From a virus, in IMG/VR virus record IMGVR_UViG_3300017745_000019, positions 1-40,955 of that record: 40,955 bases of DNA. One strand, 5' to 3'. Of this stretch, positions 1 through 40,955 are shown piece after piece. Within the stretch, counting starts at the first letter, position 1, and each line of letters opens with the position of its first letter. Under the pieces are notes generated by a model. The model searched no databases. It worked only from the letters and a program-made list of their open reading frames with translations, and had not been told where the DNA came from. Both the position numbers and the translations under genes were made by a program.

Positions 1-459
1 CTGTATTCTTTTCAGATGAGAAATCTTCTGAAAGGAATCGGACAGCAAATGAAGTGGAGTGTAAGAGATGAATCACTTCACTCTAAAATGGGATGTCAAT
101 TATTTAGACATATGTGTGATGAATATCCTGAATTGTTTGATGAAGTAAAAGATGATGTTCATCAGGCAGCAAAGTATATGATTGAGATGGAACATAAGTT
201 CATTGATATGATATTTGAGCAGGGTGATTTAGAAAACCTAAAAGCAGATAATCTAAAAGAATTTATATCTAAAAGAGGTAATGAGAAATTAAAAGAATTA
301 GGTTACGAACCTACATTTAAGTTTAATGATGAAAAAGCTTCTGAATTGGACTGGTTCTATCACCTAACTGGTGGTACAACACATACTGATTTCTTCGCAG
401 TAAGGCCTACAGATTACTCTAAGGCAAATGAAGGTGAAGATTTCAACGATATTTGGTAA
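1..459 (+). CDS. nrdB: Ribonucleotide reductase small (beta) subunit, C-terminal part
   Basis: The frame is open from base 1, so the gene starts upstream and only its last 152 residues are present. The fragment holds the conserved RDESLHSKMG stretch, whose E and H are the ExxH metal ligands of class I beta subunits. It ends in an acidic tail, GEDFNDIW, of the kind that docks the small subunit onto the large subunit. The product carries the di-metal/tyrosyl radical cofactor that starts reduction of ribonucleotides to deoxyribonucleotides. The matching large subunit is encoded just downstream, separated by a MazG-like gene. The ATG at 16 is an internal methionine, because conserved-looking residues (LYSFQ) precede it in frame. 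Confidence 0.93.
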   Translation: MYSFQMRNLLKGIGQQMKWSVRDESLHSKMGCQLFRHMCDEYPELFDEVKDDVHQAAKYMIEMEHKFIDMIFEQGDLENLKADNLKEFISKRGNEKLKELGYEPTFKFNDEKASELDWFYHLTGGTTHTDFFAVRPTDYSKANEGEDFNDIW

Positions 460-482
460 AATAATAATAAAAAAAATAAGTT

Positions 483-782
483 ATGAGTTTTGATGAATTA
501 ATTACAAACGTAATTGGGTGGGCAGATGATAAAGGTATCTTAGTAAAAGATAACGCACCCAAACAAATGTTAAAAGTTTTGGAAGAAGTGGGAGAAACCG
601 CTGGAGCATTACTTAAAGACGATAAAGATGAGATAGTAGATGGAATCGGAGATTCATTCGTTACATTAATTATACTATCAATGCAGTTAGGATTACATCC
701 TTCAGAATGTTTAGAGGCTGCATGGGATGAGATAAAAGATAGAAAAGGTAAAACTAAAAACGGAGTGTTTATAAAAGAATGA
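483..782 (+). CDS. MazG-like nucleotide pyrophosphohydrolase
   Basis: A 99-residue protein with the MazG-type helical metal-binding pattern: EEVGE at residues 34-38 and DGIGD at 53-57, followed by a helix and the ending KTKNGVFIKE. Members of this all-alpha NTP pyrophosphatase family hydrolyse (d)NTPs to the monophosphate and pyrophosphate. Phage versions have been proposed to clean non-canonical nucleotides or lower alarmone levels. It lies between the two ribonucleotide reductase genes and its end overlaps the large-subunit start by 4 bases (ATGA), which suggests co-translation and a role in dNTP pool control. The exact substrate cannot be read from sequence. Confidence 0.85.
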   Translation: MSFDELITNVIGWADDKGILVKDNAPKQMLKVLEEVGETAGALLKDDKDEIVDGIGDSFVTLIILSMQLGLHPSECLEAAWDEIKDRKGKTKNGVFIKE

Positions 783-2551
783 AAAATTACGGCGCCGAAT
801 TAGATTGGGAAATAGACGTAGATTTTCCATCTTGGGCAAATACAGAAATCTACGTTAAGACAATATCAAAGGGATACTTACTTGAAGGTGAAAAACCTAA
901 AGATGCATATTGGAGAGTAGCAACAACAGCCGCTCGAAGATTGGGTAAACCTCAAATGGCAACTAAATTTTTCGATTATATTTGGAAGGGTTGGTTAAAC
1001 TTAGCAACTCCTGTTTTATCAAACACTGGTACTGATAGAGGATTACCTATCAGTTGTTTCGGAATCGATGTAGCTGATTCAATTCAAGATATCGGTACTA
1101 AGAATTTAGAGATGATGTTACTCGCTAAGCATGGTGGTGGAGTAGGTGTTGGATTGAATATGATTCGACCAGCAGGTTCTAATATTACACAAAACGGAAC
1201 ATCCGATGGTGTTGTTCCATTCGCTAAAATTTATGATTCTACAATCCTTGCTACCAATCAAGGTAGTGTACGAAGAGGGGCAGCATCTGTTAACCTTAAT
1301 ATTGAGCACGAAGATTTTGATGAGTGGATTGAAATCAGAGAACCTAAAGGTGATGTAAACAGACAATGTTTGAATTTACATCAATGTGTGGTTGTTGGTG
1401 ATAAGTTTATGAGAAGATTAGAAGAAGGTGATTCAGAAGCTCGTAGAAAATGGGGTAAGGTACTTCAAAAGAGAAAAGCGACTGGTGAACCATATGTAAT
1501 GTTCAAAGGTAATATCAACAAAGCAAATCCACCAATGTATAAGGATAATGGATTGAAAGTTCATATGACTAACATATGTTCTGAGATTACATTACATACA
1601 GATGAATCACATTCATTCGTTTGTTGTTTATCTTCACTTAATCTATCTAAATATGATGAGTGGAAACATACAGATTTAGTTTATACGGCAACTTGGTTCT
1701 TAGATGGTATCCTATCAGAGTTCTTACAAAGAGCTAAGAATATGAGAGGATTCGAAAACGCAGTACGTTCAGCAGAAAAAGGTAGAGCATTAGGATTAGG
1801 TGTATTGGGATGGCATACATATCTACAACAAAAAGGTATTCCGTTTGATTCACTACCAGCTCAATTTGAAACTCGTAGAATCTTTTCACAATTAAAGATT
1901 GAATCAGAAAGAGCAAGTAGAGAGATGGCCTCAGAATTAGGTGAACCATTATGGTGTAAAGATAGTGGATTCAGAAACACTCACCTAAGAGCAGTTGCAC
2001 CAACTGTATCCAACTCTAAGTTAGCAGGTAATGTTTCACCGGGTATTGAACCTTGGGCAGCAAACGTATTTACAGAACAAACTTCAAAAGGAACGTTCAT
2101 TAGAAAAAATAGAGAATTAGAAAAAGCACTTAGAAAAGCAGGTATCAATAACAAAGATACTTGGGATAAAATATTAGCCGATGGTGGTTCTATTCAAGAT
2201 ATCAAAGAATTAGATAACTGGGTATATTGTGATGGGAAACTAACCGAAGTAAATGGTAAGGTTGATACTACTAAGTGTGATAAAGTAAAAGATGTATTCA
2301 AAACATTCAAAGAGATTAATCAATTAGAATTGGTTAGACAGGCTGGAGTTAGACAACAATACATCGACCAAGGAGTTTCGTTGAACTTAGCATTTCCATC
2401 AGAGGCAACTCCGAAGTGGATGAATTCAGTTCATTTGGAAGCTTGGAAGCAGGGTGTAAAAACATTATATTACACTCGAACCGAATCTGTACTTAGAGGT
2501 GATATCGCAGCACAGGCGATGGACCCAGATTGTATAAGTTGTGATGGATAA
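779..2551 (+). CDS. nrdA: Ribonucleotide reductase large (alpha) subunit, short form
   Basis: A 590-residue class I large subunit that reduces ribonucleoside diphosphates with the small subunit encoded upstream. Active-site features are present: a redox cysteine near residue 93 (ISCFG), NICSE at 265-269 supplying the catalytic Asn, Cys and Glu, the second redox cysteine at about 282 (FVCCLSSLNL), the radical-transfer tyrosine pair YY at 564-565, and a C-terminal CISC shuttle pair at 585-588. It is much shorter than typical enzymes (about 750 residues) and starts almost directly in the catalytic region, so the N-terminal ATP-cone that gives dATP feedback inhibition appears to be missing. A thioredoxin follows and could reduce the C-terminal pair. 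Confidence 0.95.
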   Translation: MKNYGAELDWEIDVDFPSWANTEIYVKTISKGYLLEGEKPKDAYWRVATTAARRLGKPQMATKFFDYIWKGWLNLATPVLSNTGTDRGLPISCFGIDVADSIQDIGTKNLEMMLLAKHGGGVGVGLNMIRPAGSNITQNGTSDGVVPFAKIYDSTILATNQGSVRRGAASVNLNIEHEDFDEWIEIREPKGDVNRQCLNLHQCVVVGDKFMRRLEEGDSEARRKWGKVLQKRKATGEPYVMFKGNINKANPPMYKDNGLKVHMTNICSEITLHTDESHSFVCCLSSLNLSKYDEWKHTDLVYTATWFLDGILSEFLQRAKNMRGFENAVRSAEKGRALGLGVLGWHTYLQQKGIPFDSLPAQFETRRIFSQLKIESERASREMASELGEPLWCKDSGFRNTHLRAVAPTVSNSKLAGNVSPGIEPWAANVFTEQTSKGTFIRKNRELEKALRKAGINNKDTWDKILADGGSIQDIKELDNWVYCDGKLTEVNGKVDTTKCDKVKDVFKTFKEINQLELVRQAGVRQQYIDQGVSLNLAFPSEATPKWMNSVHLEAWKQGVKTLYYTRTESVLRGDIAAQAMDPDCISCDG

Positions 2552-2591
2552 TATTAAATAAATTGTAGAATGATTAAAAAGAAGGAAAAAG

Positions 2592-2831
2592 ATGAAGTAT
2601 TTGTATTTCTCAGCCCAATGGTGTGGTCCGTGTAAGACCTTATCACCAATAATGAACGAAGTATCAACCTTAGTTTCTGTTGAAAAAATTGATGTTGATT
2701 TAGATTACGAAAGAGCACAACAATATGGTGTTAGGAATATACCAACAGTTGTATTGGTAGAAGGTGAAACTGAAGTAAAACGATTTATTGGAGTTCAACC
2801 AAAACAAAATTATATTAATGCAGTAAAATAA
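2592..2831 (+). CDS. Small thioredoxin
   Basis: A 79-residue thioredoxin with the classic WCGPCK active site at residues 10-15 and the cis-proline segment IPT that packs against it. It is shorter than the usual 105-110 residues because the N-terminal beta-alpha unit is reduced, as is common for phage thioredoxins and glutaredoxins. Its place directly after the ribonucleotide reductase genes suggests that it recycles the CISC tail of the large subunit. A purine-rich AAGGAAAAAG sits just before the ATG. Confidence 0.93.
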   Translation: MKYLYFSAQWCGPCKTLSPIMNEVSTLVSVEKIDVDLDYERAQQYGVRNIPTVVLVEGETEVKRFIGVQPKQNYINAVK

Positions 2832-2832
2832 A

Positions 2833-2864
2833 TTTGGATTTTTGAAAAAAAAATTGTATATTAG
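2833..2864 (+). promoter_or_regulatory. Bacteroidota-type promoter
   Basis: TTTG at 2833-2836, a 20-base spacer, then TATATTAG at 2857-2864. This matches the known Bacteroidota -33/-7 promoter (TTTG, TAnnTTTG) and the other copies in this window with identical spacing. The predicted transcript would start near 2869-2871, just ahead of the ATG at 2884, and would serve the HTH and Mom-like genes. Confidence 0.75.
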
Positions 2865-2883
2865 TAATAAGTTACGAAAAAGT

Positions 2884-3087
2884 ATGGCATTAAGAGGTGA
2901 ATCACATCCACAACATAAATTAACTGAAGAGCAAGTTTACACAATCCGAAAACTATGGAAAGTAGGACATCGGAATGTTAGAGTATTGGCTAGAAACAAT
3001 GGTGTATCACCTGCTAATATTCGTAGAATTGTTAAGAATGAAACGTGGACTCATCTTTTAGTAGGTGAATTTGATAAATACCAATAA
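2884..3087 (+). CDS. Small helix-turn-helix DNA-binding protein
   Basis: A 67-residue protein with the pattern KLTEEQVYTIRKLW...VRVLARNNGVSPANIRRIVKNETW, which reads as a resolvase- or homing-endonuclease-associated helix-turn-helix that binds DNA. A longer frame could begin at a TTG at 2842, but that codon lies inside the promoter at 2833-2864 and upstream of the predicted transcript start, so the ATG at 2884 is preferred. Its stop overlaps the next start by one base. It may regulate the modification genes that follow, or be a remnant of a mobile-intron-type DNA-binding module; the sequence does not decide. Confidence 0.7.
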   Translation: MALRGESHPQHKLTEEQVYTIRKLWKVGHRNVRVLARNNGVSPANIRRIVKNETWTHLLVGEFDKYQ

Positions 3088-3845
3088 TGAAAGAAGTAGG
3101 AAAGAAGTATTGTGATACATCCAAATTATCAGTAAGAAAAATTTCCAAATCCGTAGCTAAAGATATAGTAATAAAAAACCACTATTCACATTTGTGGACT
3201 AAAGTATCTTACGCTATTGGTTTGTATGTTGATGATGATTCACATCAGTTCTTTAATACTTCAGAAAAACTTATAGGTGTAGCATGTTATGGAGACCCGA
3301 TTGGTAGATTGAGTGGACAATCCATAACTGAACTATTAGATAGAACAGAAGTTTTAGAATTAGTTCGATTATTTGTATTTGATGATTATGGTTCAAATAT
3401 AGAAAGTTGGTTCTTAGGTAAAACCTTTCAATGGTTAAGAGAGAACACACCACATATCAAAGGATTGATATCATATTCAGACCCTAAAGAAGGTCATAAC
3501 GGAACTATCTACCAAGCAACGAATTGGATTTATCAGGGTGATAAGTTACGATTCAACGATAGTTGGAGTTTTAAGTTTAGTGAAGATGGGGAGTGGCAGC
3601 ATGGGAGAACAATATTTCCATATTATGGAACTAACAATCCAACTAAGATACAAGAACAAATTGATAAACCATTTTGGATTCGTAAAGAACCTCGTAAACA
3701 TCGATATGTTTACATTCTTGCGAAGGGTGGTGAAAGAAGGAAACTGATTAAGAATCTAAAACATCCTATCTTACCATATCCAAAAAGTGAAAACGAAATA
3801 GAATTAGAAATTAGAAAATTAGAACCAATTGAAAGAAGAGGGTAA
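3087..3845 (+). CDS. Mom-like DNA-modification acyltransferase, copy 1
   Basis: A 252-residue protein with the layout I associate with the Mom family (phage Mu DNA adenine modification, GNAT-like fold): KNHYSH at 30-35, a GVACYGDP strand at 64-71, ELVRLFVFDD at 91-100 followed by NIES at 104-107, and the signature ISYSDPKEGHNGTIYQATNW at 128-147. Mu Mom converts adenine to a carbamoylmethylated base and protects the phage from restriction. Here that role is inferred. It aligns without gaps to the next gene through residue 151, so the two are tandem paralogs. The C-terminal half carries a Lys/Arg-rich stretch around RKEPRKHRYVYIL. Confidence 0.72.
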   Translation: MKEVGKKYCDTSKLSVRKISKSVAKDIVIKNHYSHLWTKVSYAIGLYVDDDSHQFFNTSEKLIGVACYGDPIGRLSGQSITELLDRTEVLELVRLFVFDDYGSNIESWFLGKTFQWLRENTPHIKGLISYSDPKEGHNGTIYQATNWIYQGDKLRFNDSWSFKFSEDGEWQHGRTIFPYYGTNNPTKIQEQIDKPFWIRKEPRKHRYVYILAKGGERRKLIKNLKHPILPYPKSENEIELEIRKLEPIERRG

Positions 3846-4632
3846 ACATTATTGTGATTCCACTAAAGTTAGTGTAGCGCCAATAGCTAAATCAATAGCA
3901 AAGGATATAATCGTTAAGAAACATTATACCCACGCATGGACATCTTGTCGATACGCATTGGGTGTATATTATCAAACTGATAATGTTGATGTATTTGGTA
4001 ACTCTCAGAAATTAATTGGTGTAGCAATCTACGGATTTCCAGTCGGAGCAAAAGCACCTACATCTGTATGTGAAGGATTAACAAAAGATAATATATTAGA
4101 ATTAACTCGTTTATACTTAGATGATGGTTATGGTTCTAATATTGAAAGTTGTGCATTGGGTAAAACATTCCAATGGATTAGAGATAACGATAAAAACATC
4201 AAAGTACTATTATCATATGCTGATAACGGACAGGGACACGTTGGTGGTATTTACAAAGCAACTAATTGGATATATCAGGGGTTATCAACTGATATAGCAC
4301 TTATGCCAAATTGGGGTATCTCACTATCTAAAGAACCATATGATTGGATTCATAGTAGAAGTGTTTATAATCTATGGGGTAGTGGTAACTTAGAACATCT
4401 TCGTAGAGAGATTGGAAAAGAAGGACATACTGAGTTTTGGCGAAGAGAAGAACCACCAAAACATAGATACATTCAAATCATATCTCAGAATAAAAAAGAA
4501 AAAAAGGATTTAATGAAAAGGTTAAAGCACGAAACTAAACCTTATCCTAAAACGGCATCTGATTATAATACAGATATCGTACACCATACAACATATGCGC
4601 CAGAAGAATCTAATGAGATAAATTTTTGGTAA
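3829..4632 (+). CDS. Mom-like DNA-modification acyltransferase, copy 2
   Basis: A 267-residue paralog of the preceding gene. KHYTH at 31-35, GVAIYGFPVG at 64-73, ELTRLYLDDG at 91-100, NIES at 104-107 and GHVGGIYKATNWIYQG at 136-151 fall at exactly the same residue numbers as in copy 1. The start is a TTG inside the end of copy 1 (17-base overlap). It is supported because the resulting N-terminus, MKEEGKHYCD, matches MKEVGKKYCD of copy 1. Divergence elsewhere (for example residue 70, and the insert after 151) suggests different target sequences or substrates, or a heteromeric enzyme. The tail after about residue 245 is unlike copy 1. Confidence 0.72.
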   Translation: MKEEGKHYCDSTKVSVAPIAKSIAKDIIVKKHYTHAWTSCRYALGVYYQTDNVDVFGNSQKLIGVAIYGFPVGAKAPTSVCEGLTKDNILELTRLYLDDGYGSNIESCALGKTFQWIRDNDKNIKVLLSYADNGQGHVGGIYKATNWIYQGLSTDIALMPNWGISLSKEPYDWIHSRSVYNLWGSGNLEHLRREIGKEGHTEFWRREEPPKHRYIQIISQNKKEKKDLMKRLKHETKPYPKTASDYNTDIVHHTTYAPEESNEINFW

Positions 4633-4659
4633 ATTGTTAATAACTTTTTACATAAAAAG

Positions 4660-4691
4660 TTTGGTAGTTACAAATAAATTTCGTATATTAG
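4660..4691 (+). promoter_or_regulatory. Bacteroidota-type promoter with AT-rich upstream element
   Basis: TTTG at 4660-4663, a 20-base spacer, TATATTAG at 4684-4691. The preceding bases 4634-4659 include TTGTTAATAAC and a perfect 8-base inverted repeat (AACTTTTT at 4642-4649, AAAAAGTT at 4654-4661). Three other promoters in the window carry related TTAACA/TTAACAT-type tracts, so this is probably an upstream element. It drives the 658-residue gene starting at 4717. Confidence 0.82.
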
Positions 4692-4716
4692 TAGTATAAT
4701 TGAAAATTGACAAGTT

Positions 4717-6693
4717 ATGAATGATATAGAAACCATAAAAGTTCCAGCGTCTAGAGTAGTTAGACGTAGAAAAACAATAAAACTACCCGAACATATCGAA
4801 TTAATACCTAATACACCATATATAAACTGGGAAAAACTTCATAGAGGTAGTTTAGATGTACTTAAAAATATGATTGATGAACTATGGACAGAGGAAAATT
4901 TAGATTTAGTAAATAGTGGTAAAATTGGTAATGTTAAAGATGAAATCAGATTAACATTAGCTGAGATTCCATATTTCACCAGAAACGAATGTTTGAATGG
5001 TACTATAGCTCCAAATGGTAGTATTATAAATTCATTCTATAATAGAGAACCATTTTTAGAACACACTATAACAAAGGTAAGTAAAATAGCTTATTTAATT
5101 AGATGTTTATATGGTATATCAGATTTTAACTTCCTTCCTGTTTCATTGATTTCAAATCCCAAAGATAATTCAAATATGGGTGTTCAAATGAAAAATGTTT
5201 TATTAGGTAAAGATAGGGGGCATTTTTTAACTGTTTTTAAAGAGGTAGTAACTGAAGAGGCTAAATTTGATAAGGAGTTTTGGAAATCCGTAAAATCTAA
5301 ATTACAACAACTAACTAATAAGGGTTACGCTACAATAGATTCATTAACTAATTTCCAAACACATGGTATGGATGAGATTATTTCTAAGTTAAGTGAAGTT
5401 AAGAGTACCTTTTCTTTGAAAGATATTTTAGATGATTTTTATTATAATAGAATATACACTCAAAAAGAAACTATTCAAATAAGATTAGAAACCATAGATA
5501 CTCATCGAAGTGAAATCGAATCAATCAACAATGGTGAAAACGATTGGAAAACTCACAATTATGCATTAACAAGATTAACAGATAGGTTAGTAGATAATTT
5601 ATACTTAGATTACAATCAGTTAAAGATTGATGAGATGTGTGCTAAATCTGAAGTATTGATGGGAGAACACCCATTCTTAAAAGGTAGAAGGAATTCAAAC
5701 TTCTCTGGATTTGAAACTGAACCACTAATGATATTAGCAGCAACTATTAATGATTCATTCGATAGACATTTGTATGAAAAACTATCAGGAATATCTGATA
5801 TACCCAAACGTGCAAAATCTTATATAGAGTGTATAGTTACTTCCAAAAAAGAAAATAGATACACTACTGAAAAATTTAAGAATCTACTTAAAGAATTAGA
5901 AATTGTAGCTAATATAACTGCTGATGATGGAGTTACTAATTTATGGGGTAGTTGGAATGATAACATTCTAAACGCATATGATGTTTGGAAAACTACATAC
6001 ATAGATAAAAAAACTACAAATAAATTCGATACTTTTAGAGTTAGTTCAATGGATATGGCTTTGATAATGTATAGAGCTATTAAATACATTATGAAAGAAT
6101 GTAAAGTTAGAGAATCTGGATTATCAGCTACTACAAAACAATTTATTGAGTGGTTTATAGATGAAACAAAAAACAATTCGTATGAGTTTGTTAAAGCTGT
6201 TGAAACTGCTGAAAACTCTTGGAAAGGTAAATTTGAAAAGGTGATTGGACCATATACTGAAAGGTTCATAAAGTATAAAATAGAATCAGCTGGTGAAGTT
6301 AAATCTGAGCATGTTTTAAAGAAAGAAAAGTTAAGAGCTTTAAGAACTAAAGCAGTTGATATAGGATTACCCACTAAATTTACAATGTACGATAGAAACA
6401 ATCAGGGGTGGTTTGTTACCGATATTGATTTAAACAATGGTAATGGATTAAATCTTTGTCATTATACATCAGCTACTAAAGCTGGTATGTACACTTCTGA
6501 AAATACAGATATGGGTCCTGCTAGAGATAATATCGATGTAGTTAAAGAAAAGATAATTCCTACTGATTATTTTTCACCCGATGGTAAGTTTATTAAGGAT
6601 TTTAAAAAAGAAGTAAACCAACCAACGGATATTGATTTACTCGAACCATGGATGAATACAGTGAAGTTTAGTAAATTTTATAAAAAAGATTAA
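4717..6693 (+). CDS. Large protein of unknown function
   Basis: A 658-residue protein that I do not recognise. The N-terminus is basic (VPASRVVRRRKTIKLPE, residues 9-25). The body is charged and mostly helical in character, with no signal peptide, membrane segment, P-loop or cysteine cluster that I can see. The last ~120 residues change style: NGNGLNLCHYTSATKAGMYT is Gly/Asn-rich and more beta-like, and could be a separate domain. It has its own strong promoter and sits between the Mom-like pair and a glycosyltransferase, so a part in DNA modification, its control or an anti-defence role is possible, but this is inference from position only. Base composition looks even more A/T-rich than the neighbouring polymerase. 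Confidence 0.85.
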   Translation: MNDIETIKVPASRVVRRRKTIKLPEHIELIPNTPYINWEKLHRGSLDVLKNMIDELWTEENLDLVNSGKIGNVKDEIRLTLAEIPYFTRNECLNGTIAPNGSIINSFYNREPFLEHTITKVSKIAYLIRCLYGISDFNFLPVSLISNPKDNSNMGVQMKNVLLGKDRGHFLTVFKEVVTEEAKFDKEFWKSVKSKLQQLTNKGYATIDSLTNFQTHGMDEIISKLSEVKSTFSLKDILDDFYYNRIYTQKETIQIRLETIDTHRSEIESINNGENDWKTHNYALTRLTDRLVDNLYLDYNQLKIDEMCAKSEVLMGEHPFLKGRRNSNFSGFETEPLMILAATINDSFDRHLYEKLSGISDIPKRAKSYIECIVTSKKENRYTTEKFKNLLKELEIVANITADDGVTNLWGSWNDNILNAYDVWKTTYIDKKTTNKFDTFRVSSMDMALIMYRAIKYIMKECKVRESGLSATTKQFIEWFIDETKNNSYEFVKAVETAENSWKGKFEKVIGPYTERFIKYKIESAGEVKSEHVLKKEKLRALRTKAVDIGLPTKFTMYDRNNQGWFVTDIDLNNGNGLNLCHYTSATKAGMYTSENTDMGPARDNIDVVKEKIIPTDYFSPDGKFIKDFKKEVNQPTDIDLLEPWMNTVKFSKFYKKD

Positions 6694-6697
6694 TTAT

Positions 6698-7819
6698 ATG
6701 AAAGTATTAGTAATACCAAACTATACTAACTTTGGACAAGTAAAGGACATCAATAGGGATTCATTCCTATTGGTGTTCAAATCGTTCTTAGATAATACCA
6801 AAATAGGAAAAGAATGGGAATGGATTCTACCATATCCTGGCGGACACCATAACCATCCTGGTATTATCAATGGGTTCGATTATCCAAATGTTAGTTTAAG
6901 GAAGATGGATATCATTGAACCATTCCCACCTAAAATGAGGGTGGATTATCCGTATAGGTTCTTTGATAAACTTATAGAAAAAGAAGAATCAAAATTTAAT
7001 TTGATTTGGTCACATCTTCCTGAGTGGACTAACAATTATGTTATCACTCGAATCTATAACAAATTACAACCGATTATTGGATATTGCCATTGGAGTGAAA
7101 TACCTAATAACGGAGCAAGAACTGAGAATTCCTTTTGGAATAATCTTAGAGGTATCTTACAAATGAAAGTATGTGGTGTAAACTCAAACTATCAGAAAGG
7201 TGTTATTCTTGAAAACGCAGCTAAAGATTTCCAACCACATATTGTTGAGAAATTAGATAAGATTATTCAACCTTGGTATTTGGGTTGTGATTCAGCTACT
7301 CCATCAAATGGATATGATGAGAAAACAATTGTGTTCAATCATAGAGAAGGTGTTTATACTGGTTCTAAATGGTTCTTTGAAACTATGGATAAACTATGGG
7401 AAGAAAGACAAGATTTCAAAGTTTACACTACTCTAAAAGAAATGGGTAAACCATATACTAAATATATTGGACACGCTGATAGAGAAGTATATCTAAATCA
7501 GTTATCTAAAGCACATTTTGGAGTTGGGTGTTTTGAAGGTTATTCAGCTTGGAGTATGAGCGCTACTGATGGATTAAGTAGAGGTGTACCATATCTACTT
7601 CCAAATGGATATTGTTATCCTGAAATGGTAGGTGATGATTATCCACTATTATACAATGGTAGAAAAGAATTTAAAGAAATGGTTGGTAAACTCTTAGATG
7701 GTGAAATAGAAAGACCTGATGTAACACATATAGCAAAATCTTTGTTATGGGAAAGCCAACTAAAAAAATGGGATATCGAAAATAATTTTGTAAAAAATTG
7801 TAGGATATTTGAAGAATAA
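6698..7819 (+). CDS. GT-B type glycosyltransferase, possibly DNA-modifying
   Basis: A 373-residue protein that looks like a two-domain GT-B glycosyltransferase. The C-terminal half has the nucleotide-sugar domain pattern: TIVFNHREGVYTGSKWFFE, a KVYTT strand, then a helix ending in SKAHFGVGCFEGYSAWSMSATDGLSRGVPYLLPNG, which resembles the donor-binding segment of GT4-type enzymes. It lies 4 bases after the unknown 658-residue gene and before the DNA polymerase, away from the main glycan cluster. That position favours glycosylation of modified DNA bases, as T4 does, but transfer to a protein or host glycan cannot be excluded. Confidence 0.75.
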   Translation: MKVLVIPNYTNFGQVKDINRDSFLLVFKSFLDNTKIGKEWEWILPYPGGHHNHPGIINGFDYPNVSLRKMDIIEPFPPKMRVDYPYRFFDKLIEKEESKFNLIWSHLPEWTNNYVITRIYNKLQPIIGYCHWSEIPNNGARTENSFWNNLRGILQMKVCGVNSNYQKGVILENAAKDFQPHIVEKLDKIIQPWYLGCDSATPSNGYDEKTIVFNHREGVYTGSKWFFETMDKLWEERQDFKVYTTLKEMGKPYTKYIGHADREVYLNQLSKAHFGVGCFEGYSAWSMSATDGLSRGVPYLLPNGYCYPEMVGDDYPLLYNGRKEFKEMVGKLLDGEIERPDVTHIAKSLLWESQLKKWDIENNFVKNCRIFEE

Positions 7820-7829
7820 TTCGTATATT

Positions 7830-8012
7830 ATGGTAATATTCAAATTCAAAGGTAAAACATATGAAATCACATCGAATGATAACTATCGTTCTAACGAAGA
7901 TTTACTGCGTGATTTCGAATATTGTTTAGAGGTTAGAGATTACCAAACGATTAATAATAGAATAACCAATGGCTTAAAGTGGGGTTGGATGAAAGAACTA
8001 AAAAATAATTAA
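7830..8012 (+). CDS. Small hypothetical protein
   Basis: A 60-residue protein, MVIFKFKGKTYEITSNDNYR..., followed by a helix (NEDLLRDFEYCLEVRDYQT) and a basic end. A longer version could begin at a TTG at 7809 inside the preceding gene, but the ATG at 7830 gives a natural beta-strand start and is preferred. The stop codon overlaps the DNA polymerase start by one base, so it is probably translated with the polymerase. Function unknown. Confidence 0.6.
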   Translation: MVIFKFKGKTYEITSNDNYRSNEDLLRDFEYCLEVRDYQTINNRITNGLKWGWMKELKNN

Positions 8013-10528
8013 TGTATCAAAACGTATATTACGAAAAAGAAGGTGGTATCATTCATTGTTGGGATGATAGAAAAGGATATTTCACATCCAAATACAGAAA
8101 TTACGCATATGTAAGAGATGGGAATGGTTCACATGAATCAATTCACGGAGATAGATTAAAGAAGATTAACTTTTGGAAAAACGAAGATAATCTAAAACTT
8201 TATGAATCAGATGTAAATGAGATGACTCGTTTCTTAATCGATAACTATGGTGATTCAGATGAGGTATCAGATGGGCATGTTGTAATGACATTTGATATTG
8301 AGGTTGAAATGAATAGTGGATTACCTAATACTGATGAAGCAAAGAATACAATCACATCAGTAGCATTTCACGATTCAGCAACTAATGATTACTATGCGTA
8401 TGTACTTAGTGAAGGTGAAGAAATAAACAAAACTATCAAAGGGGCTAAGGTTCGTTCATTCCGTAGTGAAGAAGATATGTTGGTTGCATTTGTAAATGCT
8501 TGGGAAGAGATTTCACCAACTATTATTACTGGGTGGAATATTGATTTCTTTGATGTTACTTATCTTTACAATAGATTGAAAAGAGTATTAGGTACTAAAC
8601 AAGCAAATAGATTATCACCAATCGGTAAAGTTCATTGGAACAAATATCGTAAGAGATATCTAATAGCTGGGGTATCTGCATTGGATTATATCGCACTATT
8701 TAAGAACTTTACATATACGGAATATCCTAACTATCGTTTGGATACTATCGCTAAATTAGAATTAGGTAGAGGGAAGATTGAATACGAAGGAAACTTAGAC
8801 CAATTATTCAGAGATGATATTGAAAAGTTTGTAGAGTATAACTTAGTTGATGTTGAGTTAGTAGTTGAGATGGATAAGAAACTACAATTCATTGATTTAG
8901 CTAGAGCAATCTGTCATGCAGGCCACGTGTTCTATGAGGATTTCTTATTCTCATCGAAATGGTTAGAAGGGGCTATTCTTACATTCCTTAGAAGGAGTGG
9001 TAGGGTAGCTCCCAACAAACCCCGTCGTAAACAAAAGAATGATGATGGTACTGATGGTGAAGGAAAGTTCGTAGGTGCTTATGTAAAACAACCAAAACCT
9101 GGTCTTTACAAATGGGTTTATGATTTAGATTTGACATCACTATACCCATCAATCATTATGAGTATCAATATATCACCTGAAACTAAGATTGGTAAAGTAA
9201 AGGATTATACCGCAGAATCACATATGAAAAGTGAGATGGATTCTTACACTATTGTAGATGATAACGGAAGAGAATCCAAATCAATGCCAAAAGAAAACTT
9301 CACTAACTTCATCGAATCTCAAAAATTATCGATAGCATCAAATGGGGTATTATATTCGCAGGATAGAGTTGGTATCATACCTGAGATTCTTAATGTATGG
9401 TTTGATAAAAGGGTAGAGTACAAAGACCAGATGAAGAAGTTTGGTAAAGCTGGTAATGATGCAAAGTATAAGTTCTTTGCTCAAAGACAGTTAGTACAAA
9501 AGATTATGTTGAATTCCCTTTATGGAGTATTGGGATTACCATCTTTCAGATTCTATGATGTTGATAACGCAGAAGCAGTTACACTTACAGGTCAGACTGT
9601 AATTAAAACTACTGAGATGATTGCTAATCAATACTATAGTAAGAACATTGGTGAAACAAAAGATTACAACATATATGTTGATACTGATTCTGTATTCTAT
9701 GAAGCAGCTCCATTGGTAAAGGCTAGGAATCCTCAAATCGATGTTACATCAGATGAACAAATGATTCCTGCTATTTTGGAAGTAGCGCAAGAAGTTGAGA
9801 AACACATCAACAAAGTTTATGATTCGATGGCATTGAAAATGTTCAACATTCATTCACATCGATTTGATATTAAGCAAGAAACTATCGCTAAGGGTGGGTT
9901 TTGGGTATCTAAGAAACGATACGCTCAATGGATTATCAATGATAATACTGTAGATTGTGATAAGTTGGATGTAAAAGGATTGGATGTAAAACGTTCATCA
10001 TTCCCAACTTACTTCAAAGAAGTGATGAGTACTGTATTGATGGATATCCTAAAGGATGAGAATAAAGATAAGATTGATGAATACATTCTTAGAAAGAAAG
10101 ATGAAATGAAAACAACAAACTTCATTGATATCGCTAAGAACTCAGCAGTTAAAGGTATGAGTAAGTACACATTTAAGAATCAAGCATTGGGAGAGTTTAT
10201 GAAAGGAACACCAGCGCACGTTAAAGCAGCACTTACCTACAATCAATTATTAAAATATTTCAAAGCAGCTTACAAATATGAACCAATGAAAGATGGTGAT
10301 AAGATTAAGTGGGTATATTTGAAACCTAATCCATTAGGATTAGAATCCGTTGGGTTGACGGGATATAACGACCCAAAACAAATTTTGGATTTAGTAGAAC
10401 AACACATCGATTATGATTTAATTTGGCAAAAAGAGTTAGAGAATAAGTTAGATGATTTCTATTCTGCGATGGGTTGGGAAAAGCCAAATCCTAATTTAGC
10501 TAAAGCATCACAATTTTTTGGATTTTAA
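8012..10528 (+). CDS. 43: Family B DNA polymerase (T4 gp43-like)
   Basis: An 838-residue replicative polymerase with a proofreading exonuclease. The exonuclease motifs are DIE at 95-97 (Exo I), NIDFFD around 176-181 (Exo II) and YNLVD at 276-280 (Exo III). The polymerase motifs are DLDLTSLYPS at 371-380 (motif A), KIMLNSLYG at 497-505 (motif B) and YVDTDS at 555-560 (motif C, with both metal-binding aspartates). All catalytic residues are intact. T4 gp43 is 898 residues, so the length fits. The C-terminal end (WEKPNPNLAKASQFFGF) has the hydrophobic tail expected to bind the sliding clamp, which is the next gene. Confidence 0.97.
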   Translation: MYQNVYYEKEGGIIHCWDDRKGYFTSKYRNYAYVRDGNGSHESIHGDRLKKINFWKNEDNLKLYESDVNEMTRFLIDNYGDSDEVSDGHVVMTFDIEVEMNSGLPNTDEAKNTITSVAFHDSATNDYYAYVLSEGEEINKTIKGAKVRSFRSEEDMLVAFVNAWEEISPTIITGWNIDFFDVTYLYNRLKRVLGTKQANRLSPIGKVHWNKYRKRYLIAGVSALDYIALFKNFTYTEYPNYRLDTIAKLELGRGKIEYEGNLDQLFRDDIEKFVEYNLVDVELVVEMDKKLQFIDLARAICHAGHVFYEDFLFSSKWLEGAILTFLRRSGRVAPNKPRRKQKNDDGTDGEGKFVGAYVKQPKPGLYKWVYDLDLTSLYPSIIMSINISPETKIGKVKDYTAESHMKSEMDSYTIVDDNGRESKSMPKENFTNFIESQKLSIASNGVLYSQDRVGIIPEILNVWFDKRVEYKDQMKKFGKAGNDAKYKFFAQRQLVQKIMLNSLYGVLGLPSFRFYDVDNAEAVTLTGQTVIKTTEMIANQYYSKNIGETKDYNIYVDTDSVFYEAAPLVKARNPQIDVTSDEQMIPAILEVAQEVEKHINKVYDSMALKMFNIHSHRFDIKQETIAKGGFWVSKKRYAQWIINDNTVDCDKLDVKGLDVKRSSFPTYFKEVMSTVLMDILKDENKDKIDEYILRKKDEMKTTNFIDIAKNSAVKGMSKYTFKNQALGEFMKGTPAHVKAALTYNQLLKYFKAAYKYEPMKDGDKIKWVYLKPNPLGLESVGLTGYNDPKQILDLVEQHIDYDLIWQKELENKLDDFYSAMGWEKPNPNLAKASQFFGF

Positions 10529-10560
10529 TTTGGATAATTCAAAAAGTTTTTGTATATTTG
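10529..10560 (+). promoter_or_regulatory. Bacteroidota-type promoter for the clamp gene
   Basis: TTTG at 10529-10532 directly after the polymerase stop codon, a 20-base spacer, then TATATTTG at 10553-10560. This is a perfect match to the Bacteroidota -7 consensus TAnnTTTG. The predicted start near 10566 leaves a leader of about 25 bases before the clamp ATG at 10591. Confidence 0.85.
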
Positions 10561-10590
10561 TGTAACAATAATTAATAAAAAGTAAAATTT

Positions 10591-11286
10591 ATGAAGAAAG
10601 CAAGTCTTGAACAGTTCATTAACCGATACAATCTCGGTGGTGAAGTAGAATCGGTGAAGATAACATCATCCGATTCAGAAATGAAGGTAAGTTTTATCTC
10701 AGATGATAAAACATTACTTGGTGAAGTAACTTCGAAAGAAGGAGAATTCCCAAATGGTGAGTTTGGTGTTTATACAACATCACAACTTAAAGCACTCTTA
10801 GGAGTATTAGAATCATCTATGGATGTTGATTCAACAGAATCTTATATTAAGTTTTCTGATAAAGGAACTTCTGTAAACTATATGTTAGCAGATTTATCTG
10901 TTATTCCTGTAGTACCAGATTTAAAAGCAGTTCCACCGATGAATGTACAAATCACATTAGATGATGATTTTACATCTAAGTTCATCAAATCTAAAGGAGC
11001 TCTTAGTGAATCTGATACATTCACATTTGAGTGTAAAAATAATAATGGAGAGATTATCTTAGGGTACTCATCAATCAACACAAACAGAATTTCTATGAAA
11101 GTAGATTGTAAATGTGATGGAGATGTATCACCTATCTCATTCTCAGCTAAGTATTTGAAAGAAATCCTAAATGCGAATAGAGGTTCTAAATCAGCTAACC
11201 TACAGATTTCATCGCAAGGATTGGCACATATTGAGTTTGAGAAGGATAATTTAACATCTAAGTATTACTTAGTAGAGATAAAGTAA
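10591..11286 (+). CDS. 45: Sliding clamp (T4 gp45-like)
   Basis: A 231-residue protein (T4 gp45 is 228) with the gp45-type start KKASLEQFINRYNLGGEVESV, alternating beta strands through the body, and the ending LAHIEFEKDNLTSKYYLVEIK, typical of PCNA/gp45 clamps. It forms a ring on DNA that keeps the polymerase attached; in T4 it also activates late transcription. It sits immediately after the polymerase gene under its own promoter, and the clamp-loader genes follow. Confidence 0.9.
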   Translation: MKKASLEQFINRYNLGGEVESVKITSSDSEMKVSFISDDKTLLGEVTSKEGEFPNGEFGVYTTSQLKALLGVLESSMDVDSTESYIKFSDKGTSVNYMLADLSVIPVVPDLKAVPPMNVQITLDDDFTSKFIKSKGALSESDTFTFECKNNNGEIILGYSSINTNRISMKVDCKCDGDVSPISFSAKYLKEILNANRGSKSANLQISSQGLAHIEFEKDNLTSKYYLVEIK

Positions 11287-11290
11287 GTAT

Positions 11291-12499
11291 ATGAATTTTT
11301 GGGATACAGAACCGGCTAAACCAGCATTTGATTACGATATTCAGAGAAGAGAATTAATCGAAAATATGGATTACCTTGCAGCAATGACTGTTGAAGAACA
11401 AACACTTTACAAAAAGTGGGTTGAGTTGCAAGAACCTAATATGATTAGAGATAAATCTTTGATATCTGAATTGTATGATACACAATGGATGCCAAAGGAT
11501 ATTAATAATTTGGAACAAACTATCAAAGAGATTGAAGAGTTAGAACCTTATGTTGAAATCTTAGATGACCCCAAAGAATCTACTAAGTGGACTTATGTTA
11601 GAAAGATGATTCACACTATGGGTTTTACTGCTAATCCTGGTCGTAACGTTAAGATTAATGTTAAGGATAAGAAAAGTGGTAAACTCTTAGGACAGATTTC
11701 ATTAGCATCCGATGTAACATCTATGGCAGTTAGAGATAACTACATTGGGTGGAGTAAGGATAATAAGTTTAAAGATGGAAAACTGAATCATACTACAATA
11801 GCATCTACAATTGTATGTACTCAACCATTAGGATATAATTTTTTAGGTGGGAAGTTGGTTGCTATGATGACTACTGTTCCTGAAGTTAGAAACCTTTGGA
11901 AAGAAAAGTATGGACAAACTCTAATCGCAGTTGGTACAACATCGTTATATGGAATACATTCTCAGTACAATGGTATTCCACATTTCAAAACACTCGGAGA
12001 ATCCGCTGGTAAAATATCTTTGAAACCTGATGATAAGTTCTATGAACCTTGGCATCAATGGATTAAAGAAAACAGAGCAGAGTGGTACAAAACTGCTATT
12101 ACGAATGAAAGAATCCGTAATGGTAAGAGTATGGGAATCGCAAGTGGGCCTGTAAGTGGTATCAAACAAAAGATTCTTGGACAGATATTCAAAGAATGTG
12201 GTATCAAACAATCGGAGTATCATCATGGTTTTAAAAGAGGTGTATATCTCGCTATGATGTATGAGAATGGGCCTGAGTATCTTCGTAAGGAGATTGAAGA
12301 GGGTGAGTTAGTGATGAAAAAGAAGTTTACTGAAGGTGTTGATTACATTAATCGATGGTGGAAGAAGAAGGCTATCAAACGATACACTAAACTACATTCA
12401 GAAGGTAGATTGAAACCAGAACATCTGTTTTACATAGATGCAATTGGTATGAGTTGGGAACAAATGAAAGCTAAATATTTAAAAGAAGTCGGAAGATAA
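11291..12499 (+). CDS. DruA-like (DUF4338) protein in the replisome operon
   Basis: A 402-residue protein. Residues 131-155 (KLLGQISLASDV...VRDNYIGWS), 170-193 (IASTIVCTQPLGYNFLGGKLVA) and 205-230 (EKYGQTLIAVGTTSLYG..YNG) match the conserved core of the DUF4338/DruA family as I know it: an 'LxGxISLASDV' strand, 'RDxYIGW', 'LGGKLVA' and 'TTSLYG' blocks. DruA is the signature protein of Druantia anti-phage systems; its biochemical activity is not established. Here the gene is wedged between clamp and clamp loader (overlapping the latter's start by one base), so it is probably a phage replication or recombination factor. The C-terminal ~150 residues are basic. Confidence 0.68.
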   Translation: MNFWDTEPAKPAFDYDIQRRELIENMDYLAAMTVEEQTLYKKWVELQEPNMIRDKSLISELYDTQWMPKDINNLEQTIKEIEELEPYVEILDDPKESTKWTYVRKMIHTMGFTANPGRNVKINVKDKKSGKLLGQISLASDVTSMAVRDNYIGWSKDNKFKDGKLNHTTIASTIVCTQPLGYNFLGGKLVAMMTTVPEVRNLWKEKYGQTLIAVGTTSLYGIHSQYNGIPHFKTLGESAGKISLKPDDKFYEPWHQWIKENRAEWYKTAITNERIRNGKSMGIASGPVSGIKQKILGQIFKECGIKQSEYHHGFKRGVYLAMMYENGPEYLRKEIEEGELVMKKKFTEGVDYINRWWKKKAIKRYTKLHSEGRLKPEHLFYIDAIGMSWEQMKAKYLKEVGR

Positions 12500-13428
12500 T
12501 GAATAATACAGAAAATACATTGTGGGTTGAGAAATACAGACCCGATACATTAGAAGGATATGTTGGTAATGAACATATCTTAGAAAAAGTAAGAATCTAT
12601 ATAGAGAATGAGGATGTACCTCATCTACTCTTATATGGACAAGCTGGTACGGGTAAAACCACATTGGCTAAAATCATTACAAACCAAATTGATTGTGATG
12701 TTATGTACATTAATGCATCTGATGAAAACTCAGTAGATGCAGTAAGGGATAAGATTAGAGGGTTCGCATCATCTATGGGTTTCCGTAAGTGGAAAGTTAT
12801 TATCTTAGATGAATCTGATTATCTTACACCAAATGCACAAGCAGCACTTCGTAATCTGATGGAAACATTCTCTAAATCTACTAGGTTTATTTTGACTTGT
12901 AACTATGTAGAGAAAGTAATTGACCCGATTCAGAGTAGATGTCAAACATTCGGAATTACACCACCATCTAAAAAAGAGGTGGCTATGAGATTGAAAGATA
13001 TCTTAGATACTGAAGGAGTTAAATATGAAATGTCAGATTTAGCTATTTTAGTAAATAGTGGATATCCTGATATTCGTAGAGTTCTTAATGCAGGACAAAG
13101 ACAGGTTATCAAAGGTGAGTTGAAGATTGATAAAACATCAACAATTCAAGCAAACTATATGGATGAAGTTTTAAACTTATTAAAATCGAATGGAAGTGTA
13201 AAAGATACATTTACATCTGTTAGAAAAGTGATAGCTGATTCCAAAGTAAAAGATTTTACACCATTTTACAGATTTATGTATGATAATGTAGATGATTACG
13301 CAAATGGTAAAGTGGGTAATACAATACTGAAGATTGCAGATGGACAGTATAAAGATGCATCTGTAGTAGATAAAGAGATTAATATTATGGCGATGATGCT
13401 AGAAATAATAATCGATATAAAACAATAA
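12499..13428 (+). CDS. 44: Clamp loader large subunit (T4 gp44 / RFC small-subunit-like)
   Basis: A 309-residue AAA+ ATPase that opens and loads the sliding clamp. Visible motifs: LWVEKYRP at 8-15 (RFC box), Walker A GQAGTGKTT at 47-55, Walker B IILDESD at 101-107, sensor 1 region FILTCNY at 130-136, and the SRC arginine-finger motif at 146-148. T4 gp44 is 319 residues. It overlaps the DruA-like gene by one base, and its small-subunit partner is probably the gp62-like gene at 13903. Confidence 0.96.
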   Translation: MNNTENTLWVEKYRPDTLEGYVGNEHILEKVRIYIENEDVPHLLLYGQAGTGKTTLAKIITNQIDCDVMYINASDENSVDAVRDKIRGFASSMGFRKWKVIILDESDYLTPNAQAALRNLMETFSKSTRFILTCNYVEKVIDPIQSRCQTFGITPPSKKEVAMRLKDILDTEGVKYEMSDLAILVNSGYPDIRRVLNAGQRQVIKGELKIDKTSTIQANYMDEVLNLLKSNGSVKDTFTSVRKVIADSKVKDFTPFYRFMYDNVDDYANGKVGNTILKIADGQYKDASVVDKEINIMAMMLEIIIDIKQ

Positions 13429-13451
13429 TTAATTTAAAAAAGGAAAACGTT

Positions 13452-13622
13452 ATGGCAACATCACAACAACTATTCGAACAGATAAGAGATTTATTTGTAG
13501 AATTTGAAACAGAACACAATGGTACAACTAAAGCATCTAAAGGTAGAGCTAGAAAAGCTATTGGGGAAATTAAAAAATTAGTAACAGATTACAGAAAAGT
13601 ATCAGTAGAAGAGAACAAGTAA
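13452..13622 (+). CDS. Small histone H1-like (Hc1-type) DNA-binding protein
   Basis: A 56-residue protein too short for the usual ORF cut-off. After a helical start (SQQLFEQIRDLFVEFETEH), it has a basic block, KASKGRARKAIGEIKKLVTDY, resembling the 'GTRARKxxQELKKL' core of the Hc1/histone H1-like proteins found widely in Bacteroidota. It would coat or compact phage or host DNA. AAAAGGAAAACG precedes the ATG, and the gene is 2 bases before the zinc-ribbon gene. Family assignment is tentative because of the small size. Confidence 0.6.
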   Translation: MATSQQLFEQIRDLFVEFETEHNGTTKASKGRARKAIGEIKKLVTDYRKVSVEENK

Positions 13623-13624
13623 TT

Positions 13625-13900
13625 ATGGGAAAAGGTAAAGGTAAAGGAAGAGTGATTGGTATGGGTGGTAACCCACAACAACCACCACAAGCCCAAATGA
13701 AATTAGACCCAACAAAACTCCCAACAGTACATTGTGAGAATTGTGATTCTATCTTTTGGGAAGAAGTAACAATGTTTAAAGAAGTTCCAGCGGTACAATC
13801 ACCAAACGGACAGAAATCAATGTTACCGATTCCTGTAGTTAGATGTGCAGAGTGTGGGCATGTATCTGAAAAGTTTTTACCTAAAGAATTGTTACCGTAA
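13625..13900 (+). CDS. Zinc-ribbon protein
   Basis: A 91-residue protein with a flexible Gly/Lys- and Pro/Gln-rich N-terminus (residues 1-30) and a zinc ribbon made by CENC (37-40) and CAEC (74-77), separated by a strand-rich segment with SPNGQKSMLPIPV. Similar small zinc-ribbon proteins are common next to T4-like replication genes; their function is not known to me. Possible roles are contact with the clamp or with RNA polymerase, but the sequence does not show which. Confidence 0.7.
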   Translation: MGKGKGKGRVIGMGGNPQQPPQAQMKLDPTKLPTVHCENCDSIFWEEVTMFKEVPAVQSPNGQKSMLPIPVVRCAECGHVSEKFLPKELLP

Positions 13901-13902
13901 GT

Positions 13903-14355
13903 ATGGCTAAGAAATCAACAAATACTGTTAAGGCTAAAACCATATTTCAACACCTAAGTGGTATAAAGGAGAAAAAGGAATCTTGGGAATCTCTTTCTGA
14001 GATGGATAAGAAATCCTTTACTCCTTTTATCATAAACAGGTGGTTGAGTATGAATATGGGATTACTACCTATTATAAATGTACTACAGAAATACACCATT
14101 GGGTTATTATCTGCTAGAGATGTTTATAAAGTATATTTAGATTTTTTACCCAAACAAAAAACATTTGATAAGTACATCAAAGGTAACAAATCAGGTAAGT
14201 ACAACAAAGAGTGTTTAGAATATCTATCAAAATGGTATGGAGTATCTCAAAGAGAGGTTATGGATTATTTAGATATACTATCAAAAGATGATGTGATAAA
14301 CATTTTAATGAAATATGGTTTAACAGAAAAAGAAGCTAAAAAGTTATTAAAATGA
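13903..14355 (+). CDS. 62: Clamp loader small subunit (T4 gp62-like)
   Basis: A 150-residue protein with the pattern I associate with gp62 of T4-like phages: FTPFIINRWLSMNMGLLP near residues 40-57, then LDFLPKQKTFDKYIKG at 84-99, and helical repeats with LSKDDVINILMKYGL near the end. gp62 completes the 4:1 gp44/gp62 clamp loader and lacks ATPase motifs, as here. It lies two small genes after the gp44-like gene. The family diverges fast, so identity rests on these blocks plus context. It overlaps the next gene by 4 bases (ATGA). Confidence 0.72.
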   Translation: MAKKSTNTVKAKTIFQHLSGIKEKKESWESLSEMDKKSFTPFIINRWLSMNMGLLPIINVLQKYTIGLLSARDVYKVYLDFLPKQKTFDKYIKGNKSGKYNKECLEYLSKWYGVSQREVMDYLDILSKDDVINILMKYGLTEKEAKKLLK

Positions 14356-14624
14356 GCATACAATTAAAAATCCCATTTGATAATGTAGATTATGGTTCAA
14401 ACGAAGAGTTTGGATATTGGAACTACAGAATCATTAAAAGAGAAAATCCTTCAGGCGAAGTAACATATGGTATATACGAATGTCTTTATGATATGGAAGG
14501 TAATTTAAAATCACATACTGAGAATCCAATAAGTGTTATTGGTGAAAGTGTTGAAGATTTAAAATTTGATATAGAGAACCTTAAAGAATCCTTAAATAAG
14601 GATGTATTAACATACCAAAACTAA
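14352..14624 (+). CDS. Hypothetical phage protein
   Basis: A 90-residue acidic protein with a beta-strand rich front (FGYWNYRIIKRENPSGEVTYGIYECLYDMEGN) and a C-terminal helix (GESVEDLKFDIENLKESLNKD). No catalytic motif is visible. Similar 'YRIIR...YGIYEVYYDxxG' proteins occur in other phages without known role. It is translationally linked to the gp62-like gene and followed closely by the Nmad1-like gene. Confidence 0.65.
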   Translation: MSIQLKIPFDNVDYGSNEEFGYWNYRIIKRENPSGEVTYGIYECLYDMEGNLKSHTENPISVIGESVEDLKFDIENLKESLNKDVLTYQN

Positions 14625-14627
14625 AAT

Positions 14628-15038
14628 ATGGCAGAGATACTAAAAGAAGCAAAAACAAAAGTAGTTCATAGGGGTGAACGAACTATTAAAGAAAATAAAG
14701 AAGAAACCGCAATTCAATATTGTGAAAGATTATACCCACAGACTTGTGATGAGTTTAAAGTAATTTTAGATGAGATGTATGAAACGTTTTGTAAGAAACA
14801 ACGTAACTATGGGCCAGGTAACATCTCAGTTGGAACTACATTGGAAACAAAAGATGATATAAAATTATCATTAAACGGATTGTGGTTTAGAATGAATGAT
14901 AAAATTCAACGATTAAAACAATTAGTTGTATTAGGACAGCCCGATGAGGTTGGTGAAAACATTCAAGATACTTACGAAGATTTGAGTGTATATGGCGTAA
15001 TCGCTCAAATAGTTCAAAGAAAGAAATGGGCTAAATAA
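14628..15038 (+). CDS. Nmad1 / DUF1599-like protein (nucleotide-modification associated)
   Basis: A 136-residue protein with the DUF1599 (Nucleotide modification associated domain 1) pattern: CKKQRNYGPGNIS near residues 54-66, LSLNGLWFRMNDKIQRLKQL at 79-98 and IQDTYEDLSVYGVIAQI at 112-128. The family is found in phage operons for modified DNA bases and has a predicted helical fold; its biochemical role is unproven. In this window it supports the idea that the Mom-like and glycosyltransferase genes act on DNA. It ends the operon; a promoter follows at 15072. Confidence 0.72.
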   Translation: MAEILKEAKTKVVHRGERTIKENKEETAIQYCERLYPQTCDEFKVILDEMYETFCKKQRNYGPGNISVGTTLETKDDIKLSLNGLWFRMNDKIQRLKQLVVLGQPDEVGENIQDTYEDLSVYGVIAQIVQRKKWAK

Positions 15039-15071
15039 TTGTTAAAACTTAACAATTTAATAACATTAAAA

Positions 15072-15103
15072 TTTGGTAAATACAGTATTTTTTCGTATAT
15101 TAG
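15072..15103 (+). promoter_or_regulatory. Bacteroidota-type promoter with upstream element
   Basis: TTTG at 15072-15075, a 20-base spacer, TATATTAG at 15096-15103, followed by TACTGTAATA. The upstream tract 15039-15071 contains TTAACAATTTAATAACATTAAAA, close to the tract before the promoter at 39211, and both are followed by TAGTACTGTAA after the -7 box. The leader to the nuclease ATG at 15128 is about 18-20 bases. Confidence 0.85.
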
Positions 15104-15127
15104 TACTGTAATAATAGGTATAACTAT

Positions 15128-16075
15128 ATGAAAGAATCTAAGATAAGTAATGTATTTACTTTTGGTGTTAAAGAACCAAACCCAAATGATACAAAAGTAT
15201 CATACTCACAATATACGATGTATGCTAACTGCCCACATCAATGGAAGTTGAACTATATGGATGGATTCCGAACATTCGACCCATCTATACATTTGGTTTT
15301 TGGTACAGCTATGCACGAAGTTCTGCAGGAATGGCTAGATACTTTATATAACAAATCTATCGATGAAGCTTCACAATTAGATTTAGGTAAGATGTTATAT
15401 GAACATATGGTTACTGAGTATAAGAAGATGAGAGATGATACATCTATTGAATTCAGTAACTCATCTCAGATGGAAGAGTTCTTAGAAGATGGTATAGCTA
15501 TACTTAATGAGGTTACTAAAAACAGAATTGATTACTTCAATACTCGTCATATGAATTTGGTGGCTATTGAATTACCAATATACTCCAAAGCATTAGATTC
15601 TCACAATGTGTATATGAGAGGATTCTTAGATTTGGTATTCGAAGATACATACGAAAACAAACTACAGATTTGGGATATCAAAACATCTACCAATGGTTGG
15701 AACAAATGGATGAAAGCTGATAAAACCAAAACCGCACAATTGGTGTTGTATAAGAAGTTCCTATCAGAACAATTCGGATATCCATTGGATAGAATCAGTA
15801 CAAAATATTTTATCGTAAAACGTAGGTTGATGGAAGGTATGATGTTCGCTCAGAAGAGAGTACAAACATTTGAACCTGCTAGTGGTAAACCTACCTTAAA
15901 TAAGATTACTAAGAGTTTCGAAGATTTCGTTAGAAACTCATTCAATGAAGATGGTTCATACAGAACCGAATCAGAGTATCCTGCTATGGCTGGTAAGAAC
16001 AATAAGAATTGTAAATGGTGTCCGTTTAAGAATGATTACGATAAATGCCCAAAAGAAAATAGACATAAAGTATGA
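15128..16075 (+). CDS. Cas4/RecB-like PD-(D/E)XK nuclease with iron-sulfur cysteines
   Basis: A 315-residue nuclease. N-terminal SYSQYTMYANCPHQWKLNY (25-43) and GTAMHEVL (59-66) give the RecB-like helix with H63. The catalytic core is GFLDLVF with D169 and IWDIKTS with D184 and K186. Four cysteines, C35, C295, C298 and C307 (C-term CKWCPF...C), are placed as in the 4Fe-4S cluster of Cas4/AddB proteins. It probably resects or processes DNA ends in phage recombination or host DNA breakdown. It has its own promoter and overlaps the transglycosylase gene by 4 bases. Confidence 0.9.
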   Translation: MKESKISNVFTFGVKEPNPNDTKVSYSQYTMYANCPHQWKLNYMDGFRTFDPSIHLVFGTAMHEVLQEWLDTLYNKSIDEASQLDLGKMLYEHMVTEYKKMRDDTSIEFSNSSQMEEFLEDGIAILNEVTKNRIDYFNTRHMNLVAIELPIYSKALDSHNVYMRGFLDLVFEDTYENKLQIWDIKTSTNGWNKWMKADKTKTAQLVLYKKFLSEQFGYPLDRISTKYFIVKRRLMEGMMFAQKRVQTFEPASGKPTLNKITKSFEDFVRNSFNEDGSYRTESEYPAMAGKNNKNCKWCPFKNDYDKCPKENRHKV

Positions 16076-16605
16076 GAAAGTTAATGTTATTATTACTACC
16101 TGTTTCATTTGGAATGGGTGGTTCAGAGCCATACATAGAATCGGTTGAACCATTAGAACCAACTAAGATTGAGGTAAAATTAGTTGAACCCACATTTGTA
16201 AAACCAACATATACCTTAGATGTTGAACCATTGATTCAAGCGATGATTATGGTAGAAAGTGAGGGTAATGATTCTGCTTATCATAAAGGAGAAAAAGCAG
16301 CAGGTTGTTTACAAATCAGACCTATAATGGTTAGAGAAGTAAATCGTATATTAGATATTCAGAAATCTGAATTAGAATATACATTAGAGGATAGATGGAG
16401 TAGAGAGAAATCGATTGAAATGTTTCACATCGTAAATGGTTATCACAATAAAAATAGTACATATGAAGAAATCGCAAGAGCTTGGAATGGTGGTCCGAAC
16501 TGGTTTAAAAAAGGTCTTACAAAAAGATATTGGAAACGAGTACAAAAGCAACTTAAAAAACAAAAGAAAAATGAACGTAGCAATACTGAGTTCACCGAAG
16601 TATGA
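16072..16605 (+). CDS. Secreted lytic transglycosylase-like protein
   Basis: A 177-residue protein with a hydrophobic N-terminus (MRKLMLLLLPVSFGMGG), a Pro/Glu-rich linker, then a lysozyme-like transglycosylase domain. The domain has AMIMVESEGNDSAYHKGEKA (catalytic Glu in VESEG), GCLQIRPIMV (the 'GxxQI' motif) and ARAWNGGPN (the 'A.YNGG' motif). It would cleave peptidoglycan glycan strands, for DNA entry or lysis. It is located with early/replication genes rather than with the amidase endolysin. The tail is strongly basic (KRVQKQLKKQKKN). Confidence 0.85.
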   Translation: MRKLMLLLLPVSFGMGGSEPYIESVEPLEPTKIEVKLVEPTFVKPTYTLDVEPLIQAMIMVESEGNDSAYHKGEKAAGCLQIRPIMVREVNRILDIQKSELEYTLEDRWSREKSIEMFHIVNGYHNKNSTYEEIARAWNGGPNWFKKGLTKRYWKRVQKQLKKQKKNERSNTEFTEV

Positions 16606-16966
16606 AAACGTTAGAAAGTTAAGGGAATTCCTATATACGATAAAAGAGAAATTAGGAACTGATGTTAATATTATAACGAGAGGAAATAAAGATGGTGGTG
16701 AAAAACATATTAGAAAATACGCAATTGAATTTGGATTTAGATATACTGAATATAATCCAGCTAATAGTGTTAGAAACCTTTATAGTGGTATGAATGATGA
16801 TTATTATGGTAAACCATTTCATCCAACTCAAACCCTACATCAATATGATTGTGTTGTGAAACACGCAGATAAGTTGTTTTACTTTGGTGGTATCAAACCA
16901 TCAGAACAAAAACACTTTGAAAAATTGTTAGCAAGATTTAACAAAAAAGTAAATTATATAAATTAA
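16571..16966 (+). CDS. SLOG-like (YspA/DUF2493-type) protein
   Basis: A 131-residue protein beginning MNVAILSSPKYENVRKLREFL, followed by VNIITRGNKDGGEKHIRKYAIEFGFRYTEYNP. This beta-alpha pattern with a Gly-rich loop after the second strand resembles the SLOG/YspA fold, which binds nucleotide-like ligands. The later HADKLFYFGG strand fits. A longer frame opens upstream to 16436, but it lies inside the transglycosylase gene and its extra residues look non-coding, so the ATG at 16571 (35-base overlap) is chosen. Role unknown; SLOG proteins occur in nucleotide-sensing and defence-related contexts. Confidence 0.6.
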   Translation: MNVAILSSPKYENVRKLREFLYTIKEKLGTDVNIITRGNKDGGEKHIRKYAIEFGFRYTEYNPANSVRNLYSGMNDDYYGKPFHPTQTLHQYDCVVKHADKLFYFGGIKPSEQKHFEKLLARFNKKVNYIN

Positions 16967-16972
16967 TTACTA

Positions 16973-16980
16973 TATTTATT
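16973..16980 (+). promoter_or_regulatory. Candidate late promoter (TATTTATT)
   Basis: TATTTATT, preceded by CTA, 18 bases before the ATG of the first glycan-cluster gene. It belongs to a set of TATTTATA-type octamers placed just upstream of genes from 16999 onward. No TTTG lies 20 bases upstream, so it is not the host-type promoter. It may be the phage late promoter, related in style to T4 TATAAATA. Confidence 0.4.
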
Positions 16981-16998
16981 AGAAAAGAGAAAATAGTT

Positions 16999-18402
16999 AT
17001 GGCAGACAAAAAGAAAAAACCTCTGATACTTCTGTTATCAGATGATATGAGATTACATAGTGGTATCGCTACGATGTCGAAAGAGATTGTACTCCACACA
17101 TCCCACAAATATGATTTTATCCAAGTAGGTGCAGCTGTAAAACATCCTGATGAAGGTAAGTTTTTCGATGTATCTGATTCTGTAAATGAAGAAGCTGGAA
17201 TCGATAACGCAAATGTTAGAATCATTCCACAAAGTGGTTATGGTAACCAACAATTGATACGACAGTTGATAACAACAGAACCAGTTGAAGCAATCCTACA
17301 CTTTACAGACCCACGTTTTTGGGATTGGTTGTATGCTATGGAAGATGAAATCCGTAGACATATTCCAATCTTTTATTATAATATTTGGGATGATTTACCA
17401 GACCCAATGTGGAACGCTCCATTCTATGGTAGTTGTGATTTGTTGATGGGGATTTCAAAACAAACCTATGGTATCAATAAAAGAGTATTAGATAAGTTTG
17501 GTATGGATATGGAAGATTGGCAAATACAATATGTACCACATGGTGTATCGGAAAAATTCTATCCTATTCTAAAAGGTGTTGGTGATGGTGAGGATGAAAA
17601 AGTTCAAAACCTTAAAAAAGATTTGGGTATTGAGAATAAAAAGTTTGTTCTACTTTGGAACAATAGAAATATTCGTAGAAAGAATCCAGGTGATATCATA
17701 CTATCTTATAAAACCTTTTGTGATGGATTAACAAAAGAAGAAGCTAAAGATTGTGTACTTATAATGCACACTACTCCAGTAGACCCTAACGGAACGGATT
17801 TACCAGAAGTTGTTAAAAATGTTTGTCCTGATTATGATGTATTATTTACAAATAAAAAGTTTACAACCGAAGAACTAAATTATCTATATAACTTATCAGA
17901 TGTTACAATCAATATGGCATCTAATGAAGGATTTGGATTAGGTACTTGTGAATCTGTAAATGCAGGAACACCGATTATTGTTAACGTTCAGGGTGGTATG
18001 CAAGACCAATGTGGATTTACAATAGATGGTAAATATATTACAGCAGAACAATATGTTGAATTAGGTTCTTTACATAATGTAAAAGAATTACCACAAAATC
18101 TAAGTTGGGGTAGTTGGGTAAACCCAATATGGCCAACAAATCGTTCACTACAAGGTTCACCAGCAACACCATACATTTTTGATGACAGATGTTCATTTGA
18201 AGATGCAGCAAAAGCAATCAGACAATGGTATGATACACTACCAGAAAGAAGAGCTGAATGTGGATTGGAAGGTTCGGAGTGGATGAAGGGTGAAGAAGCA
18301 AATATGAGCGCTAAACATATGGGTAAGAGATTCTTAGAAAGTATGGATGGGGCATTTAAAAATTGGAAACCAAAAAATGAGTTAGTATTATGGAAAATAT
18401 AA
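16999..18402 (+). CDS. GT4-like glycosyltransferase
   Basis: A 467-residue GT-B enzyme. The N-terminal domain starts LILLLSDDMRLHSGIATMSKEI (acceptor side, Gly-containing loop). The C-terminal donor domain has FVLLWNNRNIRRKNPGDIILSYK, FTTEELNYLYNLSDVTINMASNEGFGLGTCESVNAGTPIIV, with the EGFGLGTCE block as the sugar-nucleotide E-x7-E-like motif. It opens a run of glycan genes to 24200. The target could be virion glycoprotein, DNA or host surface glycan. Its end overlaps the next gene by 13 bases. Confidence 0.88.
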   Translation: MADKKKKPLILLLSDDMRLHSGIATMSKEIVLHTSHKYDFIQVGAAVKHPDEGKFFDVSDSVNEEAGIDNANVRIIPQSGYGNQQLIRQLITTEPVEAILHFTDPRFWDWLYAMEDEIRRHIPIFYYNIWDDLPDPMWNAPFYGSCDLLMGISKQTYGINKRVLDKFGMDMEDWQIQYVPHGVSEKFYPILKGVGDGEDEKVQNLKKDLGIENKKFVLLWNNRNIRRKNPGDIILSYKTFCDGLTKEEAKDCVLIMHTTPVDPNGTDLPEVVKNVCPDYDVLFTNKKFTTEELNYLYNLSDVTINMASNEGFGLGTCESVNAGTPIIVNVQGGMQDQCGFTIDGKYITAEQYVELGSLHNVKELPQNLSWGSWVNPIWPTNRSLQGSPATPYIFDDRCSFEDAAKAIRQWYDTLPERRAECGLEGSEWMKGEEANMSAKHMGKRFLESMDGAFKNWKPKNELVLWKI

Positions 18403-19682
18403 AAAAGTTTTGTGTAGTTAGTTGTCCAATATCTACTAGGAGTGGGTATGGAGCAAGAAGTAGAGATTTTGTAAGAGCATTAATCGAAGCTAGACCAGAA
18501 TGGGATGTTCAGATATTATCTCAAAGATGGGGTAATACACCAATGGATGCATTAGTTCCTGGTGAAGATGATGATTTACTTAGTAGAATCATTATAAAAA
18601 AAGAAGATAGAAAACCAAATGTTTGGATTCAAATTACAGTACCAAATGAATTTAATCCTGTAGGTGATTATAACATTGGTGTAACTGCTGGTGTTGAAAC
18701 AAGTATGATGCCTCCTGAGTGTATAGAGGGTATGAATCGTATGGATAAAGTATTAGTATCGGCTAACTTTGCTAAAAGTATTACAGAGAATTCTATCTAT
18801 GATAAGAAAGACCAAAAAACAAATCAATTGTTAGGTCAATTAAAAATGGAAAAACCTATTGAGGTTTTATTTGAAGGTATTGATTTAAACGTATATAATA
18901 ATAAAGCTAAATCAGAACCAAGAATTGATGAAATGATGAAAGATGTTAAAGAATCTTTTTGTTTCTTATTTGTAGGACATTGGTTAAAAGGAGATTTTCA
19001 GCAAGATAGAAAAAATATTGGTGGTATGATTAAAGTGTTCTTAGAAGCATTTAAAAATAAAAAGAATCAACCAGCATTATTCTTAAAAACAAGTAGAGGT
19101 AGTGGTGCATTAACTGATAGAGTTTACACTAAAAAACTGATTGAAATGATTAAAGATACTGTAGATACTACACGATTACCAAATATCTATCTACTAAATT
19201 CTGATTTAACGGATAGAGAAGTAAACGCATTGTACAATCACCCAAAAGTAAAAGCTCACGTTTCATTTACGAGAGGTGAAGGATTTGGTAGACCTTTATT
19301 AGAAGCAACTATTAGTGGTAAACCAATGGTAGTATCGGGATGGAGTGGACAAACTGATTTTCTAAATGCTGATATGGTAAATTTGATAGGTGGTGAACTA
19401 CAAAACGTACATCCATCAGCAGCCGATGATAAGTTCTTATTAAAAGAATCACAATGGTTTCAGATAAATTATTCTGAAGCAGGTGGTGTTATGAAGGATA
19501 TGTTTGATAATTATAAGAAATACTTAGAGAAATCACGCAAACATAGACAACACACCAAAGATAACTTTACTTGGGAAAAAATGAAAGATTTGTTAAGTGA
19601 TTATCTAAAAGAAGCTGATGAAGCTGAGGTTTCACCACAACAAGTTGGATTATCATTACCAAAACTAAAAAAGATTAAATAG
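18390..19682 (+). CDS. GT4-like glycosyltransferase
   Basis: A 430-residue GT-B enzyme. N-terminal CPISTRSGYGARSRDFVRAL resembles the GxG acceptor-domain loop. The C-terminal domain contains FCFLFVGHWLKGDFQQDRKNI, LPNIYLLNSDLTDREVNALY and VSFTRGEGFGRPLLEATISGKPMVVSGWSGQTDF, the expected donor-binding region. It is similar in layout to, but diverged from, the preceding glycosyltransferase, and both may act in sequence on one acceptor. The final segment is Lys-rich. The stop overlaps the next GTG start by one base. Confidence 0.9.
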   Translation: MENIKKFCVVSCPISTRSGYGARSRDFVRALIEARPEWDVQILSQRWGNTPMDALVPGEDDDLLSRIIIKKEDRKPNVWIQITVPNEFNPVGDYNIGVTAGVETSMMPPECIEGMNRMDKVLVSANFAKSITENSIYDKKDQKTNQLLGQLKMEKPIEVLFEGIDLNVYNNKAKSEPRIDEMMKDVKESFCFLFVGHWLKGDFQQDRKNIGGMIKVFLEAFKNKKNQPALFLKTSRGSGALTDRVYTKKLIEMIKDTVDTTRLPNIYLLNSDLTDREVNALYNHPKVKAHVSFTRGEGFGRPLLEATISGKPMVVSGWSGQTDFLNADMVNLIGGELQNVHPSAADDKFLLKESQWFQINYSEAGGVMKDMFDNYKKYLEKSRKHRQHTKDNFTWEKMKDLLSDYLKEADEAEVSPQQVGLSLPKLKKIK

Positions 19683-20209
19683 TGGCAGGATTTTATAATA
19701 CACATCTAAGAAAAACAGCAGACCCTACTCCAATTAGTAAAGCTAAATTGGAGAGGGGTATGGTGGTTAAAGTAAAGTATAAAGCAAAAAACAAAACTCC
19801 TAAGTTATATTTGGTATTGGTTCTTCAACCAAAGTGGCCAAATTCAAATGATGGTAAATTGCATGGATTATCTTTAGATAATGTACCACCACAAAAGTTT
19901 TTAGAATTCGCAGAAGTGTATAACGAAGTGATATCAAAAAGTTCTAAAGTAAGAAGATTAGATTTAGCTAAGATTCAGATTACAGAAGCATCTAAAGTAT
20001 TCTATACATCAGAGATAAAAACATCAGCACCATTAAAAAGTTCATACAGAACATTTAACCTATTAGATATACAATCTATTCAATCAGTAAATTATGATTG
20101 GGGTAAGTTTGATAAGGTAGCAGATAGAGATGCTAGAAGAAAGCAGATGGAACAAGAAGCTAAAGAGAGAAGAGAGGCTGAAGAGGCAAGGAGAGAATCG
20201 GGTAACTAA
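19682..20209 (+). CDS. Hypothetical phage protein with SH3-like front and charged tail
   Basis: A 175-residue protein started by GTG (one-base overlap with the preceding stop). Residues 24-65 (RGMVVKVKYKAKNKTPKLYLVLVL...KLHGLSLDNV) look like a small beta-barrel. The last 35 residues are a highly charged helix rich in Arg, Glu and Ala. Barrel-plus-short-motif proteins of this sort occur in other T4-like phages without known function. It interrupts the glycan cluster, so it could be a structural or accessory protein for it. Confidence 0.65.
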   Translation: MAGFYNTHLRKTADPTPISKAKLERGMVVKVKYKAKNKTPKLYLVLVLQPKWPNSNDGKLHGLSLDNVPPQKFLEFAEVYNEVISKSSKVRRLDLAKIQITEASKVFYTSEIKTSAPLKSSYRTFNLLDIQSIQSVNYDWGKFDKVADRDARRKQMEQEAKERREAEEARRESGN

Positions 20210-20256
20210 CTGATTATCAACCCGTTGCTGTGATAGTGAACACGAAATAAAAAAAT

Positions 20257-20883
20257 ATGAAAATAAGTTACGCAATAACAGTATGTAATGAGTTTGTAGA
20301 AATACAAAAACTCATACCATTCCTTTTGAAACATAAAAGGTATGAAGATGAAATCGTAGTTCTATACGATTCTAAAAATGGTTCTAAATCAGTTGAAGAT
20401 TTCCTAAGAGCAAAATCCGTAAATGGTGAATTCCAGTGGCATGGTTCAGAGTTCGATGGACACTTTGCTAATTGGAAGAACAAACTTACAGATTTGTGTA
20501 ATGGTGATTGGGTATTTCAAATCGATGCAGATGAGATTCCAAATGAGGTATTGATAGAAAATCTACATGAGATTCTAACAATAAACACTACAGTTGTTGA
20601 GGTTGTATTAGTTCCAAGAGTAAATACAGTCGAAGGATTAACTGATGAACATATCAAAAAGTGGAATTGGAACGTTGATGATAAAGGTTGGGTAAATTGG
20701 CCTGATATGCAATATAGATTGTATAAGAACTCACCAAATATCAAATGGGTGAATAAAGTACATGAAGTATTAGAGGGGTATAAAACAATATCACATCTAC
20801 CAATGGATGAAGATTTAGCACTTTACCATCCAAAAGAAATCAAAAGACAAGAGAAGCAAAACGAATACTACGATACATTGTGA
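20257..20883 (+). CDS. GT2-family glycosyltransferase (GT-A fold)
   Basis: A 208-residue enzyme with the GT-A start ISYAITVCNEFVEIQKLIPFLL, the strand DEIVVLYDSKNGS, and the metal-binding DADE motif in GDWVFQIDADEIPNE. Further on, a GWVNWPDMQYRLYKN segment typical of the acceptor side is followed by HEVLEG. It is shorter than bacterial GT2 proteins and holds little more than the catalytic domain. A 47-base gap without a clear motif separates it from the preceding gene. The stop overlaps the next gene's GTG start. Confidence 0.9.
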   Translation: MKISYAITVCNEFVEIQKLIPFLLKHKRYEDEIVVLYDSKNGSKSVEDFLRAKSVNGEFQWHGSEFDGHFANWKNKLTDLCNGDWVFQIDADEIPNEVLIENLHEILTINTTVVEVVLVPRVNTVEGLTDEHIKKWNWNVDDKGWVNWPDMQYRLYKNSPNIKWVNKVHEVLEGYKTISHLPMDEDLALYHPKEIKRQEKQNEYYDTL

Positions 20884-21551
20884 ATTTAACAATAGCTATA
20901 GATGATGTAAATCCTTTAAAGGATTGGAGAATATTGGGTGATAAAACTGAAAAGTATTTATTTGACTTAAATAAAAAATATGGTGTAAAATATACATTAT
21001 TCATACCTACTAATTATCATAACGAATCCAAAATATCAGATAACAAACAATGGGTGAAAGAACTTATTGATACTAACATATTTGAATTAGCTGGACACGG
21101 ACATTTTCACCAAACATCAGATAAAAACAAATATGGTGAGATGGAATTCGTTGATATGAATGAATCTGAGTGTATAGAAAGAATCCAAATGATGATGGGT
21201 GAATGGGAATCAGTAGGATACAAACCATTAGGTTGGCGTAATCCTGGTTGGATGTGTCAACCATATTGTGTACCTCATCTATCAAAAGAGTTTGAATATG
21301 CAGCATTACATAAAGAACATAATCGTAACAATGTTTGGGATTTAGAAATGTTATTTGGTGCAGATGGGATTCATCAAACTGATATAAAATTACATAATGG
21401 TGATATCGCATTTCATTCTCACATTTGTGGTGATTGGAATGATAATGTTTGGAATGAAGAAAATTACCAGCAATTAGATTTGAGTTTAGGACACTTATTT
21501 GAAAATTATGAAATAACCCCAACCACATTAAGTGGAATAGCAAAGATATGA
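20880..21551 (+). CDS. Polysaccharide-deacetylase-like (NodB-fold) protein
   Basis: A 223-residue protein started by GTG within the preceding stop overlap. It has the NodB-type metal site: IDDVN near the start (catalytic base and ligand Asp), FELAGHGHFHQ (two His ligands, HxxxH-like arrangement) and GWRNPGWM (the RxPxG motif). These enzymes remove acetyl groups from N-acetyl sugars. In this cluster it may trim the sugar added by the glycosyltransferases, or modify host capsule or peptidoglycan. No signal peptide, so it acts in the cytoplasm. Confidence 0.82.
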   Translation: MNLTIAIDDVNPLKDWRILGDKTEKYLFDLNKKYGVKYTLFIPTNYHNESKISDNKQWVKELIDTNIFELAGHGHFHQTSDKNKYGEMEFVDMNESECIERIQMMMGEWESVGYKPLGWRNPGWMCQPYCVPHLSKEFEYAALHKEHNRNNVWDLEMLFGADGIHQTDIKLHNGDIAFHSHICGDWNDNVWNEENYQQLDLSLGHLFENYEITPTTLSGIAKI

Positions 21552-22090
21552 AATATAACGAATACCTTATAAGTAATTGGGAAGATAGAGCTCAAACTAA
21601 AGATGAAGAAGAAATAACTAATTATGTAGTTAATCATTGTAATCTTACAAAAGATACACAACTATTACATATTGGAATAGGTTGTAATGACCTTTGGCAT
21701 ACAATTACAAAGAAATACTTCTATAGTTTTGAATATACAGGAATAACTTATTGTATTTTAGAATATGAAAAAGTATTACCATTACATTCTTCTAAATACA
21801 TTCCTATCCTAATGAACAAATATAATCCAATATTATCTAATATTTTAAAAAAATATGATTTGATTTGTGATAATAACATAGTATCATACGCAGATTCTGA
21901 TATAGAAGGTTTAGAGTATTTTAAAGTATTATTAAATAGTTTAAAAGATGGTGGTAAGATATTAACACATCAGCTGGGTTTAAATTACAGAAGAATTGCA
22001 AATATTAATGAGATGTTGGAAAAGTTAAATTTAGATAAAAACTTTTCAGTTAGTTCATCCGATAGTGTTGTTATAATAGAGAAAATATGA
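21548..22090 (+). CDS. Methyltransferase-like protein
   Basis: A 180-residue protein with a class I SAM-methyltransferase outline. LLHIGIGCNDLWHTI sits where motif I (VLDIGxGxG) would be, YDLICDNNIVSYA is like motif IV, and LNSLKDGGKILTHQL like motif V. The Gly-rich loop is degenerate (GIGCND), so activity is uncertain. It may methylate a sugar or the glycan end in the cluster. It overlaps both neighbours by 4 bases (ATGA), so the cluster is one operon. Confidence 0.65.
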   Translation: MKYNEYLISNWEDRAQTKDEEEITNYVVNHCNLTKDTQLLHIGIGCNDLWHTITKKYFYSFEYTGITYCILEYEKVLPLHSSKYIPILMNKYNPILSNILKKYDLICDNNIVSYADSDIEGLEYFKVLLNSLKDGGKILTHQLGLNYRRIANINEMLEKLNLDKNFSVSSSDSVVIIEKI

Positions 22091-22995
22091 AAATAGCATT
22101 TTTTACAGAGATTAATGGAATTTGGAAAGTACCTAGAACTCATAAAAATATGAGAACCGAATTTGCTTGGATGTGTTCTTTAGATGCACTACATATGAAT
22201 CTAAATGATTATACTGAAGAGCGATTTGATTTAGGAATTGCTATAACTCCAAAAAATAACCCAACGGCAGTAAACATTGAACATCTAAGAAAAATGTGTG
22301 ATAAGGTTGGTGTAATGCAAGAGGGCCCATTTTGGTTGTTCCAAGATTATGATTTAGAGAATCAAATACATTATTATAATAATCTAATACAATCTGATAT
22401 AATCTTTACTCACAATGAGCAAGATAGAAAATACTATAAAGGATTAACAAATCACAAAGATGTAAGAGTATTACCATCTCTAATGATTTCAGAAGCAGCT
22501 GGTGAGTTACCATATGAAGATAGAAGTGGTATTATGATTGGTGGTAATATGGTTAGTTGGTATGGTGGGTTTGATTCATTTATGTTAGCTAGTTCAGTTA
22601 CAGATGAAGTTTATCAACCAAAGATGGGTAGAGCATTACCAAACGAAGAACAATTAGGTATCAATCAATTGCCATATCTACAATGGAATGATTGGGTTAA
22701 AGAACTAAATAAACGTAAAATGGGTATTCATATGATGAGAACTCATGCTGCTGGTACATTTGCACTTAATTGTTCATATGTAGGTATTCCTTGTGTTGGA
22801 TATGAAGAATTAGATACTCAAAGAATCCTTCACCCAAACCTATCAGTAGAGAATGGTGATTTAGAAAAAGCAAGGGAATTAGTAAATAAGTTGTGGAATG
22901 ATTTGGATTTTTATAAAGAAAATTGTATATTAACACAACAACTATATAAAGAAAGATATAGTGAAAAAGTATTTAAAGAAAGATTAAAGTTATGA
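22087..22995 (+). CDS. Glycosyltransferase-like protein (GT-B)
   Basis: A 302-residue protein. The second half, SGIMIGGNMVSWYGGFDSFMLAS and then WNDWVKELNKRKMGIHMMRTHAAGTFALNCSYVGIPCVGY, resembles the donor-binding domain of GT-B enzymes, with a strand-Gly-rich turn and a late 'G.FALNCSYVGIPCVG' block. The N-terminal domain is less typical. The predicted sugar and acceptor cannot be read from sequence. Its last part contains the promoter-like sequence at 22902-22933. Confidence 0.65.
   Translation: MKIAFFTEINGIWKVPRTHKNMRTEFAWMCSLDALHMNLNDYTEERFDLGIAITPKNNPTAVNIEHLRKMCDKVGVMQEGPFWLFQDYDLENQIHYYNNLIQSDIIFTHNEQDRKYYKGLTNHKDVRVLPSLMISEAAGELPYEDRSGIMIGGNMVSWYGGFDSFMLASSVTDEVYQPKMGRALPNEEQLGINQLPYLQWNDWVKELNKRKMGIHMMRTHAAGTFALNCSYVGIPCVGYEELDTQRILHPNLSVENGDLEKARELVNKLWNDLDFYKENCILTQQLYKERYSEKVFKERLKL
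22902..22933 (+). promoter_or_regulatory. Possible intragenic promoter
   Basis: TTTG at 22902-22905, a 20-base spacer and TATATTAA at 22926-22933, within the end of the preceding gene and 59 bases before the next ATG. The -33 side (TTTGGATTTTT) and the bases just before the -7 box (AAAATTG) are nearly the same as in the promoter at 2833. Because it is coding sequence, chance is possible. Confidence 0.35.
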
Positions 22996-24200
22996 TAAGT
23001 AAAAAAGATATAAGTTTCATTCAACCGAGTAGAAACAATTTAAAATACCTAAAGTGGTCTTATGATTCCATCAGAAAGAATGGTGGGCCAGAACCAACAG
23101 TATGTGTTGCTGATGATTTCAGTAACGATGGAACTTGGGAGTGGTGTGAAGATATGATGAAGAAAGACCCAAACTTCAAAGCAATTAGAAATGAAGGACC
23201 TAAAAGATTAGGACATACAATTCTATATGATGAGTTAGTAAAGATTGCTGATACTCCGATTGTAGGAATCTATCATGCAGATATGTATCTTATGCCAAAA
23301 GCTTTGGATTTTGTACTAAAACACATCAAACCTCTAAGTGTGGTATCATTGACACGAATTGAACCACCACTTCATCCCGATGGGCCTGAGAAAATGTTAA
23401 TGGATTTCGGAATCGAACCTGAAGAGTTCAAAGAAGAAGAATTGTTAGAGTGGTTCAAAGATGTACAGATGAATCAAGCAACTAAACAAACAGAGGGGAT
23501 ATTTGCTCCGTGGTTTATATTCAAAGAAGATTTTGAATGTATAGGTGGACATGACCCATTGTTTGCTCCACAATCAAAAGAAGATACTGATATTTTTAAC
23601 AGATTCCAACTTAATGGATACAAATTTATTCAGACTTGGGGTGGTTGTGTATATCATATGACTTGTAGAGGTAGTAGATTCGCAGATGGAGCTCAAAGAA
23701 ATCCTGATGGACAAGTTTTTATGAAAAACAGAGAAACTGATGAGTGGTTAACTCAGAATCAACGTTCTACTCGTAACTTTCTTAGAAAGTGGGGGCATTA
23801 TTGTAAACATGATACTTTAATGAAACCAATTATACCACCAAAGTATAACAATCAATTTATAATTGAAAATGGTAACGAACAATTATTACAATTATTAGAA
23901 CCTTGGTGTGATAATATTAATATCGATATATCACAAGAAAAGATTGATGAATATATTAAAAACGAACAACCAGATACCGATTATAATTTGAGTGAAAGAA
24001 TCAATCAAAATGTATCAAATGACATACAAATTGTGTTTGATGGGAATAAATTTTCAAATGATTCTTACAACATTATTCAACAGATATCTGCCATACTTGA
24101 GTCTAATAAAATTGATGAAGGTGAGTTCGAAATAGATATATTCAAAATAAAGGTGAATAGAGTAAAAACATATACCCATCAGTTGATTTCAATCAAATAG
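22992..24200 (+). CDS. GT2-family glycosyltransferase with C-terminal extension
   Basis: A 402-residue protein. Residues 1-230 form a GT-A domain: ISFIQPSRNNLKYLKWSYDSI, VCVADDFSNDGTWEW (the DDxSxDGT nucleotide-binding motif), IVGIYHADMYLMP (HAD in place of DxD), then FECIGGHDPLFAPQSKEDTDIFNR (the acceptor-side GGHDP/ED block). After about residue 270 follows an acidic extension (NINIDISQEKIDEYIKNEQPDTDY...) with no motif I know. It closes the glycan cluster. Confidence 0.9.
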   Translation: MISKKDISFIQPSRNNLKYLKWSYDSIRKNGGPEPTVCVADDFSNDGTWEWCEDMMKKDPNFKAIRNEGPKRLGHTILYDELVKIADTPIVGIYHADMYLMPKALDFVLKHIKPLSVVSLTRIEPPLHPDGPEKMLMDFGIEPEEFKEEELLEWFKDVQMNQATKQTEGIFAPWFIFKEDFECIGGHDPLFAPQSKEDTDIFNRFQLNGYKFIQTWGGCVYHMTCRGSRFADGAQRNPDGQVFMKNRETDEWLTQNQRSTRNFLRKWGHYCKHDTLMKPIIPPKYNNQFIIENGNEQLLQLLEPWCDNINIDISQEKIDEYIKNEQPDTDYNLSERINQNVSNDIQIVFDGNKFSNDSYNIIQQISAILESNKIDEGEFEIDIFKIKVNRVKTYTHQLISIK

Positions 24201-24202
24201 GG

Positions 24203-24210
24203 TATTTATA
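24203..24210 (+). promoter_or_regulatory. Candidate late promoter (TATTTATA), near-leaderless
   Basis: TATTTATA with only 6 bases between it and the ATG at 24217. The same octamer-to-ATG geometry occurs at 31264 and 34188 (5 bases each). If the octamer acts as a -10 box, the transcript would begin at or next to the start codon. Confidence 0.45.
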
Positions 24211-24216
24211 AGTGTT

Positions 24217-24459
24217 ATGATGTACTATATTTTACTTCCAGATGACACCGATGAAGGTGTTCAATATTCAACAAATATTTTGGGTGAATCCTCATTTAAA
24301 AACTTTTGGGCAGACCAAGGTTTTGATATATTTGAGAGATTAGTACACAAATATCCTGATACTTTAGATGAGATTAAAATTAAAGATGAAAAAGGAAAAC
24401 AATACACTCCTGAAGAATTCTTAGGAGCAGTAGGTAAATTAAATATAATTCGTAGTTAA
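24217..24459 (+). CDS. Hypothetical phage protein
   Basis: An 80-residue protein: MMYYILLPDDTDEGVQYSTNILGESSFKNFWADQGFDIFERLVHKYPDTLDEIKIK... . The LGESSFKxFW...GF pattern is one I associate with small proteins of T4-like marine phages with unknown function. It is acidic with no membrane segment. It follows directly on a TATTTATA motif. Confidence 0.7.
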   Translation: MMYYILLPDDTDEGVQYSTNILGESSFKNFWADQGFDIFERLVHKYPDTLDEIKIKDEKGKQYTPEEFLGAVGKLNIIRS

Positions 24460-24480
24460 ACCCACAAAATAAGGACTAAA

Positions 24481-24675
24481 ATGGGCAAGATTAGATTGAG
24501 TGATTTCGTAGATGATTATGAAGAGTACGATGAACTTTATGGTGGTAAACAAAAAATAATCAAAAAAAATGACAAAAACAAAAATGAAGAAACCCTTCAA
24601 CAATCACAGAGGCTGCCTGCCGGCTGGAGAGAGGGTGATAGTTATATCGGTAGACGAAAAAAAGCAAGAAATTAG
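24481..24675 (+). CDS. Small charged hypothetical protein
   Basis: A 64-residue protein with an acidic N-terminus (RLSDFVDDYEEYDELYGG) and a basic C-terminus (GRRKKARN). It starts at an ATG preceded by AAGGACTAAA. Acidic-to-basic tail proteins of this type are common in phages; function unknown. Its last 107 bases overlap, in another frame, the equally plausible ORF at 24569, so both may be real or one may be a shadow. Confidence 0.5.
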   Translation: MGKIRLSDFVDDYEEYDELYGGKQKIIKKNDKNKNEETLQQSQRLPAGWREGDSYIGRRKKARN

Positions 24676-24739
24676 ATTAAAAGACCCATTTGATATAGAA
24701 TGGATAGTACCGATGGAGTTCGTTTTTTATCCTCTATAA
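24569..24739 (+). CDS. Small overlapping ORF, SH3-like
   Basis: A 56-residue ORF: N-terminal MTKTKMKKPFNNHRG, then LPAGERVIVISVDEKKQEIRL and a KDPFDIEWIVPMEFVFYPL ending. The alternating hydrophobic pattern with 'LPAGERV' and 'WIVPMEF' looks like a genuine small beta-barrel rather than random translation. It overlaps the preceding gene in a different frame and continues 64 bases beyond it to fill what would otherwise be a gap. The ATG follows a run of A residues. Confidence 0.5.
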   Translation: MTKTKMKKPFNNHRGCLPAGERVIVISVDEKKQEIRLKDPFDIEWIVPMEFVFYPL

Positions 24740-24747
24740 TATTTATA
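24740..24747 (+). promoter_or_regulatory. Candidate late promoter for the endolysin
   Basis: TATTTATA immediately after the stop codon at 24739 and 31 bases before the endolysin ATG. The leader contains a Shine-Dalgarno-like ACGGAG at 24767-24772, 6 bases before the ATG, which is uncommon in Bacteroidota genes and may raise endolysin translation. Confidence 0.45.
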
Positions 24748-24778
24748 GTTATAATAGAGTAAATAAACGGAGTTAATT

Positions 24779-25660
24779 ATGTTATTAAAAGTAGGTTCAA
24801 GAGGACCAGAAGTCAAATCATTACAGGAATTTTTAGGAATAGGTGCAGATGGTATCTTTGGTAAAGGTACAGAGTTTGCAGTTAAGGAATTTCAAAAACT
24901 AAACGGATTAACAGTTGATGGATTAGTTGGACCTGGAACTTGGGATTGTATGGGATTAGCAACAACTGATGATTCAGAAAAAACTTATACAACTGATAAC
25001 GGATTAATAATCAATAGACACTTTTTACCGCCAGGTGAATATAAAAGTGGAATCACAAAAAAAGAATATTGTTTCTTACACCATACAGCAGGGTGGCAAA
25101 ACCCATATAGAACTGTAGACCATTGGGGTAGAGATAGTAGAGGTGCAGTAGCAACTGAATTCGTTTTAGGTGGTCAATCAATCAAAGGTAACGATGAAAC
25201 TTACGATGGTGAAATGGTTCAAGCATTTCCTGAAGGACATTATGGATGGCACTTAGGGAAAAATGGTTCACAACACATGCATACACATTCTGTAGGTATC
25301 GAAGTAAATAATTTCGGATACTTAAAGAATGGTAAAACATATGCTGGAACTACGGCACACGAATCTCAAATCGTTACATTACCAAAACCATTCAGAGGGT
25401 TTAAAGATTGGCATAAATATTCAGATAAACAAATCGAAGCATTACGTTTATGGATACTTTGGATTGCTGAAAGAGATAACATAGATGTAAGAGCAGGATT
25501 AGTAGAAGAAATTAAGAAAAAGGGTGCAGATGGATTTGAATTTAACGAAGCTGCATACTATGGTAAAGTAAAAGGTATGTGGACTCATACTAATACTAGA
25601 AAAGATAAGTTTGATATGTTCCCACAACCCGAACTATTAGACATGTTGGTAGGGTTGTAA
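24779..25660 (+). CDS. Endolysin: peptidoglycan-binding domain plus N-acetylmuramoyl-L-alanine amidase
   Basis: A 293-residue lysis enzyme. Residues 1-60 form a PG_binding_1 repeat (KVGSRGPEVKSLQEFLGI, DGIFGKGTEFAVKEFQ, VDGLVGPGTW). An Amidase_2-type zinc domain follows from about 95: YCFLHHTAGW with zinc-ligand His near 101-102, EMVQAFPEGHYGWHLG (153-160) and THSVGIEVNNFG with the catalytic-site strand. It cuts the amide bond between MurNAc and the stem peptide. There is no signal peptide, so release needs a holin; candidates are at 30525 and 30799. Confidence 0.95.
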   Translation: MLLKVGSRGPEVKSLQEFLGIGADGIFGKGTEFAVKEFQKLNGLTVDGLVGPGTWDCMGLATTDDSEKTYTTDNGLIINRHFLPPGEYKSGITKKEYCFLHHTAGWQNPYRTVDHWGRDSRGAVATEFVLGGQSIKGNDETYDGEMVQAFPEGHYGWHLGKNGSQHMHTHSVGIEVNNFGYLKNGKTYAGTTAHESQIVTLPKPFRGFKDWHKYSDKQIEALRLWILWIAERDNIDVRAGLVEEIKKKGADGFEFNEAAYYGKVKGMWTHTNTRKDKFDMFPQPELLDMLVGL

Positions 25661-25699
25661 AATTAAGTAGTAATTTAGAATTTTTAATTTTATTTTTAC

Positions 25700-25707
25700 T
25701 ATTTATA
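25700..25707 (+). promoter_or_regulatory. Candidate late promoter for the T9SS-sorted protein
   Basis: TATTTATA in the 89-base gap after the endolysin, 42 bases before the next ATG. The preceding bases 25659-25697 hold an AT-only inverted repeat (AAAATTAA at 25659-25666, TTAATTTT at 25684-25691) followed by T-rich sequence. That could be a weak terminator for the endolysin transcript, but its pairing energy would be low. Confidence 0.45.
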
Positions 25708-25749
25708 TCAAAATAAGTTTAACGTATAACAGTATTTGGAAAATTTTCT

Positions 25750-28737
25750 ATGAAAAAGTATTTAACAAGTCTATTACTTTTGATGCCATTCTTCTTGATG
25801 GCTCAAGATAGCTGGTTCAAATTAGAAGTGCAGTTCGATGCATACGCTGATGATGAATCATTCGCATTATTAACACAAAATGGTGATACCTTAGTAAACT
25901 ATCAACCCAATAATCCATTTGAATTATGGTCAACCATAATCGAAGCCGATTCAGGAGATATCGATATCTCATTATTAGATGATTGGGGAGATGGGTGGCA
26001 AGGTGGACCACAAAATCAGAACTCAAACACAACGGCATGGTTAAAGATATCAAACGAATGTCAAGGTACAATATTAGATTTAGATGTAGCAGGATTGGGA
26101 ACTTTTACTCAATATGATACATCTTTTACTTTAGACCCATGTGCACCTCCTGTTTGTAATATCCAAAATGAAACTACATATCAGATATGTTTAAGTAATG
26201 AACAAATATTGGTAGTATGGGAATGGGAAAATGAATGGTGTGACCCAGTCAACGTAGTATATGGAAATGATGAAGGATGGGGCCCATTTACACAAGGTTT
26301 GAATCCTGGCGCTACTAATTATGGAATGTTAGCCGGAAACGGACAGATGCCACCTAATTGGAGTAGTGAACATTATGCGTATATAGAATACGCAGATGGT
26401 TCAGTATCAGATACAATGTTATATACACCAATACCATGTATAGAAGGTTGTATTGATTCTACTCAAGAAGCTTATAACCCTTGGGCTAATGAAGATGATG
26501 GAAGTTGTAGTGTAACTACTTGCGACCCAGCAACTGAATATCAAATCAGAATGGAAATTACATTAGATAATTGGCCAAGTGAAACTTCGTGGATAATGAC
26601 TACAAATACTCCAGCTGGAAATGTTTCAGTTCCTGTTGGTGAGTATGATGGTTTTGATTTCGGACAAACTTATACTTATGATTTTTGTGTATCTCAAACA
26701 GCAGGGTTCGAACTTGTTGTAAATGATACCTATGGTGATGGTATGGGTGGTAATAACCCATCTAACGCAGGTTCTATCGTTATTTATGATTGTGATGGGG
26801 ATACTATTTGGGAAATGACTAATCCAAACTTCGGAACTACACTTTACTCAGGAAACCAAACGGCAACTGCTTGTACTGTTGTTCCTGATGTATTAGGATG
26901 TACAGACCCAACATATCAAGAATACAATCCACTTGCAAATGTAGATGATGGTAGTTGTACTACACCTCATATTTTTGGATGTATGGATGTAAACTCAACG
27001 AATTATGATTCAACTGCAACTAAACAATCAATCGTTCCTTTATGTGATTACACATTAATTATCGAAGATGGTGGTGGAGATGGTTGGGGTAATTCTTGGT
27101 TAGGTGTTGCTCAAGATGGTGTTCCTGTTGGAGTATTCACTATGGGGCCAGGTAACTATGAACAAACGTTCCAATTCCAATTGGAAACAGATAAAACTGT
27201 AGAAGTTTATTACTTTGAAGTACCAGCACCACAACAATCACAAGCGCAAGTAGAGTTCCAAACTTTACAGAACTCATTTACATTAGAAAACGCAGATAGT
27301 GTTGTTTTATTAGCGTGGGGACAAAACCCATTCTCTAATAACGGAGCAGGTGCATTACAACCATTCGAAGCACCTTTCTTTGAAAAGTATGTAGGTGAAC
27401 CTTATTGTGGTGATTCTTGTATTCCTATCGTTTTAGGTTGTACAGACCCAACGGCTCTAAACTACAATCCAGACGCAAATACAGAGGACCCAAATAATCC
27501 TTGTATTCCTTATATTGAAGGGTGTACGAATCCATTAGCATTCAACTACGACCCTAACGCAACAGTAGATGATGGTAGTTGTGTTCCTGTAATTGTAGGT
27601 TGTATGGATGATACACAATTCAATTATGACCCTACGGCAAATACGCCAGGTACTTGTATTCCATTTATTTATGGATGTACAAACCCAGCATCATTTAACT
27701 ATGACCCTAACGCTAATACCGATGATGGTAGTTGTGTACCTATTATTTATGGATGTACAGACCCAACATCTCTAAACTATGATTCTACAGCAAATACGGA
27801 TGATGGTTCGTGTATCGCTAGAATTTATGGGTGTATGGATTCAACTCAGTTTAATTACGACCCATTAGCAAATACTGATGATGGTTCGTGTATTCCTTTC
27901 ATCTACGGATGTATGGACCCACAATCGTTGAACTATGACCCATCAGCAAATACAAACCAAACATCAGCAACAGATTTCACAAATCCTTGTATTCCTATTG
28001 TATATGGGTGTATGGATTCAACATCATTTAATTATGACCCTAATGCAAACGTAGATAACGGAAGTTGTGTACCATTTGTATATGGATGTATGGACCCGAA
28101 TTCATTTAACTATGACCCGAATGCAAATGTGAATCAAGTATCGGAAACTGATTTATCTAATCCTTGTATTCCAATCGTTTATGGATGTACTGATTCAACT
28201 TCAGTAAACTATGACCCGAATGCAAATGTTGATAACGGAAGTTGTATAACTTCAGTAGTTGGATGTACTGATGTAGCGGCTTACAATTATGACCCGAACG
28301 CAAACGTATCTGATTCAACGGCTTGTTTATATGATGCAGGTTGTATTACAGGACCAGGTAATCCATATTGGTTAAACAATCCTTGTTACGCTTGGGTAAT
28401 TGATGTAGATACATATTGTTGTGATACAGAATGGGATTCAGATTGCCAGGAACTATACAACTATTGTGAAGATGGATATCCATTAGATATTAGTGAATTA
28501 GGTGGAAGTAAGATTGCAGTTTATCCAAATCCAACAAATGATAAAATAACTATTAATACTTCATTAAGAGATGTAAATTATATGTTATTTGATTTGACTG
28601 GTAGATTACTACAAAGTGGTGAAGGAGTAAAAAGAGAAGAAGTGGATATATCAAACTATCCAAACGCAGTTTACTTACTTAGAATACAATATGATGGAAA
28701 CATCTACAATAAAAAAATTATAAAAGAGGATAGATAG
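25750..28737 (+). CDS. Secreted multirepeat protein with T9SS type A sorting domain
   Basis: A 995-residue exported protein. Residues 1-19 are a clear signal peptide (KKYLTSLLLLMPFFLMAQ). Three regions resemble the 'GDGW' beta-sandwich found in marine Bacteroidota surface proteins (LLDDWGDGWQGG; NDTYGDGMGG; EDGGGDGWGNSW). GC(T/M)DPxxxNYDPxANxDDGSC motifs occur near residues 233, 383 and 410, then 11 in tandem at 563-859. The last ~75 residues (SKIAVYPNPTNDKITINTS..., LFDLTGRLLQSG, YLLRIQYDGNIYNKKIIKE) are a textbook type IX secretion C-terminal domain, which directs transport across the host outer membrane and usually anchors the protein to the cell surface. The gene follows the endolysin. 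A host origin is likely. Role could be surface masking or superinfection exclusion, or it could be a virion adhesin; not resolved. Confidence 0.9.
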   Translation: MKKYLTSLLLLMPFFLMAQDSWFKLEVQFDAYADDESFALLTQNGDTLVNYQPNNPFELWSTIIEADSGDIDISLLDDWGDGWQGGPQNQNSNTTAWLKISNECQGTILDLDVAGLGTFTQYDTSFTLDPCAPPVCNIQNETTYQICLSNEQILVVWEWENEWCDPVNVVYGNDEGWGPFTQGLNPGATNYGMLAGNGQMPPNWSSEHYAYIEYADGSVSDTMLYTPIPCIEGCIDSTQEAYNPWANEDDGSCSVTTCDPATEYQIRMEITLDNWPSETSWIMTTNTPAGNVSVPVGEYDGFDFGQTYTYDFCVSQTAGFELVVNDTYGDGMGGNNPSNAGSIVIYDCDGDTIWEMTNPNFGTTLYSGNQTATACTVVPDVLGCTDPTYQEYNPLANVDDGSCTTPHIFGCMDVNSTNYDSTATKQSIVPLCDYTLIIEDGGGDGWGNSWLGVAQDGVPVGVFTMGPGNYEQTFQFQLETDKTVEVYYFEVPAPQQSQAQVEFQTLQNSFTLENADSVVLLAWGQNPFSNNGAGALQPFEAPFFEKYVGEPYCGDSCIPIVLGCTDPTALNYNPDANTEDPNNPCIPYIEGCTNPLAFNYDPNATVDDGSCVPVIVGCMDDTQFNYDPTANTPGTCIPFIYGCTNPASFNYDPNANTDDGSCVPIIYGCTDPTSLNYDSTANTDDGSCIARIYGCMDSTQFNYDPLANTDDGSCIPFIYGCMDPQSLNYDPSANTNQTSATDFTNPCIPIVYGCMDSTSFNYDPNANVDNGSCVPFVYGCMDPNSFNYDPNANVNQVSETDLSNPCIPIVYGCTDSTSVNYDPNANVDNGSCITSVVGCTDVAAYNYDPNANVSDSTACLYDAGCITGPGNPYWLNNPCYAWVIDVDTYCCDTEWDSDCQELYNYCEDGYPLDISELGGSKIAVYPNPTNDKITINTSLRDVNYMLFDLTGRLLQSGEGVKREEVDISNYPNAVYLLRIQYDGNIYNKKIIKEDR
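27436..28326 (+). repeat. Tandem repeat array within the T9SS protein
   Basis: Eleven consecutive coding units of about 63-90 bases, each giving GC(T/M)(D/N)-x4-(F/L)NYDP-x-AN followed by DDGSC or a longer NPC ending, then a linker such as IPFIYG. Two cysteines per unit suggest disulfides, and the D-x-N-x-D-D-G-S spacing suggests calcium binding. Units vary in DNA as well as protein, so the array is old rather than freshly expanded. The 3 isolated copies upstream (from 26446, 26896, 26977) are more diverged. Confidence 0.9.
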
Positions 28738-28739
28738 AG

Positions 28740-29852
28740 ATGAGAAATTTAATATTTTTATTATGTTTTATACCTTTTGTTATGCAAGGGCAAGATTCAT
28801 TATCGCCAGTTGTAAAAGAAAAGAAAGAAGTTAAAAAACCATCTGAATTTCAAAAGAGATTAAAAAGAGAGTTTAAGTTCTCTACTTTTTATGCAGCTTA
28901 TAATGGGGCTAACTCAATTTCAGATGTAACAACATATTCAGTAACAAATGGGTTGACAACGACAAGAACATCAACCCCATTTGATTACTCAGCAGTATTT
29001 GGTATTAGAAAAATTCAAAGATTTGGATACGAACCAAATATTCAAAATAGATTTAAAAATGGTACTGAAAACTCATTCTCAGATGCAGCTACTATTGGTA
29101 GTAAATCAAAAGGATTTGAGTATCTATTCGAATGGGATTTTAGAAGGCAGCAAGGTAAAACATTCCTTAGCCAAGACCACTTCCTTAGATATATAGGTGA
29201 TTGGTATGTGGTTAAGGTTGAATATCTACAAGACCAACTTGCAGATATTAATTACTTCGAAGCATCTCAGAGATACAGATATAAATTCAATAGAAAGTTT
29301 TCTGTAAATGCTGGATTAGTTCAAAGAATTTCAGAACCATATGGATTCGACCCTTTAGCAGATTGGATATTACAAACTGGTGATATTCATTTTACTAACT
29401 TAGCAATTCAAGAAATGGGTTATGGAGTAGATTTTAGTGATGTAGATAATATTCAATATTTAGACCCAAATGGTAATGTTGTAGCAAACTCAACAGAGGT
29501 ATGGGAAGCTGTTGTAATTCCTCAGGTTCTATCTGATTATGTGGATAGAGAAAGAGAATTACTTCCATCGAAATTAGAATACTCTTTTGTCGTTGGATTT
29601 GATTATTACAAATATACTAAAGATTTTTGGTTACACTCTTGGGCAAACGTGATGCCATACCATATAAAAAGTGATGACCAATACAGTTACCACAAATACA
29701 ATGGTGGAAATTGGGTAGATTACTCAGGAGGATTAATTTTTGGATATAGATTTACAAAATCATTAGGAATATTTACGGAAGGTAAATACCACAAATATTG
29801 GAATCGTAGTTGGTACGATTTCTCAATGGGTATAAACTTTATTATATTATAA
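28740..29852 (+). CDS. Predicted outer-membrane beta-barrel-like protein
   Basis: A 370-residue protein with a signal peptide (MRNLIFLLCFIPFVMQGQDS), a charged segment (KEKKEVKKPSEFQKRLKREFK), then alternating amphipathic strands rich in Tyr/Phe/Arg (RYIGDWYVVKVEYLQDQL, RYRYKFNRKFSVNAGLVQRI, KLEYSFVVGFDYYKY, SLGIFTEGKYHKYWN, YDFSMGINFIIL). The many Tyr/Trp girdles and a C-terminal hydrophobic residue resemble an outer-membrane barrel. It follows the T9SS protein after 2 bases, so the two are co-expressed and may work together at the host surface. No family recognised. Confidence 0.75.
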   Translation: MRNLIFLLCFIPFVMQGQDSLSPVVKEKKEVKKPSEFQKRLKREFKFSTFYAAYNGANSISDVTTYSVTNGLTTTRTSTPFDYSAVFGIRKIQRFGYEPNIQNRFKNGTENSFSDAATIGSKSKGFEYLFEWDFRRQQGKTFLSQDHFLRYIGDWYVVKVEYLQDQLADINYFEASQRYRYKFNRKFSVNAGLVQRISEPYGFDPLADWILQTGDIHFTNLAIQEMGYGVDFSDVDNIQYLDPNGNVVANSTEVWEAVVIPQVLSDYVDRERELLPSKLEYSFVVGFDYYKYTKDFWLHSWANVMPYHIKSDDQYSYHKYNGGNWVDYSGGLIFGYRFTKSLGIFTEGKYHKYWNRSWYDFSMGINFIIL

Positions 29853-29865
29853 GGGGTAAAAGAAA

Positions 29866-30150
29866 ATGGCTAAACAAATAGGAGAAGAAACTAAAATCAC
29901 ATTAGATTTAAAAACGATTGCGATGATTTTAGTCGGAGTTGCAACAGTAGTAGGTATGTGGTTCGCATTACAAGCAGATATAGAAGAAGCAAAAGAACTT
30001 CCAATAGCACCACCACCAGATGTTACTCGTATGGAATATGATATGAAAGACCAATTGATTAGACAAACAATCATGACTACTCAAGAAGACGTTCAAGAAC
30101 TTAAAGAAGATATGAAGCGTATTGAAGAGAAGATTGATAAATTAAGATAA
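29866..30150 (+). CDS. Membrane-anchored coiled-coil protein
   Basis: A 94-residue protein with one transmembrane segment at residues 17-36 (AMILVGVATVVGMWFALQAD) and a charged helix at 55-94 (DQLIRQTIMTTQEDVQELKEDMKRIEEKIDKLR) with heptad-like spacing. The layout suits a spanin-like or holin-regulating protein in this lysis region, but no specific family is evident. Confidence 0.7.
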   Translation: MAKQIGEETKITLDLKTIAMILVGVATVVGMWFALQADIEEAKELPIAPPPDVTRMEYDMKDQLIRQTIMTTQEDVQELKEDMKRIEEKIDKLR

Positions 30151-30159
30151 GGGATAACT

Positions 30160-30486
30160 ATGAAAAAGTTTTTATTGATACCATTCATACTACTTAGTAA
30201 CCTATTAGGAGCTCAAGTAGTAGTATTACATTTTAATGCTGGTTGGAATGAGGCTAACGATGTTACTTGGGTTGATGAGTTGGAAGATTGTGAGATTGAA
30301 CATATTGATATTGCAAAAAAACCAAAGTTACAACAAAAATGGAAAGTAGTAGTTGTACCTACTGTACTAATTCTTCAGTACGATGAAGAGAAGAAACGGT
30401 ATCAAGCTGATTTGAGTTTTAAGATGGCAGCGACAAGAGAAGAAGTTCAAGATAAAATAGATGAGATAATTATGAGTGGATTCTAA
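30160..30486 (+). CDS. Secreted thioredoxin-fold protein lacking the CxxC site
   Basis: A 108-residue protein: signal peptide (MKKFLLIPFILLSNLLGAQ, 1-19), then VVVLHFNAGWNEANDVTWVDEL, EIEHIDIAKKPKLQQKWKVVVVPTVLIL. The strand, the 'AGWNEAN' loop where WCGPC would be, 'EHIDI' and the cis-proline 'VPTVLI' reproduce the thioredoxin order, but both active-site cysteines are replaced. It is exported and probably not a redox enzyme. Its fold may bind a partner protein, for example in the envelope. Confidence 0.72.
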   Translation: MKKFLLIPFILLSNLLGAQVVVLHFNAGWNEANDVTWVDELEDCEIEHIDIAKKPKLQQKWKVVVVPTVLILQYDEEKKRYQADLSFKMAATREEVQDKIDEIIMSGF

Positions 30487-30510
30487 TATCCACCATAGTT
30501 ATTGTTATAC

Positions 30511-30517
30511 AAAGGAG
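30511..30517 (+). promoter_or_regulatory. Strong Shine-Dalgarno site for the first holin candidate
   Basis: AAAGGAG ends 7 bases before the ATG at 30525. Most genes in this window have weak or no such site, as in Bacteroidota generally, so this one stands out and decides the start of the 81-residue membrane protein. Confidence 0.6.
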
Positions 30518-30524
30518 TTACATT

Positions 30525-30770
30525 ATGTTTAAATATATCGGGAGAAAATGGATGGCATTTAAGAATATTTTTAAGGATGATAACAATATCAACGAAAAAA
30601 ACGTAATAGGGTTTATGTCTTTCGCAGTAATGACCTTATTTGCAGTAGTAGACTTAACTACTGGATACTTCGGAAAAGACTTAGTAATTAACGAGTTCAT
30701 ATATAATTCATTTGTTTGGATTACATTGGGATGTTTTGGAATTGCGGGAATAGAAAAGTTCGCAAAATAA
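30525..30770 (+). CDS. Small membrane protein, holin candidate
   Basis: An 81-residue protein with a basic and polar first 25 residues and two hydrophobic segments at about 28-45 (NVIGFMSFAVMTLFAVVDL) and 60-76 (NSFVWITLGCFGIAGIE). The size, two membrane segments and position between endolysin and a second holin-like protein suit a class II holin or antiholin. No family-specific motif is visible. Confidence 0.65.
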   Translation: MFKYIGRKWMAFKNIFKDDNNINEKNVIGFMSFAVMTLFAVVDLTTGYFGKDLVINEFIYNSFVWITLGCFGIAGIEKFAK

Positions 30771-30798
30771 TAACATAGTTCAAAAAAGTTTATAAATA

Positions 30799-31242
30799 AT
30801 GGAAAACAATATGGTTGTATTGAAAAACACCTATCTAATGATAGGTATGGGATTATCAGGAGCGTGTGCTTTCATAGGTTCATACTTGATGGATGTAACT
30901 ATGGGTAATGCAGAACAATATATGGCAGTAATGTTAGTTTTGTTATTAGATGGTTTCTTTGGTATCATCGCAGGAATGAAAAGAGAAGGTTTTAAAACCT
31001 ATAAAGCTCTCAAAGTTCTGAAAAATATGTTTGCATGGATAGTAATCCTAACTGTTATACTATCAATCGAATTAGGTTTTAAGGGTACATCTTGGTTATC
31101 CGAAACAATTATAGCACCATTTATGGTATTCCAAATGGTATCAGCTCTCAAAAACGCATCAATGGCGGGATTCATTAAGAACGAACTTCTAAACGAAATC
31201 TTAGATAGAATCGACTCTCATAAAGGAAAACGTAGTAAATAA
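30799..31242 (+). CDS. Phage holin (Holin_4/ phi29- or Cph1-type-like)
   Basis: A 147-residue membrane protein with three or four hydrophobic segments (about 10-30, 41-58, 75-95 and 104-117). The stretch LDGFFGIIAGMKREGFKTYKALKVLKNMFAWIVIL, followed by ILSIELG and a terminal helix with ASMAGFIKNELLNEILDRI, matches the pattern of Phage_holin_4 family proteins. It would form the membrane holes that release the amidase. An exact TATAAATA (30791-30798) abuts the ATG, but that is too close to serve as its promoter in the usual way. Confidence 0.8.
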   Translation: MENNMVVLKNTYLMIGMGLSGACAFIGSYLMDVTMGNAEQYMAVMLVLLLDGFFGIIAGMKREGFKTYKALKVLKNMFAWIVILTVILSIELGFKGTSWLSETIIAPFMVFQMVSALKNASMAGFIKNELLNEILDRIDSHKGKRSK

Positions 31243-31263
31243 CCTTTATTCCAAATAATTACA

Positions 31264-31271
31264 TATTTATA
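31264..31271 (+). promoter_or_regulatory. Candidate late promoter (TATTTATA), near-leaderless
   Basis: TATTTATA in the sequence ATATTTATAATC followed after 5 bases by ATGAAC. Almost the same arrangement occurs at 34188. It follows the holin gene and would start a new transcript for the structural-region genes downstream. Confidence 0.5.
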
Positions 31272-31276
31272 ATCGT

Positions 31277-31441
31277 ATGAACAATATAAGACAATACGGT
31301 TGGAAAGATTGGATTTCAAATCCTCAGAACAAATCTTTATATGAAAAAGATATGAATGAAGGATTACGTCAATTCAAAATGGAACAACAAAGAAGAAACA
31401 AATTAGTCCAAGTGGCTACATTTAATCAAAGAGGATATTAA
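31277..31441 (+). CDS. Small hypothetical protein (54 aa)
   Basis: A 54-residue ORF: MNNIRQYGWKDWISNPQ, then NKSLYEKDMNEGLRQFKMEQ and a basic end. It is a real-looking helical, polar peptide with Trp/Tyr residues, directly after a TATTTATA motif, and its stop overlaps the next ATG by one base. Function unknown. Confidence 0.6.
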   Translation: MNNIRQYGWKDWISNPQNKSLYEKDMNEGLRQFKMEQQRRNKLVQVATFNQRGY

Positions 31442-31635
31442 TGGCAAACGTAGAGAAATTAATGAATCTTTTAGAGAAGAAATATGGTGGAAAGACCATA
31501 ACTGATGAAAGTAAGGATAAGATTAGAGAAATAGTACGTGAAGAGATAGCAAGGGTCGTAGAATCCCTTGAAGAAGTTAATGATTCGGAAAACCCGATGA
31601 CATTTGAATCACTCCAAAAAGTTTTGGATAAGTAG
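31441..31635 (+). CDS. Small helical hypothetical protein
   Basis: A 64-residue, highly charged, probably all-helical protein (MANVEKLMNLLEKKYGGKTI..., KDKIREIVREEIARVVESLEEV). A coiled-coil is likely at residues 24-46. It starts within the stop of the preceding small gene. No function can be assigned. Confidence 0.7.
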   Translation: MANVEKLMNLLEKKYGGKTITDESKDKIREIVREEIARVVESLEEVNDSENPMTFESLQKVLDK

Positions 31636-31636
31636 A

Positions 31637-31735
31637 ATGTTGATGATTGGGTTTACGCAAACTAAATCTCACAGAAGAGTATCTGTTTTAGATTACAATT
31701 CAGTAAAAGAGGGAAAAGGATATGCCTTTGTATAG
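31637..31735 (+). CDS. Possible 32-residue peptide
   Basis: A short ORF (MLMIGFTQTKSHRRVSVLDY, then NSVKEGKGYAFV) that exactly fills the 86-base gap between two genes and overlaps the next start by 14 bases. The composition is plausible, but the size makes a chance ORF quite possible. Confidence 0.25.
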   Translation: MLMIGFTQTKSHRRVSVLDYNSVKEGKGYAFV

Positions 31736-32891
31736 CAGAAAAGATATGCCTCAAGTGAATACTCAAAATTTGGGTAAGGCACTCGGTATGACTAAGCGTA
31801 AAGCTAAGGTTACAAAAGGTATGTCTCTTGCGATAAAACTCAAACAATCTCAAAAAGAACTAATAAAATCCAAAGTAAAAGGAGTAGCTGCGAAATATAG
31901 CAAACCTACTGATATGAAACCTTTAATCATATCTAAAGATGGTTATATAATAGATGGACATCATCGTTGGGCAGCCGCAATTTACAAATTTGGTAAAGAT
32001 GTACAAATACCTACACATACAATACATCTTAAAAAAGATGAAGCAATCGAACTATATAACTCAGTAGCTAAATCATTAGGTGAAAATATAACAGTACCTA
32101 TTAAGGTAGGTGATACTGTATTAGGTGGTAAGTTCAAAAACAAAAGAATCGTTGTTAAATCAATTGGTAAGAACGAAAAAGGTGATATTACAATCAACAA
32201 TAAACCACTTCTTAAATTTAGACTAATTCCAAAAGTAACAGAAAAGAAAAAACCAAAGAAGAAGAAAAGTAAAAAGGCATCTCTAATGAAACAAAAGAGA
32301 AACTTTTATTTAAAACCTGATAATGCACAAAAAGAACTTGAAAAATCAGGTAAAGAAGGACAAGTACTTTCTAGAAAAGTTGGTAAACAAAAATTATACT
32401 TTGTATCTTATGTTGGAAACGCAGGAACACAAAACATATTTACAGAAATCTATTTTGATGTGTATGGTAACAAATGTAAAAACGCAACTACATTAGATGG
32501 TAGGTGTATCGATAAGTATCACCCATCACCAACTATCAGAGAACCATTATCAGAAATCCCAATGGGTGATTTAAAACAAATAGATACATTCGCTGATAAG
32601 AAACTAAACCCAGTAGATGTAGTGTTAACAGATAAACATTTCTTTGATAGGTTAAATGACCCAAGAAATGATAAAGAGATATCAAAAGCAGAACTGATTG
32701 GGTTCTTCAAAAGATTATCTAAAAAGAAAAAAGAGTTTTTATCATTCTTAGATAAATACAATCAAGTAGTAGCATCAGATGATAGAACCAATATCAATAT
32801 ACCTTTTATGAAACAAGCTAACAAAGTGATAGCTAAAACTGTGATGAGAAAGAAAGATTTCAAAACTCAGAATCAGAAGGTTGAGATATGA
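31722..32891 (+). CDS. ParB/Srx-like domain protein, multidomain
   Basis: A 389-residue protein. Residues 64-86 (DMKPLIISKDGYIIDGHHRWAAA) match the ParB/sulfiredoxin-like core 'l.v..dg.iiDGhHR..A', which in ParB binds CTP and in sulfiredoxin-like nucleases acts on DNA or phosphate. A Lys-rich linker (KKKPKKKKSKK) lies at about 176-187. The C-terminal region (LNPVDVVLTDKHFFDRLNDPRNDKEISKAELIGFFKRL) is a block I associate with phage 'polyvalent' proteins. Catalytic activity is not certain. Confidence 0.72.
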   Translation: MPLYSRKDMPQVNTQNLGKALGMTKRKAKVTKGMSLAIKLKQSQKELIKSKVKGVAAKYSKPTDMKPLIISKDGYIIDGHHRWAAAIYKFGKDVQIPTHTIHLKKDEAIELYNSVAKSLGENITVPIKVGDTVLGGKFKNKRIVVKSIGKNEKGDITINNKPLLKFRLIPKVTEKKKPKKKKSKKASLMKQKRNFYLKPDNAQKELEKSGKEGQVLSRKVGKQKLYFVSYVGNAGTQNIFTEIYFDVYGNKCKNATTLDGRCIDKYHPSPTIREPLSEIPMGDLKQIDTFADKKLNPVDVVLTDKHFFDRLNDPRNDKEISKAELIGFFKRLSKKKKEFLSFLDKYNQVVASDDRTNINIPFMKQANKVIAKTVMRKKDFKTQNQKVEI

Positions 32892-33121
32892 GAAAAATAT
32901 TAATTATGTTTGGTAACCTATTTGATATGGGTTGGTGGGCAAATAAAATCAACTCTAAGCTAGGAGTATATGAGTGGGCTAAGAGAAGTAAGTTTCGTAA
33001 ATGGCAAGAAAGTTTAACTGGATGGAGATTTTGGGCATGGCAAATAGTAGGTGGAATAACATTTGTAGTTATTATGGAGTTTCTACTAAATAAAGTTGGT
33101 ATGACAATGTTACCATTTTAA
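32888..33121 (+). CDS. Small membrane protein
   Basis: A 77-residue protein rich in Trp and basic residues (RSKFRKWQESLTGWRFWAWQ) with one transmembrane segment near residues 52-70 (IVGGITFVVIMEFLLNKVG). It overlaps the preceding stop by 4 bases and stops 12 bases before the small lipoprotein's ATG. Together they could act on the host envelope at lysis, but no family is recognised. Confidence 0.65.
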   Translation: MRKILIMFGNLFDMGWWANKINSKLGVYEWAKRSKFRKWQESLTGWRFWAWQIVGGITFVVIMEFLLNKVGMTMLPF

Positions 33122-33133
33122 TGAGGATTGAAA

Positions 33134-33319
33134 ATGAAAAAGAAACTTATAACATTAGGATTAGTTAGTACATTATTAGTAGGATGTGGTTCAACACAAA
33201 ACATTTCATCTGAAACAAAGGAAACATCAGTAGAAAAGATTGTAACTAAAGACCCAATAATGAAATTACTTGTATCTGGATTAATAATCTATTCAGTTCA
33301 GATATTATTTGCAAGATAA
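33134..33319 (+). CDS. Small lipoprotein
   Basis: A 61-residue protein with a lipoprotein signal (KKKLITLGLVSTLLVGCGS; lipobox LVGC, modified Cys at 17), a polar Ser/Thr/Glu linker, and a hydrophobic C-terminal segment (MKLLVSGLIIYSVQILFAR). A TTG at 33128 would add two residues; the ATG at 33134 is preferred. A lipoprotein next to a one-TM protein resembles an outer/inner spanin pair, although the C-terminal hydrophobic segment is unusual for one. Confidence 0.65.
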   Translation: MKKKLITLGLVSTLLVGCGSTQNISSETKETSVEKIVTKDPIMKLLVSGLIIYSVQILFAR

Positions 33320-33343
33320 TTTAACAAACTTTAACATAAAATA

Positions 33344-33375
33344 TTTGGATAATTCAAATATTATTCGTATATTAG
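33344..33375 (+). promoter_or_regulatory. Bacteroidota-type promoter, near-leaderless, with upstream element
   Basis: TTTG at 33344-33347, a 20-base spacer and TATATTAG at 33368-33375. Upstream 33320-33343 carries TTTAACAAACTTTAACATAAAAT, like the other upstream elements. The ATGs of the next gene are at 33379 and 33382, so transcription would begin at about the start codon: a leaderless or nearly leaderless mRNA. Confidence 0.82.
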
Positions 33376-33378
33376 GGT

Positions 33379-34176
33379 ATGATGAGAAAAGTAGATTTTA
33401 TAAATAAAGTATTTGGATTAACTGAAGCTATTGTAGGTGATACAATAGAATGTGATGAATGTGACCACAATTGGAAAATTAAAGATGGTGGTGATGATTT
33501 ATACATCTGTCACGAATGTGGACATGATAATAATCCTAAAACTGCTGGACTTCCTGTTATAAGAAAAGATTTTGGTAACAATTATAATGCTAGACCTAAT
33601 TCTAAAGTAATAGAATCTACAATCAATGAAGGTGGTAGAATCCTCAGAGTATTTGATTTTGATGATACACTTGTTAAATCAACTGCATTTATCTATGTAA
33701 AACACAAAGATGGTTCTGAGAGTAAATTAGACCCAGCTCAATATGCAAAGTACAACTCTAAAACAACTGATGTATTTGATTTTAGAGATTTCAACAAATT
33801 ATTGAATAATCCAAAAGTAATTGGAAAGAATCTAAAACTTCTACAGAGAATGTTAGATAATCCAAATAAAAAAGTAACAATACTTACGGCAAGAAAACTT
33901 GCATATCCAATCAAAAAGTTCTTCAAAGATAATTTTGGTATTGACCCATATGTTGTAGCATTAGGAAGTAACAATCCAAAAGATAAATCAGATTGGATTG
34001 AAAACCATATTAAAAAAGGATATACTGATATTGCATTTATGGATGATTCATCTAAGAACGTAAGAGCAGTAGATAAACTTAAATCAAAGTATCCTAATAT
34101 TAGAATCAAAACCCATTTAGTTAGGGAACATATTGATGAAGAAGTACAAAAATATGTACAAAAGATAATTCACTAA
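33379..34176 (+). CDS. Zinc ribbon plus HAD phosphatase (possible polynucleotide 3'-phosphatase)
   Basis: A 265-residue two-domain protein. The N-terminal zinc ribbon has Cys 25, 28, 44 and 47 (ECDECDHNWKI, DGGDDLYICHECGHDN), a module common at the front of multidomain phage proteins. From about residue 88 a HAD phosphatase follows: VFDFDDTLV with D93, D95 and T97 (motif I), TILTARK (motif II), a Lys before DWIENHI (motif III) and FMDDSSKNV (motif IV). Substrates could be DNA/RNA 3'-phosphates, as in T4 Pnkp, or nucleotides. A P-loop kinase is encoded at 34943, so a split kinase-phosphatase repair pair is possible. The first of two ATGs is annotated; the second (33382) better fits the predicted transcript start. 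Confidence 0.85.
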   Translation: MMRKVDFINKVFGLTEAIVGDTIECDECDHNWKIKDGGDDLYICHECGHDNNPKTAGLPVIRKDFGNNYNARPNSKVIESTINEGGRILRVFDFDDTLVKSTAFIYVKHKDGSESKLDPAQYAKYNSKTTDVFDFRDFNKLLNNPKVIGKNLKLLQRMLDNPNKKVTILTARKLAYPIKKFFKDNFGIDPYVVALGSNNPKDKSDWIENHIKKGYTDIAFMDDSSKNVRAVDKLKSKYPNIRIKTHLVREHIDEEVQKYVQKIIH

Positions 34177-34187
34177 TTTTAAAACTA

Positions 34188-34195
34188 TATTTATA
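34188..34195 (+). promoter_or_regulatory. Candidate late promoter (TATTTATA), near-leaderless
   Basis: CTATATTTATAATCAA followed at once by ATGAAC; the octamer ends 5 bases before the ATG at 34201. The context closely matches the site at 31264. Confidence 0.5.
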
Positions 34196-34200
34196 ATCAA

Positions 34201-34443
34201 ATGAACTACGAAAAGAAAGTAATGACACAAGCCTATAATATCCTTACAAAAAAGGATTTTAAATGGACTGATGAGTTTAGTTTAGAAATGAGAAATCAAT
34301 TCTTAGACTTACTTCTGAATTATTTTACAGACATAGAACATTATGAGAAATGTGCAGTTATTGTAAAGTTGCAAAAACAAAGTTTAGGGATTATGAATGA
34401 AAATATTAGTAAAACAAATATCACCGGAAGTGGAATCCGTTAG
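34201..34443 (+). CDS. Hypothetical protein
   Basis: An 80-residue, mostly helical protein (MNYEKKVMTQAYNILTKKDFKWTDEFSLEMRNQFLDLLLNYFTDIE...). No motif recognised. It begins directly after a TATTTATA motif, and its last 47 bases overlap the next small ORF in another frame. Confidence 0.65.
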   Translation: MNYEKKVMTQAYNILTKKDFKWTDEFSLEMRNQFLDLLLNYFTDIEHYEKCAVIVKLQKQSLGIMNENISKTNITGSGIR

Positions 34444-34558
34444 TGGTTGGATAGTATATGTTATGGATATAACAGGAAGGCCTATTGAGGCTAAGGTATG
34501 TGAATTGGATGATTTAGTATCAACAATTAAAATCTTTGAATCAGTTTTTAATATATGA
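34397..34558 (+). CDS. Small hypothetical protein (53 aa)
   Basis: A 53-residue ORF, MKILVKQISPEVESVSGWIV..., with beta strands at the front (GWIVYVMDITG) and a C-terminal helix (ELDDLVSTIKIFESVF). It fills the gap between two clear genes: it begins inside the first and its TGA overlaps the ClpS-like ATG. It looks like a genuine small alpha/beta protein. Function unknown. Confidence 0.5.
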   Translation: MKILVKQISPEVESVSGWIVYVMDITGRPIEAKVCELDDLVSTIKIFESVFNI

Positions 34559-34776
34559 AACTATTTATACTAAATGATGATGTGAATTCTTTTGACCACG
34601 TCGTTAGATGTATTCAACGATATTTAAACTACCCATATATGCAAGGGTGTTCTATCGCTGATATTGTACATAACACTGGAAAGTGTTTAGTAAAAGAATC
34701 TGATGATGAACCTATGATAAAAGGTATTTATAAAGCATTAATAAAAGAAGGTTTACATTTAAGGATTGAGAGTTAA
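34555..34776 (+). CDS. clpS: ClpS-like protease adaptor
   Basis: A 73-residue protein that follows the ClpS core closely: FILNDDVNSFDHVVRCI (the NDD..TF motif that contacts N-degron substrates), then ADIVHNTGKCLVKESDDEP (the 'VH..G.a.V' motif), and IYKALIKEGLHLRI. ClpS delivers proteins with N-terminal degrons to the ClpAP protease. Compared with cellular ClpS (about 90-105 residues), the flexible N-terminal extension used to engage the unfoldase is absent. It may therefore bind ClpA/ClpC without delivering substrate, or redirect host proteolysis. It overlaps its upstream neighbour (ATGA). Confidence 0.78.
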   Translation: MKLFILNDDVNSFDHVVRCIQRYLNYPYMQGCSIADIVHNTGKCLVKESDDEPMIKGIYKALIKEGLHLRIES

Positions 34777-34777
34777 A

Positions 34778-34939
34778 ATGGCAAAATCAAAAGGTTTAGG
34801 TGATTCTATAAAAAAGGTAACATCAGCTACTAAGTTAGATGTACTTGCTGAGAAGATTGCTCATAAATTAGGTAAAGCTGATTGTGGGTGTTCAAAACGC
34901 CAAGAATATTTGAATAAGAAATTTCCATATAAAGGGTAA
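34778..34939 (+). CDS. Small phage protein with CGC-KR motif
   Basis: A 53-residue basic protein ending in KADCGCSKRQEYLNKKFPYK. The C-G-C-x-K-R-x-E-x-L-N-x-x-F-P-Y ending is one I associate with small proteins widespread in marine tailed phages, with no known function. It starts one base after the ClpS-like stop codon, so it is probably in the same operon. Confidence 0.65.
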   Translation: MAKSKGLGDSIKKVTSATKLDVLAEKIAHKLGKADCGCSKRQEYLNKKFPYKG

Positions 34940-34942
34940 GTA

Positions 34943-37300
34943 ATGAATTTGAAAGAATATATACATAGTGAAATCAGAAAAACTTTACTTGAAGCCGTAA
35001 ATGAGGATAAAGTAAATGATTTCTTTTATATGGATTTGAAAAAGCATATATGGAATCGTAGAAAAGATTATTCCAACAAAATCAAAAAACTAAATGGTTT
35101 AGAGAAAACTGAATATTTAGAAGATTTATACATAAAGTTAAATGGTAAATTCGCAAGAGATATCAAAGGACATGGTATGGATTTGTATAAAAGATTGGTT
35201 AATGATAAAGTAATCAAAGAAGATTCAGAATTAGACCAAGCGTTTCTAAAAGCAAAACCTGTTGAAGAAGAAACTAAACGAGATTATAAAAAAGAATACG
35301 CAAAATACGGAAAATCTAAGAAAGCAAAGAAGTATAGAGCAGAACTAAATAAGTACAACAGAGACAAAGGTACTTATGGTAATGGTGATGGTAAAGATGC
35401 ATCTCATAAGGGTGGTAAGATTGTTGGATTCGAAGATGAATCTAAGAACAGAGGTAGAAGAGAAAAGAGTAGATTGAAGAAAGAAGCAACATTCGTACCA
35501 AATTCAGGTACTAAGAGTGGTGGTGTTTTACGATTGGATAATAGAAAGTATCAACTAAAAAAAGATATTAAGAATGTAACTATTGGTAATTACATAGTAA
35601 CATTACCTAAAGGAACTATTCTATATAACATAGCAGGTGGTTTATTCGCAGACCATAAATCTTTAGAACAATATGAAACTAGAAATCAAAGATACTTCAA
35701 AAAACCTACATTCAGAGGAATTCAGGTTAGACAAAAAACAGATACAATAAAAGGTGTTGAAAAAAACTCTAAAGTATTAGAAAATGTAGCTCCTAATCAT
35801 AATGGTAAATCAGCACCATTTGGTAGTGGGTATGATGAACTCAAAGAAGCTTGTTGGAAGGGATATAAAGCAGTTGGTGGTAAGATGAAGAATGGTAAGC
35901 AAGTCCCTAATTGTGTTCCTGAAAGTATTGTTAAAGAAGGTGTGATGAGTGATTTACATCTATTAATCAATAAATCTAAATCAGAACAAGAGTTTGTTAA
36001 AACATTCTTTAAAAATTATGGTAAACAGGTTAAGAAAACTCCTGATTCCGTAGAGTGGGCTAAAGAGTTGTACTCAGATATGAAAAACGAATCAATCAAC
36101 GAAGCTAAATTTTACATTACTCGTAACTTAGGTAGAGGGCAGGGTAAATCTTTAGTTGGTGGATATGATTTAAAAAGAGATAAAAAATTACCACCTAAAG
36201 TATTCAAATCATACAAAGATGCTCAAAAAGAAGTTGAAAGACTAGAGAGAGGTGGTTCAATGGGTGGACAGATGACAGCATATATTATTACTGATAAAGA
36301 TATGAATATGTTGAAACCCAATGGAAAGAAAATGTTTGAATCTTCAGAACAGATAGATGAAAAACTAATCACATTCTCAAACAGAGCACCTTATGGACAG
36401 ATAGTGTTTATGGCAGGTGGAGCTGGTAGTGGTAAAGGATTCGCAATTGATAACTTTATTGATTCAGCAGGATTCAGAGTAAGAGATGTTGATGAGATGA
36501 AGAAAGCAATTGGTAAGTTAGACCAATTAGGTAAATTCTCAGTTGATAAATGGTATAAGAAGTATGGTAAGAACTTATCAGCTAAGCCAGGTAAAAGTGG
36601 TGGATTATCACCAAAAGCCCACGTTGAAGAATTTGTATTAGGTAAAGGGATGAGTATTTCAGATATCTCAAAAGATTTGAAGAATCCTAACAATGTAGCA
36701 TCACTACATTATATTGTAGATGCTATGGGATTAAAAGATAAGTGGTTAATCGCAATGTTGAGTGGTAAGGATAACAAAGAAACTTTACCAAATCTATTAT
36801 TTGATATAACTGCTAAGAAAGTATCATCAATCACAGATGTAATCAAACCACTAATAGCTAATGGGTATGATTCTAAAAACATTCACCTTATTTGGGTACT
36901 TTCTAACTTCCACGTTGCAATTAAAGCAAACAAAGATAGAGATAGAATGGTTCCTGAAGATATTCTATTACAAACACATGAAGGTGCTGGTAAAACTATG
37001 TGGGAAGTTATGACTAAAATATTACCAAAAGGATTAAATGGTAGAATTGATGTTATTCTAAACAAATACGCCGAAACAGTTCCTTTTGTAGATTCTAATG
37101 GAAAGCCAATTATGGTAGAACCAAATCAGAAAAACAAACTTAAAAAAGCACAGATTGTAGTTAAAGGATTCACATCACTACCAATCAAAAAGCAAGGTGG
37201 TGGGATTCAACCTGAAAAGGCTTGGAAAACAATCTTAAAGAAGTGGATATTAGATAACGCTCCTAAAACTGTTGATTTATCACAGGATTTAGAAAAATAA
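34943..37300 (+). CDS. Polyvalent multidomain protein with P-loop (zeta-toxin-like) kinase
   Basis: A 785-residue protein made of linked modules. Residues 1-110 are helical. At 120-180, YGKSKKAKKYRAELNKYNR, GTYGNGDGKDASHKGG and ESKNRGRREKSR form a basic module repeated in many phage multidomain proteins. LKEACWKGYKAVG...KNGKQVPNCVPE (about 304-330) is a second such tag. From about 485, IVFMAGGAGSGKGFAID gives a Walker A at 491-499, the start of a zeta-toxin/polynucleotide-kinase-like P-loop domain running to the C-terminus (KDRDRMVPEDILLQTHEG looks like its lid/R-rich part). Such proteins are thought to be carried in virions and injected. The substrate is unknown. Confidence 0.78.
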   Translation: MNLKEYIHSEIRKTLLEAVNEDKVNDFFYMDLKKHIWNRRKDYSNKIKKLNGLEKTEYLEDLYIKLNGKFARDIKGHGMDLYKRLVNDKVIKEDSELDQAFLKAKPVEEETKRDYKKEYAKYGKSKKAKKYRAELNKYNRDKGTYGNGDGKDASHKGGKIVGFEDESKNRGRREKSRLKKEATFVPNSGTKSGGVLRLDNRKYQLKKDIKNVTIGNYIVTLPKGTILYNIAGGLFADHKSLEQYETRNQRYFKKPTFRGIQVRQKTDTIKGVEKNSKVLENVAPNHNGKSAPFGSGYDELKEACWKGYKAVGGKMKNGKQVPNCVPESIVKEGVMSDLHLLINKSKSEQEFVKTFFKNYGKQVKKTPDSVEWAKELYSDMKNESINEAKFYITRNLGRGQGKSLVGGYDLKRDKKLPPKVFKSYKDAQKEVERLERGGSMGGQMTAYIITDKDMNMLKPNGKKMFESSEQIDEKLITFSNRAPYGQIVFMAGGAGSGKGFAIDNFIDSAGFRVRDVDEMKKAIGKLDQLGKFSVDKWYKKYGKNLSAKPGKSGGLSPKAHVEEFVLGKGMSISDISKDLKNPNNVASLHYIVDAMGLKDKWLIAMLSGKDNKETLPNLLFDITAKKVSSITDVIKPLIANGYDSKNIHLIWVLSNFHVAIKANKDRDRMVPEDILLQTHEGAGKTMWEVMTKILPKGLNGRIDVILNKYAETVPFVDSNGKPIMVEPNQKNKLKKAQIVVKGFTSLPIKKQGGGIQPEKAWKTILKKWILDNAPKTVDLSQDLEK

Positions 37301-37314
37301 GAGGAATACGTGAT

Positions 37315-37590
37315 ATGAAAGTAACATTCAAACATGAGGGAAGTAAACATACTGTAGTATTTCGAACATCTACAAGTAGATATACTGATATAATTACATT
37401 AGCTAAAACTTCTAAGGATTTAGATGTTCTACATCCACTTACAAAGAATGGTAATAGACCAATTCAAGAAGCAATCAAACAAGTAATCGAAAAGCAATTA
37501 AACATTCCAATCAACATTGACTATAATTATGATGGAGCTGGATTTGGATTTAACGTAGATTTTTACGGAGTTATAAAAAAATTAAAGTAG
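37315..37590 (+). CDS. Hypothetical protein
   Basis: A 91-residue protein with beta-hairpin character at both ends (MKVTFKHEGSKHTVVFRTS; INIDYNYDGAGFGFNVDFYGVIKKL) and a central helix (PIQEAIKQVIEKQLN). Bases GAGGAA lie 13 bases before the ATG. No family recognised. Confidence 0.65.
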   Translation: MKVTFKHEGSKHTVVFRTSTSRYTDIITLAKTSKDLDVLHPLTKNGNRPIQEAIKQVIEKQLNIPINIDYNYDGAGFGFNVDFYGVIKKLK

Positions 37591-37596
37591 GGTAAA

Positions 37597-38355
37597 GTGA
37601 GAAATATTGTATTATTCTTAGTAATAGTAATTCTAAGTGGGTGTTCACCACTAAACTATCAGTACACTACACTCAACACCGCAGGTCATATTGATTCAAT
37701 CTATGGTGATGTTGAAATCATAGAATCAGAAACACAACTCAGACGTAAATTAGCCAGAGATTTCAGATTCAGATTAGATTTACAAAGATATTGGAACTCA
37801 CAACCATATGGTATTGTGGCTCAATATTATTGGAGTTTAGATAGAGGTTGGAGATATGGATTCAATAGCCCATATGAAATGTGGTCATCTTCTAATTGGT
37901 TTGATTATCCATTTGGGTATGGATATGGGTATGGTTGGAATCATTGGAATAGATGGAATCATTGGAATCATTGGAATGGTTGGGGATACTCATACTACAA
38001 TTCATCATTTAATAATTGGAACGTAGGACCATTTAGTAATAGAGGTTATAATGTAGTTTACAACGCAAGTAGAAGGGGTAGTTTAACATCTAACATATCA
38101 AATAGAGTTCGTACCAATACTAATAGGAGACCTGTGGTAGTAAACAAACCAACTATCAGAGTAAACAAACCAAGAATCAATAACAACAATACAATCATAA
38201 TAAATAATAATAACAGACCATCTTACAATAATAATGTAAGGCCTCCTGTTAACAACAACCGACCATCTATTAATAGAAACTCTAAACCATCTATTAATAG
38301 AAATACAACTACACGTACTTCAAGACCATCACCATCAAAAAGAGGTGGAAATTAA
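37597..38355 (+). CDS. Asn-rich, Trp-Asn-His-repeat lipoprotein
   Basis: A 252-residue protein started by GTG, with a lipoprotein signal (MRNIVLFLVIVILSGCS; Cys 16). A structured part follows (YGDVEIIESETQLRRKLARDFRFRLDLQRYW). Residues ~108-135 are low-complexity GYGYGWNHWNRWNHWNHWNGWGY, and the last 100 residues are Asn/Arg/Pro-rich. Similar lipoproteins with W/Y/G/N-rich middles are seen in flavobacterial genomes, so this may have come from the host. It could coat or alter the host envelope, or be a virion decoration. Confidence 0.75.
   Translation: MRNIVLFLVIVILSGCSPLNYQYTTLNTAGHIDSIYGDVEIIESETQLRRKLARDFRFRLDLQRYWNSQPYGIVAQYYWSLDRGWRYGFNSPYEMWSSSNWFDYPFGYGYGYGWNHWNRWNHWNHWNGWGYSYYNSSFNNWNVGPFSNRGYNVVYNASRRGSLTSNISNRVRTNTNRRPVVVNKPTIRVNKPRINNNNTIIINNNNRPSYNNNVRPPVNNNRPSINRNSKPSINRNTTTRTSRPSPSKRGGN
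37936..37980 (+). repeat. Five 9-base tandem repeats coding WN(H/R/G)
   Basis: Five units of the form TGGAATCAT, TGGAATAGA, TGGAATCAT, TGGAATCAT, TGGAATGGT in frame, giving the Trp-Asn-His/Arg run of the lipoprotein. Units are nearly identical at DNA level, so slippage could change copy number. Confidence 0.85.
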
Positions 38356-38387
38356 TTTGGTGGTTTATAAATAAATTTGTATATTTA
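38356..38387 (+). promoter_or_regulatory. Bacteroidota-type promoter
   Basis: TTTG at 38356-38359 directly after the lipoprotein stop, a 20-base spacer and TATATTTA at 38380-38387. The same bases also contain TATTTATA (38382-38389), the candidate late motif, so this site could be read by both systems. The leader to the ATG at 38412 is about 18 bases and contains AAAAGGAAT. Confidence 0.75.
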
Positions 38388-38411
38388 TACTAAAATATTA
38401 AAAGGAATATT

Positions 38412-38681
38412 ATGGCAATAACAAAAACAACAACATTCAACTTTGTGAGTAGCTATCCGGCTGAAAATCCTGGCGGCGCAGCTAATTCAAATGGTTCACA
38501 TACTAAACTATTAGTAGTAGAAACGATAGTGTTTGATGATTCGGAAGATGATTTACTACCAGTATCCCATCAATCTAAAAGATGGATTGGTAAGTATTCA
38601 GATGAATCAAATTCAACATTAACGGATGTATCTTCTGAAGATGCGATGGTTAAATCAATAGCAGGAGTAATCTGGAGTTAA
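38412..38681 (+). CDS. Hypothetical phage protein
   Basis: An 89-residue acidic, Ser/Asn-rich protein: MAITKTTTFNFVSSYPAENPGG..., LVVETIVFDDSEDDLLPVS and SSEDAMVKSIAGVIWS at the end. The pattern 'MAITKTxTF...ItFDDpeDdeLPvs...EDA.VqSIA..vW' is one I associate with small proteins in many marine phages; function unknown, perhaps virion-associated. It leads a cluster of three more very small ORFs. Confidence 0.7.
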   Translation: MAITKTTTFNFVSSYPAENPGGAANSNGSHTKLLVVETIVFDDSEDDLLPVSHQSKRWIGKYSDESNSTLTDVSSEDAMVKSIAGVIWS

Positions 38682-38824
38682 TGAGTACAGACCAACAAGT
38701 TAATGGAAACCCCCAACTAAATGGGGAAAGAAATACATTTAATCAAAGAGTTAGTAGATTAGCGTATTTAGGACAAAGTAGTAAAGTTAAATGGAGTGCC
38801 CGAAGAAGGTACAGAAATATATAA
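38681..38824 (+). CDS. Small basic hypothetical protein (47 aa)
   Basis: A 47-residue ORF, MSTDQQVNGNPQLNGERNTF..., ending SSKVKWSARRRYRNI. The start overlaps the preceding stop by one base. The acidic/polar front and Arg-rich end suggest nucleic-acid binding. No family recognised. Confidence 0.55.
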   Translation: MSTDQQVNGNPQLNGERNTFNQRVSRLAYLGQSSKVKWSARRRYRNI

Positions 38825-38833
38825 GAAGAAGAT

Positions 38834-38968
38834 ATGGCAAGAGTAATAGCATCAGAACATACAAAGCAACATAAAAAGAAAAGACCAGGTGTTCATTCTA
38901 AGTGTAAGAATTCAAACTCAAAGAATTCTAAACATTATAAGAAGAAGTATAGAGGTCAGGGCAAATAA
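38834..38968 (+). CDS. Small highly basic protein (44 aa)
   Basis: A 44-residue ORF, with KKKRPGVHSKCKNSNSKNS and then KHYKKKYRGQGK. The 'KRPGVHSK...S.NSK.YKK.YRGQGK' pattern recurs in small proteins of many tailed phages. It would bind nucleic acid or an acidic protein surface. No experimental role is known to me. A terminator follows at 39009. Confidence 0.62.
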   Translation: MARVIASEHTKQHKKKRPGVHSKCKNSNSKNSKHYKKKYRGQGK

Positions 38969-39008
38969 CCCCTAATTGTTAATAACTTTTTAAAATAAAT
39001 GGCAAAAG

Positions 39009-39031
39009 GCTTGGATATTCCAAGCTTTTTT
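39009..39031 (+). terminator. Rho-independent terminator merged with a promoter
   Basis: GCTTGG at 39009-39014, a 5-base loop ATATT, CCAAGC at 39020-39025, then six T at 39026-39031: a classic intrinsic terminator for the small-gene cluster. The stem includes the TTGG of the promoter at 39010-39041 and the T-run lies in its spacer, so ending one transcript and starting the next use the same 33 bases. Confidence 0.82.
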
Positions 39032-39041
39032 CGTATATTTA
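39010..39041 (+). promoter_or_regulatory. Bacteroidota-type promoter overlapping the terminator
   Basis: CTTG at 39010-39013 (one change from TTTG), a 20-base spacer and TATATTTA at 39034-39041. Upstream 38974-38997 (AATTGTTAATAACTTTTTAAAATA) matches the tract before the promoter at 4660 (AATTGTTAATAACTTTTTACATAA). The ATG at 39050 is only 8 bases past the -7 box, so the leader is very short. Confidence 0.72.
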
Positions 39042-39049
39042 CATAGTAA

Positions 39050-39190
39050 ATGAGTGATAAGAAAGAACATATTAAACTAAAAACAGTAAAGTTAACACTT
39101 TCTGAATGGTTTGATGCTTTAAAAGTTCCTTCACCTCATCGTAACAAAAAAAAGTACTATCGTAAAGAGAAACACAAAGGAAAGATTTAA
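39050..39190 (+). CDS. Small basic hypothetical protein (46 aa)
   Basis: A 46-residue ORF, MSDKKEHIKLKTVKLTLSEW..., with a basic end, PHRNKKKYYRKEKHKGKI. It has its own promoter and is followed by another promoter, so it forms a one-gene transcript. It probably binds nucleic acid; no family recognised. Confidence 0.55.
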   Translation: MSDKKEHIKLKTVKLTLSEWFDALKVPSPHRNKKKYYRKEKHKGKI

Positions 39191-39210
39191 CAATTTCTTA
39201 ACATTAAAAG

Positions 39211-39242
39211 TTTGGTAGTTTCAATAAAAAGTCGTATATTAG
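39211..39242 (+). promoter_or_regulatory. Bacteroidota-type promoter with upstream element
   Basis: TTTG at 39211-39214, a 20-base spacer, TATATTAG at 39235-39242, then TACTGTAAAAA. The upstream element TTAACAATTTCTTAACATTAAAAG (39187-39210) is very close to that at 15046-15071. The 39-base leader contains an unrelated 5-codon ATG-stop (39255). Confidence 0.85.
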
Positions 39243-39280
39243 TACTGTAAAAAGATGAGTACTAACCTTTAAAATAATGA

Positions 39281-39724
39281 ATGGATAAAAAAATAGTTTA
39301 CTTCGATATGGATGGCGTTTTAGTTAATTTCCAAAGTGGAATTGACCAATTAGATTTGCATGATAAAATAGAGTACAAAGGTAGGTATGATGAGGTTCCA
39401 GGTATCTTCGGAACTATGAAACCAAATACCGAAATGATTTCTCTATTTAATGTAATGAATTCAGATGAGAGGTATGATTGTTATGTATTATCTACAGCAC
39501 CTTGGGAGAACCCATCAGCATCATCTGATAAAGTTGAATGGATTCAAAAGTATCTTCCAAAAGCATATAAGAAATTAATTCTATCTCACAACAAACACTT
39601 AAACGTTGGTGATTATCTTATAGATGATAGATTGGCTAATGGTTCTGAGAAGTTTGGTGGTGAACTATTACATTACGGAATCACTCACAATATAGAAGAT
39701 TTAAAAGAAGTTTTCCTAAAATAA
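39281..39724 (+). CDS. 5'(3')-deoxyribonucleotidase-like HAD protein
   Basis: A 147-residue HAD-fold protein with YFDMDGVLVNF (catalytic D and acid/base D, residues 8-18), STAPWENPSAS at about 71-81 in the position of motif II, LSHNK (Lys of motif III) and DYLIDDRLANG (acidic motif IV). These features match the 5'-nucleotidase (NT5C) family, which dephosphorylates deoxyribonucleoside monophosphates. A role in balancing dNMPs from host DNA breakdown, alongside the reductase and MazG-like genes, is likely. Confidence 0.88.
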   Translation: MDKKIVYFDMDGVLVNFQSGIDQLDLHDKIEYKGRYDEVPGIFGTMKPNTEMISLFNVMNSDERYDCYVLSTAPWENPSASSDKVEWIQKYLPKAYKKLILSHNKHLNVGDYLIDDRLANGSEKFGGELLHYGITHNIEDLKEVFLK

Positions 39725-39764
39725 TAATTAAAATAATAAAAAATGATTAAAACCTTTTTAAAAG

Positions 39765-40112
39765 ATGAATAGTAAGTTAATTTTAGTTAGTGTATTTTGG
39801 TTCTTTTTAGGACATGTTGCAGTTTGGTTTCAACTAAACGGGCAATTCAAATGGGAGTGGTTTAAGGAAAACACTCTACTATTAGCATTGTGTGGTGTTC
39901 CTATATCCTTTTTGTATATATGGGGTACTAAATACGCAGTGCAGGGATTTGAAGGATTGTTGTGGCCAGGTAGATTTTTAGGATTTTCAATTGGTATGGT
40001 AGTTTACGCAGTATTTACGAGTTGGATTTTTAATGAAGGTATATCTATGAAAACAGCTGTATCATTAGGTTTATGTTTATTGTTAATCACCATTCAAGTA
40101 TTTTGGAAATGA
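39765..40112 (+). CDS. Four-TM membrane protein
   Basis: A 115-residue protein with four hydrophobic segments (about 5-22, 40-52, 70-88 and 96-113) and conserved-looking GQFKWEWFKENTLLLALCGVPISFLYIWGTKY. Small proteins with this layout are common in T4-like marine phages and have a size and topology like small multidrug transporters; function not known. Overlaps the next gene by 4 bases. Confidence 0.72.
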   Translation: MNSKLILVSVFWFFLGHVAVWFQLNGQFKWEWFKENTLLLALCGVPISFLYIWGTKYAVQGFEGLLWPGRFLGFSIGMVVYAVFTSWIFNEGISMKTAVSLGLCLLLITIQVFWK

Positions 40113-40336
40113 AAAATGTAACTAAAGTATATGAAAGTATTTGGAATCAGCAAAGACATCTGTTGAATGAAGTACATAATGTAGTTTACTCAAGTGGTAA
40201 TATGAAAGGTATTCCACAATGGAGAGATAGAAAGAGATTACACCAACTTACAGAGAAATTTGGTGCAGGAAATTATCTATTAACAAAAAAAGATTTCCAA
40301 TTTTTGGAAAGTTTGTATTTTAAATATAAAGTTTAA
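40109..40336 (+). CDS. Hypothetical protein
   Basis: A 75-residue basic, helical protein: MKNVTKVYESIWNQQRHLLN..., SSGNMKGIPQWRDRKRLHQL, then LLTKKDFQFLESLYFKYKV. An upstream ATG at 40073 would extend it into the membrane-protein gene with unlikely residues; the ATG at 40109, in an ATGA overlap, is preferred. No family recognised. Confidence 0.65.
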   Translation: MKNVTKVYESIWNQQRHLLNEVHNVVYSSGNMKGIPQWRDRKRLHQLTEKFGAGNYLLTKKDFQFLESLYFKYKV

Positions 40337-40360
40337 TACTTATATATAAATGAAATAGTT

Positions 40361-40591
40361 ATGAAAACATATTTAAACATATTATTTGGAGCACTTGTTC
40401 TTATAGGAATTCTTATCCTTTGGGTGTTCGTATTCGCTGCCCCCTTTTGGTTGGTATGGAATTGTATCATATCCGCTAAGTTTGGATTACCCACATTCAC
40501 ATTCTCAGAATCATTCTTTGTTATACTAATAATCAAATGGTTATTTGGTGTTGCTGATTTGAAACAAATAAAGGATAATTTAGCTAAATGA
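40361..40591 (+). CDS. Small membrane protein
   Basis: A 76-residue protein with one long hydrophobic region at about 6-35 (LNILFGALVLIGILILWVFV...FWLVWN), a short polar turn, and another at 52-64 (FFVILIIKWLFG). It probably spans the inner membrane twice. No motif recognised. It overlaps the next start by 4 bases. Confidence 0.65.
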   Translation: MKTYLNILFGALVLIGILILWVFVFAAPFWLVWNCIISAKFGLPTFTFSESFFVILIIKWLFGVADLKQIKDNLAK

Positions 40592-40955
40592 AAAAAGGTG
40601 ATGTAATGCCAAATGGATTTGTGTTGGGAAGGGGAAGAGAACCTCTCAACTTAACTGAAGCTCAGATTCGGTATGCGATGAAGAACTCCAAATCCAATAG
40701 TGGTGCTGCTAGATTCCTTAACATATCACTTACAACATATGAAAAGTATTCTAAGAGATACATAGATTCTGAAAGTGGTAAACATCTTTGGGATTTACAG
40801 AAGAACAAAAGAGGTAAGGGTGTTAAGAAACCATACAATATCACAAAGGGTAAGTATGCACTTAAAGATATATTAGAAGGTAAATACCCAAATTATTCAG
40901 TACATCAGTTAAAGAACAGATTATTGAACAACTCAGATAAGGTAGATTTTAAACC
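40588..40955 (+). CDS. Probable HTH/HNH protein, cut by the window end
   Basis: The first 122 residues of an ORF still open at the window edge. Residues 22-60 (LTEAQIRYAMKNSKSNSGAARFLNISLTTYEKYSKRYI) resemble a helix-turn-helix. The end, YALKDILEGKYPNYSVHQLKNRLLNN, resembles the lead-in to the zinc-ribbon/HNH nuclease domain of phage endonucleases ('L.diL.g.yp.y....LK.RLi..g...'), whose Cys and His residues would lie beyond the window. It could be a homing endonuclease or terminase-associated HNH protein. Confidence 0.5.
   Translation, partial: MKKGDVMPNGFVLGRGREPLNLTEAQIRYAMKNSKSNSGAARFLNISLTTYEKYSKRYIDSESGKHLWDLQKNKRGKGVKKPYNITKGKYALKDILEGKYPNYSVHQLKNRLLNNSDKVDFK

Follow-up and report, generated by a model that had tools for sequence, protein, structure and literature searches.

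Two overlapping, co-inherited Mom-family genes and a helix-turn-helix partner gene in a T4-like phage and its relatives

A stretch of viral DNA (IMG/VR record IMGVR_UViG_3300017745_000019, positions 1 to 40,955; the whole 40,955-nucleotide stretch is called the window below) carries two genes of the Mom family, A and B, which overlap each other and follow a small helix-turn-helix (HTH) gene. We postulate, with about an even chance of being right, that A and B are two Mom enzymes that would differ in site or donor preference and be produced in a coupled manner, with B as the basic enzyme and A as an addition to it. Several Moms per phage have already been reported (PMC7824862); the pair described here is overlapping, co-inherited, and accompanied by an HTH partner. 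We found no description of such a pair in the open-licence literature, and the Mom-bearing isolates that we examined mostly encode one copy.

Table 1. Positions of the HTH, A, and B genes and of selected codons and segments in the window
Feature	Position	Strand	Details	Evidence
Small HTH protein gene	2842..3087	+	Most conserved start probably ATG 2884, 67 aa	
Mom-family gene A	3087..3845	+	ATG, 252 aa	PF25680, PHROG 1384, 8bv8 matches; dN/dS
Codon of A Ser107	3405..3407	+	Mu Mom S124 equivalent	Alignment with native Mu Mom
Codon of A Asp132	3480..3482	+	Mu Mom D149 equivalent	Invariant in A
Overlap of A 3' end (stop included) with B 5' end	3829..3845	+	17 nt	
TTG start of B	3829..3831	+	Inside A codons Pro-Ile-Glu (CCA ATT GAA)	
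Mom-family gene B	3829..4632	+	TTG, 267 aa	PF25680, PHROG 1384, model match 8bv8; dN/dS
Codon of B Ser107	4147..4149	+	Mu Mom S124 equivalent	Alignment with native Mu Mom
Codon of B Asp132	4222..4224	+	Mu Mom D149 equivalent	Asn in 7/25 B representatives
B-specific C-terminal tail	4552..4629	+	Ends in Phe-Trp	Absent from A

The modification made by the Mom protein of phage Mu is N6-adenine methylcarbamoylation, and Mom is said to bind iron and acetyl-CoA, reportedly in work by Karambelkar et al. in 2020. To our knowledge, Mom is among the least understood DNA-modifying enzymes. Both window proteins match the Pfam Mom family (PF25680) across the whole domain, from profile position 2 to 202 of 202, with scores above the curated cutoff of 27.1 bits (A, E value of 3.5e-46 and 157.8 bits; B, 1.2e-45 and 156.1 bits). 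They also match PHROG 1384, annotated as "Mom-like DNA modification protein" (A, 1.7e-54; B, 1e-46). By sequence, A matches the crystal structure of Mu Mom (PDB 8bv8; E value of 1e-10). For B, a predicted model of only moderate confidence (mean pLDDT of 64) has 8bv8 as its best PDB match (2e-11), with GNAT acetyltransferases next. The AlphaFold model of A was poor (pLDDT of 44), probably because the alignment was too shallow, and the GNAT-like fold of Mu Mom is assigned to A through its sequence match only. An earlier note on this DNA had called the two proteins Mom-like paralogs and had asked for a profile search and structure prediction; profile, sequence, and structure matches agree with it, with Mom matches for both genes and GNAT matches for the B model.

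The two proteins are 46% identical and 66% similar over 250 aa in a protein alignment (E value of 2e-79). The same note had the coordinates and frames of both open reading frames (ORFs) right, and the motifs that it named are all present at identical residue numbers within the gap-free alignment of residues 1 to 151. Its statement that the proteins diverge from there on was too strong, since A and B still align to about residue 242, with faster divergence and small gaps, in a segment that includes HRY, KH, and PYPK; the last 25 or so residues are unrelated. The genes are tandem paralogs, as proposed, but not gapless, since they overlap: B lies in the +1 frame relative to A and begins 17 nt before the end of the A stop codon.

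The first possible start in frame B is the TTG, which follows a stop at 3820. The next candidate, a TTG at 3958, would delete an invariant His-Tyr. Among 29 distinct overlapping junctions in relatives found by IMG/VR searches, the overlap is 17 nt in 23, 14 nt in 5, and 11 nt in 1, and the TTG is kept in 28. It occurs in frame B because the near-invariant Pro-Ile of A (CCA ATT G) is read in that frame; in the sole exception (L127), A has Asn in place of Ile, so that B starts with ATG. Among 30 distinct pairs that do not overlap, 25 have ATG at the homologous codon, and in the other 5 the homologous start codon is itself replaced; in L032, the one that was read completely, there is an ATG immediately before it (ATG GGT AAA). 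Judged from these comparisons, the TTG is the real start of B, which extends the earlier argument from homology to copy 1; the accompanying remark that ATG-only calling would miss this start was correct. Fusion of A and B by frameshifting was considered and ruled out, given the stop 9 nt before the TTG in frame B and the separate genes of relatives.

Aligning native Mu Mom with 90 representatives placed Mu residues H58, Y59, R111, N121, E123, S124, D149, and Y159 at positions 32, 33, 94, 104, 106, 107, 132, and 142 of A, and the conserved residues of B have the same numbers. Both window proteins retain the equivalents of catalytic S124 and D149, as well as those of H58, Y59, R111, N121, and Y159, and share family and fold with Mu Mom. 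Structure 8bv8 is titled "inactive mutant S124A," which argues that activity depends on S124 and, by alignment, on Ser107 in A and B; D149 is presumably also an important residue of Mu Mom. Key residues are invariant in the 27 A representatives. Asp132 is replaced by Asn in 7 of the 25 B representatives, two of which come from lineages without A (L040 and L063). In 56 alignment columns, including H32, Y33, R94, N104, E106, S107, Y142, and H172, the same residue is invariant or nearly so in both clades, while 16 positions carry one fixed residue in A and another in B. These 16 showed no enrichment near catalytic residues (3 lie within 2 residues; permutation P = 0.58) and therefore do not indicate different chemistry.

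In a tree of 90 Moms, the 27 A and 25 B sequences form separate clades (support of 100/100 and 100/98, respectively). The best tree places 15 Moms of other viral contigs, mostly single-copy, beside B (100/96), which argues that the split is old. When 11 contigs of this sister group were searched whole, 8 had a single Mom match and 3 had further divergent or partial ones. Constraining A and B to one clade gave a tree 18 log units worse, which the AU test did not reject (P = 0.132). A and B thus appear to be old subfamilies or paralogs; a recent tandem duplication is unsupported by the best tree and unrejected by the AU test. Of the "duplicated pair" in the earlier note, the paralogy stands, but the two are not each other's closest relatives in the best tree.

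The two genes are tightly but not symmetrically linked. Each of the 86 distinct A genes with enough sequence behind it has B downstream, with no A found without B among them, and where enough sequence precedes B, 80 of 84 distinct B genes have A. Searches of 23 large contigs over their whole length found exactly these two Moms in 19 and B alone in 4. B occurs without A in five lineages (L027, L033, L040, L047, and L063), and five losses of A against none of B make a suggestive, though not strong, asymmetry. The B of L027 is 95.5% identical to that of the window, yet L027 has no A. At position 5001 of that contig, A is precisely missing and the HTH gene is joined to B by TAATG, which fits a deletion running from the 5' end of A to the similar 5' end of B.

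Median dN/dS against the window, with overlap codons removed, is 0.11 for A and 0.10 for B, indicating purifying selection on both genes; together with the intact residues, this rules out a pseudogene. The genes also reshuffle: L001 and L120 share 85% identity in A and 59% in B, L003 and L019 share 96% in B and 74% in A, and pairwise A and B distances correlate only loosely (Spearman coefficient of 0.37). From these comparisons, lineages exchange their A alleles and their B alleles independently of each other. A search with the single profile PF02086 found no adenine methylase in 8 relatives. Among genome contigs, only one relative was found, in the marine genome assembly TMED198.

The HTH gene has weak matches (Pfam HTH_38, E value of 0.007; PHROG 517, "HTH DNA binding protein," 4e-5), and its stop overlaps the A start by 1 nt (TAATG). 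It is adjacent to A at every one of 82 distinct A loci with enough flanking sequence, and at all 5 loci without A it directly precedes B. In five relatives (L120, L127, L146, L156, and L177), HTH, A, and B stay together though thioredoxin and/or NrdA is further away or missing, which weakens the view that the link is mere conservation of gene order. We also considered whether an HTH partner is a general feature of Moms and ruled this out, with none at 58 distinct loci of other Moms; Microbacterium phage BarnCat has an HTH gene upstream of its Mom, but the sequence is different.

In Mu, com overlaps the start of mom much as the small HTH gene overlaps the start of A here. The Mu system differs in having one Mom, the Com zinc finger, and a transposable phage, where the window has two Moms, an HTH partner, and a T4-like phage. 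Com is a zinc-finger translational activator (PMC6483171), a protein of another kind than the HTH product. The T4-like character of the window follows from its family B polymerase, clamp, clamp loaders, and ribonucleotide reductase. Its NrdA is closest to that of Flavobacterium phage immuto (59%), and the nearest Mom from an isolate is that of Polaribacter phage P12002L (AKG94227; 48% identity to A and 43% to B), which together make a Bacteroidota host likely. The P12002L Mom is a single copy beside a DNA methylase and has no such HTH partner within 400 nt upstream. The host is probably a marine member of the Bacteroidota, although the nearest polymerase, from a phage whose recorded host is Microcystis (49%), leaves this assignment uncertain.

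Control of mom in Mu is Dam-dependent. Such control cannot operate in the window phage, because there is no GATC upstream of the genes. Across the window, GATC occurs 0 times against 193 expected from trinucleotide counts, and CATG and CTAG occur at 0.24 and 0.22 of expectation. Fifty-six related contigs with A and B (658 kb) contain 19 GATC sites against 2,895 expected, and the five B-only contigs contain 1 against 212. Four other Mom phages (L231, L233, L235, and L237) have normal counts. Phages are already known to avoid restriction sites (PMC6286503), but here the purge is nearly complete in spite of two Mom genes. It suggests that GATC is a site that neither Mom protects and so narrows the likely site context of both.

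Several observations concern the surrounding DNA and Mom copy number in relatives. Directly downstream of B, positions 4717 to 6693 hold a 658-aa ORF that matches nothing significantly in Pfam or PHROG, and relatives carry different large ORFs at this site; the place between B and the DNA polymerase looks like a variable cargo site. In L097 (2585 to 4751), a 415-aa ORF and a DNA-methylase-like 304-aa ORF are inserted between A and B; the latter is a putative methylase on motifs read by eye (DPFAGRATRA and TCPPYYDIE), and the insert is possibly restriction-modification cargo. Three Mom matches each were found in two other marine contigs, L189 (9.9 kb) and L182, from TMED198. Two of those in L189 are neighbors (G042, 4295 to 4936 and 5097 to 5624). 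Carrying several Moms may be common among marine phages.

On the explanation to which we give even chances, A and B would both be catalytically competent Moms with a GNAT fold that modify adenine at N6 in the DNA of the phage itself and so block host nucleases. They would differ in sequence context or acyl donor and together cover more sites than one could. HTH, A, and B would form one translationally coupled cassette, with the HTH stop overlapping the A start and B starting inside the 3' end of A. A would be an addition to the basic enzyme, B, and the five lineages with B alone argue that B works without A. Close A's paired with distant B's, and the reverse, are as expected of separate enzymes. 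That A is never seen without B would also fit a dependence of A on B.

An unlikely but serious alternative is that A and B form a heterodimer, in which duplication let the subunits specialize, for example, one in catalysis and one in DNA recognition. Mu Mom (PHROG 1384 and 8bv8) is among the solved dimers that were matched by prediction, with TM and ipTM values of 0.88 each (PMC13232217), and overlapping genes and the strict linkage of A with B would suit a fixed ratio. An obligate heterodimer, in which neither gene should occur without the other, is argued against by the occurrence of B without A, twice with Asn132, and by the exchange of B alleles independently of A. All catalytic residues are, moreover, kept in both window copies.

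More speculatively, and quite improbably in our estimation, the two enzymes could share a target and differ in timing, the B tail holding B on the sliding clamp at the replication fork and tailless A modifying free DNA. All 25 B representatives end in FW, preceded by a variable linker, residues 261 to 267 are of low confidence in the predicted model, and A ends instead in KLEPI.... The window encodes a T4-type clamp (10591 to 11286) and clamp loader, and its DNA polymerase has a similar end, QFFGF; T4 alpha-glucosyltransferase copurifies with the clamp gp45, while the beta enzyme does not (PMC13216743). Against this, such a short aromatic end only weakly resembles clamp-binding peptides, and it recurs in few of the remaining window proteins. 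Aromatic ends comparable to that of B (FF, FYE, and FFG) occur in most other Moms of the listing. We think it highly improbable that A is a degenerate or redundant leftover copy of little effect retained by dosage: its apparently precise loss in L027 shows that it can be absent, but its dN/dS, its invariant key residues, and its presence at nearly all B loci speak against this.

Other phages also combine related DNA modifiers. Pseudomonas phage PA5oct has five momylating enzymes (PMC7824862) and so, like the window phage, has more than one Mom, although no overlapping conserved pair has been reported for it. Our Pfam search gave one subthreshold Mom match in PA5oct, which places its enzymes far from A and B. 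T4 encodes a pair of paralogous DNA glucosyltransferases, alpha and beta (PMC13216743), likewise two paralogous DNA modifiers in a T4-like setting and a precedent for paired enzymes; they belong to another family and act on another base (glucosyl-hydroxymethylcytosine), and the likeness is one of analogy only.

A three-part system can also be imagined, though we think it very unlikely, in which two Moms of different specificity are produced in constant proportion, regulated or steered by the HTH protein, and the B tail rides on the clamp at the replication fork. If true, it would give nearly complete adenine modification in more than one sequence context. For gene annotation, B is an example of a gene that would be shortened or overlooked if only ATG starts were called. 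For the Mom family, the analysis points to an old co-inherited pair in a large uncultured phage group, in which relatives with B alone serve as natural controls, and the pair offers a way to ask what sets the sequence specificity of Mom and whether phages use several Moms together for wider protection.
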